From Gammaproteobacteria bacterium (lineage in GTDB: Bacteria > Pseudomonadota > Gammaproteobacteria > Steroidobacterales > Woeseiaceae), in the NCBI GenBank assembly GCA_029863125.1, contig JAOTWB010000004.1:1-64000 (forward strand): a stretch of DNA of 64,000 nt. Direction: 5' to 3'. Of the stretch, positions 1 to 64,000 are shown piece by piece. Both the position numbers and the translations under genes were made by a program. Every line of letters starts with the position of its first letter. Within the stretch, counting starts at the first letter, position 1. Under the pieces are notes generated by a model. That model searched no databases and was not told the DNA's origin. It saw only the letters and a program-made list of their open reading frames with translations.

Positions 1-5
1 TTAAT

Positions 6-81
<76 letters not shown>

Positions 82-193
82 TTTTTCTTGTTGCGCCCTC
101 TGGGCGCTCCTGCAGGGGCGAAACGAGCGGGGTATTAGACCGGGGCATACCGGATCAGTCAAGGAAAACGGCCGGCGTTGCCGGGGTTGGTCA

Positions 194-375
194 CTACGAT
201 TCGACGATCTGCCGCACGCGCCGCTGCAGCCAGGGCCGAATAAGCAGGAAGCCGCGGTACAGATGTTCGAGCAGCCAGCGCACGGGCCGGAAATGTGCCA
301 GCAGACCGGGCGGCCGCAGCATTGGTATGGCTCGCCACATCGCGGCGAAGGCAGCGCAGTTGCGGCGCCTCGCCC
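194..375 (-). pseudogene. Possible C-terminal remnant of a DUF393 (DCC thiol-disulfide oxidoreductase) protein
   Basis: Minus-strand frame reads ...RNCAAFAAMWRAIPMLRPPGLLAHFRPVRWLLEHLYRGFLLIRPWLQRRVRQIVES*, resembling the DUF393 C-terminus; no N-terminal CxxC part is present. Confidence 0.4.
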
Positions 376-436
376 CGCAAGATCCGTTGGCTTCAGATGC
401 TATGCTTTGCTTATTGGGGCAAGGCCGGGCAACACG

Positions 437-2809
437 GTGAATTCTGATCTCTTGCAGGGATTTTATCTTGGCGACGTTCTCGTCGAGCCACTAAAAGGAC
501 AGGTCTCCGGGGCGACCGGTGCGCAGCACCTGCCGCCCAAGGCCGTGGAGGTCCTGCTGTGCCTCGCCAGCGACCCGGGCGAGCTCGTTACTCGCGACAA
601 GCTGCTCCAGGCCGTGTGGGGTGCCGGCAAAGGCAGCCAGGAGGCCCTCGGTCACGCTGTCAGCGAGATTCGTCATGCGCTCGGTGACCATGCCGACAAC
701 CCGACGTTCATACAGACCCTGCCGACGCGCGGCTATCGGCTGATCATCACGCCCGAACTCGCGGCCGATCACAGCGATTCCATCGTGCTGGGCGCGAAGG
801 GCGGCGCCCGCCCCGCCGACATCGGCCTGTTCCAGGATCTGCAGCGTCGCGGTGTCTTCGAGACCGCCGTCGCTTATCTCATCCTCGGTTGGCTGCTGAT
901 ACAAATCGCCGACATCGTTTTCGCGCGGCTGCATCTGCCCGACTGGACCGCAACGTTCGTAACGGTTCTTGTTATCGCCGGATTCCCGATCGCGATCGCC
1001 CTGTCGTGGTATCTCGAGTTTCGCGATGGACGCGCAGTGGTGGATTCATTGTCCCCTGCCGACGCGCGCAGGCGACGTTTCGGCCGCACCTATATGTCCG
1101 TGGTCGGTGCCCTCGCGCTAGCCGCTGTCGTCGTGTACATCTATGACCAGAGCATTGGTTTGCCGGAAGCGAAACGTGAAGAACCTGTTGCGCTCGTCAC
1201 CGAGGCCCAGCTGCCGCCCATCGCCGAGAACTCGTTTGCCGTCCTGCCTTTCCTGAACCTGGACGGCAGCAGCGAAACGCAGATTTTTGCAAACGGCCTT
1301 GTCGACGACGTCATCACGCAGCTGTCGCGCGTGCCCGGATTGCGCGTTGCGTCCCGCGGCGATTCCTTTTCGCTGGCGCCGAACAGTGCGTCCCAGGATG
1401 TTCGCAAGCGTCTGCGCGTGGAAATGTATCTCGAGGGCAGCGTCGAGATGGCGGCCGACAAGCTGCGCGTGACGGTGCAGATGATCGACTCGGAAACCGG
1501 TTTCCATATTCTGTCCCGCAAGTTCGACCGAACGCGCGAGGATTTTTTCGACATCCGCGATGAGATCACGAGCCTCACGGTTGCGAATGTTCGCGTGGCC
1601 CTCCCGCCCGGCCTGCGCTCGTCCTCCCTTAAAGTGATCGAGGACTCGACGCTGGATGCGTACGTACTTTACCGGCAGGGCATAGAAGCTCTGCGGCAGC
1701 CCATGTCCATTGATACCGTCGCATCGGCACTCGGCTGGTTTGACGCGGCACTCGCCGTTGATCCCGAATACGCGGCGGCGCTGGCAGGAAAATGCACTGT
1801 ATTCGTGGAAGGCTATGACAAAACAAATGACGCTTCGTACATCGACAAAGCAGAATCCGCCTGCTCGAACGCACTCGCACTGAATCCCAACCTCGATATC
1901 GTTCATACCGCGCTCGGCGACCTGTATCGTTCGACCGGCCAGTGGAAGGACGCCGAAACGGCGTATCAAAAAGCACTGGCGATCGATCCCTCCAACGTCG
2001 AATCGCTAACCGGGCTAGGCGTGATATATGCGCGGCAGAATCGACCTGATGAGGCCGAAGCAAGCCTGCGCAAAGCCGTCGACATTCATCCGGGCGACAG
2101 CCGGGCTTACAACCGGCTTGGCACGTTCCTGTTTCGATCCGGCCGTTTTGAGGAAGCCGTCGAGCAGTACCAGTACGTCGTCGGGCTCAGCCCCGATGAC
2201 ATGAATAACTATGCGAATCTCGGTGGCGCCTACACGCTGGTGGGTAACTTCACTGCAGCAGCGCTTGCCTACGAAAAAGCGATTGAAATAGAACCCACGC
2301 AAAACGCGTACAGCAATCTCGGGATGATGCAGTACTACCTGGGCGATCTGGAAGCGGCTGTCGAAAACCTCACCACGTCGGTCGAGCTTCAGCCCAATGA
2401 TCACCTGGCGAGGTCAAACCTCGGAGACGCGCTCTGGGTTGCCGGCCGCAGGGACGACGCGCGCCGCGAATTCGAGAAAGCGGAGGCATTAGCCGCGCGT
2501 GCCCTGCAGGTCAATCCGAACAATCCTTTGGTCATGATGGACCTTGCGTGGGTCAAGACAGCCCTGGACAAACATGACGAGGGCCAAAGTTTGATAAAGA
2601 AAGCGATCGAGCTGTCGCCCGAAGATCCCTATGTGCACTACATCAACGGCCTGATGTTCAATCGACGGGGCAACAGCACGGACGCTTTGAAAGCTCTCCG
2701 AGCCGCGGTTGAACAGGGTTATTCGACGAAATTGCTCGCCAGCGATCCCAATATTGCCAATCTGCAGGGCGATTCGCGCTTCAACGAAGTCCTCAGCCTG
2801 TCGGAGTGA
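437..2809 (+). CDS. Winged-helix (CadC-type) transmembrane regulator with TolB-N/FlgO-like domain and TPR repeats
   Basis: ORF; GTG start proposed at 437 (VNSDLLQGFYLGDVLVEP); wHTH motif PTRGYRL; TM segments; FAVLPFLNL...FANGLVDDVITQLSRVPGLRV; multiple TPRs. Confidence 0.85.
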   Translation: MNSDLLQGFYLGDVLVEPLKGQVSGATGAQHLPPKAVEVLLCLASDPGELVTRDKLLQAVWGAGKGSQEALGHAVSEIRHALGDHADNPTFIQTLPTRGYRLIITPELAADHSDSIVLGAKGGARPADIGLFQDLQRRGVFETAVAYLILGWLLIQIADIVFARLHLPDWTATFVTVLVIAGFPIAIALSWYLEFRDGRAVVDSLSPADARRRRFGRTYMSVVGALALAAVVVYIYDQSIGLPEAKREEPVALVTEAQLPPIAENSFAVLPFLNLDGSSETQIFANGLVDDVITQLSRVPGLRVASRGDSFSLAPNSASQDVRKRLRVEMYLEGSVEMAADKLRVTVQMIDSETGFHILSRKFDRTREDFFDIRDEITSLTVANVRVALPPGLRSSSLKVIEDSTLDAYVLYRQGIEALRQPMSIDTVASALGWFDAALAVDPEYAAALAGKCTVFVEGYDKTNDASYIDKAESACSNALALNPNLDIVHTALGDLYRSTGQWKDAETAYQKALAIDPSNVESLTGLGVIYARQNRPDEAEASLRKAVDIHPGDSRAYNRLGTFLFRSGRFEEAVEQYQYVVGLSPDDMNNYANLGGAYTLVGNFTAAALAYEKAIEIEPTQNAYSNLGMMQYYLGDLEAAVENLTTSVELQPNDHLARSNLGDALWVAGRRDDARREFEKAEALAARALQVNPNNPLVMMDLAWVKTALDKHDEGQSLIKKAIELSPEDPYVHYINGLMFNRRGNSTDALKALRAAVEQGYSTKLLASDPNIANLQGDSRFNEVLSLSE

Positions 2810-2857
2810 GTGTGAAACTACTATGCTTGAGACTATGAGAGCGAAAGGAGAAGAAGA

Positions 2858-3289
2858 ATGACAAAGATCTTTCTAGTACTGGGCCTCGCCATGCTATCCA
2901 CCTCCTGTGTGACTCCGGGAGGGGGTCCGGACGGGTGTGAAGGACTCGGCTGGCCGAAATCAGTGACTGTGGAATACGGCGACGGCAGCATCTCGGTTAC
3001 GCCCAAGATAAAAGTAAAGCAAAGGTCCGCGTTTACCATCAAACTCAAACCGAAATCTAAGGACTTCAAGGACAAGGTCGTAGAGATCGTCGGTAAATCG
3101 GTGACACCGGGCGGTGCTGGTGTCGCAAGCCCGAGCTGGCTGACCACGAGCGACTCGTACAACGCGAGGAAGAAATTCGTCTATTGCACGCCCGCTGTTG
3201 CCGGTGAAACTACCCAGGAATATAAGTATTCCGTCGACGTGGGAGGCGGGCTTCTTTTCGTAGACCCGCGCATCGACGTGACGAACTAG
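2858..3289 (+). CDS. Hypothetical lipoprotein
   Basis: ORF with lipobox LSTSC after signal sequence MTKIFLVLGLAM; RBS aaggagaag upstream. Confidence 0.75.
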   Translation: MTKIFLVLGLAMLSTSCVTPGGGPDGCEGLGWPKSVTVEYGDGSISVTPKIKVKQRSAFTIKLKPKSKDFKDKVVEIVGKSVTPGGAGVASPSWLTTSDSYNARKKFVYCTPAVAGETTQEYKYSVDVGGGLLFVDPRIDVTN

Positions 3290-3297
3290 AAAAAAAA

Positions 3298-3317
3298 GGC
3301 CGGGCAAAAGCCCGGCC
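3298..3317. terminator. Bidirectional intrinsic terminator
   Basis: GGCCGGGC-AAAA-GCCCGGCC perfect 8-bp stem, A-tract before and T/A after, between convergent genes. Confidence 0.8.
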
Positions 3318-3351
3318 TAAAAATGCCTGATCCCGAGGGGGATATGAGGGG

Positions 3352-4473
3352 TCAGGCAGCTCTGAGGGCATCCTCGGCGGAGAGATACTGATAGCCGAGA
3401 TCATGGGCGACAGCCTCATGATTGACGTGCCCTGCATGTACGTTCAAACCGTTGGCGAGATGCGGGTCACGCGTCAACGCTTCCTTCCAGCCATGCCTGG
3501 CGAGGGCTTTCACGAACGGCAGCGTCGCGTTCGTCAGCGCAAACGTGCTCGTGCGCGGCACGGCGCCGGGCATGTTCGTGACGCAGTAGTGCACAACATC
3601 GTCGACAACATAGGTCGGATCGGCGTGCGTCGTCGGACGACTGGTCTCGAAACAGCCACCCTGGTCGATCGAGATATCGACCATGACCGAACCTGCGTTC
3701 ATGTCCTTGACGTTCTGTGCCGTAACGAGCTTCGGCGCCGCCGCGCCCGCGACCAGGACGGCACCAATGATCAGGTCTGATTCAACGCTGAGTTCGTCGA
3801 TGATGTGCTTGGTCGAGTAGACCATGCGCACCCGACCGCCCCAGATATCGTCGAGCTGCCGCAGGCGAGGCAGCGAGCGATCGAGAATGGTTACCGCGGC
3901 ACCCAGGCCGACGGCCATGTCCGCCGCATTCGCGCCGGCCACGCCGCCGCCAATGACCAGTACTTTGGCCGGCCTGACGCCGGGTACGCCACCGAGCAGG
4001 ATTCCGCGGCCGCCGTTTGCTTTCTGCAGCGCAAACGCACCGGCCTGGATCGAGAGGCGCCCGGCAACTTCCGACATGGGTGTGAGCAACGGCAGCGAGC
4101 CGTCATTTGCGGTGACGGTCTCGTAAGCGATTGCCGTCGTACCGGATTTTACCAGCGCCTCGGTTTGTGCCGGATCGGCGGCGAGATGCAGGTAGGTGAA
4201 CAGGAACTGGTCTTCACGCAACATCGCGCACTCGTGGAGCTGCGGTTCTTTGACCTTGACGATCATCTCGGCCGCGGCAAACACCTCTTCGGCCGTGTCG
4301 ACAACGGTCGCGCCCGCGGCACGGTAGTCGGTATCGCTCATGCCGATGCCTTCACCGGCCCGGGTTTCGACAACGACGTCATGGCCATCGTGCACGAGCT
4401 CGAGCACGCCAGCCGGCGTCATGCCGACCCGGAATTCGAGCGTCTTGATTTCTTTGGGCACCCCGACTTTCAC
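3352..4473 (-). CDS. ald: Alanine dehydrogenase
   Basis: [36 protein letters not shown]...; conserved Ald/PNT family. Confidence 0.96.
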
Positions 4474-4574
4474 TGGCTCACTCCCCTTCCCCGATCTCTA
4501 GTTCTTGTTCCTACACGATAGCGCGGACATCGCGGCATTTGCTTGCAATATTAGTGACAGAAACCGGCAAATAT

Positions 4575-4618
4575 GGCAGATTCTGTTGCTAATCCGAGTT
4601 ATCCAGCAAGTTTCTGCC
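4575..4618. promoter_or_regulatory. Interrupted inverted repeat, possible Lrp-type operator
   Basis: GGCAGAttctgTTGCT...AGCAAgttTCTGCC ending at the lrp-like start codon. Confidence 0.4.
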
Positions 4619-5080
4619 ATGAAGTTAGACAAATACGACAAGTTGATTCTCAACGCCCTGCAAAAAGACGGCCGCATCAGCAACGTACAGCTGGCCAGCC
4701 TGGTCAGCCTTTCCGAGTCCGCCTGCCTGCGGCGCGTCCGCGCGCTCGAGGAGTCGGGCATAATCGATCGCTACGCCGCGCTCGTGAGCCAGCCCAGGGT
4801 GGGGCTCTCCGGCAACGTGTTCGTGCACATCGGCCTGCACCGCGAGGAAGAACGCGAGCTCGCAGCCTTCGAGCAGGCCGTGCGCAACATCCCCGAAGTC
4901 ATGGAGTGTTATCTTATGACCGGGGAATTCGACTATCTCCTGCGAGTAGTCGTATCCGACATGGCTGACTTCGAACGCCTGCACAGGGATGCCCTGACAC
5001 GTTTACCCGGTGTCGCTCGCGTCAATTCAAGTGTCGCCATTCGCACCGTACAAAAGAAAACCGAGCTGCCTCTACACTAG
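4619..5080 (+). CDS. Lrp/AsnC family transcriptional regulator
   Basis: MKLDKYDKLILNALQKDGRISNVQLASLVSLSESACLRRVRALEESGII HTH plus RAM domain; ATG at 4619. Confidence 0.95.
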   Translation: MKLDKYDKLILNALQKDGRISNVQLASLVSLSESACLRRVRALEESGIIDRYAALVSQPRVGLSGNVFVHIGLHREEERELAAFEQAVRNIPEVMECYLMTGEFDYLLRVVVSDMADFERLHRDALTRLPGVARVNSSVAIRTVQKKTELPLH

Positions 5081-5083
5081 ATT

Positions 5084-6337
5084 ATGCGTATCGCCCAATC
5101 CGTCTCCGCCGAAACACTGTCCGATCGTTTTCGCAACGTTCGGGCGACGACGCTGGACCTCGTTCGTGACCTGGAGCCCGAAGATACGGTCGTGCAAACG
5201 ATGCCCGACGTCAGCCCGACGAAGTGGCACCTGGCCCACGTCACGTGGTTCTTCGAGCGTTTCGTGCTCGAGCCCGGCCTGGAAAACTACAAGCGCTTCG
5301 ACGACCGCTATCACTACATCTTCAATTCCTATTACTACACGGCCGGCAGGATGCACGCCCGCCCGAAGCGCGGGCTGCTGTCACGGCCCACGCTGAAGCG
5401 CGTGCTCGAGTATCGCGCCTACGTCGATACGGCGATGCTGCAGCTCCTGCAGATGCGCGGCGACGATGACGAGGTGATACAGGTCACGACGCTCGGCCTC
5501 AACCACGAGCAGCAGCACCAGGAGCTGCTGCTCACCGACATCAAGCACGTCTTCTCCTGCAATCCTTCAAAACCTGCAGTCCGCCCTTCGCTCGCCGTGC
5601 CGCCTGCCGCATCCGTGTCGAGCTATTCGTTCACGAAAGGCAAGAGCGGCATTCACCGCATCGGCGCCAGCGGCGACAGCTTCTGTTTCGACAACGAAAC
5701 GCCCCGCCACGATGCGCTGCTGCACGAGCATCAAATCGGCAATCGTCTCGTCACAAACGCCGATTACCGTGCGTTCATCGAAGACGGCGCCTACTCGACA
5801 TCGGAACTCTGGCTGTCCGACGGCTGGGCGGCGGTTAACGAGCACAAGTGGCGACGGCCGCTGTATTGGGATGAATCGCTGGAAGCAGAATTTACGCTCG
5901 GTGGTATGCGCGCCATTGACGCGAATGCGCCCGTTTGCCACGTCAGCTACTACGAAGCCGATGCGTTCGCCCGATGGGCAGGAGCGCGCCTGCCCACCGA
6001 GTTCGAATGGGAGCTGGCGGCCCGCGAGCACGCTGTCGCCGGCAACCTGCTGAACGCGGGCTACTGGCATCCGGTGGCAGGCGGCGTCGGCCAGTTCTTT
6101 GGCGATGCCTGGGAGTGGACCTCCTCGTCGTACGCGCCCTACCCAGGGTTCAAACCGCTGTCCGGCTCCCTCGGTGAATACAACGGCAAGTTCATGTGCA
6201 GCCAGATGACCGTGCGCGGCGGTTCCTGCGTCACGGCGGCAGACCACATCCGCCTGAGCTACCGCAGCTTTTTTTACCCGGACGCCCGCTGGCAGTTTCT
6301 CGGCATCCGGCTGGCAAAAGACGGCCATACCTCATGA
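5084..6337 (+). CDS. egtB: Ergothioneine biosynthesis protein EgtB (formylglycine-generating-enzyme/DinB-like)
   Basis: DinB-like N-terminus with TKWHLAHVTWFFE and HEQQHQELL iron-binding motif; C-terminal SUMF domain. Confidence 0.93.
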   Translation: MRIAQSVSAETLSDRFRNVRATTLDLVRDLEPEDTVVQTMPDVSPTKWHLAHVTWFFERFVLEPGLENYKRFDDRYHYIFNSYYYTAGRMHARPKRGLLSRPTLKRVLEYRAYVDTAMLQLLQMRGDDDEVIQVTTLGLNHEQQHQELLLTDIKHVFSCNPSKPAVRPSLAVPPAASVSSYSFTKGKSGIHRIGASGDSFCFDNETPRHDALLHEHQIGNRLVTNADYRAFIEDGAYSTSELWLSDGWAAVNEHKWRRPLYWDESLEAEFTLGGMRAIDANAPVCHVSYYEADAFARWAGARLPTEFEWELAAREHAVAGNLLNAGYWHPVAGGVGQFFGDAWEWTSSSYAPYPGFKPLSGSLGEYNGKFMCSQMTVRGGSCVTAADHIRLSYRSFFYPDARWQFLGIRLAKDGHTS

Positions 6338-7257
6338 GCAGGGAGCTCGAGCGGATTATCGAGGGGTTGAGCCGGCCCCAAAAGATGATCTCGCCCAAAT
6401 ATTTCTACGACGAAAGAGGCTCCCGCCTGTTCGAAAAAATAACGGCGCTGCCAGAGTACTACCTGACCGATGCAGAACTCGAGATCATGCGCGAGCATGT
6501 CCACGAGATGGCCGCTCTCATTGGCAAGACGGCAAGCCTGATCGAATTCGGCAGCGGCTCAAGCCTGAAGACCCGAATTCTGCTCGAGAACCTCGACGAC
6601 CTCGCCGCTTACGTGCCGGTCGATATCTCGGAAAGTCACCTGTGGGCGTCGGCGCAACAGATACGGAAAGAGTTTCCACATCTTGACATACTGCCCGTGG
6701 TTGCCGATTTCACGCGCCCGTTTGCGCTGCCGACGCCAACGATCATGCCGGTCAGGAATGTCGTTTACTTCCCGGGCTCGACGATCGGCAACTTCGAAAA
6801 AAATACCGCGATCGAGCTGCTACGCGTCATGTACGAAGAAGCCGGCGAGAACGGTGCACTCCTGATTGGCGTCGATTTGCAAAAAGACGCGGACATCATC
6901 GATCGTGCCTACAACGATTCCGCCGGCGTCACGGCAGAGTTCAACCTCAACATGCTGCGACACCTTAACCGGAGCTACGGCGCCAACTTCGACCTCGAAT
7001 CGTTTGCGCATCGGGCCAGCTACGACGAAAGCAAAGGCCGTGTCGTGATCGAGCTGATCAGCCAGGCAAACCAGAGCTTTAAAATCGGCAACAGGGAATT
7101 TACGATAGCCGAGGGCGAGACAATAATCACCGAATACTCACAAAAGTACACGCTCAACGGTTTTGCGGAAATGGCCGCTGATGCCGGCTTTGCCGTGGCA
7201 AGAGTGTGGACCGATGCGGAGGAATTTTTCAGCGTGCATTACTATACGCGCTTGTAG
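6334..7257 (+). CDS. egtD: L-histidine N(alpha)-methyltransferase EgtD
   Basis: ISPKYFYDERGSRLFEKITALPEYYLTDAE...LIEFGSGSS; ATGA overlap with egtB. Confidence 0.93.
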   Translation: MSRELERIIEGLSRPQKMISPKYFYDERGSRLFEKITALPEYYLTDAELEIMREHVHEMAALIGKTASLIEFGSGSSLKTRILLENLDDLAAYVPVDISESHLWASAQQIRKEFPHLDILPVVADFTRPFALPTPTIMPVRNVVYFPGSTIGNFEKNTAIELLRVMYEEAGENGALLIGVDLQKDADIIDRAYNDSAGVTAEFNLNMLRHLNRSYGANFDLESFAHRASYDESKGRVVIELISQANQSFKIGNREFTIAEGETIITEYSQKYTLNGFAEMAADAGFAVARVWTDAEEFFSVHYYTRL

Positions 7258-7296
7258 CCAGCGGTCGCCCGCCGGGCGCGCTCCTGCAAGGACAAC

Positions 7297-7569
7297 CTAG
7301 GAGCCTGGTGGTACGAATTCTTTCGGCGCCGCCGAGCCTTCGCCGAAAAAGAACTTCTCCATTTCGGATTCGAGAAACTTGCGCGCATCCGGCTCGATCG
7401 GCGACAGGCGGTACTCGTTGATCAGCATGGTCTGGTGGCCCAGCCAGCGCTGCCACGCCTCTTTCGATACGTTGTCATAGATGCGCTGGCCCAGTTCACC
7501 GGGATACGGCGCGTAGTCGAGGCCCTCGGCCCCTTCACCCAACATGACACATTTAATCGTGCGTGACAT
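7297..7569 (-). CDS. Oxidative damage protection / Fe(2+)-trafficking protein YggX
   Basis: [55 protein letters not shown]. Confidence 0.95.
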
Positions 7570-8614
7570 TGCTACTCTTCTTCAGTTGATCAATCAGTTT
7601 TTTTACCGGCGCAGCGAGCCCGCCGGGCGGCGTTTCATCGAGCCCGTACCAGGTCGTATCGTCGCTGTCGGCTACTTTACTTAAAGGCGAGTCCACGCGC
7701 ACCAGTATCGGCTGGATATCGAGATCGTAGTGGCTGAAGCTGTGGCGCAGCGTTTGCCAGCGTTCGGTCGCCGTTGCCGCCGCTTCCAGCTCGTCCCTGC
7801 ACCAGTCGTCAATCGTTCGATCGCCGAGTTCGGGCAGGCTCCAGAGCCCGCCCCAGATGCCGGCCTCCGGTCGCCGCTCGAGATACACGCGCTCGCTGTT
7901 CCTGGCCAGCAGCATCGTTGTCTGCCGCAGCGGTTTTTCCGTTTTCGGCCTGCGGCCCGGATAGTCAAGGACGCTTCCCGCGACGCGGGCAGCGCAGTCT
8001 TCCTGTACCGGGCAACGATCGCAGGCCGGACTGCCGCGCCTGCAGAGCGTCGCGCCGAGATCCATGATGGCCTGCGTGTACGCCGCGCTGCGCCGCTCCG
8101 GCGTGTGTTTATCCGCGATCTGCCAGAGCTTCTTTAGCACCGCCGCCTTGCCCGGCCAGCCGTCGATCGCCTCATGACGCGCCAGCACTCTTTTTGCGTT
8201 GCCGTCGAGTATCGGGTGGCGCTGGTCCAGCGCAAGCGACAGGATGGCGCCGGCCGTCGAGCGCCCGATGCCCGGCAACGCGATCACGTCTTCGAAAGCC
8301 TTAGGAAATACGCCGCCACGATCGTCCCTGACGATTTTCGCGGCCTGGTGCAGGTTTCGCGCCCGGGCGTAGTATCCGAGGCCCGACCAGTGATGCAGCA
8401 CATCGTCCAGGTCCGCGTCGGCCAGCGCCGTTACCGTTGGAAAGCTTTTAACGAATCGCTCGAAGTAGGGAATAACCGTCGCGACCTGCGTCTGTTGCAG
8501 CATGATCTCCGATACCCAGATGCGATATGAGTCATTGCCCTCTTGCCACGGCAGGTCCGTACGCCCGTGGGTATCGAACCAGTCGAGCAGGCGATCCGAA
8601 AAACTAGTCAACAC
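7553..8614 (-). CDS. mutY: A/G-specific adenine glycosylase
   Basis: [33 protein letters not shown]; HhH and 4Fe-4S cysteines [23 protein letters not shown] start near 8614. Confidence 0.96.
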
Positions 8615-9185
8615 CAACGCCTCCCGGCACCAACATGCCCTGCGCGATCGCCTCGATTCTGTCGATCGCATCGCCGCCGTTGTTTTTGAACTTGCGTTTG
8701 ATCAGGTAGGGACCGATGCCGGGCGGCACCCAGAAGTCGGGCTCCATCAGCAGCCGGTAGGTAACGACGGTGCCGCCGTTTTCGGCGACGAACGTCCACG
8801 TCTCTTTGGCCAACTTGAAGTCGCTGGCCTCCGGATTCGCAACGGCGCGAAGCTCCTCGTTGACTTCGAGTTCGACGTGGCCCTGCCTTACGAAGGACAT
8901 GCAGAAAAGCAGCAGGCAGCCTTCGTTGCGCACGTAGTACCCCGGCCGGCCCTGTTCGTCTGCCGCAAGGTCACGCGACTCCGCGATAGCACTCGAGAAC
9001 TGTGTCGACAGGTCCCAGTGCCTGAATACTTCGAAGACCTGCTCCACCGTGGCATCGAACCAGACTTCCGATAAAACGGTGTAACGGCCCTTGTGATGCT
9101 CGACGTCGATGCTGCGCAGCTCCGCCGCGCTGGCGGCGCTCAGCCAAAGCAGGAGCGGCAGCGCGAGCAGTGCCGGTCGGCTCAT
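8604..9185 (-). CDS. SRPBCC-family (START/cyclase-like) exported protein
   Basis: Signal peptide MSRPALLALPLLLWLSAASAA; SRPBCC-like body. Confidence 0.7.
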   Translation of the reverse strand: MSRPALLALPLLLWLSAASAAELRSIDVEHHKGRYTVLSEVWFDATVEQVFEVFRHWDLSTQFSSAIAESRDLAADEQGRPGYYVRNEGCLLLFCMSFVRQGHVELEVNEELRAVANPEASDFKLAKETWTFVAENGGTVVTYRLLMEPDFWVPPGIGPYLIKRKFKNNGGDAIDRIEAIAQGMLVPGGVGVD

Positions 9186-11407
9186 CTGCCGAACAGATCC
9201 TTGAGCTTGTCCTTGACCTCCTCCTCGAGCTTCTCCTTCTCGCTTTGCTCTGGCGGCGGCTCTTCCGCCGGCGCCGCTTCTTCCGCTGCGCCTTCCGCCG
9301 GGGCTACTTCTTCCGCTGCACCTTCCGCCGGGGCCTCTGCTTGCGGTTCCGTCGCCGGCGGCGCTGTTTTCCTGTCGCCGCCCAGGAGTTTGTCAAAGAC
9401 CCGGCTCTTGATCTCTTCCTCTACCCGCTTTTTCAGCAGCGCTTCGACATTGGGCTTGACGCTCGGCGCGGTCAGTGGCCCGGTGATCTTGAGCGGTATG
9501 ACGGCCTTGGTGAAATCATTGAGCTCTTCTTCGGTCACATTCTTCAGCGACTCGGGACGCTCCAGCACCCGCGCCGTGAGATCGTAGTTGACCGTTGCCG
9601 CAGGCAGGTCGACGGTGCCGCGCCCGGTAATCTGCATGAAGGGCAGCTCCGCGGACAGGTCGTCGTTGCGCATGACGCCATTGCTGACTACGCCGGTCGC
9701 GCTTACCGAGCTGAATTGCGTGCGCGGCGGCAATACGGGCTTCGGCGCTGCTCCTCCTTTCAGTAGTGCACGCGCGCGGCGCAGCTCGTACCAGATGTCG
9801 GTTCCCTCGTAGCTGCCGTCGATCAGCTGAAAGGACATGTTGCCGCCGAGGGTCTTCTGGACGGCCGCCATGTCGTCGCCGCGCCCCGAGAGCACGAATC
9901 CGCCGTTGATCGTTCCCGTAACGTTTTCCTTTTTGAACAGCGCGCGCGTCATGTCCGCCAGGTTCACGTTCTGGATTTTCTCGTCGACCGAAAGAACCGG
10001 GGTCTGGCCCGATACGTCAACGCGCACGTCACCGCTGTAGCTGCCGCCATACAATTTTGCGGTAACGGGATGGATTCGCAGGCGGCCGTTGGCTGAGTTC
10101 AATCCGAGTTCGACGTCCTGGAATTCCATGCCGCCCAGCAGCGCCGTCGCGACGCGAAGATTACCGCGCGCGTTCAACGGCCGAATCAGGTCGGCGGGAA
10201 TTTCGACGGGCACGGATTCGCCCCTGGCCGCCGGCGTCGCCGTACCCGCGGGCGCCATGTACCGGTTCAGGTCAATTCGATCGACACCGAGATCGAAGCG
10301 GTAAGCCCCGCTCTTGCTTCGCGGCACCGTGAGCGCGCCTTTGAACGTTGTATCGTCGAGCTTGATCGTGACGCCGGTCATCTCCACGGCATTTTTCCTG
10401 ACGGCCGCTTTCGCATCGAGGATGACGCGGCTCAAGGCGATCGGGTCGGCCGTTTCGGGCACCTCGATATCCAGCAGGTGCATGACGCTTCGCGGTGAAA
10501 AAGCGTCCGTCTTGATGGTCGCGACCGGCTCAACTGCTGCTGCATAGGAAAAAGGCTCGACGTCGGCATCGATGTCGATGCCCAGCAGCGACATCGCGAG
10601 CGGTTGTAGGGTCACAAGCTGTTTTTCGGTCTGCACCTCGATGCCGTCGGTTGCGAACTTCAGGCTGGTCGGCGAGGTCGTAATGCCGGCGACGACGCCC
10701 TCGATCGTGAGGCCGTCCAGCGTCACGAGGCTCTTTTTCAAATCGAAGGACAGCTCCGTGTCCATTTCGATATCGCCGCTGATCTTGCCGGGCTGCATTT
10801 CGAAATGAAACGCGCCGCTCGCAGGAACCGCTCGCCCGTCGTCGGATACGCGACCGAACTGCATCGTCATTCCGCTCAGTACATAGGTGTCGCCGGACTG
10901 CCTGTCCTGGTACCTGATCGTTGTATCGCTGACATCGATGCCCGAGACCTCAACGGCTTTGCCTTCGCCCGGCTCGGCCTCGGCTTTCGCCGGCCCCCTG
11001 TCGGCAAGGAAATCGTCCCAGTTGCTGCGCCCTTTCGGATCCACCTCGAGATTCAGCGTGAGCGCTTTCAGTTCCGCGGTACCGATCGCAACTTCCTGCC
11101 GCAGGAGCATCGGCAGCAAACGAACGCTCAGCTTTGCCCGATCGAATTCAGCAAACGGTTCGTCGCCGAATCCCGGCGCATTGCCGAGCGTCGTATGCCC
11201 GACTTCAATCGCAAGCCAGGGGAAGAACGCGACCGACAGATCTCCCTCGATCACGAGGTCGCGCCCGGTTTTTTCCTTCACGGCCTCCGCGATGTCGTCG
11301 CGGAAATCGTTGGGATCGAAGAACAGCACGAAGAAGATCGCGGCCAGCGCAAATACAGCAACAATCGCGGCAATCAGCCACGCAACGATTTTGGTAGTTC
11401 GGCCCAT
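9182..11407 (-). CDS. AsmA family protein
   Basis: N-terminal TM; VEKTGRDLVIEGDLSVAFFPWLAIEVGHTTLGNAPGFG; C-terminal AsmA_2 region with FDKLLGG. Confidence 0.93.
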   Translation of the reverse strand: MGRTTKIVAWLIAAIVAVFALAAIFFVLFFDPNDFRDDIAEAVKEKTGRDLVIEGDLSVAFFPWLAIEVGHTTLGNAPGFGDEPFAEFDRAKLSVRLLPMLLRQEVAIGTAELKALTLNLEVDPKGRSNWDDFLADRGPAKAEAEPGEGKAVEVSGIDVSDTTIRYQDRQSGDTYVLSGMTMQFGRVSDDGRAVPASGAFHFEMQPGKISGDIEMDTELSFDLKKSLVTLDGLTIEGVVAGITTSPTSLKFATDGIEVQTEKQLVTLQPLAMSLLGIDIDADVEPFSYAAAVEPVATIKTDAFSPRSVMHLLDIEVPETADPIALSRVILDAKAAVRKNAVEMTGVTIKLDDTTFKGALTVPRSKSGAYRFDLGVDRIDLNRYMAPAGTATPAARGESVPVEIPADLIRPLNARGNLRVATALLGGMEFQDVELGLNSANGRLRIHPVTAKLYGGSYSGDVRVDVSGQTPVLSVDEKIQNVNLADMTRALFKKENVTGTINGGFVLSGRGDDMAAVQKTLGGNMSFQLIDGSYEGTDIWYELRRARALLKGGAAPKPVLPPRTQFSSVSATGVVSNGVMRNDDLSAELPFMQITGRGTVDLPAATVNYDLTARVLERPESLKNVTEEELNDFTKAVIPLKITGPLTAPSVKPNVEALLKKRVEEEIKSRVFDKLLGGDRKTAPPATEPQAEAPAEGAAEEVAPAEGAAEEAAPAEEPPPEQSEKEKLEEEVKDKLKDLFGR

Positions 11408-11514
11408 GTCGGAACCCTTGTTCGGCAGACCCCTAAGAGTATCAAACTGGGCTCGATTTGGGCTGAATCAACCCCCCGGGCCGGCCGGGACAAGGTGCCA
11501 GCCCCGCGCCGCCC

Positions 11515-12405
11515 TTACTTCCGGCATAAATTCACGCCGCCGTTCACCGTCGAGATATCGACGCGTCCATCGCCATCGCCTTCGGTAAATTGCAGTGACC
11601 AGCCGGGCGCGTATTTGCTCGTGCGTTCAGCTTCCGGCCCGAAACAGTTGCGGATACGGCCGTTGACCGTGCCAACATCGATCTTGGCCGACAGGTCCCC
11701 GACAAACTCGACGTCAACAGCACCGTTGACGGTTTCGGCGGACAGCTTGCCGCCTTTTTCCAGTCCCGCCCGGAACGCCAGCTCGCCGTTGACCACCGTC
11801 AGGTCAACGCGGCTGAATGACCCTTCGTCAATAATGATCTTTCCCGTTACGGATTCGGCGCTGACCGTACCTGAAACCCGGAACAGCGTGAGGTCGCCGG
11901 AAACCGTACTCGCTGTCGTTTCCGTAGCGCTCTTGTCGCCTTCGATCTCGACGTCGCCGCTGACCGATTCCGCCGTAACATCGCTACCGGTCGACTCGGT
12001 CGAGATGTCGCCGCTGACGGTATGCAGGCGCTGCTCGCCCCTGACCTCCGTTACATCGATGTCGGCACTGACGCCGCTGACGTCTATCGAGCTCTGCTGC
12101 GGCACATTGATGTGCAGGTCGCTGTCGATACCACCCCCGCCGCGCCGCGGCACCTTGACCTTGACCGTGATCTTGTCCCCGTCGCGCTCGAAGATGAGTT
12201 CTTCGACGTTGCGCCCCAATGTGCCTGTGACTTCGACCTGGTTTCTCGTCCAGCCCGTCACGGTAACGGCACCCGCAATATTCGAAATGTCGACGTGCCC
12301 GTCACTGGCAGCCTCCAGCGTTTTGTCGACGTCTTCTGCCACGGCAGGAAGAACAAGCAGGAAGCTCAAGCCTGTTGCAATCAGTTTTTTCATCATCGTA
12401 CTCAC
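11515..12405 (-). CDS. DUF4097 family beta-strand repeat protein, exported
   Basis: Signal peptide plus repeated TVSGDI/ESVSGDV/TVNGEL motifs. Confidence 0.85.
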   Translation of the reverse strand: MSTMMKKLIATGLSFLLVLPAVAEDVDKTLEAASDGHVDISNIAGAVTVTGWTRNQVEVTGTLGRNVEELIFERDGDKITVKVKVPRRGGGGIDSDLHINVPQQSSIDVSGVSADIDVTEVRGEQRLHTVSGDISTESTGSDVTAESVSGDVEIEGDKSATETTASTVSGDLTLFRVSGTVSAESVTGKIIIDEGSFSRVDLTVVNGELAFRAGLEKGGKLSAETVNGAVDVEFVGDLSAKIDVGTVNGRIRNCFGPEAERTSKYAPGWSLQFTEGDGDGRVDISTVNGGVNLCRK

Positions 12406-12433
12406 TTCTGTGTCCGGTTGGCGAAAGTGCCAG

Positions 12434-12982
12434 CTAGATATCGTTTCTCATCATGACGTTCCTGGTCAGGCCGCCGACCCTGCGCAGGACCGAAAGCTCT
12501 TCCCGATACGCTTTGACGAGCCTGGCCTGCAGCAGTGCGTTGTCCGGGTCGTTTTCGAGGGCGTTCTGAATATCCAGAATCGCTTCCCGCAGCACCTGCC
12601 GGTTGGCAGCGATGTCGGCTCGTGTTTGCGGCGACAGCCGGGCGAGTTCGACGTCGAGCTGTGCGGCGAGTTCGTCGCGCGCCTCTTCAAAACCGGGACC
12701 CGGGTTGTAGCGACTTGCGTACGCGGTCTGTTCGAAAACGAGGTTGGGCGTCAGCTGTGTAACCGGCCCCTGCTGACCTTTTACGGCGATGTAGGTCACG
12801 CCCGACGATGCGCCAACCAGCAGCACGATCGCTGCCGCCTGTGCGAACATCGATGTCCGGCGAACCCGCCGTGGCATCCGGATCGCTTCGGCAATGCCCG
12901 GCCACAGGTCTCGCTGCGGGCTGATCTCGGTCCCCAGCTTTGCCGCCGCCACCGTCAATTTGTCATCATTCATTTCGGTCAT
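12434..12982 (-). CDS. Putative anti-sigma factor / single-TM protein
   Basis: Overlaps the ECF sigma gene by 4 bp (ATGA); one TM segment (AAAIVLLVGASSGVTYIAV). Confidence 0.65.
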   Translation of the reverse strand: MTEMNDDKLTVAAAKLGTEISPQRDLWPGIAEAIRMPRRVRRTSMFAQAAAIVLLVGASSGVTYIAVKGQQGPVTQLTPNLVFEQTAYASRYNPGPGFEEARDELAAQLDVELARLSPQTRADIAANRQVLREAILDIQNALENDPDNALLQARLVKAYREELSVLRRVGGLTRNVMMRNDI

Positions 12983-13581
12983 TCTTCAAATCCCTGTTGT
13001 TTCAGCTGCTGCGCCAGGAGCCTGCGCGCGCGATGCAGCTGCGCTTTGCTGGTACCCGCCGCGATGCCCAGCATGCTGCCGGCCTCTTCGTGGCTGTAGC
13101 CATATACTGCGTGCAGAACGAATACGTGACGCGCGCCTGCCGGCAGTTTGTCGACGGCCTCCGACAGATCCCGGAGTTCGCCGACGTCGCCCGTGGCCAG
13201 TGGCGCTGCCGACGTTTCGGCCACCGCCTGGATCCGATCCTGCTCGCGTTTCGATGACCGCATGCGGCCCAGAACCGTGTTGACGGCGATGCGATGCAGC
13301 CACGTGGCAAAAGCGCTGTCGCCGCGAAATTTCGCAAGCTTGTTCCATGCCTGGATAAACGCATCCTGCGTACAGTCTTCCGCCTCGCTGACATTGCCAG
13401 TCATCCTCAGACACAGCCCATAGACCTTGTCCACATGCAGTCGATAAAGAGATTCAAAAGCCCGCGTGTCTGATCGCTGCGCCCGGTTGATCCAGGCGGC
13501 TTCATCGGCGAATCCGTCTGCGGTCGTAGGAAGCATCGTTTGACTATAGTCGCTGCGGTTTGCGGTCAAAAGCGCTGACAC
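12979..13581 (-). CDS. RNA polymerase sigma factor, ECF type
   Basis: FESLYRLHVDKVYGLCLRMTGNVSEAEDCTQDAFIQAWNKL...region 4 GYSHEEAGSMLGIAAGTSKAQLHRAR. Confidence 0.95.
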   Translation of the reverse strand: MSALLTANRSDYSQTMLPTTADGFADEAAWINRAQRSDTRAFESLYRLHVDKVYGLCLRMTGNVSEAEDCTQDAFIQAWNKLAKFRGDSAFATWLHRIAVNTVLGRMRSSKREQDRIQAVAETSAAPLATGDVGELRDLSEAVDKLPAGARHVFVLHAVYGYSHEEAGSMLGIAAGTSKAQLHRARRLLAQQLKQQGFEE

Positions 13582-13851
13582 GTGCTTTTTCTCCCTTTAT
13601 CGTGACCTTTGGATGCCGGTGCACCTGTTTTGGTTTGAAAACCACGGCTTTGTAAAGCCAAAAAGATCGCTCAAGCGACTGTCTTTGTTTACTATTCTGG
13701 TATGATGCCACTGGCCGCATGCAAGCTCGGCCTCCGCCCGGCGCAACCGACGAAGTAAAACAAAAAATATGGCACCTACAGACGCTTGTCCGTTTTCAGC
13801 ACCATGTCGTGACGCCACGGTTAAATTGCCGCCAACGGTTGCGGGCTACTG

Positions 13852-15960
13852 ATGTCGGGGCACTCGATTCTCTACCTGGGTCGTGGCGAATTCGCCGCCG
13901 ACTACCTCGGAGAACTGGAAACGCTTCCTTGCTGCACCATGCTGACGCGCTGCCCCGTGCTGAGCCTGCCGATCAACGCCGCCTCGGTGGTCGACCTTGT
14001 TCTTCTCGAGGTCGGCCCGTCGATCGCACAGTCCGGACATTCGCTCAACGACATCATTCATGCGCTGGAGCCCTACCCGATCATCGCGTTGACACAGAAA
14101 GACTTCGAACATCGCGGCATAGCCGCGGTAGGCGCGGGCGCCGAGGCCTATATCTGCGTAGACGACATCACCGTCGAAAGCCAGAACGCGGTGTTCGACC
14201 ACGCCGTGCAACGCAGTCACCTGCAGCGCCGGCTGTCCGACACGGATATGACGGTGCTTTCCATACTCAAGAACATTAACGACGGCGTTATCGTCGTGGA
14301 CAGCGCCGGCCACGTACTCGAAATCAATCCGGCTGCCCGCTCCATACTCGGCCTCGGGCCCCGGTCACAGCCGGACCCGACGTGGGAACAGACTTTCTGC
14401 TGCATCGACGAGCACGGCGAAAACTATCGAAACTCCTCGGACCTGCCGCTCGTGCGCGCTCGCAACGGAGAGAAATTCACCTCCCAGGTGGCCATCTACC
14501 GCGCGCCCGAACAGCCGGATACGGTGCTGAGCCTGAACGGCCAGGGCCTCTTCGACGGCAACCGCAAGCTCATCGGCGGCGTCATTACTTTCCGCGACAT
14601 CACGGATATGACTCGCAGGACAATAGAACTCGAAAAACGCGCGCAATACGACGAACTGACGGGACTGGCCAATCGCGGCCTGTTTAGAGAACAGCTGACG
14701 CGCGCCGTGGGTCGAAGCCAGCGCAAGTCTGTACCGCTCGCGACTCTCTTTATCGATTTCGATCGATTCAAGTCGGTAAACGATACGCTCGGACACGACA
14801 TCGGTGACGCGCTGCTTTGCGAGGTTGCAGAACGGCTGAAAGGGAATCTTCGAATCGGCGATTTCGTCGGTCGCTGGGGCGGCGATGAATTCGTCGTATG
14901 CCTCGAAGACTTCGGCGAAGCGAGCAATGCCGCGGCGGCCGCGCAGAAACTGCTGCTCGTGCTGTCCGAGAAGTACGAGCTCGGCGGCAGCGAAGTTTAT
15001 ACGACCCCGAGCATCGGCATTGCCATGTACCCGGATTCCGGCGACAACGCCGAGCGGCTGATCAAAGCCGCCGATATTGCGATGTACGAAGCAAAGAAAC
15101 GCGGCGGCGATCGTTTTCAGTATTACTCGAAAGCTCTCAATACCAAGCTCGCGCAACGTGAAGAACTCGAAATCGGCCTGCGGCATGCCCTGGTCCGCGA
15201 CGAGTTCGTGTTGCACTACCAGCCACGCATCGATGTCTCGAGCGGCCGCCTCATCGGCCTCGAAGCGCTGCTACGCTGGCAGCACCCGCGGTTCGGCCTG
15301 CTCGCCCCCGCCCGCTTCCTGCCCGTTCTCGAAAGCAGCGGCCTGATCCATTCGGCCGGCGAATGGGTTATCGCGACAGCCTGCCGACAGCTCGCAGGAT
15401 GGCAGCACCAGTTCGAAATGCCCGACCTGTCGGTCGCGATCAACCTGTCAACGCAGCAGCTGATGCACGACCGCCTGGTTGAGGCCGTTGCCAAAGCGCT
15501 GTCCGATACGGCGCTCGACCCGGGCTGTATCGAGCTTGAAATCGGTGACGACGATATCGTCCGCAAACGCAGCAGCGAACTGGAGACGTTACGCAGCCTC
15601 AGAAAGCTCGGCGTGCGCATCTCGCTCGATCATTTCGGCACGCGCGACGTGTCGTTCGAGTCGCTCGACAACGGCTTCATCGACAGTTTCGTTCTTGACC
15701 AGTCATTGATTTCAGACGTCGAGGAAAACAACAGCCACCAGCGCATCATTCGGGCTGCCATCGCGATGGCGCAGGGCCTCGATATCGAGGTCGCTGCCGA
15801 AGGCGTCGAGACGATGACGCAGCTCGAGTTTCTGAAGAGCTGCAACTGCGACCTCGCGCAGGGCTTTTTGATCAGCAAACCGATGCAGCCGGAGAAAGTC
15901 GCGGCCGTATTACGAAGCGAGATCGCCGGCACCAGCCTGCTCGCCCGCGGCATGCCTTAA
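13852..15960 (+). CDS. Bifunctional-architecture GGDEF/EAL protein with N-terminal REC-like and PAS domains
   Basis: GRWGGDEFVV; GLEALLRWQHP; PAS VDSAGHVLEINPAARSILGL. Confidence 0.93.
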   Translation: MSGHSILYLGRGEFAADYLGELETLPCCTMLTRCPVLSLPINAASVVDLVLLEVGPSIAQSGHSLNDIIHALEPYPIIALTQKDFEHRGIAAVGAGAEAYICVDDITVESQNAVFDHAVQRSHLQRRLSDTDMTVLSILKNINDGVIVVDSAGHVLEINPAARSILGLGPRSQPDPTWEQTFCCIDEHGENYRNSSDLPLVRARNGEKFTSQVAIYRAPEQPDTVLSLNGQGLFDGNRKLIGGVITFRDITDMTRRTIELEKRAQYDELTGLANRGLFREQLTRAVGRSQRKSVPLATLFIDFDRFKSVNDTLGHDIGDALLCEVAERLKGNLRIGDFVGRWGGDEFVVCLEDFGEASNAAAAAQKLLLVLSEKYELGGSEVYTTPSIGIAMYPDSGDNAERLIKAADIAMYEAKKRGGDRFQYYSKALNTKLAQREELEIGLRHALVRDEFVLHYQPRIDVSSGRLIGLEALLRWQHPRFGLLAPARFLPVLESSGLIHSAGEWVIATACRQLAGWQHQFEMPDLSVAINLSTQQLMHDRLVEAVAKALSDTALDPGCIELEIGDDDIVRKRSSELETLRSLRKLGVRISLDHFGTRDVSFESLDNGFIDSFVLDQSLISDVEENNSHQRIIRAAIAMAQGLDIEVAAEGVETMTQLEFLKSCNCDLAQGFLISKPMQPEKVAAVLRSEIAGTSLLARGMP

Positions 15961-15989
15961 CGTACCACCACCCCCACCGCGGCGCCGAT

Positions 15990-16205
15990 CGCCGGGGAAT
16001 CTCAGTCGCTCGGACAGCTGCTTCGCAAACTCGCTTTGTGAGACACCCCGGCACTCACCGCCGCTGCTTGGACTCGTGCGGGTGTCGCTCGGGGAGTTCC
16101 TCGAGCGTCGTGCGTAGCGCAGCGACGCATGGACGCCAAAGCAAGCGGAGCCCGATGCGAGCGAGGCAGGACGCCGAGCGAGGTTAAGCGAGAGGAACTC
16201 CCGAA
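15990..16205. repeat. Intergenic structured repeat (copy 1 of family)
   Basis: GCACTCACCGCCGCTGC (16051-16067) shared with 29.6 kb and 53.3 kb loci; IR GGAGTTCCTC(16093)/GAGGAACTCC(16192); hairpin GCGTCGTGCG-tag-CGCA(g)CGACGC 16105-16128. Confidence 0.6.
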
Positions 16206-16239
16206 GCGGGCCCGCGAAGTATCAGGCGGGTATGGTAGC

Positions 16240-16545
16240 TCAATCGACGGAGGCGCTGCACTTCCAGCAGACCGCAAACTGCCCGCCGTTTTCCTCGCCA
16301 CACTTCTTGCACCGCCACGGTGCGCTCGGGCTTTCCGATTCGACGGACGTAATCAGCTGCATGGCTCGATCAAAGTCGAGGTCATTGACGACCCACAGTT
16401 CAGGCCACGCCTCGACCCAGGGTATCTCCCAGACGACCGCGCCGAGGAATTCGTTTCGAATCTCGGAGCGAATGCCCTCGGCGGCCAGCAGGTTCTTGTA
16501 GTGATTGATCGTGATCAGCGAATCTGCCGATGTCAGCTTTTTCAT
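16240..16545 (-). CDS. DUF2007 domain protein with C-terminal zinc ribbon
   Basis: TINHYKNLLAAEGIRSEIRNEFLGAVVWEIPWVEAWPELWVV; WRCKKCGEEN...VCWKCSA; 4-bp overlap with trpA. Confidence 0.88.
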   Translation of the reverse strand: MKKLTSADSLITINHYKNLLAAEGIRSEIRNEFLGAVVWEIPWVEAWPELWVVNDLDFDRAMQLITSVESESPSAPWRCKKCGEENGGQFAVCWKCSASVD

Positions 16546-17315
16546 TGGCCGAGCAGGGACCGAAGGTACGGCTGCGGATCGTCGCCGCGCTCGAGGACCT
16601 CAACGAGGGCCGAGCCGACAACTGCGCCGGCCGCGTGCCTGCCCACGGCCGCCACGTCCTCGCGCGCCCGTATACCGAAGCCCGCGCACACAGGCAGGGA
16701 CGAAAGCCGTGCGACCTTGTCGAGGTAGTCCGCGAGGTCGGCGGGAAGCCCGGCGGCACCACCGGTTATCCCCGTGATGGTCACGGCGTAGACGAAACCG
16801 CGCGACGCTTCGCAAAGCGTTTGCAGCCGGCGCTCGGGCGTGGCGGGAGTCACGAGTTGAACAAGACCGAGGCCATTTACCTCGAGCGCAGCCCTTAAGT
16901 CTGCGCTTTCTTCGAGCGGCAGGTCGGGAACGATAAATCCGCACACGCCGGCTGCCAGCGCCCGATCCGCCAGCTTGTCGTAGCCGAATGCAAGCAGCGG
17001 ATTAAGGTAGGACATCATGACCAGGGGAGCATCGATTTCGCCGCTGGCCGAGTCCAGCTGCTCGAAAATCCATTTCAGGCTGACGCCTTGCTGCAATGCC
17101 TCGAAACTCGATCGTTGAATTGTCATGCCGTCTGCCATCGGGTCCGAAAAAGGAATGCCCAGTTCGACCACATCGCCGACGGCGGCGATGGCTTTAAGCG
17201 TGCGGATAAAATCATCGGGCTTCGGGTAGCCCGCCGTTATGAACGGCACGAGTGCGGGCCGGCCCGACTGCGTCGCAGCATCGATGGCTGCGGTAATGCG
17301 CTCATGCGCCTGCAT
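16542..17315 (-). CDS. trpA: Tryptophan synthase alpha subunit
   Basis: PALVPFITAGYPKPDD...VELGIPFSDPMADG. Confidence 0.97.
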   Translation of the reverse strand: MQAHERITAAIDAATQSGRPALVPFITAGYPKPDDFIRTLKAIAAVGDVVELGIPFSDPMADGMTIQRSSFEALQQGVSLKWIFEQLDSASGEIDAPLVMMSYLNPLLAFGYDKLADRALAAGVCGFIVPDLPLEESADLRAALEVNGLGLVQLVTPATPERRLQTLCEASRGFVYAVTITGITGGAAGLPADLADYLDKVARLSSLPVCAGFGIRAREDVAAVGRHAAGAVVGSALVEVLERGDDPQPYLRSLLGQ

Positions 17316-18555
17316 GGCTGCGTGTCCTCGCCGGGTACCTGGTCAACGTGGGCATGTCCTTGTCGCCGCGTCCGGAGTTGCCGATCAGTATTCGCCTGCC
17401 GGGATGCTCTCCTGCGTATTTTTTTGCGGCGGCGAAAGCATGCGAGGTCTCGAGTGCCGTCAGTATGCCTTCGCTGGCGCACAGTTCTTCGAGCGCTTCG
17501 AGCGCCTCGTCATCGCTGGCCGAAATATAGTGCACGCGACCGGTCGCCTGCAGCAGCGCATGCTCGGGTCCGACGCCCGAATAGTCGAGTCCTGCTGAAA
17601 TCGAGTGCGTTTCCTGCACCTGTCCGTCGTCGTCCTGCAGGATGATCGTGTAAGAGCCCTGCAGTACACCCGGCGTGCCGGTCGCCAGCGTCGCGGCGTT
17701 TTGCCCGAGTCCGCTGCCGGTGCCGCCCGCCTCGACGCCGATGAGTTCGATATCGTCGCCGAGCAAAGGATAAAAAAGACCGATGGCGTTGGAGCCGCCG
17801 CCGACACAGGCGAACGCAACGTCGGGCAGGCCGCCCGCGAGATCGATCATCTGCTGCCGCGCTTCCTGCCCGATCACCAACTGCAGTTCACGCACGAGGT
17901 AAGGATACGGGTGCGCCCCGACCGCCGAACCCAACAGGTAGTAGATGCCCTCGGGATCCGTTACCCAGGTTCGGAGCGCTTCGTCGATGGCAGCCCGCAG
18001 GGTCTTGTCGCCGGATTCCACGGCGACGACTTCTGCGCCGAGTCGTCGCATGCGATCGACGTTCGGTGACTGGCGCTCCATGTCGACGGCACCCATGTAC
18101 ACACTGCACGGCAGCCCGACGCGCGCGCAGGCGGCGGCCGACGCAACGCCGTGTTGCCCGGCGCCCGTTTCGGCGATCACACGCCGGGCGCCGAGCCGTT
18201 TCGCGAGAATCGCCTGGCCGATTGCATTGTTGATCTTGTGCGCGCCCGTGTGGGCAAGGTCTTCCCGCTTCAGCCAGACGTCGGCGCCCCAGCTTTCGCT
18301 GAGCCGCGGCGCATAGGTCAGTGCCGTCGGCCGGCCGACCCACTCGCGCAGTTCCTTCTGGAACTCGGCCTGGAACGCCGCGTCATGCAGATGCTCGCGT
18401 ACACCGTCTTCGAGTCGTTCGAAAGCCGGTACCAGCGTTTCCGGCACGTAGCGGCCGCCGAACGGACCGAAGCGGCCGCGCTCGTCGGGCAGCTCGCCGC
18501 GGATGGCCGCATCGAGCAGCGCCGATGCCTCGCCGGCCTGCAGCAGTGCACTCAT
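17302..18555 (-). CDS. trpB: Tryptophan synthase beta subunit
   Basis: GRFGPFGGRYVPETL; KREDLAHTGAHKINN PLP-lysine motif. Confidence 0.98.
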   Translation of the reverse strand: MSALLQAGEASALLDAAIRGELPDERGRFGPFGGRYVPETLVPAFERLEDGVREHLHDAAFQAEFQKELREWVGRPTALTYAPRLSESWGADVWLKREDLAHTGAHKINNAIGQAILAKRLGARRVIAETGAGQHGVASAAACARVGLPCSVYMGAVDMERQSPNVDRMRRLGAEVVAVESGDKTLRAAIDEALRTWVTDPEGIYYLLGSAVGAHPYPYLVRELQLVIGQEARQQMIDLAGGLPDVAFACVGGGSNAIGLFYPLLGDDIELIGVEAGGTGSGLGQNAATLATGTPGVLQGSYTIILQDDDGQVQETHSISAGLDYSGVGPEHALLQATGRVHYISASDDEALEALEELCASEGILTALETSHAFAAAKKYAGEHPGRRILIGNSGRGDKDMPTLTRYPARTRSHAGA

Positions 18556-19145
18556 AGCTCTTTCTCCGCGGCTCGTGCCGCCCTGATGAATTCTTTTATT
18601 AACCGCGTACTTTTCTGGCCGGGCGCCGACTCGACGCCGCTGGACACGTCAACACCGGACGGCCTGACCCTGCGAATGGCCGTCGCAACGTTTCCCGGGC
18701 CGAGTCCGCCGGCGAGGATCATGCCGCCGGATCGTGCCAGGCCGGCCGCCGCCGACCAGTCTACCGTCTCTCCCCGGCCGCTATTCAATCCTTCGTACAC
18801 CCAGGTGCCCGCCGCTGCGGGTCTCGACTGCCCTTCGCGATAAACGGGCCAGCGCTCCACGGATGCGGGTATCTCGAGACTGCCGAAGTCCTCTGCATCT
18901 GTCTGCAAAACGTCGGGCTCGAACCGCGCGAGCACGCGCTGCCATTCGTCATTCGCCGGATGCAGCATGACCGCCACGCGTTTCACGTAACGCGGTACCG
19001 CGGTACTGATCGCGCGGGCAAGCTCGGGCGTAACCATGCGCGGCGATTCGGCAAAAACGAATCCTAGCGCACCGGCCCCGGCTTCGACGGCAGTGGCAAC
19101 GTGTCGCTCGTCGCGCAGCCCGCAGATCTTGATCAGCAGGCTCAC
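18552..19145 (-). CDS. trpF: Phosphoribosylanthranilate isomerase
   Basis: IKICGLRDERHVATAVEAGAGALGFVFAESPR. Confidence 0.96.
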   Translation of the reverse strand: MSLLIKICGLRDERHVATAVEAGAGALGFVFAESPRMVTPELARAISTAVPRYVKRVAVMLHPANDEWQRVLARFEPDVLQTDAEDFGSLEIPASVERWPVYREGQSRPAAAGTWVYEGLNSGRGETVDWSAAAGLARSGGMILAGGLGPGNVATAIRRVRPSGVDVSSGVESAPGQKSTRLIKEFIRAARAAEKEL

Positions 19146-19951
19146 GCAGCCACCCGCGCGCTGCCCGCTTTGCGCATGGCCGCGACCAAAGCCGCGGGAT
19201 CGTCGCTGCGCATCAGGGCGGTTCCGACCAGCGCCAGTCGGTATCCGTATTCCGCAACGCTCGCGGCATCGTCCGCCGTGCGCAGCCCGCTCTCGGCAAC
19301 ACAGCGCGCATTCGGCAGCAGCGGGGAAAGCTTTCGCAGCCGCTCGTTATCGACCTCGAGCGTGCGCAGGTTGCGCGTATTGACGCCAAACAGGAGCTGA
19401 CCCGACTCAGCGCGCTCGAAATCGTCGGCATTGTCCATGAGCGTCGACGATCGTGCCAGGTCGTTTTCGTCGAAAGATTCCAGCAGGACGAACATGTCGT
19501 GTTGCCATGCAGCATCGAGCATCTCGCGAAGTTTGCTGTCGGACAACAGCGCGGCAATCAGCAGGACGCCGCTCGCGCCGGCCTTGCGGGCTTCATGCAC
19601 CTGGACGGGTTCGACCAGGAAATCTTTTCGCATGACCGGCGTGCCCGGTACGACCGCAGCCACTTCTTCGAGGTGAGCGAGATCGCCGTCGAAGCGGCTC
19701 GGTTCGGTCAGGACGGAAATCGCGGCCGCGCCGCCCGCCGCGTAGCTGCTCGCCTGCGCTGCGCGACTTTGAATTTCGTTTTTGAGTGTGCCCTCGACCG
19801 GAGAGCGGTCTTTTATTTCGGCGATCAGATCGAAATCTCCGAGCACGAGCGGCACGACCGGCCTGTCGAAGTCCGCCGACGAAAATTTCGAGGGTACCGC
19901 CGCCGCGCGTTCGGCACTTCCCGCCGCCATGGCCTGTAAAAAATCATCCAT
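19142..19951 (-). CDS. trpC: Indole-3-glycerol phosphate synthase
   Basis: LIAEIKDRSPVEG...PVMRKDFLVEPVQVHEARKAGASGVLLI. Confidence 0.96.
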   Translation of the reverse strand: MDDFLQAMAAGSAERAAAVPSKFSSADFDRPVVPLVLGDFDLIAEIKDRSPVEGTLKNEIQSRAAQASSYAAGGAAAISVLTEPSRFDGDLAHLEEVAAVVPGTPVMRKDFLVEPVQVHEARKAGASGVLLIAALLSDSKLREMLDAAWQHDMFVLLESFDENDLARSSTLMDNADDFERAESGQLLFGVNTRNLRTLEVDNERLRKLSPLLPNARCVAESGLRTADDAASVAEYGYRLALVGTALMRSDDPAALVAAMRKAGSARVAA

Positions 19952-20978
19952 TGGCTGCGAAGTGCTCGCGCATTTTCTGAAGGAAGGCTGCCGCGCGACC
20001 GTCGTCGATGGCGGCCGCCGCTTTGGCTACGCCGTCGACGGCGTCTTTGGCATCGCCCTGCACTTCGAGCACGAGCGAGGTACCCATCAGCAGCGCGTCG
20101 CGGTGGGCGCCCTTGTCTTCCCCGGTGAAGACCCGCACCAGTTCCCTGGCGTTCCTTTCTGCGTCACCGCCCTCGAGGTCTTCGGGCCGGCATCGCCTGA
20201 TCCCGTAATCCTCGGGCGAGCGCTTCGTTTCGGTGACCGATCCCGGCCGCACGTCGTACAGCCAGAAATCACCCGCCGGCGTCGCCTCGTCCCAGCCCGG
20301 TTCGCCGTGCACGACGAATGCGCGCTGCAGCGGCATGCCGGCAAGCGTATCGGCCATCAGCTTCGCAGCCTCTTTGCTGAACGCTCCGATGAGCTGAAAC
20401 GGGGGAGAGGCCGGATTGGTCAGCGGGCCGAGGATGTTGAAGACGGTACGAACGGACAGCGCGCCGCGAATTGGCACCACGGCTTTCATCGCGGGATGGT
20501 AGGCCGGCGCGAACAGGAACGTGAAGTTCGTGGCCTCGAGACAGGCGACGGCTTCTTTTTCCCGCAGCGGCAGCGGCAGGCCGAGGCACTCGAGCATGTC
20601 GGCGCTGCCTGAGCGGCTCGACACGGACCGGTTGCCGTGCTTCACGACCCGCGACCCGGCTGCGGCGGCCAGCAGGCCGGTTCCCGTCGAAAGATTCAGG
20701 CTGCCGGAGCCGTCGCCGCCGGTGCCGACCGTGTCAACCGTTGGCGCACCCTCGGGTATCTCCGGATGCACCGCGAGCTCCCGCATCGCCGTGGCGAAGC
20801 CGCGTATCTCGTCAGCGGTCTCTCCCTTGGCACGCAGGCCGGCAAGCAGCGCGCCGGCCAGGGCCGGGGGCAGCTCGCCTTCGGCGAGCTTGTGCATCAG
20901 CCCATACGCCTGGCGCTCCGTGAGCGCATGGCCATCGAGCAGGCGGTCGAGCACCCGGCTGTATTCCTTGTCCATCAC
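19944..20978 (-). CDS. trpD: Anthranilate phosphoribosyltransferase
   Basis: [35 protein letters not shown]. Confidence 0.97.
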
Positions 20979-21589
20979 TGGCTCATCCGCATGAAGTTCA
21001 CCATCAGGCGTTCCCCTTCGGGCGTCAGTACGCTTTCAGGATGAAACTGTACGCCTTCGACAGGCAGGGTCTTGTGCCTCACGCCCATTATCTCCCCGCG
21101 ATCCGTCTGCGCCGTGATTTGCAGCGAGTCCGGCAGGCTTTCCTGCTCGGCACACAGGGAATGATAGCGGCCGACCTCGAACGGGTTCGACAGGCCCTCG
21201 TAGATCGATCGGCCGTCGTGACTCACCATCGATGTTTTGCCGTGCATCAGCCGCTCCGCACGAACAATTTCGCCACCCTGCTGCTGGACGATGCTCTGGT
21301 GCCCGAGGCACACGCCCAGGACAGGAACGCGTCCCGCGAACGCGGCGATCATGGCCAGCGACACACCTGCATCCTCGGGTCGGCCCGGCCCGGGGGAAAT
21401 GACGAGGTGCGTCGGCTCGAGGGCCAGGGCCTCGTCGACATTGATCGCGTCGTTTCTGTATACCAAGACGTCCGCGCCGTGCGCCGCAAAGGCCTGCACC
21501 AGGTTGTACGTAAAAGAATCGTAGTTATCGATCAGCAGCATGCGTACGTGATCAAAAGACTGCGGAGCATTCTTCGTATTGCTCATCAC
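20975..21589 (-). CDS. trpG: Anthranilate synthase component II (glutamine amidotransferase)
   Basis: [15 protein letters not shown]...[12 protein letters not shown]. Confidence 0.96.
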
Positions 21590-22968
21590 AAGCCCTCCCC
21601 GGCAATTTCCAGCGCACGTCTGAGTATGGCGCTTTTCGCGAGCACTTCCTGGTACTCACTGGCTGGAACGGAGTCGGCAACAATACCGGCACCAGCCTGG
21701 AAACTGTATTCGTCGCCGGCAAACACCAGCGTACGAATGGTTATCGCCTGGTCCATGTCACCGCTCAGACCAAAATAACCGGCGGTACCCGCATACAGTC
21801 CGCGCCCAACCTGTTCCATTTCTTCGATGATCTCCATCGCACGGACTTTAGGCGCACCAACGAGCGTGCCTGCCGGAAAACTTGCCGCGAACAGGTCGAA
21901 CTGATCAAAGCCTTCTGCAAGCTCGCCCTGTACGCCGCTAACGATGTGCATGACGTGGCTGTAGCGTTCGATAGCGCGGTAAGGATCTACATGTACAGAC
22001 CCCGCCGTCGCGACACGCCCGAGGTCATTGCGCGCCAGGTCGACGAGCATCACATGCTCCGCCGCTTCTTTCGGGTCGGCCAGAAGCGCCGCTTCGTTCG
22101 CAAGATCTTCCTCGCGCGTCGCGCCGCGCGGCAGCGTGCCTGCAATCGGCCGCAGCGATGCCGTTTTGTGATTCAGTTTCACGAGCGCTTCGGGCGACGA
22201 TCCCACGACCTGCAGATCGTCAAAGTCGAAAAAGAACATGTAGGGAGACGGATTCAACAGGCGCAGCGCCCGGTATACCTGGAACGGCGAAACGTTGCTC
22301 TTGCCGCGAAACAAAACGGACAGCACGATCTGGTAGATATCGCCGGCCGCGATGTATTCCTTGCACGCGTTAACGCGCTCCGAATACTCTTTTTCGCTCA
22401 GGCTCGCAGCCACAGGCGAAATTGACACGTTCTCTTTCGTTGCCGGGATCGGGCCGCGAAGCAGCCTGATGACTTCAGCCCTTAGACGCAGCCGTTCTTT
22501 TTCGGGTCCATCGTGCAACAGTGCGACACGTCGCGTGAGATGGTCGAAAACCAGCAAAGACGCGGGCGCCACGAACGCGGCATCGGGGACGTTGGTCTGC
22601 GGTTCGGTATCGTGGGGCAGCTTCTCGAACAACCGCACCACGTCGTATCCGGATACGCCGACGAGGCCACCCGCAAACGGCAGATCGTCGGCCGGCTGCG
22701 GTCGCGGCGCGAGCTCCAGCGCTCGACGCAAGGCCGCCAGGTATTCTTCCCGGTCTCTCGGTCGCGCCTCCGTTTTGCCGTTGACGTTCAGCGAGGTGCC
22801 GTCCATTCGAACTTCGACAGCGTCACCGAAGCCGAGGAAGGAATAGCGAGCCAGCCGCTCGCCGCCCTCGACGCTCTCGAGCAGAAAGCGCGGGCGCATT
22901 GCCTCGAGCTTCAGGTAGGCCGAGACCGGTGTGTCCAGGTCGGCTGCGATGTCGAACGGTGCCTGCAT
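21586..22968 (-). CDS. trpE: Anthranilate synthase component I
   Basis: [17 protein letters not shown]...[14 protein letters not shown]. Confidence 0.97.
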
Positions 22969-22980
22969 GTCTGGTTCTCA

Positions 22981-23090
22981 GGTCAACGCCGCTCCCGCAC
23001 GTCCCTGTGCGCCGCGGCATAAGACCATCCATGGTCAACGCCGCTCCCGCACGTCCCTGTGCGCCGCGGCATAAGACCATCCATGGTCAA
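22981..23090. repeat. Two perfect 52-bp tandem repeats plus a 6-nt partial third copy
   Basis: ggtcaacgccgctcccgcacgtccctgtgcgccgcggcataagaccatccat at 22981-23032 and 23033-23084, then ggtcaa; each junction forms the palindrome GACCATccATGGTC. Confidence 0.97.
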
Positions 23091-23126
23091 AAAAAAGCCC
23101 ATCCCTGATTTCGGCAGAGATGGGCT
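23089..23126 (-). terminator. trp attenuator intrinsic terminator
   Basis: Minus strand AGCCCATCtCTGccgaaatCAGgGATGGGCT followed by TTTTTTT. Confidence 0.9.
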
Positions 23127-23157
23127 TTTGCTTCTGCGTTGCTCAGCTAAAAACCGG

Positions 23158-23217
23158 TCAGCCACCCCCCTCGGTTGCGGGCAGCCACCACCAGTTGTTG
23201 ACGATCTGAGCATTCAT
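23158..23217 (-). CDS. trpL: trp operon leader peptide MNAQIVNNWWWLPATEGGG (not in supplied ORF track)
   Basis: ATG AAT GCT CAG ATC GTC AAC AAC TGG TGG TGG CTG CCC GCA ACC GAG GGG GGT GGC TGA; three consecutive Trp codons upstream of the attenuator terminator and trpE. Confidence 0.92.
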   Translation of the reverse strand: MNAQIVNNWWWLPATEGGG

Positions 23218-23258
23218 ACACGCGAGTATTACCGTCGCTCCGGCACTGCGTCAAGTGC

Positions 23259-25097
23259 CTACAGCTCGTACAGCATCGGCAGTACCAGCGAGAATCCAAG
23301 CCACATGATCAGCGTGAGCGGGATACCTACGCGCAGGAAGTCCGTGAACTTGTAGCCGCCGGCACTCATCACCAGGAGATTGGTTTGATAGCCATACGGC
23401 GTCGCAAAGCTCATGTTGGCGCCGAAAAGGACGGCGAGAATAAAGGGCTCGGGGCTGACTCCGAGCTGCTGTGCGATGCTTACGGCAATCGGCGTGCCGA
23501 TAGCCGCCGCCGCATTATTTGAAACGATGTTCGTCATGATTGTCATGAGCAGCAGGAACGCACTGAGGATCATGGGGGCCGGCAGACCGTACGCGGCGTG
23601 CACAAAACTGATCGCAATATAATCGGCCATGCCCGTACCCATCAGCGCCTTACCCAGCGCCAGTGCCGTCACAATGATCATGACCACGGGTATCGACAGT
23701 GCGCCGGCCGCATCGCGCCAGCCCAGGCAGCCCGTTGCAAGCATCAGGCCCAGGCCAACCAGCGCACTTACCGAAATCGGCATCACGCCCAGCGCCGCGG
23801 CCAGCACCACAAAAGCCATGACCGCAAGAGCACGCTTGGCGTTGTGTGTCTGCGGCAGGGTCGTCGCGCCGTCGAGGACCAGCATCGTGCCGTTTTCCTT
23901 GAGATTCGCAATCGCCTCGCTCGTTCCCTGAACGAGCAGGACGTCGCCCGCGCGCAGTCGAATCTGGTTCAGGTCGCCCGTTACCTGTGAGCTCGGTGCG
24001 CGAGCACGATGAACCGCAAGCGGCAGCAGGCCGTAGCTGCTGGTGAACCGTGCGGCCGCGAGACTGCGCAAATGCAGCGGCGAGCCGCGCGTGACGACCA
24101 CCTCGGCGAGCTGCTGGCCCTCGGCTCTAAGCGGCGTTTGCTCGTCGACAGGGTGCTCGCTGTCCGAAATATTGAAAAGCGTTGCGCCGAGCAGCTGCTC
24201 GTAGTGCTTCAGGTTCTCGGGTGAGTCCTTGACGAACAGCCTGTCTCCCGGCTGCAGCTTTACCGACGGCAGCTTCGCGAGAAACAGGGTATCGGTGCGC
24301 TGAATCTTGTCGATTCGAAGATTGCCGCCGGCTTTCGCCAGCACTTCCGAAAGCGATTTACCGTCGGCGAAACCTCCTTCTTTAACGTGCAGCTGAGCGC
24401 TGAAAATGCGCGGTGACGTGTCGGCCATCGGTGGAGTCCGATCCGGAATCAGCCTTGGAGCGAGCAGCCACAGGTAGAGCAGCCCTGCTCCACCGACGAT
24501 TGCGACCGGCATGACCCACTCGAACATGCTGAATTCATGCATGCCCATGTCGCGCGAGATACCGACAACGAGCAGGTTTGTCGAGGTGCCAATTGTTGTC
24601 GACATGCCGCCAACGATGGTCGCAAGCCCCATCGGCAGCATGACTCCCGATACCGGAAACTTGGAACGCAGGGATGCGCCGACCAGTATCGGCATCAGCA
24701 GCACGACGATCGGCGTGTTATTCATGAAAGCACTGAGAATCGCACCGGCAACCAGGGTCGCCGCCAGAGCAAGTACCGGCTGTGTCGACCACGCGCGCCC
24801 GACAACACTCGCCAACGGCGTCAGTGCGCCGGTTGTTTCGAGCGCCTTGCCGACCATCATCAGGACACAGATTGCGATAAGCGCTTCGTTGCCGAAGCCC
24901 GCAAAAAAATCGACCGGCCCGAGCGCAACCTCGCCGCCTTTCGTATACGGGAAAAGCGTAAAGCCGGCGACCAGCAGTGTGAGGATGGCCAGCGACGAAG
25001 ACTCGAGCGGGATGTTGTCACGCGTGAACAGGAAAAGCGCAACGACCGTCAGTATCAGAACGGCTATGCCATGAGCATCAGGTGTTATCGGCTGCAA
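23259..25097 (-). CDS. SLC13-family permease with two TrkA-C domains
   Basis: Multi-TM protein, FMNNTPIVVLLMPIL, central TrkA_C regions. Confidence 0.92.
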   Translation of the reverse strand: MQPITPDAHGIAVLILTVVALFLFTRDNIPLESSSLAILTLLVAGFTLFPYTKGGEVALGPVDFFAGFGNEALIAICVLMMVGKALETTGALTPLASVVGRAWSTQPVLALAATLVAGAILSAFMNNTPIVVLLMPILVGASLRSKFPVSGVMLPMGLATIVGGMSTTIGTSTNLLVVGISRDMGMHEFSMFEWVMPVAIVGGAGLLYLWLLAPRLIPDRTPPMADTSPRIFSAQLHVKEGGFADGKSLSEVLAKAGGNLRIDKIQRTDTLFLAKLPSVKLQPGDRLFVKDSPENLKHYEQLLGATLFNISDSEHPVDEQTPLRAEGQQLAEVVVTRGSPLHLRSLAAARFTSSYGLLPLAVHRARAPSSQVTGDLNQIRLRAGDVLLVQGTSEAIANLKENGTMLVLDGATTLPQTHNAKRALAVMAFVVLAAALGVMPISVSALVGLGLMLATGCLGWRDAAGALSIPVVMIIVTALALGKALMGTGMADYIAISFVHAAYGLPAPMILSAFLLLMTIMTNIVSNNAAAAIGTPIAVSIAQQLGVSPEPFILAVLFGANMSFATPYGYQTNLLVMSAGGYKFTDFLRVGIPLTLIMWLGFSLVLPMLYEL

Positions 25098-25147
25098 TGC
25101 GTTCCCTCAATCGATTGCTCCGGCACGGCCATTGAACTTATACCAGT

Positions 25148-26005
25148 TTATACCTGTTTCGCAATTGGCCCCGAGTCGTAACTACAGCGCAGTATCGCAC
25201 CGACGCGCTCGTAGAAGCGCCTGAATTCATTGACGTTCCAGTGCGAAATATCGACACCGCGAAGAAACGACAGGCTATTCGCGCAGCGCAATAGCGGCAG
25301 CAGGTCGACATAACGCAAATCGGCCGGCCCGCCCTGCGGAAACACATCCCACACGGACATAGTGGTCAGGTTGCGATGCCTCAGCGCTGAGCGATCGACG
25401 GCACGCCGCCAGCGCAGTTTCATTTCACCGCCGCCAGCCTGGACCTTCGTGCCGGCAACGTCCACGGCCGGGCAATAACCTTTTTCTCTTGCCAGCGCTC
25501 GCGATCTCGCACGCAGGGTCTTGCCAATGAACTCTGCAAGATCCTCGAGTTCCTTCAGCGTTTGAAACGCACGCGGATCAACGCGGCGCCGTCTGACCAG
25601 GTCGCCCCAGCCGCGTACGGCCACGGCAAGACGCCTGTTGAGCCAGCTGTCGATCTGTACGGCGGTCGACGACCAGGTGTTAGAGTTATGCAGCGAGTCG
25701 CCCCGGTCAACGGAGTCATTCAGGACCTTTTCGAGCGCGCCCAGACGAATATCGCCGCTGTCGTTGACAAACCGCGATACGTCGACCTCAATGGGAATCC
25801 AGGCAGAGTTCTGCGGCACCTGGATGCCGGTTGCCGACAGGACCGCATCCGCACGCTCATCGGCCAGCAGCGGGCACGCCGAGGACACGATCGTCGGCAG
25901 TACGACACTGACCGTGACCGAGTCGCGCAATTCCCACAGGTGCCGCCAGATGCGGTCCTCGCATTGCCGGGGCGGGCTGGCCCGGATATCCATGACGAAG
26001 AACAT
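25148..26005 (-). CDS. Hypothetical protein
   Basis: Long ORF occupying an otherwise empty interval; no family recognised. Confidence 0.6.
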   Translation of the reverse strand: MFFVMDIRASPPRQCEDRIWRHLWELRDSVTVSVVLPTIVSSACPLLADERADAVLSATGIQVPQNSAWIPIEVDVSRFVNDSGDIRLGALEKVLNDSVDRGDSLHNSNTWSSTAVQIDSWLNRRLAVAVRGWGDLVRRRRVDPRAFQTLKELEDLAEFIGKTLRARSRALAREKGYCPAVDVAGTKVQAGGGEMKLRWRRAVDRSALRHRNLTTMSVWDVFPQGGPADLRYVDLLPLLRCANSLSFLRGVDISHWNVNEFRRFYERVGAILRCSYDSGPIAKQV

Positions 26006-26185
26006 GGCAATTATCTTGCGGCCGCCGGCAGCGCCCCACTGCGGCTCTTACTGGGCAGGCTATAGAGATTCTGCGGCCAGTTTTCCGGCGTCCCGTCCCA
26101 TATGCGCCTGCGGGACGATTTTGGGTCTGGCGCGTTCACCTTCGCAGGTGTACCTTTTGCCGCCTACGCTCCGACAGGAAAAAGA

Positions 26186-26668
26186 ATGCCTTCTTTCGAT
26201 GTAGTCAGCGACTTCGACGCGCACGAAGCGCGGAACGGCGTCGACCAGGCCAACCGCGAAGTCAACACCCGTTTCGACTTCAAGGGCACCGGGTCAAAAT
26301 TCGAGTTCGAAGACCAGGTGATTTCACTGACGACACAATCTGACTTTCAGCTAAAACAAATGATCGATATCCTGCACCAGAAACTGTCGAAGCGCGGTGT
26401 CGATATTGCCTGTCTCGAAGAACAGGCGCCGGAATTTTCGGGCAACGAAGCGCGACAAAAAATAATCCTGCGCCGCGGCATCGATATCGACCGCGCACGA
26501 AAACTCGTAAAACAAATAAAGGCGGCAAAGCTAAAAGTGCAGGCCGCCATCCAGGGCGACAAGCTGCGCGTCAGCGGCAAGAAGCGCGACGATCTGCAGG
26601 CCGTTATCGGCATGCTCAAGGAGACCGACATCGGGCTGCCGCTGCAGTACGAGAACTTCAGAGACTGA
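26186..26668 (+). CDS. YajQ family cyclic-di-GMP/nucleotide-binding protein
   Basis: MPSFDVVSDFDAHEARNGVDQANREVNTRFDFKGTGSKFE. Confidence 0.96.
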   Translation: MPSFDVVSDFDAHEARNGVDQANREVNTRFDFKGTGSKFEFEDQVISLTTQSDFQLKQMIDILHQKLSKRGVDIACLEEQAPEFSGNEARQKIILRRGIDIDRARKLVKQIKAAKLKVQAAIQGDKLRVSGKKRDDLQAVIGMLKETDIGLPLQYENFRD

Positions 26669-26695
26669 TCAGAAATCCTGACAAGTAGAAAAATA

Positions 26696-29437
26696 GTGTA
26701 TACGGGAATCGAAAAGAAACTTCGTCGCCAGGACATCACGTTCGAAGACAAGGATCAGGCACTGCGCGACGATGTTCGTACGCTGGGGACAATGGTTGGC
26801 GATCTCATTCGCGAACAACACGGCGAAGAGTTATTCGAGCTCGTCGAAAACGCCCGATTGCGATCAATTCGCAGGCGCGAAGGCAACGAGAAGACCGGCG
26901 AAGAACTCGCCAGGCTCGTCGACGATCTCGAACCGGACCTTGCGCTGCAGCTCATCCGCAGTTTCTCGACGTATTTCCAGATGGTCAACACGGCCGAGAA
27001 AGTGCACCGCATACGCAGGCGCCGCGAATATCTCCGTGACGTCGAACAGTATCAGCCGGGCGGTCTCGAAGAAACCCTGCTCAAGCTCAAAGCGTCCGGC
27101 ATGGACATTGATGCCCTGCAGGCGTTGCTCGATTCGCTGGTGATCGAACCGGTCTTTACGGCGCATCCGACCGAGCCGACGCGTCGGACGATACTCCGCA
27201 AAGAACAGGATATCGTCAGGCACCTTGTCGATCTGCTCAACCCGACAATGACGCCGCAGGAGACAAACGCCGCCCTGCAGAATATCAGGCTGCTGGTGAC
27301 GACCGGCTGGCAAACGGGCGAGCACCCGCCCGAGCGAATGACCGTTGCGGACGAGCTCGAGCACGTCCTGTTTTTTGTCACTGACGTCCTGTACCGGGCG
27401 ATGCCCCCGTTTTACGAGGATATTCGCGCTGCACTGACTCGCATCTACGGCGACGAAGGTAAGCACGTGCAGCTGCCCAGCATTGTAAAATTTGCGTCCT
27501 GGGTGGGCGGCGACATGGACGGTAATCCAAACGTCAACGCAAAGACGATCCGCGCCACGCTGGCGCGACAGCGCTCGCTGATTCTCGACCTTTACTACAA
27601 TGAATGCGCGGCAATCAGCAACAAGCTCAGCCAGTCCCTGGACCGGGTTGAATTCTCCGAGGGCATGCTCGAAAAGATCGAGCAGTACCGCGAAATTTTT
27701 CCAAACGCCTATCACGCTGTTCCGGCGCGTCACCGGGAAATGCCCTATCGCGTATTTCTACGTCTCGTCCAGCAACGACTTCAGTCAACCTACGACGATG
27801 ATGTTTTCCCCTATGAGAAAGTGGAGCAGTTCGTAAACGATATCGAGCTCATCGCCGAGAGCCTGTCGTGCAACAAGGGCAAGAATGCAGGGCTGTTTGC
27901 CGTGCAACGACTGCTGCGACGCATCCACACCTTTGGTTTTCACCTGGTAACGCTCGACGTTCGCCAGGACGCGGAGGTTCATCGGCAGGTCATCGCGGAG
28001 TGCCTCGGCGAGGAAGACTGGCTCGAACGGCCCCCCGAAGAACGTACAAAAAAGATCCTCCAGGCCATCACGACCCGCGAAAATCCGCCGATGACATTAA
28101 GTACGTTGGCGCGCAAAACGATCAGCGTGTTTCAGGCCATCGCCTTTTGCCGCCGGAAATATGGCAAGAAATCGATCGGCCCGTTCATTGTCAGCATGAC
28201 TCAGGGCGCTGACGATATCTTGTCCGTATTGTTACTGGCGCAATGGGGCGAACTCCATAATCGCCGAGGCGACGTACCGCTCGACGTTACACCGTTGTTG
28301 GAGACCGTCGATGATCTCGACAATGGCCCTGAGATTCTCGAAATATTGTTGAGTACAAAATTGTATCGCGAGCACCTCGCGCAGCGCGGCAATTGCCAGA
28401 CCGTCATGATCGGCTATTCCGACAGCAATAAGGATGGCGGGCTCGCGTCCGCACGCTGGGCACTGCAAAACGCGCAGGAAGCCCTGGTGAACGCAGTTGA
28501 ATCCCATGGCATAGAGCTGACGCTTTTCCATGGCCGCGGCGGTACCATCAGCCGCGGCGGCAGCAAAACACATGTTGCGGTGCTGGCCGCCCCTCCCGGC
28601 ACGGTCAACGGCCGGCTGCGCGTCACCGAGCAGGGTGAAATAATCAACGAAAAGTATGGACTGCGCGGCATAGCCCTTCGCACGCTTGAACAGGTTGCGG
28701 GCTCCGTGGCCCTTGCGACTGCATTGCCGACACACCGTGGCAGCGACATGCCGGAATGGCACGAGATGATGGACGTCATCGCCACCGAAAGCCGGCGTGC
28801 GTACCGCAAGCTCATTTACGAAACACCCGGGTTTTACGATTACTTCAGGAAAGCAACGCCCATCGACGTCATCGAGCGCATGCGAATTGGCTCACGGCCA
28901 TCGTCACGACGATCGCAATCCGGCATCAAGGACCTGCGTGCAATCCCCTGGGTGTTCGCCTGGACGCAGTCCCGATTCGTACTTCCCGGCTGGTACGGCC
29001 TCGGCAGCGGCCTCGCAAAGGCAGCCAATCAATTCGGCGAGGGGCCTTTTCGTGAAATGTTCGCCGAGTGGTATTTCCTGCGTGCGCTGACAGCCGACGC
29101 CGAAATGGTGCTTGCCAAATCGGACCTCGGGATAGCAGAACTCTATTCGCGGCTGGCCGGTGATCTTCACGACGAGTTCTTTCCGATCATCGAAAAAGAA
29201 TTCGAACTCACCCAGGACCTGATCCTCGAATATTCGGATCATGACGCGTTGCTCGAAGGCGACGTAACCCTGCAAAGAGCAATCATGCTCCGCAATCCGT
29301 ATGTCGATCCGATGAGCCTGATACAGGTGGACTTGTTGTCCAGGTGGCGGGCGTCGAATTACGAGGACGAAACGTTATTCGCGGCGTTGCTCGCGAGCGT
29401 CAACGGAATCGCGCAGGGCCTGCAGAACACGGGGTAA
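26696..29437 (+). CDS. ppc: Phosphoenolpyruvate carboxylase
   Basis: VFTAHPTEPTRR; GYSDSNKDGG; LFHGRGGTISRGG; GTG start. Confidence 0.97.
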   Translation: MYTGIEKKLRRQDITFEDKDQALRDDVRTLGTMVGDLIREQHGEELFELVENARLRSIRRREGNEKTGEELARLVDDLEPDLALQLIRSFSTYFQMVNTAEKVHRIRRRREYLRDVEQYQPGGLEETLLKLKASGMDIDALQALLDSLVIEPVFTAHPTEPTRRTILRKEQDIVRHLVDLLNPTMTPQETNAALQNIRLLVTTGWQTGEHPPERMTVADELEHVLFFVTDVLYRAMPPFYEDIRAALTRIYGDEGKHVQLPSIVKFASWVGGDMDGNPNVNAKTIRATLARQRSLILDLYYNECAAISNKLSQSLDRVEFSEGMLEKIEQYREIFPNAYHAVPARHREMPYRVFLRLVQQRLQSTYDDDVFPYEKVEQFVNDIELIAESLSCNKGKNAGLFAVQRLLRRIHTFGFHLVTLDVRQDAEVHRQVIAECLGEEDWLERPPEERTKKILQAITTRENPPMTLSTLARKTISVFQAIAFCRRKYGKKSIGPFIVSMTQGADDILSVLLLAQWGELHNRRGDVPLDVTPLLETVDDLDNGPEILEILLSTKLYREHLAQRGNCQTVMIGYSDSNKDGGLASARWALQNAQEALVNAVESHGIELTLFHGRGGTISRGGSKTHVAVLAAPPGTVNGRLRVTEQGEIINEKYGLRGIALRTLEQVAGSVALATALPTHRGSDMPEWHEMMDVIATESRRAYRKLIYETPGFYDYFRKATPIDVIERMRIGSRPSSRRSQSGIKDLRAIPWVFAWTQSRFVLPGWYGLGSGLAKAANQFGEGPFREMFAEWYFLRALTADAEMVLAKSDLGIAELYSRLAGDLHDEFFPIIEKEFELTQDLILEYSDHDALLEGDVTLQRAIMLRNPYVDPMSLIQVDLLSRWRASNYEDETLFAALLASVNGIAQGLQNTG

Positions 29438-29500
29438 ACCACTCAGGCGCCACCCACCCACCAGTCTGACGGCAGCGTCGATCCACCATTATCTAATGAT

Positions 29501-29571
29501 GGCGACCACGGGGATGTCTTGCTTGCTCGCGCTGACGCGATGTCGCTTCGCAAGACATCCCCGTGGTCGCC
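29501..29571. repeat. Perfect 22-bp inverted repeat with 27-nt loop (repeat family copy 2)
   Basis: GGCGACCACGGGGATGTCTTGC (29501-29522) / GCAAGACATCCCCGTGGTCGCC (29550-29571). Confidence 0.95.
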
Positions 29572-29631
29572 ACCGTCGCCCCAGAGCACAGATCAGCATG
29601 TTGGAGCAGCGGCGGCGAGTGCCGGGGTGGC

Positions 29632-30306
29632 TCAGGTATCGATAAAGCTCGTGAATTCCTCGAGCGATTTCCGCTCGATGTCCGGCACCCTCGCATCGTC
29701 GGCCGGATAACCCACCACGAGTAGCAGAAACGGCCGTTCGCTTTTCGGCCTGCCCAGAATTTCATTCAGGAATTTCATCGGACTCGGCGTATGCGTCAGC
29801 GTTGCAAGGCCCGCCGTGTGCAGCGCCGTGATCAGTATGCCGGTCGCCAGGCCCGTCGACTCCGCCGGGTAATAGTGCTTTACCTTGCGCCCGTCCGGCA
29901 GTTCGCCAAACTTCTGGAGAAAGACCGCGATCAGGTATGGCGCTTTTTCAAGAAACGGCTTTTGATCGTCCGTGCCGAGAGGCGCCAGGGCCGCGAGCCA
30001 TTCTGCAGACGCTCGATGCGCATAAAATTCGCGCTCTTCGGCCTCGGCGGCCTGGCGAATTTTTTTCTTCGTGTCCGGGCCGCTAACGACGGCGAAATGC
30101 CACGGCTGCAGGTTGGCCCCGCTCGGCGCCGTGCCGGCAGCCCTGAGCGCGGTGTCAATAATATCGCGCGGCACGGGGCGATCCGAAAACTCGCGAACGG
30201 TGCGGCGGCGTTTGATATCCGCGTAAAAATCGTTCGCCCGCCGCCGCATTTCCTCGACCGAATACTCCCGATACTCGGGGAGCGGTATGGTTGGGTAGTT
30301 GTTCAC
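29632..30306 (-). CDS. Nitroreductase family protein
   Basis: [47 protein letters not shown] start with aaaggt RBS. Confidence 0.93.
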
Positions 30307-30340
30307 GATGTTACCTTTCTCGAGTACGGGTAAAGCCGCG

Positions 30341-30781
30341 TCAGTCGGCCGACTCACCGAGTTTTTGCAGGACGCTCCAGTCGACGCCGTCGTTTTCCGA
30401 TACCGATCGCCCCAGCATCGATACCCCTGCGTCATGCACCGACCCGGGCCTGCCGGTAATCAGTGGATGCCACTCGGGCAAATCTTTTCCGTCGGCAAGC
30501 CGCTTGTATGCACAGCTTGCCGGCAACCAGCGAAACGTCTCCGGACGATCGACCGACAGCACGAGGCAGTCCGCAACGCGCTTGGCGCGCGACACGTAGT
30601 CGGTGCAGCGGCAGGTCTCGGTGTCCAGCAGCCGGCAGGCGACGTCCGTGTAAAAAACTTCGCCCGTATCCTCGTCTTCAAGTTTGTGCATGCAGCAGAG
30701 CGCGCAGCCGTCACACAGGGACTCCCATTCCTCCTGGTTCAGCTCGGCCAGCGATTTGCGTTTCCAGAAATGATCCGTCAT
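30341..30781 (-). CDS. YcgN/UPF0260 family cysteine cluster protein
   Basis: [44 protein letters not shown]. Confidence 0.94.
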
Positions 30782-30819
30782 CGTCCTCTACTTTGCGTCA
30801 GCAGGAACTGAATATCCAC

Positions 30820-31773
30820 ATGAAAGCCGTGTTTCTCGACTGGGCAACAATGGGTCCGAACCTCGATACCGGCGAGCTGCGGGCTTTGCTGCCCGAGCTC
30901 GAGCTGTTCGATGTCACCGCAGACGACGAGGTGGCCGAGCGCATACGCGGCGCGGCGTTCGTCCTGACCAACAAGATCAAGCTGAGCGATGAACTTCTGA
31001 ACCATTGTCCCGGGCTGCGATTCATCGGTCTCACTGCGACCGGAACGGACAATATCGATCTCGAAGCGGCGGCAAGACACGGCGTTGCCGTGTGCAACAT
31101 CCGAGCTTACTGCACGCAGTCGGTCGCCGAACATGTCTTTGGTGTTTTGCTTCAGCTAACGCACAGCCTCGGCCGATACGCCGCCGATGTGCGTTCCGGC
31201 AAATGGCAGAGGTCCGATAATTTCTGCCTGCTTACGCACCCGGTGCGCGAGCTGTCGGCGATGACGCTGGGTATTGTGGGTTACGGCGAGCTGGGTAAAG
31301 GCGTTGCAAAAACAGCCGCGACGTTCGGCATGGAAGTCATCGTCGCCGCCCGCCCCGGCACGAGCGAGGAACGCGACGACAGGGTTTCTTTTGCCACGCT
31401 CCTGGCTCGCTCCGATGTCATCTCATTGCACTGTCCGCTTAACGACGACACGCGCAATCTCTTCGGCGCAGAAGAATTTCGGAAGATGAAAAGAGATGCG
31501 ATCCTGATCAACACGGCGCGCGGCGGGCTGATCGATTCGGCGGCTCTCGCGGAGGCCCTGCGTACGGGACAGATTGCGGCAGCGGCCATCGACGTGCTGC
31601 CCAAGGAGCCTCCGGTGCAGGGCGACCCGCTGCTGGACTACGAGGGCGACAACCTGATCATTACGCCGCACATTGCCTGGGCAACCAACGAAGCGCGCCA
31701 GGCCGCCGTCGACGAACTCACCGCCAACGTTGCTGCGTTCATGGCCGGCCGCCAACGCAATCGCGTGGTCTGA
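30820..31773 (+). CDS. D-2-hydroxyacid dehydrogenase (glycerate dehydrogenase/hydroxypyruvate reductase-like)
   Basis: GLTATGTDNIDLEAAARHGVAVCNI; LGIVGYGELGKGVA; INTARGGLID. Confidence 0.94.
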   Translation: MKAVFLDWATMGPNLDTGELRALLPELELFDVTADDEVAERIRGAAFVLTNKIKLSDELLNHCPGLRFIGLTATGTDNIDLEAAARHGVAVCNIRAYCTQSVAEHVFGVLLQLTHSLGRYAADVRSGKWQRSDNFCLLTHPVRELSAMTLGIVGYGELGKGVAKTAATFGMEVIVAARPGTSEERDDRVSFATLLARSDVISLHCPLNDDTRNLFGAEEFRKMKRDAILINTARGGLIDSAALAEALRTGQIAAAAIDVLPKEPPVQGDPLLDYEGDNLIITPHIAWATNEARQAAVDELTANVAAFMAGRQRNRVV

Positions 31774-32199
31774 TCAGGTGCCAATTATCTGCCGCGCCCA
31801 CTTCACGATCTGGCGCACGCGCGGCGATCCAAGATCATACGCCTCATTGAAACTCACCCACCGCCACTCGTGGTGCTCCGGCTGTCCGGTCTCCGGTGAC
31901 AGCCCCATTTCGACGGCTTCGGTTTCGGTGCGCGCAATGTAATATCGGGCGACCTTGCCACGGCTGTAGGGGCCTGTCTCGAAGTAGCGCTCCCCCCAGT
32001 CGAACGCGAGGTCCGCAACCCCGGTCTCCTCGTACACTTCGCGCCGCGCGGCGTCTATCGGCTCTTCTCCCTGCTCGCGCACGCCCTTGGGAAAATCCCA
32101 GTGATGGAATGCGCGCAGCATCAGCGTGGTCCAGCCGTGCTCGGTTTCACGCGCCAGCACGATACCGCAAGACAGCATTTGCTCGGTCACGTCGCCCAC
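31774..32199 (-). CDS. NUDIX hydrolase (Ap4A hydrolase-like)
   Basis: Nudix box GVREQGEEPIDAARREVYEETGV. Confidence 0.9.
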   Translation of the reverse strand: MGDVTEQMLSCGIVLARETEHGWTTLMLRAFHHWDFPKGVREQGEEPIDAARREVYEETGVADLAFDWGERYFETGPYSRGKVARYYIARTETEAVEMGLSPETGQPEHHEWRWVSFNEAYDLGSPRVRQIVKWARQIIGT

Positions 32200-34679
32200 C
32201 GCAGGACGTCGGCAGGGGCAGCGTTAATCGCGCCGCGCGCAGCAAAAAAGCCGCTGATACAAACGAGGAACACACCGGCGGCGACACCGACGACCCACAG
32301 CAAAGGATTAAATTCGTACGGCAGCTGGAAAAGCTGCACGGCAACGACGGCGGCAAGCACCGATGCGCCCGCGGACGCAAGGATACCGGCCGCTATGCCA
32401 AGCGCGGCGAACTCGGCCATGACGCCAAGAAAAACGGTACGGCGACGAGCGCCGAGCGCGCGCAGCATCGCGCTCTCGAAGCGCCGCTCGTCGATGGTCG
32501 ACTGAACCGCTGCAAACAGCACGGCGATTCCCGCTGCCAGCGTGAAAACAAATACTGCCTGCACGGCGAGGCTGGCTTTCTCGATGATGCCGCGAACCTG
32601 CTGGAGTATCGCGCCAAGATCGATAACCGAGATGCTGGGGTAGGAGCGCACGAGGTCAACCAGCATCGCCTTTTGATCATCTTCGATTTTCATGCTCGAA
32701 ATATAGGTCGTCGGCATGTCTTCGAGCGCGCCGGGCGACAGGACGATAAAAAAGTTGGGCTGAAATGAATCCCAGTTCACCTTTCGAATGCTCGCGATCT
32801 CGGCCTCGACTTCCTGTCCCGCCACAAAGAACTTCAGCCGATCGCCAATCGTGAGGCCGGCATTGACGGCGGACTCTTCTTCAATGGAAACCAGCGGCGG
32901 GCCATCATAGTCACGCGGCCACCATTCGCCTTCCAGCAGCTCGTTGCTGGCGCTCATCTCCGCGGTCCATGACAGGTTCGCCTCGCGATTCGCCAGCCAG
33001 CGGCCGTCTTCATTAGGATATTTGCGGTCCTTGACGGACTCGCCGTTGATCGACGTCATGCGCGCACGCACCAGCGGCGTGAACGACGGTACGCGCATGC
33101 CGTTTTTCTCGAAAAACTCGCCGACCGCTTCGACCTCGTTTGGCTGGATATTAATCAGGAAGTGATTCGGCGCATCCTCATCGAGCGTCTGTCTCCAGCC
33201 TTCCAGCAGATCCGTGCGCACGAGCGTCAGCAGCAGCAGGACCGTGAGCCCAAGGCCGAACGCGACGACCTGGACCGCGCTCGCACGACCGCGTCGTGAA
33301 ACATTTGCGAGTCCGTAACGCCACGCGACACCGACTCCCGATCGAGACCGGCCGATCAGGAAAACGAGCCCGCGGCCGACGAGGTACAGGGCCGCGGCGA
33401 TCACCGTGATGCCGCTGATCAGGATGACCAGCATGCGTGGATCGCCCACGGAGCGATACAGCAGTGCCGCAACGGCCGCGAGAGAAAGGCCGGACACGAG
33501 CAGGCGCGACGGTGCCGGCGGCATCGCATCGTGCCGCAGGACGCGCAGCGGCGGCGTATTTCGAAGCTGAATCAATGCCGGCAGCGCGAAGCCGACCAGC
33601 AGAACCATGGCGCTGCCGCTGGCGAGCACGACGGGCCGCAGCCCCGGATTCGGCAGGTCACTGGCAATGAGGTCGACGAGTATTCGTGACAGGACTTCTT
33701 CTGCGGCAAAGCCGACGATGCTGCCGACAAGCACCCCCAAAACGCCAAGCAGCGTCAGCTGAATCAGCGCCACCGCAATGACAAACCCCTGGGTTGCGCC
33801 AAGACTTTTCATCAACGCCACGGCGTCCATGCGTCGGTGCGCGAACCGCCGGGCCGACATCGCCACGGCAACCGCGCTGAGCAGCAGGCTCATCACGGCA
33901 GTCAGCGAGAGAAATCTCTGCGCCCGATCCGCAGCGTTGTATGCGCGTTCACTGCTTTCTTCCTGGCTGCGAACGCGCACCGATTCGGGCAGCCTGTCCT
34001 GGATCGCCTCGTTGAATTCATTTACCGCAGCCTCGTCCCCCGCCACAAGCAGCGCATAGCTGACACGACTGCCCTCGCCGATAAGCCCGCTTCGCGAAAT
34101 ATCCGCCGCGTTCATGAGCAACGAAGGCGCGAGCGAGGCAAAGCCGATCGATTGATCCGGGCGATACGTCAGTACGGCAGACACGCGGAGCTCGATTTCG
34201 CCGATTGACAGCAGGTCGCCGATATCTGCGCCAACCCGCGCCAGCAGGGTTCCATCGGCCCAGACTTCGCCGGCTGCCGGTATGCCGTCGACTTCGCGCT
34301 GCTCGCCAAACAGTTGATCGGCCACGCGCACCTCACCTCGCAGCGGATAACCGTCGCTGATCACATTGATCGAGGCCAGGGCGCTGTTATCGCCGGCGAA
34401 TACGACCGATGGAAAGGACATCGTCTCGGCCGTATCGAGGCCGTACCCGGCGGCGAGCTCACTCCACTCCGCCGGCACGGGCTCCTGTGACCGCAGGCGC
34501 AGATCGGCCGCCAGTACTTCATTGGCCTGGCGCGCGACAGCTTTGCCGATGCGATCGGTGAGAAAGCCAACGGCGGTCAGCGCTCCGACGGCGAGGCTGA
34601 CCGCGGCAAGCAACACCAGCACCTCCCCCGAGCGCAGCTCGCGGCCGAAAGTCCGCAACGCAAATACAACGGCCCTCAT
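32187..34679 (-). CDS. ABC transporter permease, FtsX/YbbP family
   Basis: FtsX-like domains; RFAHRRMDAVALMKSLGATQ; adjacent ATPase. Confidence 0.93.
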   Translation of the reverse strand: MRAVVFALRTFGRELRSGEVLVLLAAVSLAVGALTAVGFLTDRIGKAVARQANEVLAADLRLRSQEPVPAEWSELAAGYGLDTAETMSFPSVVFAGDNSALASINVISDGYPLRGEVRVADQLFGEQREVDGIPAAGEVWADGTLLARVGADIGDLLSIGEIELRVSAVLTYRPDQSIGFASLAPSLLMNAADISRSGLIGEGSRVSYALLVAGDEAAVNEFNEAIQDRLPESVRVRSQEESSERAYNAADRAQRFLSLTAVMSLLLSAVAVAMSARRFAHRRMDAVALMKSLGATQGFVIAVALIQLTLLGVLGVLVGSIVGFAAEEVLSRILVDLIASDLPNPGLRPVVLASGSAMVLLVGFALPALIQLRNTPPLRVLRHDAMPPAPSRLLVSGLSLAAVAALLYRSVGDPRMLVILISGITVIAAALYLVGRGLVFLIGRSRSGVGVAWRYGLANVSRRGRASAVQVVAFGLGLTVLLLLTLVRTDLLEGWRQTLDEDAPNHFLINIQPNEVEAVGEFFEKNGMRVPSFTPLVRARMTSINGESVKDRKYPNEDGRWLANREANLSWTAEMSASNELLEGEWWPRDYDGPPLVSIEEESAVNAGLTIGDRLKFFVAGQEVEAEIASIRKVNWDSFQPNFFIVLSPGALEDMPTTYISSMKIEDDQKAMLVDLVRSYPSISVIDLGAILQQVRGIIEKASLAVQAVFVFTLAAGIAVLFAAVQSTIDERRFESAMLRALGARRRTVFLGVMAEFAALGIAAGILASAGASVLAAVVAVQLFQLPYEFNPLLWVVGVAAGVFLVCISGFFAARGAINAAPADVLRWAT

Positions 34680-35383
34680 GCGGCGACCTCGCTGTCGCTA
34701 ACGAGGCGTCCGCCGTCGAGACTCAGCATACGGTCACAGCGCATGGCAAGACTCTGGTCATGGGTCACCAGGATCAGCGTCGTCCTGGAGCTGCGATTGA
34801 GCTCGAACATCAGCTCCATGATGTTGGCGCCCGTGCGGCTGTCGAGATTACCCGTCGGCTCATCGGCAAACAGAACCGCGGGTTCTGTTGCAAACGCCCG
34901 CGCAATGGCAACGCGCTGCTTCTCACCGCCCGACAGCTGCGAGGGATAGTGGCTCCAGCGGTCTTTCAGGCCAACCTGCTCTATGATCCTGCGGGCCGCG
35001 GCCCGGGCGTCGTTCTTGCCCGCCAGCTCCAGCGGCAGCATGACGTTTTCCAGGGCATTGAGGGACGGCACGAGATGAAACGACTGGAAGACGAAGCCGA
35101 CGCTGTCGGCCCGTACGCCCGCGCGGCCATCCTCGTCCAGCTCCGACAGGTTGGCGCCATTCAGTACGACGTATCCGCTGCTCGGCAGATCGAGGCCGGC
35201 CAGCAGCGCCAGCAGCGTCGATTTGCCGGCGCCCGAGGGCCCGACGACGGCGACCGACTCGCCGGCAGCAATCCGGAAACTCACCTCCGAAAGAATGGTC
35301 AGACTCCCTTCCGGACTGCTAACCTGTTTACTGACCTCGATGGCCTCCAGTACTACATCCTTGCTTACCAACTCATTTTCCAT
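34676..35383 (-). CDS. ABC transporter ATP-binding protein, YbbA/LolD-like
   Basis: GPSGAGKSTLLALLAGLD Walker A; LSGGEKQRVAIARA; start MENELVSKD at 35383. Confidence 0.94.
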   Translation of the reverse strand: MENELVSKDVVLEAIEVSKQVSSPEGSLTILSEVSFRIAAGESVAVVGPSGAGKSTLLALLAGLDLPSSGYVVLNGANLSELDEDGRAGVRADSVGFVFQSFHLVPSLNALENVMLPLELAGKNDARAAARRIIEQVGLKDRWSHYPSQLSGGEKQRVAIARAFATEPAVLFADEPTGNLDSRTGANIMELMFELNRSSRTTLILVTHDQSLAMRCDRMLSLDGGRLVSDSEVAA

Positions 35384-35999
35384 GCGAAAACTTCTTGCTC
35401 TTGTTGTTCTATTGATGACGGCCACCGCAGCGGGCAACGGGTCGCCGACGGTGCTCGTCTTCGGCGACTCCCTCAGCGCGGGCTTCGGTATTGACGTTGA
35501 CCAGTCCTGGACCGCATTGTTGCAGTCACGGCTCGAAAAGCTAGGGTACGAACATCGTGTCGTGAACGCCAGCATCAGCGGTGAAACGACCGAAGGCGGC
35601 GCCGCCCGCATCGAAGCAGCATTAGGTAACTTTTCGCCGGACCTGATTATTCTCGAGCTCGGCGGAAACGACGGCCTGCGCGGCTTCCCGCCCGAGCGAA
35701 TAAGAGACAATCTCACGAAGATCATCCAGCGATCAAAAGCATCCGGTGCCGCCGTCGTTTTGCTGGGGATCCGAATTCCGACCAACTACGGACCACGATA
35801 TACCGCGGCTTTCGAGGCCGTTTACCGGGAGGTAGCCAAGAACCTGAACATACAGTGGATCGAGTTCTTCATGGAAGGTGTGGCAATGAACGATGAGCTG
35901 CTGCAGGCGGATCGCATCCACCCCAACGCCGAGGCGCAGCCAATATTACTGGAAAACGCCTGGCCGATTATCAGCGCTACGCTCGATGGTGCGTTATGA
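35382..35999 (+). CDS. tesA: Multifunctional acyl-CoA thioesterase I / arylesterase (SGNH hydrolase)
   Basis: Signal peptide; VLVFGDSLSAGFGI; ELGGNDGLRG; DRIHPNAEAQ. Confidence 0.94.
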   Translation: MRKLLALVVLLMTATAAGNGSPTVLVFGDSLSAGFGIDVDQSWTALLQSRLEKLGYEHRVVNASISGETTEGGAARIEAALGNFSPDLIILELGGNDGLRGFPPERIRDNLTKIIQRSKASGAAVVLLGIRIPTNYGPRYTAAFEAVYREVAKNLNIQWIEFFMEGVAMNDELLQADRIHPNAEAQPILLENAWPIISATLDGAL

Positions 36000-36053
36000 T
36001 TTAGGCGGCGCCCATAAAACCAGACCTTAGCGCCATTACCGAGGGAAAATATT

Positions 36054-37712
36054 TTGGAAAAAACATGGCTTAAATCCTATCCGGAAGGCGTTCCTGCAGA
36101 GGTTCCCGCGCCACCCTTCCGTTCGATTCGCGAGCTGTTCGAGCACGGCTTCTCCGAATTTCCCGACAACCCGGCCTACACCAATATGGGGCGGACTCTC
36201 ACCTACCGGGACCTCGACCACCTGTCGATGCAGTTTGCCTGCTACCTGCAACAAACCCTCGGTCTGACGCGCGGCGAGCGCGTCGCCATCATGTTACCGA
36301 ATATCCTGCAGTACCCGGTAGCGATGTGCGGCATTTTTCGCGCCGGCCTCGTCGTCGTAAACGTCAATCCGCTATACACCCCGCGGGAACTCAAGCATCA
36401 GCTCAACGATTCCGGCGCCCGCTGCATCGTCATTCTTGAAAATTTCGCCAACGTCCTCGAGGAGGTCATTGCAGACACAGGCGTCGAGCACGTTGTCACG
36501 ACTGGCGTGGGCGACCTCCTCAACTGGCCGAAGAGCATGCTGACCAACTTCGTGCTCCGTCATGTCAAGAAAGAAGTGCCTCCCAATCAAATCCCCAATC
36601 GCATTTCTTTAAGGGCCGCGCTCAAAGCGGGAGCAAACAAGACTCTGAAACCTGTCGACATCGGCTTCGCCGACATCGCTTACCTGCAGTACACGGGCGG
36701 CACAACCGGCGTTTCGAAAGGCGCCATGCTGAGTCACCGCAACATGATCTATAACGTACAGCAGACGATCACGTGGCAGGGTGACGCTTATGAGGGCGTG
36801 CAGCCGATCGTCGCAATCACGGCCTTGCCGCTTTATCACATTTTCTCGCTGCAGGGTAACTGCCTGACCGTCATGGCGCAGGGCGGGCAAAACGTACTCA
36901 TTACCAACCCGCGGGATTTCGAAGGCTTTGCAAAAGAAATGGCGCGTTTCAAATTCAACCTGTTCACGGGCGTCAACACGATGTTCGCCGCGCTCCTGAA
37001 CACGCCCAGCTTCCGGGACGTCGATTTCAGTCACCTGCGCGTGTGCATCGGAGGCGGCACGGCCGTTCAGCGAGCCGTGGCAAAAGAATGGAAAGAAAGA
37101 ACCGGAACGACCATCCTTCAGGGCTACGGCCTCACCGAAACTTCTCCAGCGGCTATTGTCTGTCGGATCGATTCGGAATTTACCGGAACCATCGGCCTGC
37201 CGATACCTTCGACCGACGTCATGATTGCCGATGACGCCGGCAAGGAGCTGCCCGCCGGACAGATTGGCGAGATCTGTATACGCGGACCCCAGGTCATGGA
37301 GGGCTACTGGCAGCGTCCCGAGGAAACCGCCGAGGTCATGTTTCCCGGCGGCTGGCTGCGAACGGGTGACATCGGGCGCATGGATGATGCGGGCTACTTT
37401 TACATTGAAGACCGCAAAAAAGACATGATCCTCGTGTCCGGTTTCAATGTTTATCCGAACGAAATCGAAAACGTCATCGTCGAACTCGACGGCGTCCTGG
37501 AAGCGGCCGCGATTGGCATTCCCGATGAGAGATCCGGTGAAGCCGTAAAGGTTTTTGTCGTGCGTAAGAATGACAGCGTCACCGAGAAAGACATACTCGA
37601 TTATTCCCGAAAACAGCTGACCGGCTACAAGCGGCCGAAGTTTGTCGAATTTCGCGACGAGCTGCCGAAAACGAATGTGGGCAAGATACTTCGTAGAGCG
37701 CTTCGCGACTGA
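36054..37712 (+). CDS. fadD: Long-chain fatty-acid-CoA ligase
   Basis: EKTWLKSYPEGVPAEV; YTGGTTGVSKGAMLSH; TTG start. Confidence 0.96.
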   Translation: MEKTWLKSYPEGVPAEVPAPPFRSIRELFEHGFSEFPDNPAYTNMGRTLTYRDLDHLSMQFACYLQQTLGLTRGERVAIMLPNILQYPVAMCGIFRAGLVVVNVNPLYTPRELKHQLNDSGARCIVILENFANVLEEVIADTGVEHVVTTGVGDLLNWPKSMLTNFVLRHVKKEVPPNQIPNRISLRAALKAGANKTLKPVDIGFADIAYLQYTGGTTGVSKGAMLSHRNMIYNVQQTITWQGDAYEGVQPIVAITALPLYHIFSLQGNCLTVMAQGGQNVLITNPRDFEGFAKEMARFKFNLFTGVNTMFAALLNTPSFRDVDFSHLRVCIGGGTAVQRAVAKEWKERTGTTILQGYGLTETSPAAIVCRIDSEFTGTIGLPIPSTDVMIADDAGKELPAGQIGEICIRGPQVMEGYWQRPEETAEVMFPGGWLRTGDIGRMDDAGYFYIEDRKKDMILVSGFNVYPNEIENVIVELDGVLEAAAIGIPDERSGEAVKVFVVRKNDSVTEKDILDYSRKQLTGYKRPKFVEFRDELPKTNVGKILRRALRD

Positions 37713-37728
37713 TATCGAGGGGGCCCCA

Positions 37729-38100
37729 ATGTCTGCAAGCAAACTGCTGTCCATCGTACCCATGCTGTTACTCGCGGCCGTCGTTGGCGCGGCTGTGCCG
37801 AAGCCTCTGGACCCGATCCTGGTCGCACCGCATATGTATGAGCTGGTGTTCAAGAACGAAAAAGTTCGTGTGCTTCGGCAGACGGTCCGTAACGGCGAAA
37901 CGTCGCCACTGCACGGGCACCTCGATCGCGTCATGGTCTACCTGCAGTCCTGCGCCTGGCTCGAGGACGATGGCGACGGCGGCGAGCAGATGAAGCTGTT
38001 CAAGATCGGCGACGCGGTATGGGCGCCTGCGGAAGCGCACGGCGGTACGACGGCCAACGTCGTGCAGGAATGCAAGATCCTGGAAATCGAGCTGCTGTAA
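37729..38100 (+). CDS. Exported cupin-like protein
   Basis: Signal peptide and single cupin fold ETSPLHGHLDRVMVYL...WAPAEAHGGTTA. Confidence 0.7.
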   Translation: MSASKLLSIVPMLLLAAVVGAAVPKPLDPILVAPHMYELVFKNEKVRVLRQTVRNGETSPLHGHLDRVMVYLQSCAWLEDDGDGGEQMKLFKIGDAVWAPAEAHGGTTANVVQECKILEIELL

Positions 38101-38123
38101 GAAGCACTGCGGGAGGTGATGCG

Positions 38124-38741
38124 ATGACCCACTACAAACTGACTTACTTCGATATCGACGGCGGTCGGGCGGAGCCCGTTCGAATCGCTTTTCACGCCGC
38201 GGGCATCGAATTCGAAGACGACCGCATATCGTTTGCCGAATTCGGCAAGATGCGCAAGAGCACGCGATTCAATTCACTGCCGGTGCTCGAAATCGACGGC
38301 GCGGCCGTTACCCAGTCAAATGCCATGTGCCATTACGTGGGCAAGATGGCCGGCCTGTACCCCGAGGACGATCTGCAGGCGCTTTACTGCGACGAAGTCA
38401 TGGCTGCCATGGAAGACCTCCTGCACTACATCGTGCGCACTTTCGGCCTGGAGGGTGGCGAACTCAAGCGGGCGAGAGAAAAACTGGTCGACGGCTGGCT
38501 GTCCGTTATTTTGCGCGGGCTGGACGAACTATTGACGCGCGGCGGAGGGAACTACTTTGCCGACAGTCGCATGACCATGGCTGACCTCAAAGTCTTCGTA
38601 CAGACGAAGTCGCTGCTCGCCGGCACGTTGGACCATGTGCCGCCGGATATCGTCCAGCGACTGGCGCCGGGGCTGGTCGGGCACACCGAACGCGTCGAAA
38701 GCGATCCGCGCGTGGTCGCCTACTACGCCTCCCGCCAATAG
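38124..38741 (+). CDS. Glutathione S-transferase (sigma-like)
   Basis: YKLTYFDIDGGRAEPVRIAFHAAGIEFED; LPVLEIDGAAVTQSNA. Confidence 0.92.
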   Translation: MTHYKLTYFDIDGGRAEPVRIAFHAAGIEFEDDRISFAEFGKMRKSTRFNSLPVLEIDGAAVTQSNAMCHYVGKMAGLYPEDDLQALYCDEVMAAMEDLLHYIVRTFGLEGGELKRAREKLVDGWLSVILRGLDELLTRGGGNYFADSRMTMADLKVFVQTKSLLAGTLDHVPPDIVQRLAPGLVGHTERVESDPRVVAYYASRQ

Positions 38742-38785
38742 CAGCCATTCAATCGATGAGGCTCCCGGTTACACGAAACCGCAAG

Positions 38786-38819
38786 GGGAACGCCGCAGCC
38801 ATCCAGCTCCGGCGTTCCC
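38786..38819 (+). terminator. Hairpin, probable terminator after GST gene
   Basis: GGGAACGCC ... GGCGTTCCC 9-bp stem. Confidence 0.55.
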
Positions 38820-38887
38820 GCTATTCCAGTCTGCGGCGACTACTCCCAATGCGTCCGTGGTGAGCGCTACAGCGCCGAACTACGTTT

Positions 38888-39322
38888 TTAGGACAGAGCA
38901 GGGCCAGCCGTGCAGGAAAAAGTCTCGCCGACATTGATCATTTTCACCTTGCCGGAGTCCGGGTCGATAAAATCGACTGGCTGTCTAAAAGATCCCGATT
39001 TTATATAGGCGCTTTCGATCGTCTTTCCGCTATTGTCTGCGGTACCTGCGAAATCGCCCTCCGGCACATCGAGATCATCAAACTTCTCCCAAGTACCATC
39101 CGTAAACAAAAGGACCACATTCGAGATGTCTTTGTCAGAGGACGCCGTCACGGACGTGCACTCCGCATTAAACGTCGCGTCTATCGTCATTGCCAGACTG
39201 TTAGGGTTGGTTACGTGATTGGGTTTGTGGTCGGCGATCGCTGTATGCGCACTGACCGAAGCTAACAGCATGCCGAGAAGCACCGGCATTATCTTTCTGA
39301 ATACACTTATACTCTTGTTCAT
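38888..39322 (-). CDS. Secreted hypothetical protein, putatively riboswitch controlled
   Basis: Signal peptide MNKSISVFRKIMPVLLGMLLASVSAHTAIA; RBS ggaggggag; lies downstream of GEMM-like RNA. Confidence 0.8.
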   Translation of the reverse strand: MNKSISVFRKIMPVLLGMLLASVSAHTAIADHKPNHVTNPNSLAMTIDATFNAECTSVTASSDKDISNVVLLFTDGTWEKFDDLDVPEGDFAGTADNSGKTIESAYIKSGSFRQPVDFIDPDSGKVKMINVGETFSCTAGPALS

Positions 39323-39473
39323 GAGAACTCCCCTCCAAACATGATTTCCGACTGATAAAAGGACCAGGATCGGTCCCATCCGACAAAGCGCGGCGACGGT
39401 TTGTGCGACGAAAAGGGAGTGCCGTGTGGCCAGGCAGGCCAGGTGCAGCGAACGGTTATTGACTCGTAGTGCA

Positions 39474-39562
39474 TTTTGGCAACTCCGCTATCGTAGGACA
39501 GGTCCCGTAGACCGGTAGTTTTGCGTCTTCATCTTTCGATGAATTTGCCTTTGTCAGTACTG
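39474..39562 (-). ncRNA. Cyclic-di-GMP-I (GEMM-I) riboswitch
   Basis: Minus strand GACAAAGGCAAATTCATCGAAAGATGAAGACGCAAAACTACCGGTCTACGGGACCTGTCCTACGATAGCGGAGTTGCC: GCAAA, 6-bp GAAA-capped hairpin, GACGCAAA joint, CCGG, TAGCGG, AACT/AGTT helix as in the Vc2 aptamer. Confidence 0.85.
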
Positions 39563-39842
39563 CGAGTAGATCACAATTGCACGGCTCAGCGAGGGGGTAT
39601 TGACATAAATGGTATACGCAATGCGTGAGAGAGCCCGTGCAAGTTGTGTCGCAGAAAAGCGACGCCCGACAAGCAAGAAGCGATGTGTCGATTCTTGGTG
39701 ACAGGGACGGTGCACTTTGGGTCAGTAGCGGCCCTTTCCATCACGGAGAATACTTTCTTTTGAACGACTGTTTTTGCGTCTGCACCGGCCTGTGGCGGGC
39801 TTCAGGCAAAGGTCGTTTCCGACACTTTTACTTGCGAGAAAG

Positions 39843-40910
39843 CTATTCGTGGTACGGCGGGCTGAGTTCATGCACCGCGTCGACCAGCACGCCGAGATGC
39901 TCCGGGTCGATGTCGGGCGTAATACCGTGTCCAAGGTTGAACACATGCCCCGGCCCGTGACCGTAGCTGGCCAGCGTATCTGCGACACCCTGTCGTATGA
40001 CCTCCGGACTCTCACGCAGCGTCGCCGGATTCAGGTTGCCCTGCAGCGCAACCTTGTCCTCGACATACCGTCGAGCCGTTTGCAGATCGGTGGTCCAGTC
40101 GACGCCCAGCGCGTCGCAACCGGTGTCCGCCATGTCGGCCAGCAGGGCGCCCGCACCCTTGGTGAACAGAATGACGGGAATCGGCTCGGCGCCTTTGTCG
40201 CGAACAAGGTTGTCGACAATGGTCTGCATGTTGGCGAGCGAAAAACGCCGATAGTCGTCCGGCTCGAGTGCCGAGCCCCAGGTGTCAAAGACCATTATCG
40301 CCTGTGCACCGGCGTCTATTTGTGCATTCAGGTACTGAACGGTCGTCTCCGTCACCACGTCCAGCAAACTCAGCAACGCCTGCGGGTCTTCTTTGGCGAG
40401 CCCCTTGATGATCGCGAAATCCCGGCTGGAGCGGCCCTCGACCATGTAAGTCGCGACGGTCCAGGGGCTGCCCGCGAACCCGATCAATGGCACCCGGCCA
40501 TCGAGCGCTTTCCTGATCGTGCTGACCGCCTCGAAGACGTAGCCGAGCTCCGAATGAACGTCCGGGACCGACAGTCTGCGGATGGCCGCGGCGCTCCGGA
40601 CCGGTCGCCTGAATCGCGGTCCTTCCCCCGTCTCGAAATAGAGGCCCAGGCCCAATGCATCGGGGACCGTCAGAATGTCCGAGAACAGGATGGCCGCATC
40701 CAGCTTGAAGCGTCGCAGCGGCTGCAGTGTCACCTCGCAGGCCAGCCTGGCGTTGCGACACAGGCTCATGAAGTCGCCGGCCTCCGCCCGAACCTCCCGG
40801 TATTCCGGCAGATAGCGGCCGGCCTGGCGCATGATCCAGACCGGCGTCCGTACCGTCGGCTGGCGGCGCAGCGCGCGCAGGAACACATCGTTCTTCGGGT
40901 CAGCCATCAA
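39843..40910 (-). CDS. hemE: Uroporphyrinogen decarboxylase
   Basis: [37 protein letters not shown]. Confidence 0.98.
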
Positions 40911-41623
40911 GCGGCAACCTGGGCGGCGATCGACGCCTGCATGGCTTCTGCTGCCGCGCGCGGACTCTCGGCGTCGCGTATGGGGCGACCCACGACGATG
41001 TAGTCGGCGCCGTTCGAGAATGCAGTCTCGACCGTCACAACGCGCTTCTGGTCGCCCATCGGTTTGTTGTCGACAGGGCGAATGCCGGGCGATATGACGA
41101 GCAGCTTGTTGTCGATGTGTTCACGCAGCCGGGGCACTTCGAGTCCCGACGAAATCACACCGTCACAACCGGCTTCGAGTGCCCGCCTGGCGCGAGAGAG
41201 AACGAGTGACTCCAGGTCGCAGTCAAAGCCGAGATCATCGAGGTCGCCCCGATCCAGGCTCGTCAGTACCGTCACGCCGAGTACCTTGAGACTGTCTCCC
41301 TTGTTCTCGGCGGCGGCCTCCATGATCGACTGGTTGCCGTGCACCGTGACGAATGAAGCCCCGCGATCCTTCAGCGAACGCACGGCAGAGCCCACGGTCG
41401 CGGGAATGTCGAAGAACTTCAGGTCACAAAATACTTTTTTGTCGCGCGCGAGCATCCAGTCGAGCAGCTCGAAGTATTCACCGCTCATCATGAGCTCCAG
41501 CCCGATCTTGTAGAACGTCACCGCATCGCCCAGCTCGTCAGCGAGGGCTCTCGCACGATCGCAGTCGGGTACGTCCATCGCAAAAATCAGCCGGTCTCTA
41601 TTCGGGATGTTCTTGTGCTTCAC
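40907..41623 (-). CDS. pyrF: Orotidine 5'-phosphate decarboxylase
   Basis: [28 protein letters not shown]. Confidence 0.97.
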
Positions 41624-41689
41624 TTGAAATCCTGGCGCTGCTGCCGGGCGGTCTGTATGGCCCCGGCGTAAGAATTGCGGCGCATTCTA

Positions 41690-42820
41690 TCAGCCCCCGA
41701 TGCTTTCGTGGGCTGCGATCGCATAGCGATCCGTCATGCCTGCAATGTAATCAGCGACAACCCGGGCCCGGCCGTGCTCGTCGAGGCTGGCGGCCGCGTC
41801 GGCGAATTCCGGCGGCATGCGCTGCACGTCCTCCGAGTACGCCGTGAATAAATCCTTGATGATGCCCTGCGCCCGGCGGGTCATCTCGAGTTTTTGTTCG
41901 TGGCGGTAAAGGTGTTGGTGCAGGAAGCGTTTCAGCGAAACGTGCTGTCCGTACACGCGATCCGACATCGAAACCAGCGGCTTGCCGGCACTGCGCACGT
42001 CGTCTATGGATTGCGGACACTCTTTCTCGATGCGACGCCGCGTTTCCTCGATCAGGTCTGTTACCACGGTGCCGATCATGCGGCGAATAATTTCGTAAAT
42101 AAGCCGGCGGTCCTCGAGCTCGGGATACAGCTCATGCACCTCGGCGTACTGAGCCTCGAACAGCGGCTGCTCGCGAAGCTGCTCCAGGCTCAGGAGGCCC
42201 GCCCGGTAGCCGTCGTCCACATCGTGGTTGTTGTACGCGATGGCATCGGCGATATTTGCCAGCTGTGCTTCCAGTCCGGGTTGCTTGCGCTGCAAAAACC
42301 GTTCACCCACGTCGCCGAGCTCACGGGCATTGCGCGTCGAGCAGTGCTTGAGTATGCCCTCCCGCGTCTCGAACATGAGATTCAGCCCGGGAAAATCCGC
42401 GTACTTGGCCTCGAGCACGTCGACAACACGGAGCGACTGCAGGTTGTGCTCGAAGCCGCCGTAGTCGCGCATGCAGGCATTCAGCGTGTCCTGTCCGGCA
42501 TGACCGAACGGCGTATGCCCGAGATCGTGAGCGAGGCTTATCGCCTCCGTCAACGGCTCGTTGAGATTAAGCGCAAAAGCTACGCTGCGGGCTATCTGTG
42601 ACACCTCGAGCGAATGCGTGAGGCGGGTGCGATACAGGTCGCCCTCATGATTGACGAACACCTGGGTCTTGTAGACCAGGCGTCGAAAAGCCGTCGAATG
42701 AATGATCCGGTCACGATCGCGCTGGTACTCGCCGCGATAGGCCGGGCGCGGTTCGTCATAGGTTCTGCCACGGCTCTGCGATTCATTAGCGGCATACGGT
42801 GCGAGGCCGGCTGCTCCCAT
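41690..42820 (-). CDS. dgt: Deoxyguanosinetriphosphate triphosphohydrolase
   Basis: RDRIIHSTAFRRLVYKTQVF; HDLGHTPFGHAGQDTL HD motif. Confidence 0.95.
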   Translation of the reverse strand: MGAAGLAPYAANESQSRGRTYDEPRPAYRGEYQRDRDRIIHSTAFRRLVYKTQVFVNHEGDLYRTRLTHSLEVSQIARSVAFALNLNEPLTEAISLAHDLGHTPFGHAGQDTLNACMRDYGGFEHNLQSLRVVDVLEAKYADFPGLNLMFETREGILKHCSTRNARELGDVGERFLQRKQPGLEAQLANIADAIAYNNHDVDDGYRAGLLSLEQLREQPLFEAQYAEVHELYPELEDRRLIYEIIRRMIGTVVTDLIEETRRRIEKECPQSIDDVRSAGKPLVSMSDRVYGQHVSLKRFLHQHLYRHEQKLEMTRRAQGIIKDLFTAYSEDVQRMPPEFADAAASLDEHGRARVVADYIAGMTDRYAIAAHESIGG

Positions 42821-43890
42821 CAGGCGCCGGCCCCGATCAAAGCCTCCAGCCGGGCCCCGTCATAATCGGCGCTCAGGTACGCTTCACCGAGCGCGCGCAG
42901 AAGGACGAATCGCAGCTGCTTTTGCCGGATTTTCTTGTCCATGCCCATCGCCTCGAGCCAACGATCACCGGCTATGGCCGGCGCTTCGGTTGGCAGTCCC
43001 GCCGCCCCAACCAGGCCTTTGAGCCGCGCCAGGTCCGCCGCCGTAATGCCGCTCAGGTCGGCGGCCATGATCATGCCTGCCGCCACGGCTTCGCCGTGCA
43101 GCCACTCGCCGTAACCGAGGCAGCGTTCAATCGCATGGCCGAAGGTATGGCCAAAATTCAGAATCGCGCGTCGGCCGGTTTCCCGCTCGTCCCCGGCCAC
43201 CACCTCCGCCTTGAGTTCGCAAGAGCGCTGGATCGCATAGGCGAGCAGCTTCGGATCCTTCTCGAGCAAACCAGACATGTTGCTCTCGAGCCAGGTGAAA
43301 AACGCCGGGTCGCAGATCGCGCCGTACTTGATGACCTCCGCCAGGCCCGCCCTGAATTCGCGCACCGGTAGCGTATCGAGAGTGTCCGTGTCAATGAGCA
43401 CAAGCCGCGGCTGATGAAACGCACCGATCAGGTTTTTGCCCTTTTCGTGGTTAACGCCGGTTTTGCCGCCAACGGACGAGTCGACCTGCGCGAGCAGCGT
43501 CGTCGGCACCTGGATGAACGCCACGCCCCGCATGAAGCAGGCGGCAGCAAAGCCGGCGATATCGCCGACGACGCCGCCACCCAGCGCGATTACGGTGGTG
43601 TCGCGGTTGGCGCCCGACGCAAGTAGCTCGTCCAGGATCGTCTGCATCGTCGCTACGGACTTGAACGACTCTCCGTCCGGAAGACTGAAGCTTGCGACGT
43701 TTCGGCCGGCCAGGTTAGGCCGGAGCTTGTCGAGATAGAGTGGCGCGACGGTTTCGTTGCTGACAACGAAACAGTCCGTTCCCCGGACGTAGTCCGCCAG
43801 GTCGAAATTGCCGCCAAGCAGTCCGCGACCGATAATGATCGGGTAGCTGCGGTCACCCAAATCTACCGAGACTGTCTGGTATAGCGACAT
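42820..43890 (-). CDS. aroB: 3-dehydroquinate synthase
   Basis: ALGGGVVGDIAGFAAACFMRGV; NFGHTFGHAIE. Confidence 0.97.
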   Translation of the reverse strand: MSLYQTVSVDLGDRSYPIIIGRGLLGGNFDLADYVRGTDCFVVSNETVAPLYLDKLRPNLAGRNVASFSLPDGESFKSVATMQTILDELLASGANRDTTVIALGGGVVGDIAGFAAACFMRGVAFIQVPTTLLAQVDSSVGGKTGVNHEKGKNLIGAFHQPRLVLIDTDTLDTLPVREFRAGLAEVIKYGAICDPAFFTWLESNMSGLLEKDPKLLAYAIQRSCELKAEVVAGDERETGRRAILNFGHTFGHAIERCLGYGEWLHGEAVAAGMIMAADLSGITAADLARLKGLVGAAGLPTEAPAIAGDRWLEAMGMDKKIRQKQLRFVLLRALGEAYLSADYDGARLEALIGAGA

Positions 43891-43992
43891 TGGCTTAGGT
43901 TACCGCAATCAGGACGAGCTGGGGTGTTTGCCGGCGACACATCAAGCGAGCGGCGCGAGACAGTCCGCCGGAAAATACGCCAGGTCGGCTAG

Positions 43993-44505
43993 CTAGCCTA
44001 CCTTCTCGATAATCTCTTTTGCGACAGAATGGACCTTGCGCCCATCCGTATCGACAACCAGGTCTGCAATCTCCCGATACAGCGGATCCCGCGCAAGCAG
44101 CAGCTCTTCGAGAATCTGGCGACGATCGCCATTCTCCAGCAACGGTCTCTCACGCCCCTTATTGGTACGGGCAAACTGCTGGTCGACGGTCGTATACAGG
44201 TAGACAACAAAACCGCGTCCGCCAAGTCGGCTGCGGCTCTTCGGATCGACGATCGCACCGCCCCCTGTTGCAAGCACGACGCCATCGATTTGGGTCAGTT
44301 CGTCGATTACTGCCGCCTCGCGCTTGCGAAAGCCGGCCTCACCCTCTTTTTCGAAGATAAACGCAATATCCACACCTGTCCGCGACTCTACTTCATCATC
44401 GCTATCCCTGAACGTCAGGTGCAGGGCCCGCGCCAGCTGCCGGCCCACGGCCGACTTGCCTGCGCCCATCGGGCCGATCAGGAAGATGTTGTTAGGGTGT
44501 TTCAT
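43993..44505 (-). CDS. aroK: Shikimate kinase
   Basis: NIFLIGPMGAGKSAVGRQLA; DSDDEVESRTG; ATG at 44505. Confidence 0.97.
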   Translation of the reverse strand: MKHPNNIFLIGPMGAGKSAVGRQLARALHLTFRDSDDEVESRTGVDIAFIFEKEGEAGFRKREAAVIDELTQIDGVVLATGGGAIVDPKSRSRLGGRGFVVYLYTTVDQQFARTNKGRERPLLENGDRRQILEELLLARDPLYREIADLVVDTDGRKVHSVAKEIIEKVG

Positions 44506-44547
44506 TAATGGCGGTCGTGCGCCTTTTTTTGCGAAGGTCCGCAACGA

Positions 44548-44573
44548 GAAAGCCAACCCGAAGGTTGGCTTTC
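44548..44573 (-). terminator. Strong UUCG-tetraloop hairpin between pilQ and aroK
   Basis: Minus strand GAAAGCCAACC-TTCG-GGTTGGCTTTC, perfect 11-bp stem; no clear U-tract. Confidence 0.6.
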
Positions 44574-44596
44574 CGGATCTTCAGCAGAACAAAATC

Positions 44597-46801
44597 CTAG
44601 TTAATGGTCGCGCCTTCCTCAAGGATGCGCGGCGTCACAAAGATCAGAAGCTCAGCCTTGTTGTCGGTCCGCTGCTTGCTGCGGAAAAGAGCGCCGGCAA
44701 TCGGAATGTCGCCGAGGAAAGGCACTTTCTTGATCGTTTCGCGGCGTTCCGTTTCGTAAATACCGCCCAGGACAACCGTCTGTCCGTTAGCAACGAGAAC
44801 CTGCGTCTCGACCGAGCGCGTATCGATGCTCGGAACCGTGCCGCCGAGGCCGCCAGTCGAGATAATATCGCCAACGTTATCCTTGCTTACCCGCAGGTCC
44901 ATGATGATGTTGTTGTCCGGCGTAATTTGCGGTGTAACGACCAGTTCGAGCACGGCTTCCTTGAACTGGATCGTCGTTGCCCCGGAAGACGCGGACTGCT
45001 GGTAAGGAATTTCCACACCCTGCTTGATCGTGGCTTCTTTCTGATTGGCCGTGATTACGCGTGGCGTCGAAACGATCTCACCGCGACCCTCCGCTTCCAT
45101 CGCCGTCAGCTCGAGGTCGACCAGGTAGTCATTCTCGAGTACGGCCAGCGAAAAGCGTCCGGCAGCATCGGCAATCGGCAGAGGAACGTTGTAGCGATTG
45201 GTCAGCGACGGATACTCGAGCAGGAACGGACTCGTCGGATCAGCCTGGTTCTCGAGATAGGTCCGGATCATGTTGTCGGTACCAGCACCGCTACCGCTGA
45301 TCGTCGTCAGGCCCGTATTACTCTCATTGAACGCGGTCACGCCCAGGCGTACACCAAGATCCCGACTGAAGTCGTCATTGACGACAACAATGCGTGACTC
45401 GATCAATACCTGCTTGATCGGAATATCCAGAGTGCGAACCAGGCGACGAATGTTCTGCAGGCGCTCCGCTGTGTCCTGAACCAAAAGTGTATTGGTGCGA
45501 TCATCGACGCCAATGCTGCCTCGATCCGACAGCAGCGGGTTGCCGCCACTTTCGGCCCTGATCAGCGTCGCGAGATCGCTTGCCTTGGCGTAGTTGACCT
45601 GGAGGAACTCGGAGTACACTGGCTCGAGCTCGCTGATGGCGAGCTTTGCTTCGAGATCGGCTGTCTCACGCGCGGCAATCTCTTGCGCGGGCGCAACCAT
45701 GATCACGTTGCCGTTCTGGCGCATGTCGAGACCCTTGGTGGTCATCACGATATCCAGGGCCTGATCCCAGGGAACGTTTCGCAGGCGCAGCGTTACATTG
45801 CCCTGCACCGTATCGGATACAACGATGTTCTTGCCCGAAGTTTCGGCAAGCAGCTGCAGTACGGCGCGCGTCTCGATGTCCTGGAAGTTCAGCGTCAGAC
45901 GCTGACCTTCGTATTCCTTCGTCTCCGAGAAGAGGCTCGACTCATCTGTGCCTTCTTCCGCCGCCGGGTTAATTTCGATCGAGAACTCATTGTCGGACTG
46001 ATAGGCAAGCTGCTCATACTTGCCGTCCGCCGAAATGACGATACGCGTATCGAGATTAGTGCGCAGCGTGTCCACCGTCGTAACCGGAGTCGCAAAGTCC
46101 ATGACGTCGAGGCGACGCATCAACTCGGCGGGCAGACTCGTGCCCTTGAAGACAGCGACAACACGTCCGCCTTCCTGACGAATGTCGACCGGCGTCGACG
46201 GATCGGTCAGGTTCACGATGACCCGTCCACCGCCATCGCGCGTGCGACGGAAATCCACGCTCGTTATCGCGCGGCTGCCAGGCGCGGCGTAAGAGGGGGT
46301 GTCAGACGCTGCTGGCGCGCTGGCGAACTGGGTGGTTCCGGCGCTGTAGTCGTCTCCGCCACCCAGGATGACGGTTACCGTGTTACCGCTGCGGCTGGTC
46401 TGATATTGGACCATGGAGTCCAGGTTGAGCACGACCCGTGTGCGGCCGTTTGCTTCAGCCGTCAGCACCGTGTCCAGCGGCCCGAGGTTCACATCGCGGC
46501 GGCGCGAGCTAAGGCCCAACGTCGTATCGGGAAGGTCGAGCGCAATCCGTGCAGGATTCTCAATCGTGAACGCGAGCGGCTCGGGCGCCGTGTCACTCAT
46601 GATCAGCTTCAGCTCGACACGCTGGCCGGGCAGACTCTGCACCTGAATGTCCTGCAGCCGGTTACCTTCCTGTGCGCTGGCAGTTGCGCCCCAGAAAAGC
46701 AGCAGCGCTGCCTGTGCCAATGCGGCCAGTTTTATCACCGTCATGCGATGACCGACCGTCGATTTGCTTTTGAGCATCATTCCAGTTACTCCCAGTTCCA
46801 T
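44597..46801 (-). CDS. pilQ: Type IV pilus secretin
   Basis: AMIN domains, STN, secretin signature; synteny pilMNOPQ. Confidence 0.97.
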   Translation of the reverse strand: MELGVTGMMLKSKSTVGHRMTVIKLAALAQAALLLFWGATASAQEGNRLQDIQVQSLPGQRVELKLIMSDTAPEPLAFTIENPARIALDLPDTTLGLSSRRRDVNLGPLDTVLTAEANGRTRVVLNLDSMVQYQTSRSGNTVTVILGGGDDYSAGTTQFASAPAASDTPSYAAPGSRAITSVDFRRTRDGGGRVIVNLTDPSTPVDIRQEGGRVVAVFKGTSLPAELMRRLDVMDFATPVTTVDTLRTNLDTRIVISADGKYEQLAYQSDNEFSIEINPAAEEGTDESSLFSETKEYEGQRLTLNFQDIETRAVLQLLAETSGKNIVVSDTVQGNVTLRLRNVPWDQALDIVMTTKGLDMRQNGNVIMVAPAQEIAARETADLEAKLAISELEPVYSEFLQVNYAKASDLATLIRAESGGNPLLSDRGSIGVDDRTNTLLVQDTAERLQNIRRLVRTLDIPIKQVLIESRIVVVNDDFSRDLGVRLGVTAFNESNTGLTTISGSGAGTDNMIRTYLENQADPTSPFLLEYPSLTNRYNVPLPIADAAGRFSLAVLENDYLVDLELTAMEAEGRGEIVSTPRVITANQKEATIKQGVEIPYQQSASSGATTIQFKEAVLELVVTPQITPDNNIIMDLRVSKDNVGDIISTGGLGGTVPSIDTRSVETQVLVANGQTVVLGGIYETERRETIKKVPFLGDIPIAGALFRSKQRTDNKAELLIFVTPRILEEGATIN

Positions 46802-46808
46802 TCAGGCG

Positions 46809-47339
46809 TCAGTCTGCTAGACCAATCGCGGCATCCCTCTCGATGTAGCCGCCGATTCCATCAGAAATAATTTCAATCAATGTGATTTCCGATTCAGAAA
46901 TCTCTGTGATTCGTCCGTCGTTTTGCCCCATGTAATTGCCGGGAACAACGCGGTGAATCAACCCGTCTGCTGTTTGTACGAGGCCGTACATCGTGTTGCC
47001 CATGTACAGCGTGCCGACCATACCCAATGTATCCAGCGGAAAGTTCTCGAGATACTCGCGGCTTCGATCCCGGTCGGGGCGTGTGCCGCCCGCGCTGCGG
47101 CTCGCCTGTGGCGTATCGGGTATGAACGGTGACCGCAGGCCCTGCGCATCGGCAACGTACGTGAACACTTCGTACGGCGTGATTTCGGGCAGCGGCTCAA
47201 TTCGACCGCCCGGCTTTGCTTTGACTTCATTGATGTACTGGTCCAGGTCATCCATGTCGCCCCCGCATGCCGCGAGGCCGGCGGCTGACAGGATCAGGAT
47301 GAGGCCATGTCTGATTATTCGGGGAGCGCGCATGATCAC
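46809..47339 (-). CDS. pilP: Type IV pilus biogenesis lipoprotein PilP
   Basis: LAACGGDMDDLDQYINEVKAKPGGRIEPLPEITPYE. Confidence 0.95.
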   Translation of the reverse strand: MIMRAPRIIRHGLILILSAAGLAACGGDMDDLDQYINEVKAKPGGRIEPLPEITPYEVFTYVADAQGLRSPFIPDTPQASRSAGGTRPDRDRSREYLENFPLDTLGMVGTLYMGNTMYGLVQTADGLIHRVVPGNYMGQNDGRITEISESEITLIEIISDGIGGYIERDAAIGLAD

Positions 47340-47935
47340 TGTGCCTCCTCCTCGAGATACCGGTACGTCTTGGCGGTAACCTCGATACTCAGATTGTCGA
47401 ATTCGTTCTTGTCTTCCTGCGTGATGTTGATGTCATGCAACGTCACGATGCGAGGAAGCGCTGCAATGCCGCTCACGAAGTTTCCAATCTCGTGGTAGCC
47501 GCCGGTCAGACGAATCTTGATGGGCTTTTCTGCATAAAAGTCCCTCGGAACCTCTCCCTGCGGAACGAACAGTTTTTCCTGCAATCCCGCCGCAAGCCCG
47601 GTCTGCGAAATGTCGACGATCAGGCTGGGAATTTCGGTCTCGCCCGGAAGCTGCCGGAGCATCGTGCCAAAAGACTGTTCGATCTGCGCAAGCTGCGCTT
47701 TGTAAGCGTCGTAGTTCGCCGCTTTGCGCTGCTTGTTTTCGAACGTCACGCGGAGCTGCTGTTCCTCTTCCTGGACGCGGCTAAGCTGCGGCGCCTTGTC
47801 CTTGACGATGAACCAGTAAACGCCGAGACCCAGCACGACCAGGAACACGATAGCGATTACGGCAGCGCGAAACGGCAGCGGCCAGCGGCCAACGTCATTG
47901 ACGTCCAGGCTCTGAAGTTCTTCTATGAGATTCAT
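47336..47935 (-). CDS. pilO: Type IV pilus biogenesis protein PilO
   Basis: Synteny; YDAYKAQLAQIEQSFGTMLRQLPGETEIPSLI. Confidence 0.95.
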   Translation of the reverse strand: MNLIEELQSLDVNDVGRWPLPFRAAVIAIVFLVVLGLGVYWFIVKDKAPQLSRVQEEEQQLRVTFENKQRKAANYDAYKAQLAQIEQSFGTMLRQLPGETEIPSLIVDISQTGLAAGLQEKLFVPQGEVPRDFYAEKPIKIRLTGGYHEIGNFVSGIAALPRIVTLHDINITQEDKNEFDNLSIEVTAKTYRYLEEEAQ

Positions 47936-48498
47936 TCCGCCTCCTCCGTTTCACCGTCCGTGCGCAACTGCTTCAGGTAGACGACGAACTCCGCCTGGCG
48001 GGACGATCCCGACTGCTTGGTTTCGACGCGCTCAACCTCGGGGTCGGATAACCACTCCGACGCATCGATCTGGCGCATCAGTGCCGACACTCGCGTGCTC
48101 GACTGGGCGACGCCGCGAATCTCGACTCGCGAGCCGGTCTGTTTCATGCCCGTAAGGTAAACGCCCTCCGGCAATTGTCGGACCAGCTCATCGAAAAGAT
48201 GGACGATCTCCGGGCGGCTCTTCTGCAGTTCCTCGATGATTTCCATGCGGGCAAGCAGGCGTTCTTTTTGCCGCTCCAGGCCATCGATCTCGGTAATACT
48301 CTTCTCGAGCTCGGCGATCTCGTCAGTCAGCCGCTTGTTGCGGGACTCCTGGTTCGAAATCATCTGTGAGTACGCAAAGATCGTTGCCACAACCACCGCG
48401 ATTGAGGCGACTACGGCGCCAGCCGTGGCCACACCGAAATCTCGCTGGCGTTTCTTGCGCTCTGCCTCGCGCCACGGGAGTAGATTAATACTCGGCAT
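47932..48498 (-). CDS. pilN: Type IV pilus biogenesis protein PilN
   Basis: INLLPWREAERKKRQRDF. Confidence 0.95.
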   Translation of the reverse strand: MPSINLLPWREAERKKRQRDFGVATAGAVVASIAVVVATIFAYSQMISNQESRNKRLTDEIAELEKSITEIDGLERQKERLLARMEIIEELQKSRPEIVHLFDELVRQLPEGVYLTGMKQTGSRVEIRGVAQSSTRVSALMRQIDASEWLSDPEVERVETKQSGSSRQAEFVVYLKQLRTDGETEEAE

Positions 48499-48499
48499 A

Positions 48500-49561
48500 T
48501 TAGTCGAAGCTCCTCAGTGCAAGGCCGCAGGCAGTGAGAAGTGCAGTTGCATCTTTACTGACGCCCTGTGACTTGGCCTTAGATGAAATTTTCATTTGTC
48601 CGAGCGGATCACCCACCTCGGTCGGAATACCTACACGGCTCGAAATTACGTCCGCGATACCCGGGATGTTCGCGCAGCCGCCGCAAACCAGGATCATGTC
48701 CGGCTGCTCACGACCGCCGCCCGATGCCAGGTAGAACTGCAGTGAGCGGCTGACCTGTTGCGTCATGTCGTCAATGAATGGCTCGAGCACTTCGGGCTGG
48801 TAATTACTCGGCAGGCCGCCCTGTTTTTTGGCACGGCCCGCGTCTTCCATCGACAGCCCGTAGGTACGCATGATTTCCTCGGTCAACTGCTGGCCACCGA
48901 AGTTGAAGTCGCGTGTGTAAATAACCTTGAGGTCATAAAGCACACTGAACGTCGTGCTGCTGGCGCCGATATCGACGACCGCCACCGACTGCCCCATACC
49001 ACCGTCGGGAATCTGGTGGCTCAACAGGCGACAGGCATTTTCAAGTGCAAATGCCTCAACGTCGACGATTTTCGTCGTGAGACCCGCCGCGCTGACAGCT
49101 GACTGTCGCTGCTCGACGTTCTCCGTTCGCGTTGCAACGAGTAACACGTCCATGAGTTCGGGGTCTTTGTCGTTCGGGCCGATCACTTCGTAGTCGAAGC
49201 TGACCTCTTCCATCGGGAATGGAATGTACTGGTCGGCCTGAATCTCGACCTGTCCCTCGAGGTCTCGCGCAGAGAGGCTGGAGGGCATTTGAATGACTTT
49301 GGTAATGGCCGCGTCACCGCTGATAGCGACGGCGACGTCGGTTGCCTTGGCCCCGGCCCGCTTGACGGCGCGACGAATAGCTTCACCGACTGCCTTGGCA
49401 TCGACTATCGCTTTTTCGCTCACCGAACTGGGAGGGGTAGGCTCCGCTGAGTAGGACTCGACACGATAGCGCTTGCCACTCTGCGTAAGCTCTATCAGTT
49501 TGACCGACGACGTCGTGATATCGAGGCCCAGCAATGGCTGTGATTTATTGCCAAAAAACAC
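48500..49561 (-). CDS. pilM: Type IV pilus assembly protein PilM
   Basis: LLGLDITTSSVKLIELTQSG; actin-like ATPase. Confidence 0.96.
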   Translation of the reverse strand: MFFGNKSQPLLGLDITTSSVKLIELTQSGKRYRVESYSAEPTPPSSVSEKAIVDAKAVGEAIRRAVKRAGAKATDVAVAISGDAAITKVIQMPSSLSARDLEGQVEIQADQYIPFPMEEVSFDYEVIGPNDKDPELMDVLLVATRTENVEQRQSAVSAAGLTTKIVDVEAFALENACRLLSHQIPDGGMGQSVAVVDIGASSTTFSVLYDLKVIYTRDFNFGGQQLTEEIMRTYGLSMEDAGRAKKQGGLPSNYQPEVLEPFIDDMTQQVSRSLQFYLASGGGREQPDMILVCGGCANIPGIADVISSRVGIPTEVGDPLGQMKISSKAKSQGVSKDATALLTACGLALRSFD

Positions 49562-49922
49562 GTCTTTTTCCTTCTAAGTCGGTAGGTTGCGAGCCAATCG
49601 TAGGTTAGACCTGAGCAAATCGATTTAACTATATATCAATAAAATGTTAAATAAAACGTGACTTTGCTCACGAACCCACAATCCCTATAGTAATGTTCCT
49701 GGACGGGTACGTTCCGTGAACCAGTCCGCGGCTGAGGACGAGACTTGTTATTGCAGCAGCCCGTGATGCGCGTCTATCATCGGCTCCCTTCATCAAGTAT
49801 GCAAAAAAGCCGTGCCCTTAAAAAGCCATATTTCCGGCATCCACCGAGCACCACCATACCCTTATATAAAGTGAGCCAGCAGCCCGGTAAACCGGGGTAT
49901 TCGGCGGAAATCGCCAGCAACT

Positions 49923-52511
49923 ATGCATAAACCACGGAAAACAAACAAGAATCTGCGTCACATTCGGAGGCGACGGCTATTCAGAAGCCTGATTGTGATG
50001 CTTGGCCTCGGTGCCGGCGGAACCATTGCGGCCGTCGCCGCGGTTATCGGCGCGTATTATTTCGTGGAACCCGGCTTGCCCAGGCCCGAAACGATTCGCG
50101 ATATCCCGCTGCAGATTCCGCTTCGAATTTTCAGTCGCGACGGATACCTCATATCCGAAATCGGTGAACGGCGTCGCATCCTGATCGCGTTCGAGGACCT
50201 GCCGCCGCACGTGGTGCATGCTTTCATCTCGGCCGAAGATCGACGCTTTTTCGAGCACCCCGGCATCGATTACCAGGGCATCATCCGATCGTTTGCGCGG
50301 TTGATCAGGAGCGGTGAGATCAGCGGCGGCGGCAGCACGCTGACGCAGCAGCTTGCTCGCGACTACTTTTTGACGCGTGAGCAGTTGTTCACGCGAAAAC
50401 TTCGTGAAGCTTTTCTGGCGTACAAGATCGAGCAGGAGTTCACCAAGGAACAGATAATGGCGCTGTTCCTCAACAAGATGTTTTTTGGACAACGCGCCTA
50501 TGGTGTGGCCGCCGCGGCACAGGTGTACTTCAACAAGAATCTCAGGGAACTCAACGCTGCAGAAGCTGCGACCCTTGCGGGCGTTCTCCCGGCGCCATCG
50601 CGGTATAACCCGGTTTACAGCGCGGCAAATGCAGAAATACGCCGCAGCTATGTGCTGGGCCGGATGCACGATCTCGGGTACCTGGACGATGCGGCTTTCG
50701 CGGAATCGATGGCCTTTCCGATGGAATCACAGCTACACGGAGCCGCCGTTGAGCTGAACGCCCCTTACGTCGCCGAAATGGTGCGCAGTGAGATGCTGAA
50801 GCGTTATGGCGAAGACACCTACACGGCCGGTTACCAGGTTGTGACTTCACTGGATTCGCGTTTGCAGTCTGCAGCCAACTACGCATTGAGAAACGGACTG
50901 CTCGAGTTTACCCGGCGACGCGGCTATCGCGGCCCGGCGATGACCATAGAGCTCGACGACGAAATCCTGATGGCGCCCTTTGAAAAATGGCCGATTGAAA
51001 TCCGGGAAACGCTTGAGCAGTACGCCCCGGGCGGTCTGTCTGTCGCGCTGGTTACGAGTCTTTCAGAAGACAATTCCGTGCGCATCGTATTCGCCGGCGG
51101 CCTAAGAGCCACCTTGCCCTGGGGCGGCATCAGCTGGGCCAAACCTTTTGTCGATCGCGAGACAACGGGGCCGGCCCCGGAAACCGTTGGCGATGTTCTG
51201 TCAGTCGGTGACGTCGTTTACGTGATGCCCACAACGAAGGGTAGCTGGGCGCTGGCCCAGGTACCGGAGGCACAGGGCGCCGTCGTAGCGATAGACCCGT
51301 TTGACGGCGGAGTCGGCGCACTCACGGGCGGCTTCGACTTCACGCTGAGCAAATTCAACAGGGCACGACAGGCATACCGCCAGCCGGGTTCGTCCTTTAA
51401 GCCGTTCATTTATTCCGCCGCGCTCGAACACGGCAATACGCCGGCGACCGTCATCCTGGACGCGCCGGTTGTGATCAATTCCTCGGAACTCGAGGCTGTC
51501 TGGCGGCCTATAAATTACAGCGGGCGATTCTACGGACCGACGCGCATGCGCGAAGCGCTGGTTCGTTCGATGAACCTCGTGTCGGTGCGTCTGCTTCTAT
51601 TCAACACCGGTATCGGCAATGCCGTTCGCCATATCGAAAAATTCGGTTTCGGCGGTGCCGCGCTGCCACGCAACGGTTCTCTCGCGCTGGGCGGCGGCGC
51701 CGCATCGCCGCTCGATATGGCGCAGGGATACGCGATCATTGCCAACGGCGGGCATGCGATAAAACCCTATGTAATCGATGCGATTTACGGGCCGGCGGGT
51801 GAAACCCTGTACCGCAACGAGCCGGCCATCGTCTGCGATTCGTGTATCGGAGAAGGAACCGCCAATCGGTATGGTCGTGCACCGCGTGCGCAAATGTCGC
51901 TGGACGCGATGGCTGATGTGGCGCTCGACTATCGGCCCGATGCCAGCGCGGCGCCGGAGCTGTTTGCAGACGTCGTCACTGCCCCTCGGACAATTAGCCC
52001 GCAAAACATGTTTCTGGTTCAGGACATGATGCGCGACGTCGTGCGGCGCGGCACCGGTCGCCGCGCAATGGCGCTGGGCCGCAACGACCTCTCGGGAAAA
52101 ACCGGCACGTCGAATGACCGGCGCGACGCCTGGTTCGGGGGCTTTAACGCCGACCTCGCCAGCATCGTATGGGTCGGCTACGACGACGACCTGCCCCTGG
52201 GTCCCGGCGAGGAAGGATCGAGGACCGCGCTGCCGATCTGGGTCGAATTCTCGCGCATCGCTCTGGCGGGGGTGCCGGAAAATCAACTGCCGATGCCGGA
52301 AGGCATCGTTTCGGTGCTTATCGACCGCGAGACCGGCTGCCCCGCACGGTCGGGGCAGCGCAACGTCGTGTTCGAAGTGTTCCGGCAGGGCAACGTTCCG
52401 GAGTGCGAGTTCGTCGAAGAAATCCCTGACATTTTCAATGACGCGTCCGGAATCGATGCACCACCCGATGAGGAAGGGGAAGTTGACGAGGAAAGCGAGC
52501 CGATCTTTTGA
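49923..52511 (+). CDS. mrcA: Penicillin-binding protein 1A
   Basis: EDRRFFEHPGIDYQGIIRS; GGSTLTQQLARD; QPGSSFKPFIY; GKTGTSN. Confidence 0.97.
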   Translation: MHKPRKTNKNLRHIRRRRLFRSLIVMLGLGAGGTIAAVAAVIGAYYFVEPGLPRPETIRDIPLQIPLRIFSRDGYLISEIGERRRILIAFEDLPPHVVHAFISAEDRRFFEHPGIDYQGIIRSFARLIRSGEISGGGSTLTQQLARDYFLTREQLFTRKLREAFLAYKIEQEFTKEQIMALFLNKMFFGQRAYGVAAAAQVYFNKNLRELNAAEAATLAGVLPAPSRYNPVYSAANAEIRRSYVLGRMHDLGYLDDAAFAESMAFPMESQLHGAAVELNAPYVAEMVRSEMLKRYGEDTYTAGYQVVTSLDSRLQSAANYALRNGLLEFTRRRGYRGPAMTIELDDEILMAPFEKWPIEIRETLEQYAPGGLSVALVTSLSEDNSVRIVFAGGLRATLPWGGISWAKPFVDRETTGPAPETVGDVLSVGDVVYVMPTTKGSWALAQVPEAQGAVVAIDPFDGGVGALTGGFDFTLSKFNRARQAYRQPGSSFKPFIYSAALEHGNTPATVILDAPVVINSSELEAVWRPINYSGRFYGPTRMREALVRSMNLVSVRLLLFNTGIGNAVRHIEKFGFGGAALPRNGSLALGGGAASPLDMAQGYAIIANGGHAIKPYVIDAIYGPAGETLYRNEPAIVCDSCIGEGTANRYGRAPRAQMSLDAMADVALDYRPDASAAPELFADVVTAPRTISPQNMFLVQDMMRDVVRRGTGRRAMALGRNDLSGKTGTSNDRRDAWFGGFNADLASIVWVGYDDDLPLGPGEEGSRTALPIWVEFSRIALAGVPENQLPMPEGIVSVLIDRETGCPARSGQRNVVFEVFRQGNVPECEFVEEIPDIFNDASGIDAPPDEEGEVDEESEPIF

Positions 52512-52515
52512 CGCA

Positions 52516-53127
52516 ATGGGCAGGCAAAAAAACAATGGGGTCGAGCGGGCGCGACAGGTCGTTGCGCAGGAAGCCGCTCGCATAATAGTCGATCACGGCA
52601 TTCGCGATTATCGCCTGGCGAAACATAAAGCCGCTGAACGCCTGGGAATCTCTGTGCGCGGCGCTCTGCCTGGCAACGCGGAAATCGAGGCTGCCGTCGT
52701 CGAGCACCTGCAGATTTTCGGTGGCGAGTCACACGCGGATCAACTGCGCCTCATGCGGATTGCGGCGCTCTCCGCCATGAAGCTGCTCGAAGCATTTACG
52801 CCACGACTTGTCGGGCCCGTGCTCGTCGGTACCGCGGATCAAAACTCCGCCGTTAACCTGCACGTCTTTGCCGACAGTCCGGAAGCCGTTGCGCTTGAGC
52901 TCGGTGGTATGGGCATCAGCTATCGACCGTACGAGCGGCGCCTGAAAAGCCGCCGCAACCGCGTCGAGACCTTCGCCGGTTTCGAGTTTCATCACAGCAA
53001 TAGCGCGATCCAGGCCACCGTATTTCCGGTCGACGGAATCCGCCAGGCGCCGATGAGCCCGATCGACGGCAAGCCGATGAAGCGGGTCGATTTGAATGCC
53101 GTGCAATTGCTCCTCGAACACATCTGA
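52516..53127 (+). CDS. Conserved hypothetical protein, nucleotidyltransferase-like
   Basis: ERARQVVAQEAARIIVDHGIRDYRLAKHKAAERLG...PRLVGPVLVGTADQNSAVNLHVFADSPEAV; ATG at 52516. Confidence 0.75.
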   Translation: MGRQKNNGVERARQVVAQEAARIIVDHGIRDYRLAKHKAAERLGISVRGALPGNAEIEAAVVEHLQIFGGESHADQLRLMRIAALSAMKLLEAFTPRLVGPVLVGTADQNSAVNLHVFADSPEAVALELGGMGISYRPYERRLKSRRNRVETFAGFEFHHSNSAIQATVFPVDGIRQAPMSPIDGKPMKRVDLNAVQLLLEHI

Positions 53128-53143
53128 TCGCAACTCCATTTCA

Positions 53144-53386
53144 CCACCCACCCTTGCCAAGCAGCGGCCACCAACCTCTGAGCTCGGGCAACCGACCGAC
53201 ATGCATTGCTGGCGGACTGCCTCGCTTGCGCTCGCTTCATGTCTCGCCAGCAAACATCTCGTCCACTTGCCTCACGCCGCACGGTTACGCAGCGGCGGCG
53301 AGTGCGGGCGTGTCTTGCGAAGCGACATCGCGTCAGCGCGAGCAGGCAAGATCTCCCCGCAATCGACGCCGCGGGGAGGTGGGTGG
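53144..53386. repeat. Intergenic structured repeat block (family copy 3)
   Basis: Bounded by CCACCCACC (53144) and GGTGGGTGG (53378); contains IR TTGCTGGCG/CGCCAGCAA (53206-53253) and a 34-nt core (53311-53344) whose reverse complement is identical to 29524-29557. Confidence 0.85.
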
Positions 53387-53415
53387 AAGGTTGGCGGACG
53401 TTGGCAGGTGAGGCG

Positions 53416-54711
53416 CTATCGCTTTGCGATCGGGGTGTAATCCCGCTGTGCCGGCCCGGTATACAGCTGTCGCGGTCTCGCGATCTTGCCCGCCGGGTCA
53501 GAGATCATCTCGCGCCAGTGCGCCGCCCAGCCCACCGAGCGCCCAAGCGCAAACATCACGGTAAACATTGAGGTCGGAATACCGAGTGCCCGGTAGATGA
53601 TGCCCGAGTAGAAGTCGACGTTCGGGTAAAGATTTTTCTCTTTGAAGTAGTCGTCCTCGAGCGCAACCTGTTCGAGCTCCTGGGCCAGGTCGAACAACGG
53701 CGTGTCCTTGCGGTCCAGCCGCTGCAGCACCTTGTGGCACATGTCCCGGATAATCGTCGCGCGCGGATCGAAATTCTTGTACACGCGGTGGCCGAAACCC
53801 ATCAGCCGGAAGGGATCCGACTTGTCCTTGGCTTTGTCGACATACTTCTTGATCTGGCTGGTATCCCCGATCTGCTCGAGCATCTTGAGAACAGCCTCAT
53901 TGGCACCGCCGTGCGCGGGTCCCCAGAGTGCCGAGATGCCTGCGGCAATCGCCGAGTACGGGTTTGCGCCCGAGCTCCCGGCCATTCTGACCGTCGAGGT
54001 CGAACAGTTCTGTTCGTGATCGGCATGCAGTATGAACAGCAGGTCGAGCGCTTCGGCCGCGACCTCATCGATTTCGTAAGGTTCTGCCGGAACCGCAAAC
54101 AACATATGCAGCAGGTTCTGGCAGTAATTCAGATCATTCCGTGGATAAATGAACGGCTGACCCGTATTGAGTTTGTAGGCGGCGGCGGCGATCGTCGGCA
54201 GTTTGGCGAGAATCCGGTGCGCGAATATGTCGCGGTGATCGGGGTTCGATGCATCCATTTCGCTGTGATAATAAGCCGACATGGAGCCGACGACAGCGGA
54301 CAACATCGCCATCGGGTGCGCGTCGTAACGGAAACCCTTGAAGAAGCTCAGCATCCCCTCGTTAAGCATGGTGTGCCGGCGGATCGTCCGTTCAAACTTC
54401 GCGAGCTCGGTGGTTGTCGGCAGATTCCCGTGCAACAAGAGGTAAGAAACTTCGATGAAGTTCGAGTTGGCAGCAAGCTGTTCCACAGGGTAGCCCCGGT
54501 ACATCAGGATTCCCTGCTCGCCGTCGATGTACGTTATGTCTGATTCGCAGCTGCCCGTCGCGACAAACCCGGGGTCGTACGTGAAGACGCCTTGCTCCTT
54601 ATACAGCTTTGCAATATCGATAACGTCGGGACCGACTGTTCCGCTGCGTACGGGCAGGTCCGTTTCGGTGCCGTTGGGGCTGATCAGGCGGTATGCATCC
54701 TCGCTCATCAT
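53416..54711 (-). CDS. gltA: Citrate synthase
   Basis: ITYIDGEQGILMYRGYPVEQLA; GPAHGGANEAVL; MGFGHRVYKNFDPRA. Confidence 0.98.
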   Translation of the reverse strand: MMSEDAYRLISPNGTETDLPVRSGTVGPDVIDIAKLYKEQGVFTYDPGFVATGSCESDITYIDGEQGILMYRGYPVEQLAANSNFIEVSYLLLHGNLPTTTELAKFERTIRRHTMLNEGMLSFFKGFRYDAHPMAMLSAVVGSMSAYYHSEMDASNPDHRDIFAHRILAKLPTIAAAAYKLNTGQPFIYPRNDLNYCQNLLHMLFAVPAEPYEIDEVAAEALDLLFILHADHEQNCSTSTVRMAGSSGANPYSAIAAGISALWGPAHGGANEAVLKMLEQIGDTSQIKKYVDKAKDKSDPFRLMGFGHRVYKNFDPRATIIRDMCHKVLQRLDRKDTPLFDLAQELEQVALEDDYFKEKNLYPNVDFYSGIIYRALGIPTSMFTVMFALGRSVGWAAHWREMISDPAGKIARPRQLYTGPAQRDYTPIAKR

Positions 54712-54826
54712 TCTTCCTCGATTTCCTTGAATCAGACGTTGCGAGCATAGCGCAGAGCGCCGCGACCCCGAAAGTCGTGGAATGACGCAATGAGACCAGG
54801 ATTGCTGCCGAGACAGCGGCTGGCGT

Positions 54827-55030
54827 TCAGCTCATGCCGTACTTGCGGCGGAATTTGTCTACGCGTCCGCCCGAATCGACGATCTTTTGCTTGCCCGTGT
54901 AGAACGGGTGGCAGGAGGAGCACACCTCGATGAGGAGATCTTCGCCGAGCGTCGAACGCGTCGTGAATTCGTTGCCGCAACTACAGGTGACCTTGATGGC
55001 GGTGTAATTAGGGTGAATATCGGCTTTCAT
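54827..55030 (-). CDS. rpmE: 50S ribosomal protein L31
   Basis: [49 protein letters not shown]; cysteine-containing form. Confidence 0.97.
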
Positions 55031-55110
55031 TGTGGCTCTCCCGAGCGCGCTGCGTCGCAAAAGGCCGCGTAGGATATAGCGAAGCGCCCGCTCCCGCAAG
55101 CCCCCTGCGA

Positions 55111-55145
55111 TTATCCACAGAAGCTGTGGATAAGTATGTGGATTA
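55111..55145. promoter_or_regulatory. Cluster of three DnaA boxes
   Basis: TTATCCACA (55111-55119), TGTGGATAA (55125-55133), TGTGGATTA (55137-55145, 8/9). Confidence 0.75.
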
Positions 55146-55353
55146 AAATTGAGTGAATGACCTAAGGTGCGGATTTGCAAGCAAGCTTGTCAATTTGACT
55201 ATTTTATGTCCATTTTATTTTTGGGTTAACAAACATGGACTTATCGACGCTTCACGACCCACAAAGTGAATTCGAACGCCTCTTGTACTGATAATCAAAG
55301 GCCCGCCGGATTCCTTGTGCATAAATGCACGATCCAGAAAGTTTTCTTGGGGG

Positions 55354-56547
55354 TCACCGGGAAAGGCCTGCGCCCCCACCGTTCCGCCGGCTGCGGGCCC
55401 TCGCCGGCAGGAATTCGGCCTGCAGATCGTTGAGGAAGCGTCTGCCGAGCGGTGTTGCCTGCCAGCGCGATTCGTCGACGCGCTCAACCAGCCCTTTTTC
55501 ACGGACCCCGCGCATGATCGTCTGCAGCTCCGGGCCACTCAGCCCCGTTCGTTCACAGAAAACCAGCTCGCCGAACCCGTCGTTCAATCGCAGCGCATTC
55601 AGCATGAATTCGAAGACCAGATCCGGCGGCGCAACCCGAATCGCTGCGGCACCCTGCCTCCCGGCTTCGATGGCCGTCATGTACTGCAGCGGGTTGGCGG
55701 GCTTTTGGTACCGGAATACGCCGCGGGTGTCACTGATCTTGCCGTGGGCCCCGGCGCCCGCTGCCAGGTAATCGCCGAACAGCCAGTAGTTCAGGTTGTG
55801 TTCGCACACCCGGCCGTCGCGGGCAAACGCAGAGACTTCGTACTGGCGGTAGCCGCTCTTGGCCAGCAGCGCCTGCCCACGGTCCTGAATCGCGTGAAGA
55901 GTCTCCTCCTCCGGCAGGTCTTGCGGGGGCCGCGCGAAAAAAATCGTATTGGGTTCAAGCGTGAGTTGGTACCAGGAAATGTGCGTCGGTGCGAGGCTGA
56001 TAGCGCATTCGAGATCCTCGAGTGCCGCCTCCACTCCCTGGCCCGGCAGGCCGTGCATCAGGTCGATATTGATGTTGTCGATGCCGGCTGCCCGCGCATC
56101 GTCAACGGCCCGCACAATATCCTCGCTGCTGTGGATTCGTCCGATCTTTTTCAGCAGTTCGTCGTCAAAGCTCTGCCCCCCGAAGGACAGGCGATTGACT
56201 CCCGCATCGCGATAACCGGCCGGCTGGCCGCACTCGACCGTACCCGGGTTTGCTTCCATCGTGATTTCGGCGCCATCGGCAAGATCGAAGCAGGCCCGCA
56301 CACCGTCCAGCAGCCGTTCGATTTCCCCAGGCGAAAACAGGCTCGGCGTGCCGCCACCGAGAAAAACACTTTGCAGCCGTCTGCCCGCGGCGCGCAGCGC
56401 CTCACCCTCGAGATCGACGAGCAGCGCATCGAGATATCTTTCGCGCGGCGCGCCCTCTCCCGCCGTGTGCGAATTGAAGTCGCAGTAAGGACATTTTCGG
56501 ACGCACCAGGGAAGGTGCACGTAAAGCGAGAGCGGCGGGGCAATCAC
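55354..56547 (-). CDS. hemW: Radical SAM heme chaperone HemW
   Basis: LPWCVRKCPYCDFNSH CxxxCxxC; VFLGGGTPSLF. Confidence 0.96.
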   Translation of the reverse strand: MIAPPLSLYVHLPWCVRKCPYCDFNSHTAGEGAPRERYLDALLVDLEGEALRAAGRRLQSVFLGGGTPSLFSPGEIERLLDGVRACFDLADGAEITMEANPGTVECGQPAGYRDAGVNRLSFGGQSFDDELLKKIGRIHSSEDIVRAVDDARAAGIDNINIDLMHGLPGQGVEAALEDLECAISLAPTHISWYQLTLEPNTIFFARPPQDLPEEETLHAIQDRGQALLAKSGYRQYEVSAFARDGRVCEHNLNYWLFGDYLAAGAGAHGKISDTRGVFRYQKPANPLQYMTAIEAGRQGAAAIRVAPPDLVFEFMLNALRLNDGFGELVFCERTGLSGPELQTIMRGVREKGLVERVDESRWQATPLGRRFLNDLQAEFLPARARSRRNGGGAGLSR

Positions 56548-57152
56548 GAGAACTGTTTTCGTAACAGAGCCGCGAGTTTGCGCAGCGCCTGCCCTCGATG
56601 ACTGCGTGCGTTTTTTTCGTCAGGATTCAGTTCGGCGCCACTGAGACCGCTTTCCGGATCAAGAAATATCGGGTCATAACCAAAACCGCCGTGACCCCTG
56701 CGCGCCCGGAGGATCGTTCCGCGCCACACGCCTTCTGCAATAATGGCTTCAGAATTTCCCGGCATGATGAAACTCGCAGCACAATGAAACGCAGCGCCCC
56801 GCGACCCGTCAGGAACCTCTTCGAGCTCCTCGAGTAATTGATCGACGTTGTCGTCGTCCGTCGCGTCGGGACCTGCGTAACGCGCCGAGTAAACGCCCGG
56901 CCGACCGTCCAGTGCGTCCACGACCAGCCCGGAGTCGTCCGCAATTGCCGGGAGCCCCGTCGCGTCAGAGGCGTGTCGTGCTTTGATCAACGAGTTTTCG
57001 ACAAAGGTCGTGCCGGTTTCATCAGCGTCAACGACGCCCAGCTCCGACTGCGGCACGATCTCGACGCCCAGACCATCGAGCAAACGTGCGATCTCGCGGA
57101 TCTTGCCGGCGTTACTGCTGGCCATGACAACTTTAGCGGGTAACCCGGCCAC
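56544..57152 (-). CDS. rdgB: Non-canonical purine NTP pyrophosphatase
   Basis: VVMASSNAGKIREIARLL; ADDSGLVVDALDGRPGVYSARYAG. Confidence 0.97.
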   Translation of the reverse strand: MAGLPAKVVMASSNAGKIREIARLLDGLGVEIVPQSELGVVDADETGTTFVENSLIKARHASDATGLPAIADDSGLVVDALDGRPGVYSARYAGPDATDDDNVDQLLEELEEVPDGSRGAAFHCAASFIMPGNSEAIIAEGVWRGTILRARRGHGGFGYDPIFLDPESGLSGAELNPDEKNARSHRGQALRKLAALLRKQFS

Positions 57153-57875
57153 TTAGCTTACAGACGCAATTGTCTCGTTTTGAGCAGCGATGATGTCACT
57201 GATACCGGTGCGCGCCAGGCTGATCATTGCATCGAACTCATCGTCGGTGAACGCGTGTCCCTCGGCGGTGCCCTGTACCTCGATGAAGCGTCCGGCATCG
57301 TTCATGACTATGTTCATATCCGTTTCGGCCTCCGCGTCTTCCGCATAATCGAGATCGAGTACCGGCGTACCGCGATAGATGCCGACCGAAATGGCCGCTA
57401 CTTGCCCGTGAAGCGGCGTCTTTTTTATTCCGCCCGCTTTCTCGAGCCGCTTCATGGCGATAGCCAGCGCAACGTACGCGCCGCTTATCGAAGCCGTTCG
57501 TGTACCACCATCGGCCTGGATGACGTCGCAATCCAGCGTTACCGACCTTTCGCCCAGGGCTTCGAGGTCCGTCACTGCGCGCAGCGAGCGGCCGATGAGA
57601 CGCTGGATTTCGACGGTCCGCCCCCCCTGCTTGCCGCGCGACGCCTCACGGCCCGAGCGGGTGTGGGTTGCCCTGGGCAACATGCCGTATTCGCCGGTCA
57701 CCCAACCGCGGCCGGTATTGCGCAGCCACGCGGGGATCCGTTCTTCGATGCTGGCCGTGCACAAGACCTGGGTATCGCCAAAGGATGCGAGAACGCTGCC
57801 CTCGGCGTGTTTGGTGAAATCGGGAATGAAGCGCAGTTCCCGCATCTGTGACGCTTTGCGACCGCTGGGACGCAT
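57153..57875 (-). CDS. rph: Ribonuclease PH
   Basis: [54 protein letters not shown]. Confidence 0.98.
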
Positions 57876-57900
57876 GATTACTCTCCTGCCTGCCGCCCGA

Positions 57901-58656
57901 CTAGCCGAGCCACCTTAACGCGGTGCCCGTCGTATTGTCACTGTAAGGAGAGTTGATGCTCAACGCTTTGATGCTCAGGGCCTTGAGGTTTTCAGCCAGC
58001 CTGTTCTTGCCGTTAAGGTCGTCGTTTGCGCCGATTTCCGCCATGTCCTCATCTTTTAGCCCCGACCACAGTCCGTCCGAGCACGCGAGCAGAACATCGC
58101 CCGGTGCGAGCTTGATGCAATTCGTAATGCTCATGTCCGGAACCGGCGAATCGCCACCGAGGCAACACTCGACGAAATTACGCATTGGATGATCTTTGGC
58201 CTCTTCCTCCGTGATGGCGCCCTCCTGGATCAACACTTCGACGTGGCTATGATCACGCGAGCGTTTCAACACGCGTCCGTCCCGCACCTGGTATATGCGG
58301 CTGTCGCCAATGTGTGCCCAGAAAGCGCCGCCTTCCTGCACAAGGCAGATTGCGCAGGTTGCGCGTGGCCGAAAGTCGACGGCGAGGTCCTGTCCAAGAC
58401 CCACGACCTCATCGTGTGCCCGCGTCAATGCCATGTACAGGAATCCCTGCGGATCCAGTACGGGCAAATCGGATGCCATGAAAAGATCCTGCACAACCCT
58501 GAGGCCCGTCTCCGCTGCACGGGCCCCATCGGAGTGGCCGCCCATGCCGTCAAAGACAATCATCATTGCGGCCTGGTCCGCAACGACGACGGCCCCCCGA
58601 TCCTGGTTGTCCTTGCGGTCACCGAGCGCGGAGACTTTGGCGTATTCGATTTGCAT
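57901..58656 (-). CDS. PP2C-family serine/threonine phosphatase
   Basis: [48 protein letters not shown]; start MQIEYAK at 58656. Confidence 0.94.
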
Positions 58657-58769
58657 GACGTAAAGCGGGCCCTGATTGGCCTTCAACGGTGGCCACAGCT
58701 TAGAATGACGATCCTCGAAAAAACGTGACCCAGGCGGCAAACTGCGTCGCTACCGGGAGAAACAAGCTG

Positions 58770-59636
58770 ATGTTACACAGTATGACAGGGTTCGCGCGAG
58801 AGTCGGTGGAAACCGGCACCGGCACCCTGACGTGGGAAATACGCGCCGTCAATCATCGTTACCTCGACGTGCAGTTCAAGGTGCCCGAAGAACTTCGGCC
58901 GAAGGAACAGCTTTTCCGGCAGCAGGCGAGTGCAGTTCTCGGACGAGGCAAGGTCGAGTGTTCCCTCTATTTCCGCCGGGCGGTCCACCAGGAAAACGAA
59001 CTGCAGGTGGACAAAGGTCTTGTCGAATTGATCGGCCATCGGATTTCGGAGCTCACATCAAAGTTGCCCAATGTCGCCGCGGTCAACCCGATCGAGATTC
59101 TCCGTTGGCCCGGCGTCGTGCTGCAAACCGAGATCGATACCGAGCCGTTGTTCGAACATGCCACGGCATTGCTGCAAAAAACCCTCGACGCCATCGAGAC
59201 CATGCGCGCGAATGAAGGTGATCGCATTGCCGAGATGCTCGAAACTCGCTGCCGTGACATCGAGGCAATCTCTGCGTCCGTCAGGAGCCGTATGCCCGAG
59301 GTTCTTGCCGCAACACGCAGCAAACAAAAGGAGCGAATCGAGAAGCTCGAGGTCGAGGCGGATCCGGCGCGGCTCGAAGTCGAACTGGCGCTGATCGCGC
59401 AGAAGATCGACGTTGACGAAGAGCTTGATCGACTGGATAGCCACCTGGTCGAGATTCGGGACACCCTGAAGGACGATAATCCCGTGGGGCGACGGCTCGA
59501 CTTTCTAATGCAGGAACTCAATCGCGAGGCCAACACGCTCGGCGCGAAGTCCGCCGACGCTGAAACCACCAAAGCGGCCGTTGACCTCAAGGTTCTGATC
59601 GAACAGATGCGCGAACAGATTCAAAACGTCGAGTAG
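58770..59636 (+). CDS. YicC family endoribonuclease-like protein
   Basis: MLHSMTGFARESVETGTGTLTWEIRAVNHRYLDVQFKVPEELR. Confidence 0.96.
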   Translation: MLHSMTGFARESVETGTGTLTWEIRAVNHRYLDVQFKVPEELRPKEQLFRQQASAVLGRGKVECSLYFRRAVHQENELQVDKGLVELIGHRISELTSKLPNVAAVNPIEILRWPGVVLQTEIDTEPLFEHATALLQKTLDAIETMRANEGDRIAEMLETRCRDIEAISASVRSRMPEVLAATRSKQKERIEKLEVEADPARLEVELALIAQKIDVDEELDRLDSHLVEIRDTLKDDNPVGRRLDFLMQELNREANTLGAKSADAETTKAAVDLKVLIEQMREQIQNVE

Positions 59637-59642
59637 CTTTGA

Positions 59643-60263
59643 GTGGCAGGAAACAACGCGAAGCTGTTTGTTATTGCTGCCCCTTCCGGTGCCGGCAAGA
59701 CGACGCTTGTGAAAGCGCTCGTCGCGCGTAACCCCGGTCTGCGCTTTTCCATTTCGTACACGACGCGGCAACAGCGTCGTACGGAAGTCGATGGCGTCGA
59801 TTATTTTTTTGTCGACCTCGATGAATTCGAGCGATTCAAAGCAAAAGGAGAACTGCTCGAGTTCGCGCAGGTATTCGACAACTATTACGCGACGAGTCGC
59901 AGCCAGGTGGAGAAACACCTGAACGAGGGCCGAAACGTCATTCTTGAAATCGACTGGCAGGGCGCCAGGCAGGTTCGTCAGTCCATGCCGGAATGCGTCA
60001 CGATTTTCATATTGCCGCCGTCGCTGGAGGAGCTCGAACGTCGCCTGCGGGACCGCCGTACGGACAGCCCGGCGGTCATCGAGCGTCGGCTGCGCGACGC
60101 ACAGAGCGATATGTCCCACTGGGATGAATTCGACTACATCATCATCAACGATGCGCTGGAGCGGGCCGTCGTTGACCTCGAAAACGTCCTCCATGGCACG
60201 GGTCATTCCTGCGCCCGGTCGAATGTCGCGCTGCGGCGCGTCATTTCGAGGATCATCGGCTGA
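59643..60263 (+). CDS. gmk: Guanylate kinase
   Basis: LFVIAAPSGAGKTTLVKALV; SISYTTRQQRRTEVDGVDYFFV; GTG start. Confidence 0.97.
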   Translation: MAGNNAKLFVIAAPSGAGKTTLVKALVARNPGLRFSISYTTRQQRRTEVDGVDYFFVDLDEFERFKAKGELLEFAQVFDNYYATSRSQVEKHLNEGRNVILEIDWQGARQVRQSMPECVTIFILPPSLEELERRLRDRRTDSPAVIERRLRDAQSDMSHWDEFDYIIINDALERAVVDLENVLHGTGHSCARSNVALRRVISRIIG

Positions 60264-60386
60264 GAACCGCGCCAGCCCCTTAATAACGTTTGGTTATATG
60301 GCTTGGCTTCTTCGGGCCAGAGTGGACTAGACTCCCAGGCTTCGTTTACGGGCTTTGCCAACGCCCCCGCGCACAGGAACCGAAAC

Positions 60387-60668
60387 ATGGCCAGAATTAC
60401 GGTCGAAGACTGCCTGGAAAACATCGACAACATTTTCGAAATGGTACTCGTTGCCGCCAAGCGCGCACGGCGCATAGCACATGGCGCTGATCCGATGGTC
60501 GAGCTCGAGAACGACAAGCCAACCGTCCTCGCTTTGCGCGAGATTGCTGAAGGTCACATCACGCCCGCGATTCTCGAAGAGATCGATCAGCCGGCTGCAG
60601 AGGAACTGCTGCATTCCGAACCGCCCGAGGACATCCTGCCGGTCCGCGGCATCTCGATCGGCGACTAG
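60387..60668 (+). CDS. rpoZ: RNA polymerase omega subunit
   Basis: [30 protein letters not shown]. Confidence 0.97.
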
Positions 60669-60742
60669 AATCCTCCCGAAAAGCGGCCTCACCGGCCGCG
60701 GCAGGTTGCCCGTTTCGCGGCTATTACCGCTATTATCGGGGC

Positions 60743-62896
60743 ATGGATTACGCGGCGACAATTCTGTCCAGGTTCCCCGGCGCGTCGCGTCGGGACCACG
60801 GTATGCGGCGGCTCGTCGAGACGCTCAAATCCTACCTGCCCGACGACCAGGTCGACCAGATCCTGCGCGCCTATCATTTCGGCGCCAGCGCCCACGAGGG
60901 ACAGACGCGCAAGTCCGGCGAACCCTATATCACGCATCCTGTTGCCGTGGCCCAGGAACTCGCCGATATGCATCTCGACGCCCAGGCCATCACGGCGGCA
61001 ATACTGCACGATGTCGTAGAGGATACCTCCGCCTCACTGGATGACATCGAGGAAAACTTCGGCCACGAGGTTGCGCAGCTCGTGGATGCCGTCAGCAAGC
61101 TCGACCAGATTCAGTTTCGCAGCCGTGCTGAAGCCCAGGCGGAAAGCTTTCGTAAAATGATGCTGGCAATGATCGAGGATATTCGCGTTATCCTCGTCAA
61201 GCTCTCCGATCGACTCCACAACATGCAGACGCTCGGCGCAATGCCAACCGCCAAGAAAAAGCGCATTGCCCGTGAGACGCTGGACATCTATGCGCCGATC
61301 GCCAACCGACTCGGTATCAACAGCCTGAAAATCAGGCTCGAAGACCTGGGCTTCAGGCACCTGTATCCGCTGCGCTATCGCGTGCTGGAAAAAACGCTAA
61401 AGAAAAGCAAGGGGTCCCAGCGACAGATCGTCAAACGCATCTCCGAAGAATTCAGCAGGGCGATGAAAGAGGAGGGTATCGCCGGTGAAGTCACCGGACG
61501 CGAAAAGCATCTGTACAGCATTTACCGAAAGATGGCCGAAAAAAGGCGACCGCTCTCGGATATCGTTGACGTTTACGGCTTTCGTATCATCGTTGACGAC
61601 GTAAATACCTGCTACCAGACGCTCGGCCTGATACACGGACTGTATAAACCGATGCCGGGTCGATTCAAGGATTACATTGCCATACCACGCATCAATGGCT
61701 ACCAGTCCCTGCACACAACCCTGTTCGGTCCGAAAGGGCTGCCCCTCGAAGTTCAGATTCGCACCCGCCAGATGGATCGGGTTGCAGAAGCCGGCGTCGC
61801 CTCTCACTGGATTTACAAGGCCGACGAAAAGACTGATGCCACGCCGCAAAGACGTGCCCGGGAGTGGCTGTCGAACCTCGCCGAAATTCAGCGGTCCGGC
61901 ACGTCGGAAGAATTTCTCGAAAGCGTCAAGGTAGACCTTTTTCCCGACAAGATTTATGTATTTACGCCGAAGGGCGACATCATGCCGCTGCCCAAAGGCG
62001 CGACGACCGTCGATTTCGCTTACGCCGTTCATACCGACATCGGCGATCGCTGTGTCGCGGCAAAAATTGATCGCGTGCTGGTGCCGCTCAGGACGCCGCT
62101 GCAAAACGGTCAGACTGTCGAAATAGTCACGGCGCGTGGTGCCAAACCAAACCCGAACTGGCTGACCTTCGTTCGCTCGGCCAAAGCGCGGACCGCAATA
62201 CGCAATCACATGAAGAACCTGCGGTCGACGGAATCGATTGACATCGGCAAGCGGCTGCTCGACAAGTCTTTGAAGGACGAGGGATCGTCGCTGCGCAAGA
62301 TTGGCAAGGTCCGCATGGCCAGCGCACTCGAAGAGCTGGGCCTGAACGATGCCGACGAATTATATGAGCAGCTCGGGCTGGGCAAGCGGCTGGCGCCATT
62401 GACGGCTCGAGTCCTTGTCGGCGCGGGAGCGGACGACGCCGATGACAACGTCGCCGGCCTCGTTATATCGGGCACCGAAGGTATGGTGATCAGCTACGCA
62501 AAGTGCTGCCACCCGATTCCCGGCGACGTCGTGATGGGCTACCTCACGGCTGGTCGCGGCATCGTTATACACAGGAACACCTGCGGCAACCTGAGGAACT
62601 TCCGCAAACAGCCGGAGAAGTGGATCGCGGTTACGTGGGAGAAAGACATCGAGCGGGAATTCACGTCCCAGATTCAAATCGAAACACGAAATCGTACCGG
62701 GGTGCTGGCGGAAGTTGCCGCTACGATTGCGGACTGCGGCTCAAACATCGAACAGGTTGCAGTTCTCGGACGGCATGACGACTGCTCCGTTCTCACGTTC
62801 CTGCTGAGCGTCAAGGACCGCAGCCATCTCGCACAAATCATGCGCAACGTGCGCAAAATGCCCAACGTGCTGCGCGTGTCACGCGACTGCGCGTAG
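60743..62896 (+). CDS. spoT: Bifunctional (p)ppGpp synthetase/hydrolase
   Basis: HD domain HDVVEDTSAS; RelA/SpoT synthetase, TGS, ACT domains. Confidence 0.97.
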   Translation: MDYAATILSRFPGASRRDHGMRRLVETLKSYLPDDQVDQILRAYHFGASAHEGQTRKSGEPYITHPVAVAQELADMHLDAQAITAAILHDVVEDTSASLDDIEENFGHEVAQLVDAVSKLDQIQFRSRAEAQAESFRKMMLAMIEDIRVILVKLSDRLHNMQTLGAMPTAKKKRIARETLDIYAPIANRLGINSLKIRLEDLGFRHLYPLRYRVLEKTLKKSKGSQRQIVKRISEEFSRAMKEEGIAGEVTGREKHLYSIYRKMAEKRRPLSDIVDVYGFRIIVDDVNTCYQTLGLIHGLYKPMPGRFKDYIAIPRINGYQSLHTTLFGPKGLPLEVQIRTRQMDRVAEAGVASHWIYKADEKTDATPQRRAREWLSNLAEIQRSGTSEEFLESVKVDLFPDKIYVFTPKGDIMPLPKGATTVDFAYAVHTDIGDRCVAAKIDRVLVPLRTPLQNGQTVEIVTARGAKPNPNWLTFVRSAKARTAIRNHMKNLRSTESIDIGKRLLDKSLKDEGSSLRKIGKVRMASALEELGLNDADELYEQLGLGKRLAPLTARVLVGAGADDADDNVAGLVISGTEGMVISYAKCCHPIPGDVVMGYLTAGRGIVIHRNTCGNLRNFRKQPEKWIAVTWEKDIEREFTSQIQIETRNRTGVLAEVAATIADCGSNIEQVAVLGRHDDCSVLTFLLSVKDRSHLAQIMRNVRKMPNVLRVSRDCA

Positions 62897-62926
62897 TCCA
62901 CTGTTTTTCGATACCAGGAATCACCC

Positions 62927-63310
62927 ATGAGTAAAGAGGCCATTCAAACCGACAGGGCGCCCGCAGCGATCGGTACTTATTCGCAGGCGATACGTGCGGG
63001 TAGTCTCGTTTTTCTCTCGGGGCAAATCCCACTTGACCCCACGACCATGGAGATCGTTGACGGCGATTTCGAGACACATGCGCGGCAGGTATTTTCAAAC
63101 CTGGAGGCCGTCGCCATCGCTGCGGGCGCCAGCCTGAATGATGCGGTCAAGATTACGGTCTTTCTCACCAACCTCGACAATTTCGCCACCGTCAATGCTG
63201 TTATGGAAGACTTTTTCGAAACACCATTTCCAGCGCGCGCTGCGGTTGGCGTTGCTTCGTTGCCGAAGGGCGTCGACATCGAGGCTGACGCGATAATTTC
63301 GCTCCCGTAG
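62927..63310 (+). CDS. ridA: RidA family enamine/imine deaminase
   Basis: [23 protein letters not shown]. Confidence 0.95.
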
Positions 63311-63386
63311 GAGCGGCCCCCGGCCGCGAACCATCGGGGCGGCCGTCAGGCCGCTTTGCAGAGTCGCGGCCCGGAGCCGCTCCTAC
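63307..63386. repeat. REP-like palindromic element
   Basis: GTAGGAGCGGC (63307) ... GCCGCTCCTAC (63376) with inner GGCCGCGA/TCGCGGCC. Confidence 0.85.
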
Positions 63387-63410
63387 ACAAGAAGAACACG
63401 AATACTGGAT

Positions 63411-64000
63411 ATGGAATCGCCTTTAACATGCCTGCAGGGCGTCGGACCGGCGCTTGCTAAAAAGCTCGAGAAGCTCGGGCTTTTTTGTGTCGAGGATCTC
63501 TTGTTCCTGCTGCCCTTGCGCTACGAGGACCGGACCCAGCTTGTAAAGATCGGTGCGCTGGTCGCGGGCAGCCGCTGTCTGGTAACGGGGGAGGTGTTGC
63601 TTGCGGAGACCGTCTATCGCGGACGACGCAATCTGCTCGTCCGGATCGGCGACGGCAGCGGCCAGCTCACGCTGCGCTTTTTTTATTTTTCGCGGCAGCA
63701 GCAGGCACAGTTTCAGGCAGGGTCCTCCGTTACCTGCTTCGGTGAGGTTCGGCGCGGCCAGGCCGGCTTCGAGATGATTCATCCGGAATACCGCGTTTTG
63801 CGCGAGAACCAGGATGCGGCAACCAATGATTCGCTGACGCCCATTTACCCTGCGACCGAGGGCGTACAACAAGGGCGCTTGCGCAATCTCACCGACCAGG
63901 CTCTGCGCCTCATGCAGAAGACTCCTCCCGCCGAACTGCTGCCCGCAAACGTTACGGACAGGCTCGGCATGCCCTCGCTGGCCGAAGCCATCCGATATCT
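63411..64000 (+). CDS. recG: ATP-dependent DNA helicase RecG (5' part, truncated by window end)
   Basis: LTCLQGVGPALAKKLEKLGLFCVEDLLFLLPLRYEDRT; OB-fold wedge domain; synteny spoT-ridA-recG. Confidence 0.93.
   Translation, partial: MESPLTCLQGVGPALAKKLEKLGLFCVEDLLFLLPLRYEDRTQLVKIGALVAGSRCLVTGEVLLAETVYRGRRNLLVRIGDGSGQLTLRFFYFSRQQQAQFQAGSSVTCFGEVRRGQAGFEMIHPEYRVLRENQDAATNDSLTPIYPATEGVQQGRLRNLTDQALRLMQKTPPAELLPANVTDRLGMPSLAEAIRY

Follow-up and report, generated by a model that had tools for sequence, protein, structure and literature searches.

Comparison of the window (the whole 64-kb stretch of DNA that was analysed) with all Rfam families gave two matches above the gathering score, namely, one tRNA and one c-di-GMP-I riboswitch aptamer (RF01051). 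The aptamer is followed on the same strand, with 152 nt to the ATG and no intervening gene, by the gene for an exported protein of 144 residues (Table 1). The neighbour past this gene, encoding a glutathione S-transferase (38103-38741), is convergent, and the segment 38785-38845, which includes a hairpin past the stop codon, folds at -33.3 kcal/mol. Because of this hairpin and of the convergent neighbour, the 38888-39322 gene appears to be monocistronic. An earlier sequence-only reading of the window had proposed that the RNA can control this gene alone, as supported by our analysis, the gene being a real open reading frame and the sole downstream gene on that strand. No sigma-70-type promoter was found for the riboswitch-gene unit.

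Table 1. Coordinates of the riboswitch, its target gene, and associated leader elements in the window, and of the hairpins found at related loci
Feature	Position	Strand	Basis or remark
c-di-GMP-I (GEMM-I) riboswitch aptamer	39475..39559	minus	RF01051 match; orthologous aptamer, 84.1 bits
Aptamer 5' strand CUGACAAAG, candidate partner of 39380-39388	39549..39557	minus	9-bp complement; includes the G20-equivalent (ligand-contacting G)
Downstream block CUUUGUCGG, candidate anti-aptamer strand	39380..39388	minus	Part of 25 nt that do not vary between the two leaders
Terminator-like hairpin GGGACCG-AUCC-UGGUCCU, then UUUAUC (short U run)	39357..39377	minus	Fold, -9.2 kcal/mol
Shine-Dalgarno GGAGGGGAG (strong), upstream of the ATG at 39322	39328..39336	minus	Sequence
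ORF of the exported 144-aa protein, undescribed family	38888..39322	minus	Domain 'SNVVLxFxDG...GTGxNxGKxIxGVWIKSG'; homologues
Hairpin 3' of the gene, 10-bp outer stem, G+C-rich, likely transcript end	38785..38820	minus	Fold
Entire conserved unit, spanning the promoter region, the riboswitch, the gene, and the 3' hairpin	38818..39737	minus	blastn, 921 bp, 82% identity with the G023 contig
Tandem terminator-shaped hairpins	L042:1111-1237, L043:1594-1719, L044:1219-1338, L048:2053-2139, L061:1856-1987, L068:368-489		Immediately upstream of the gene's relatives, in three families of the order
Single, diverged (weaker) hairpin versions	L040:2449-2496, L041:660-709, L047:1325-1367		76-258 nt upstream of the gene; fourth family

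The minus-strand sequence quoted in the sequence-only reading is present at the position where that reading placed it, and its assignment to the c-di-GMP-I class was confirmed by the RF01051 covariance model. The match scored 84.8 bits (E = 2.8e-15 by cmscan), which exceeds the gathering score of 35 more than twofold, and the alignment is complete (model positions 1 to 87 of 87). All consensus pairs are standard, and both the P2 stem, with its GAAA tetraloop, and the P3 stem are present. This covariance evidence, which is far beyond chance, shows the element to be a true class-I c-di-GMP riboswitch aptamer of the ordinary type. It differs in nothing from the Rfam family, including the c-di-GMP-type G, and the regulated gene alone is new. 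The c-di-GMP-I-GGC family (RF03167) belongs to the same clan, but the window's aptamer matches RF01051 best. The P1 helix could not be fixed, as the best pairing differs between the window's leader and that of the orthologue described below. In total, the genome from which the window originates contains four c-di-GMP-I-type RNAs, two of the other three matching RF03167 best, and 22 GGDEF domains above the Pfam cut-off.

The 144-residue protein has an N-terminal signal peptide ending in AIA-DHK, as read from the sequence. No family was identified in Pfam or NCBIfam up to E = 1, and comparison with PDB sequences returned chance matches only (best E, 0.82), in agreement with the earlier failure to assign the protein to a family. 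An AlphaFold model built from two sequences had a mean pLDDT of 39 and was therefore not used in a fold search.

An orthologue with 79% identity is encoded by a Woeseiaceae genome of the same genus (G023; MAG Site_A34, contig JABDOQ010000032.1), and it is also preceded by a c-di-GMP-I aptamer (84.1 bits). No similarity between the two contigs was detectable by blastn on either flank of the shared block, 38818-39737. Since this 921-bp block is shared while the flanking genes differ, the cassette has been kept or moved as a unit. A profile of the protein, refined to a domain of 81 positions, detected relatives in 11 of 398 genomes of the order (counting that of the window), whereas a search of 291 genomes of the class added none. 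One distant homologue, a small exported protein from another family of the order (L046, genome G103), has an 80-bit c-di-GMP-I aptamer directly upstream. The pairing of the riboswitch with the gene is thus not an accident of one assembly, as it is shared by the G023 orthologue and by a distant homologue from another family. The search for the same RNA upstream of homologues, suggested by the sequence-only reading, was positive for these two loci but not for most of the other relatives. A second c-di-GMP-I RNA is present on the G023 contig (L037:530-639, 56 bits), about 4.2 kb from the first, and the gene that follows it encodes an HbpS-like haem-degrading-protein domain.

c-di-GMP-I RNAs were found in 54 of 60 related genomes. 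At the best-scoring loci of the order, the next gene most often encodes an M23-type peptidase (MNVVIFGKG...), followed in frequency by Ig/FN3-like lipoproteins and other exported proteins, all recognised from sequence. The 144-residue target fits this pattern of exported or envelope targets. Longer relatives of the protein carry a C-terminal Calx-beta domain. The proposal that the protein is a secreted surface or matrix factor is helped by these Calx-beta domains and by the fact that the other class-I targets of the order are mostly cell-envelope or exported proteins.

The sequence-only reading had also pointed to a possible terminator in the leader as the expression platform. The hairpin does exist at 39377-39357, but the corresponding segment of the G023 leader folds at -0.5 kcal/mol only, and the hairpin was not listed by a terminator scan of the window. 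An intrinsic terminator was accordingly rejected as a conserved expression platform, the stem being lost in the orthologue. The best-conserved feature of the two leaders past the aptamer is instead the 25-nt stretch containing CUUUGUCGG. The 9-bp helix that this block could form with CUGACAAAG is identical in G023 and was equalled by about 1% of shuffled spacers for each leader; it displays no covariation, since neither strand varies between the two leaders, the only ones that could be compared. The RNAalifold consensus structure of both leaders contains the helix alongside P2 and P3, without competition between them, so that perhaps only the P1/J1-2 side is blocked. The unconstrained fold lies below the aptamer-forced fold by 5.9 kcal/mol in the window and by 4.7 kcal/mol in the orthologue, a gap that ligand binding could pay. 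Three other leaders of the same order (L008, L018, and L035) contain a downstream complement of 8 to 10 nt to the aptamer 5' strand, which suggests, without proving it, that an anti-aptamer design is recurrent among c-di-GMP-I leaders of the order. Pairing of the aptamer 3' strand (GGAGUUGCC) with downstream GGCACUCC was rejected, since 46 to 76% of shuffles equalled it; it had looked promising because both partners of one pair in that helix change from one leader to the other. The folding energy of the whole leader was not below that of shuffles (z = -0.43).

A c-di-GMP-responsive riboswitch very probably controls the 38888-39322 gene, in line with the aptamer match, its recurrence ahead of homologues, and the GGDEF domains of the genome. 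From its predicted place in the 5' leader of an mRNA that carries this gene alone, it would make the output of the small exported protein depend on the cellular level of c-di-GMP. The ligand would fold the aptamer; in its absence, 39557-39549 would pair with 39388-39380 instead, thereby remodelling the leader. High c-di-GMP would raise expression (ON output), and the protein would function on the cell surface or in the matrix when the cells are sessile. Given the rest, this combination of an ON output and a surface or matrix role is slightly favoured. The ON sign itself, for which the odds are little better than even, is favoured by likeness to Vc1, located upstream of gbpA in Vibrio cholerae, where high c-di-GMP has been reported to raise expression (PMC4744006). 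In both systems, an aptamer of the same class is separated from the start codon by a long leader, predicted in the case of the window, and a single exported, surface-related protein is encoded downstream. They differ in bacterial order and in the proteins, which are unrelated, GbpA attaching to N-acetylglucosamine-bearing surfaces (PMC4744006).

An OFF switch, in which the ligand-stabilised aptamer frees ACUCCC (39420-39415) to mask the Shine-Dalgarno sequence or allows the 39377-39357 hairpin to end transcription, has in our view somewhat less than an even chance. Regulation of both signs is known in this aptamer group, Cd1 of C. difficile being an OFF example (PMC9262584), and the window's leader has a terminator-like hairpin and a Shine-Dalgarno sequence that is largely paired when the aptamer is forced to form. 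However, the two leaders share neither a terminator nor a common Shine-Dalgarno sequestration: the stem is not kept in G023, and the Shine-Dalgarno sequence is not clearly masked there. The same divergence at the terminator, with no platform proven to be conserved across both leaders, would be compatible with a relic whose aptamer sequence is intact but whose regulation of the gene has been lost. We regard such a loss as very unlikely, since the aptamer is almost unchanged in both genomes although the spacer diverges, and since the association of riboswitch and gene recurs in another family.

A at the G20-equivalent marks cGAMP sensors, whereas G marks c-di-GMP aptamers. The ligand-discriminating position (RF01051 model position 11), which we take to be G20 of Vc2, is G in the aptamers of both the window and G023. 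c-di-GMP is the expected ligand because this position is G, and the ligand class proposed by the sequence-only reading is further backed by the covariance score. The class-I fold accommodates both ligands, a G20A form having been crystallised with 3',3'-cGAMP (PMC6274999), and the discriminating position is occupied by A in at least one congeneric relative (L014). With G in both the window's aptamer and that of the orthologue, recognition of 3',3'-cGAMP (GEMM-Ib) in place of c-di-GMP is nonetheless extremely improbable. The L014 aptamer itself (G015:C21:299899-299985; AAAAAGCAAA) is perhaps a cGAMP sensor.

Most other relatives of the gene have no c-di-GMP-I RNA ahead; instead, they are preceded by two similar hairpins with T runs (consensus GTGGAR-CCCACAGGGCG..CGCRGCGTGGG-TTTTT). 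The two hairpins are 44 to 88 nt apart, and the 3' arm of the second lies 31 to 40 nt ahead of the start codon. Covariance model R1, built from six copies, matched only these genes in 248 genomes, apart from one weak unrelated match. In an alignment of 14 hairpin copies, the weak unrelated match included, 95.5% of the cells are paired and six pairs are altered on both sides. The covariation score was equalled by no shuffle, for an alignment that was fitted to the structure and whose rows are related. Comparison of all tandem hairpin loci but L068 with Rfam revealed no family even at E = 1 (for L061, at the gathering score only). The RfaH ops element, which may resemble the hairpins in GCGTG, was set aside as an explanation. 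The hairpin pairs may be tandem attenuators. On a reading to which we give somewhat less than an even chance, this rare family of exported domain proteins would be governed, within the order, by leader RNAs of two unrelated kinds. These would be c-di-GMP-I riboswitches, found in this genus and in one further family, and, in other lineages, an uncatalogued tandem pair of covarying terminator-shaped hairpins that serves in attenuation or antitermination.

The Woeseiaceae are a marine family, and in the literature library searched no paper was found that links them with riboswitches. The locus adds a conserved riboswitch-target pair for Woeseiaceae and singles out an undescribed family of exported proteins as surface factors probably controlled by c-di-GMP. 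The riboswitch class is well known, and the window's aptamer teaches nothing new about it; the novelty resides in the target gene, its rare undescribed family, and the tandem hairpins of its relatives, which would matter more than the riboswitch if proven to be a regulatory RNA. At L068, the gene following the hairpins is interrupted by the contig end. The relative encoded by genome G068 is seemingly split at a (DS)n-coding repeat across G068:C361 and G068:C371 (L068 and L045), with the leader and the domain on separate contigs.
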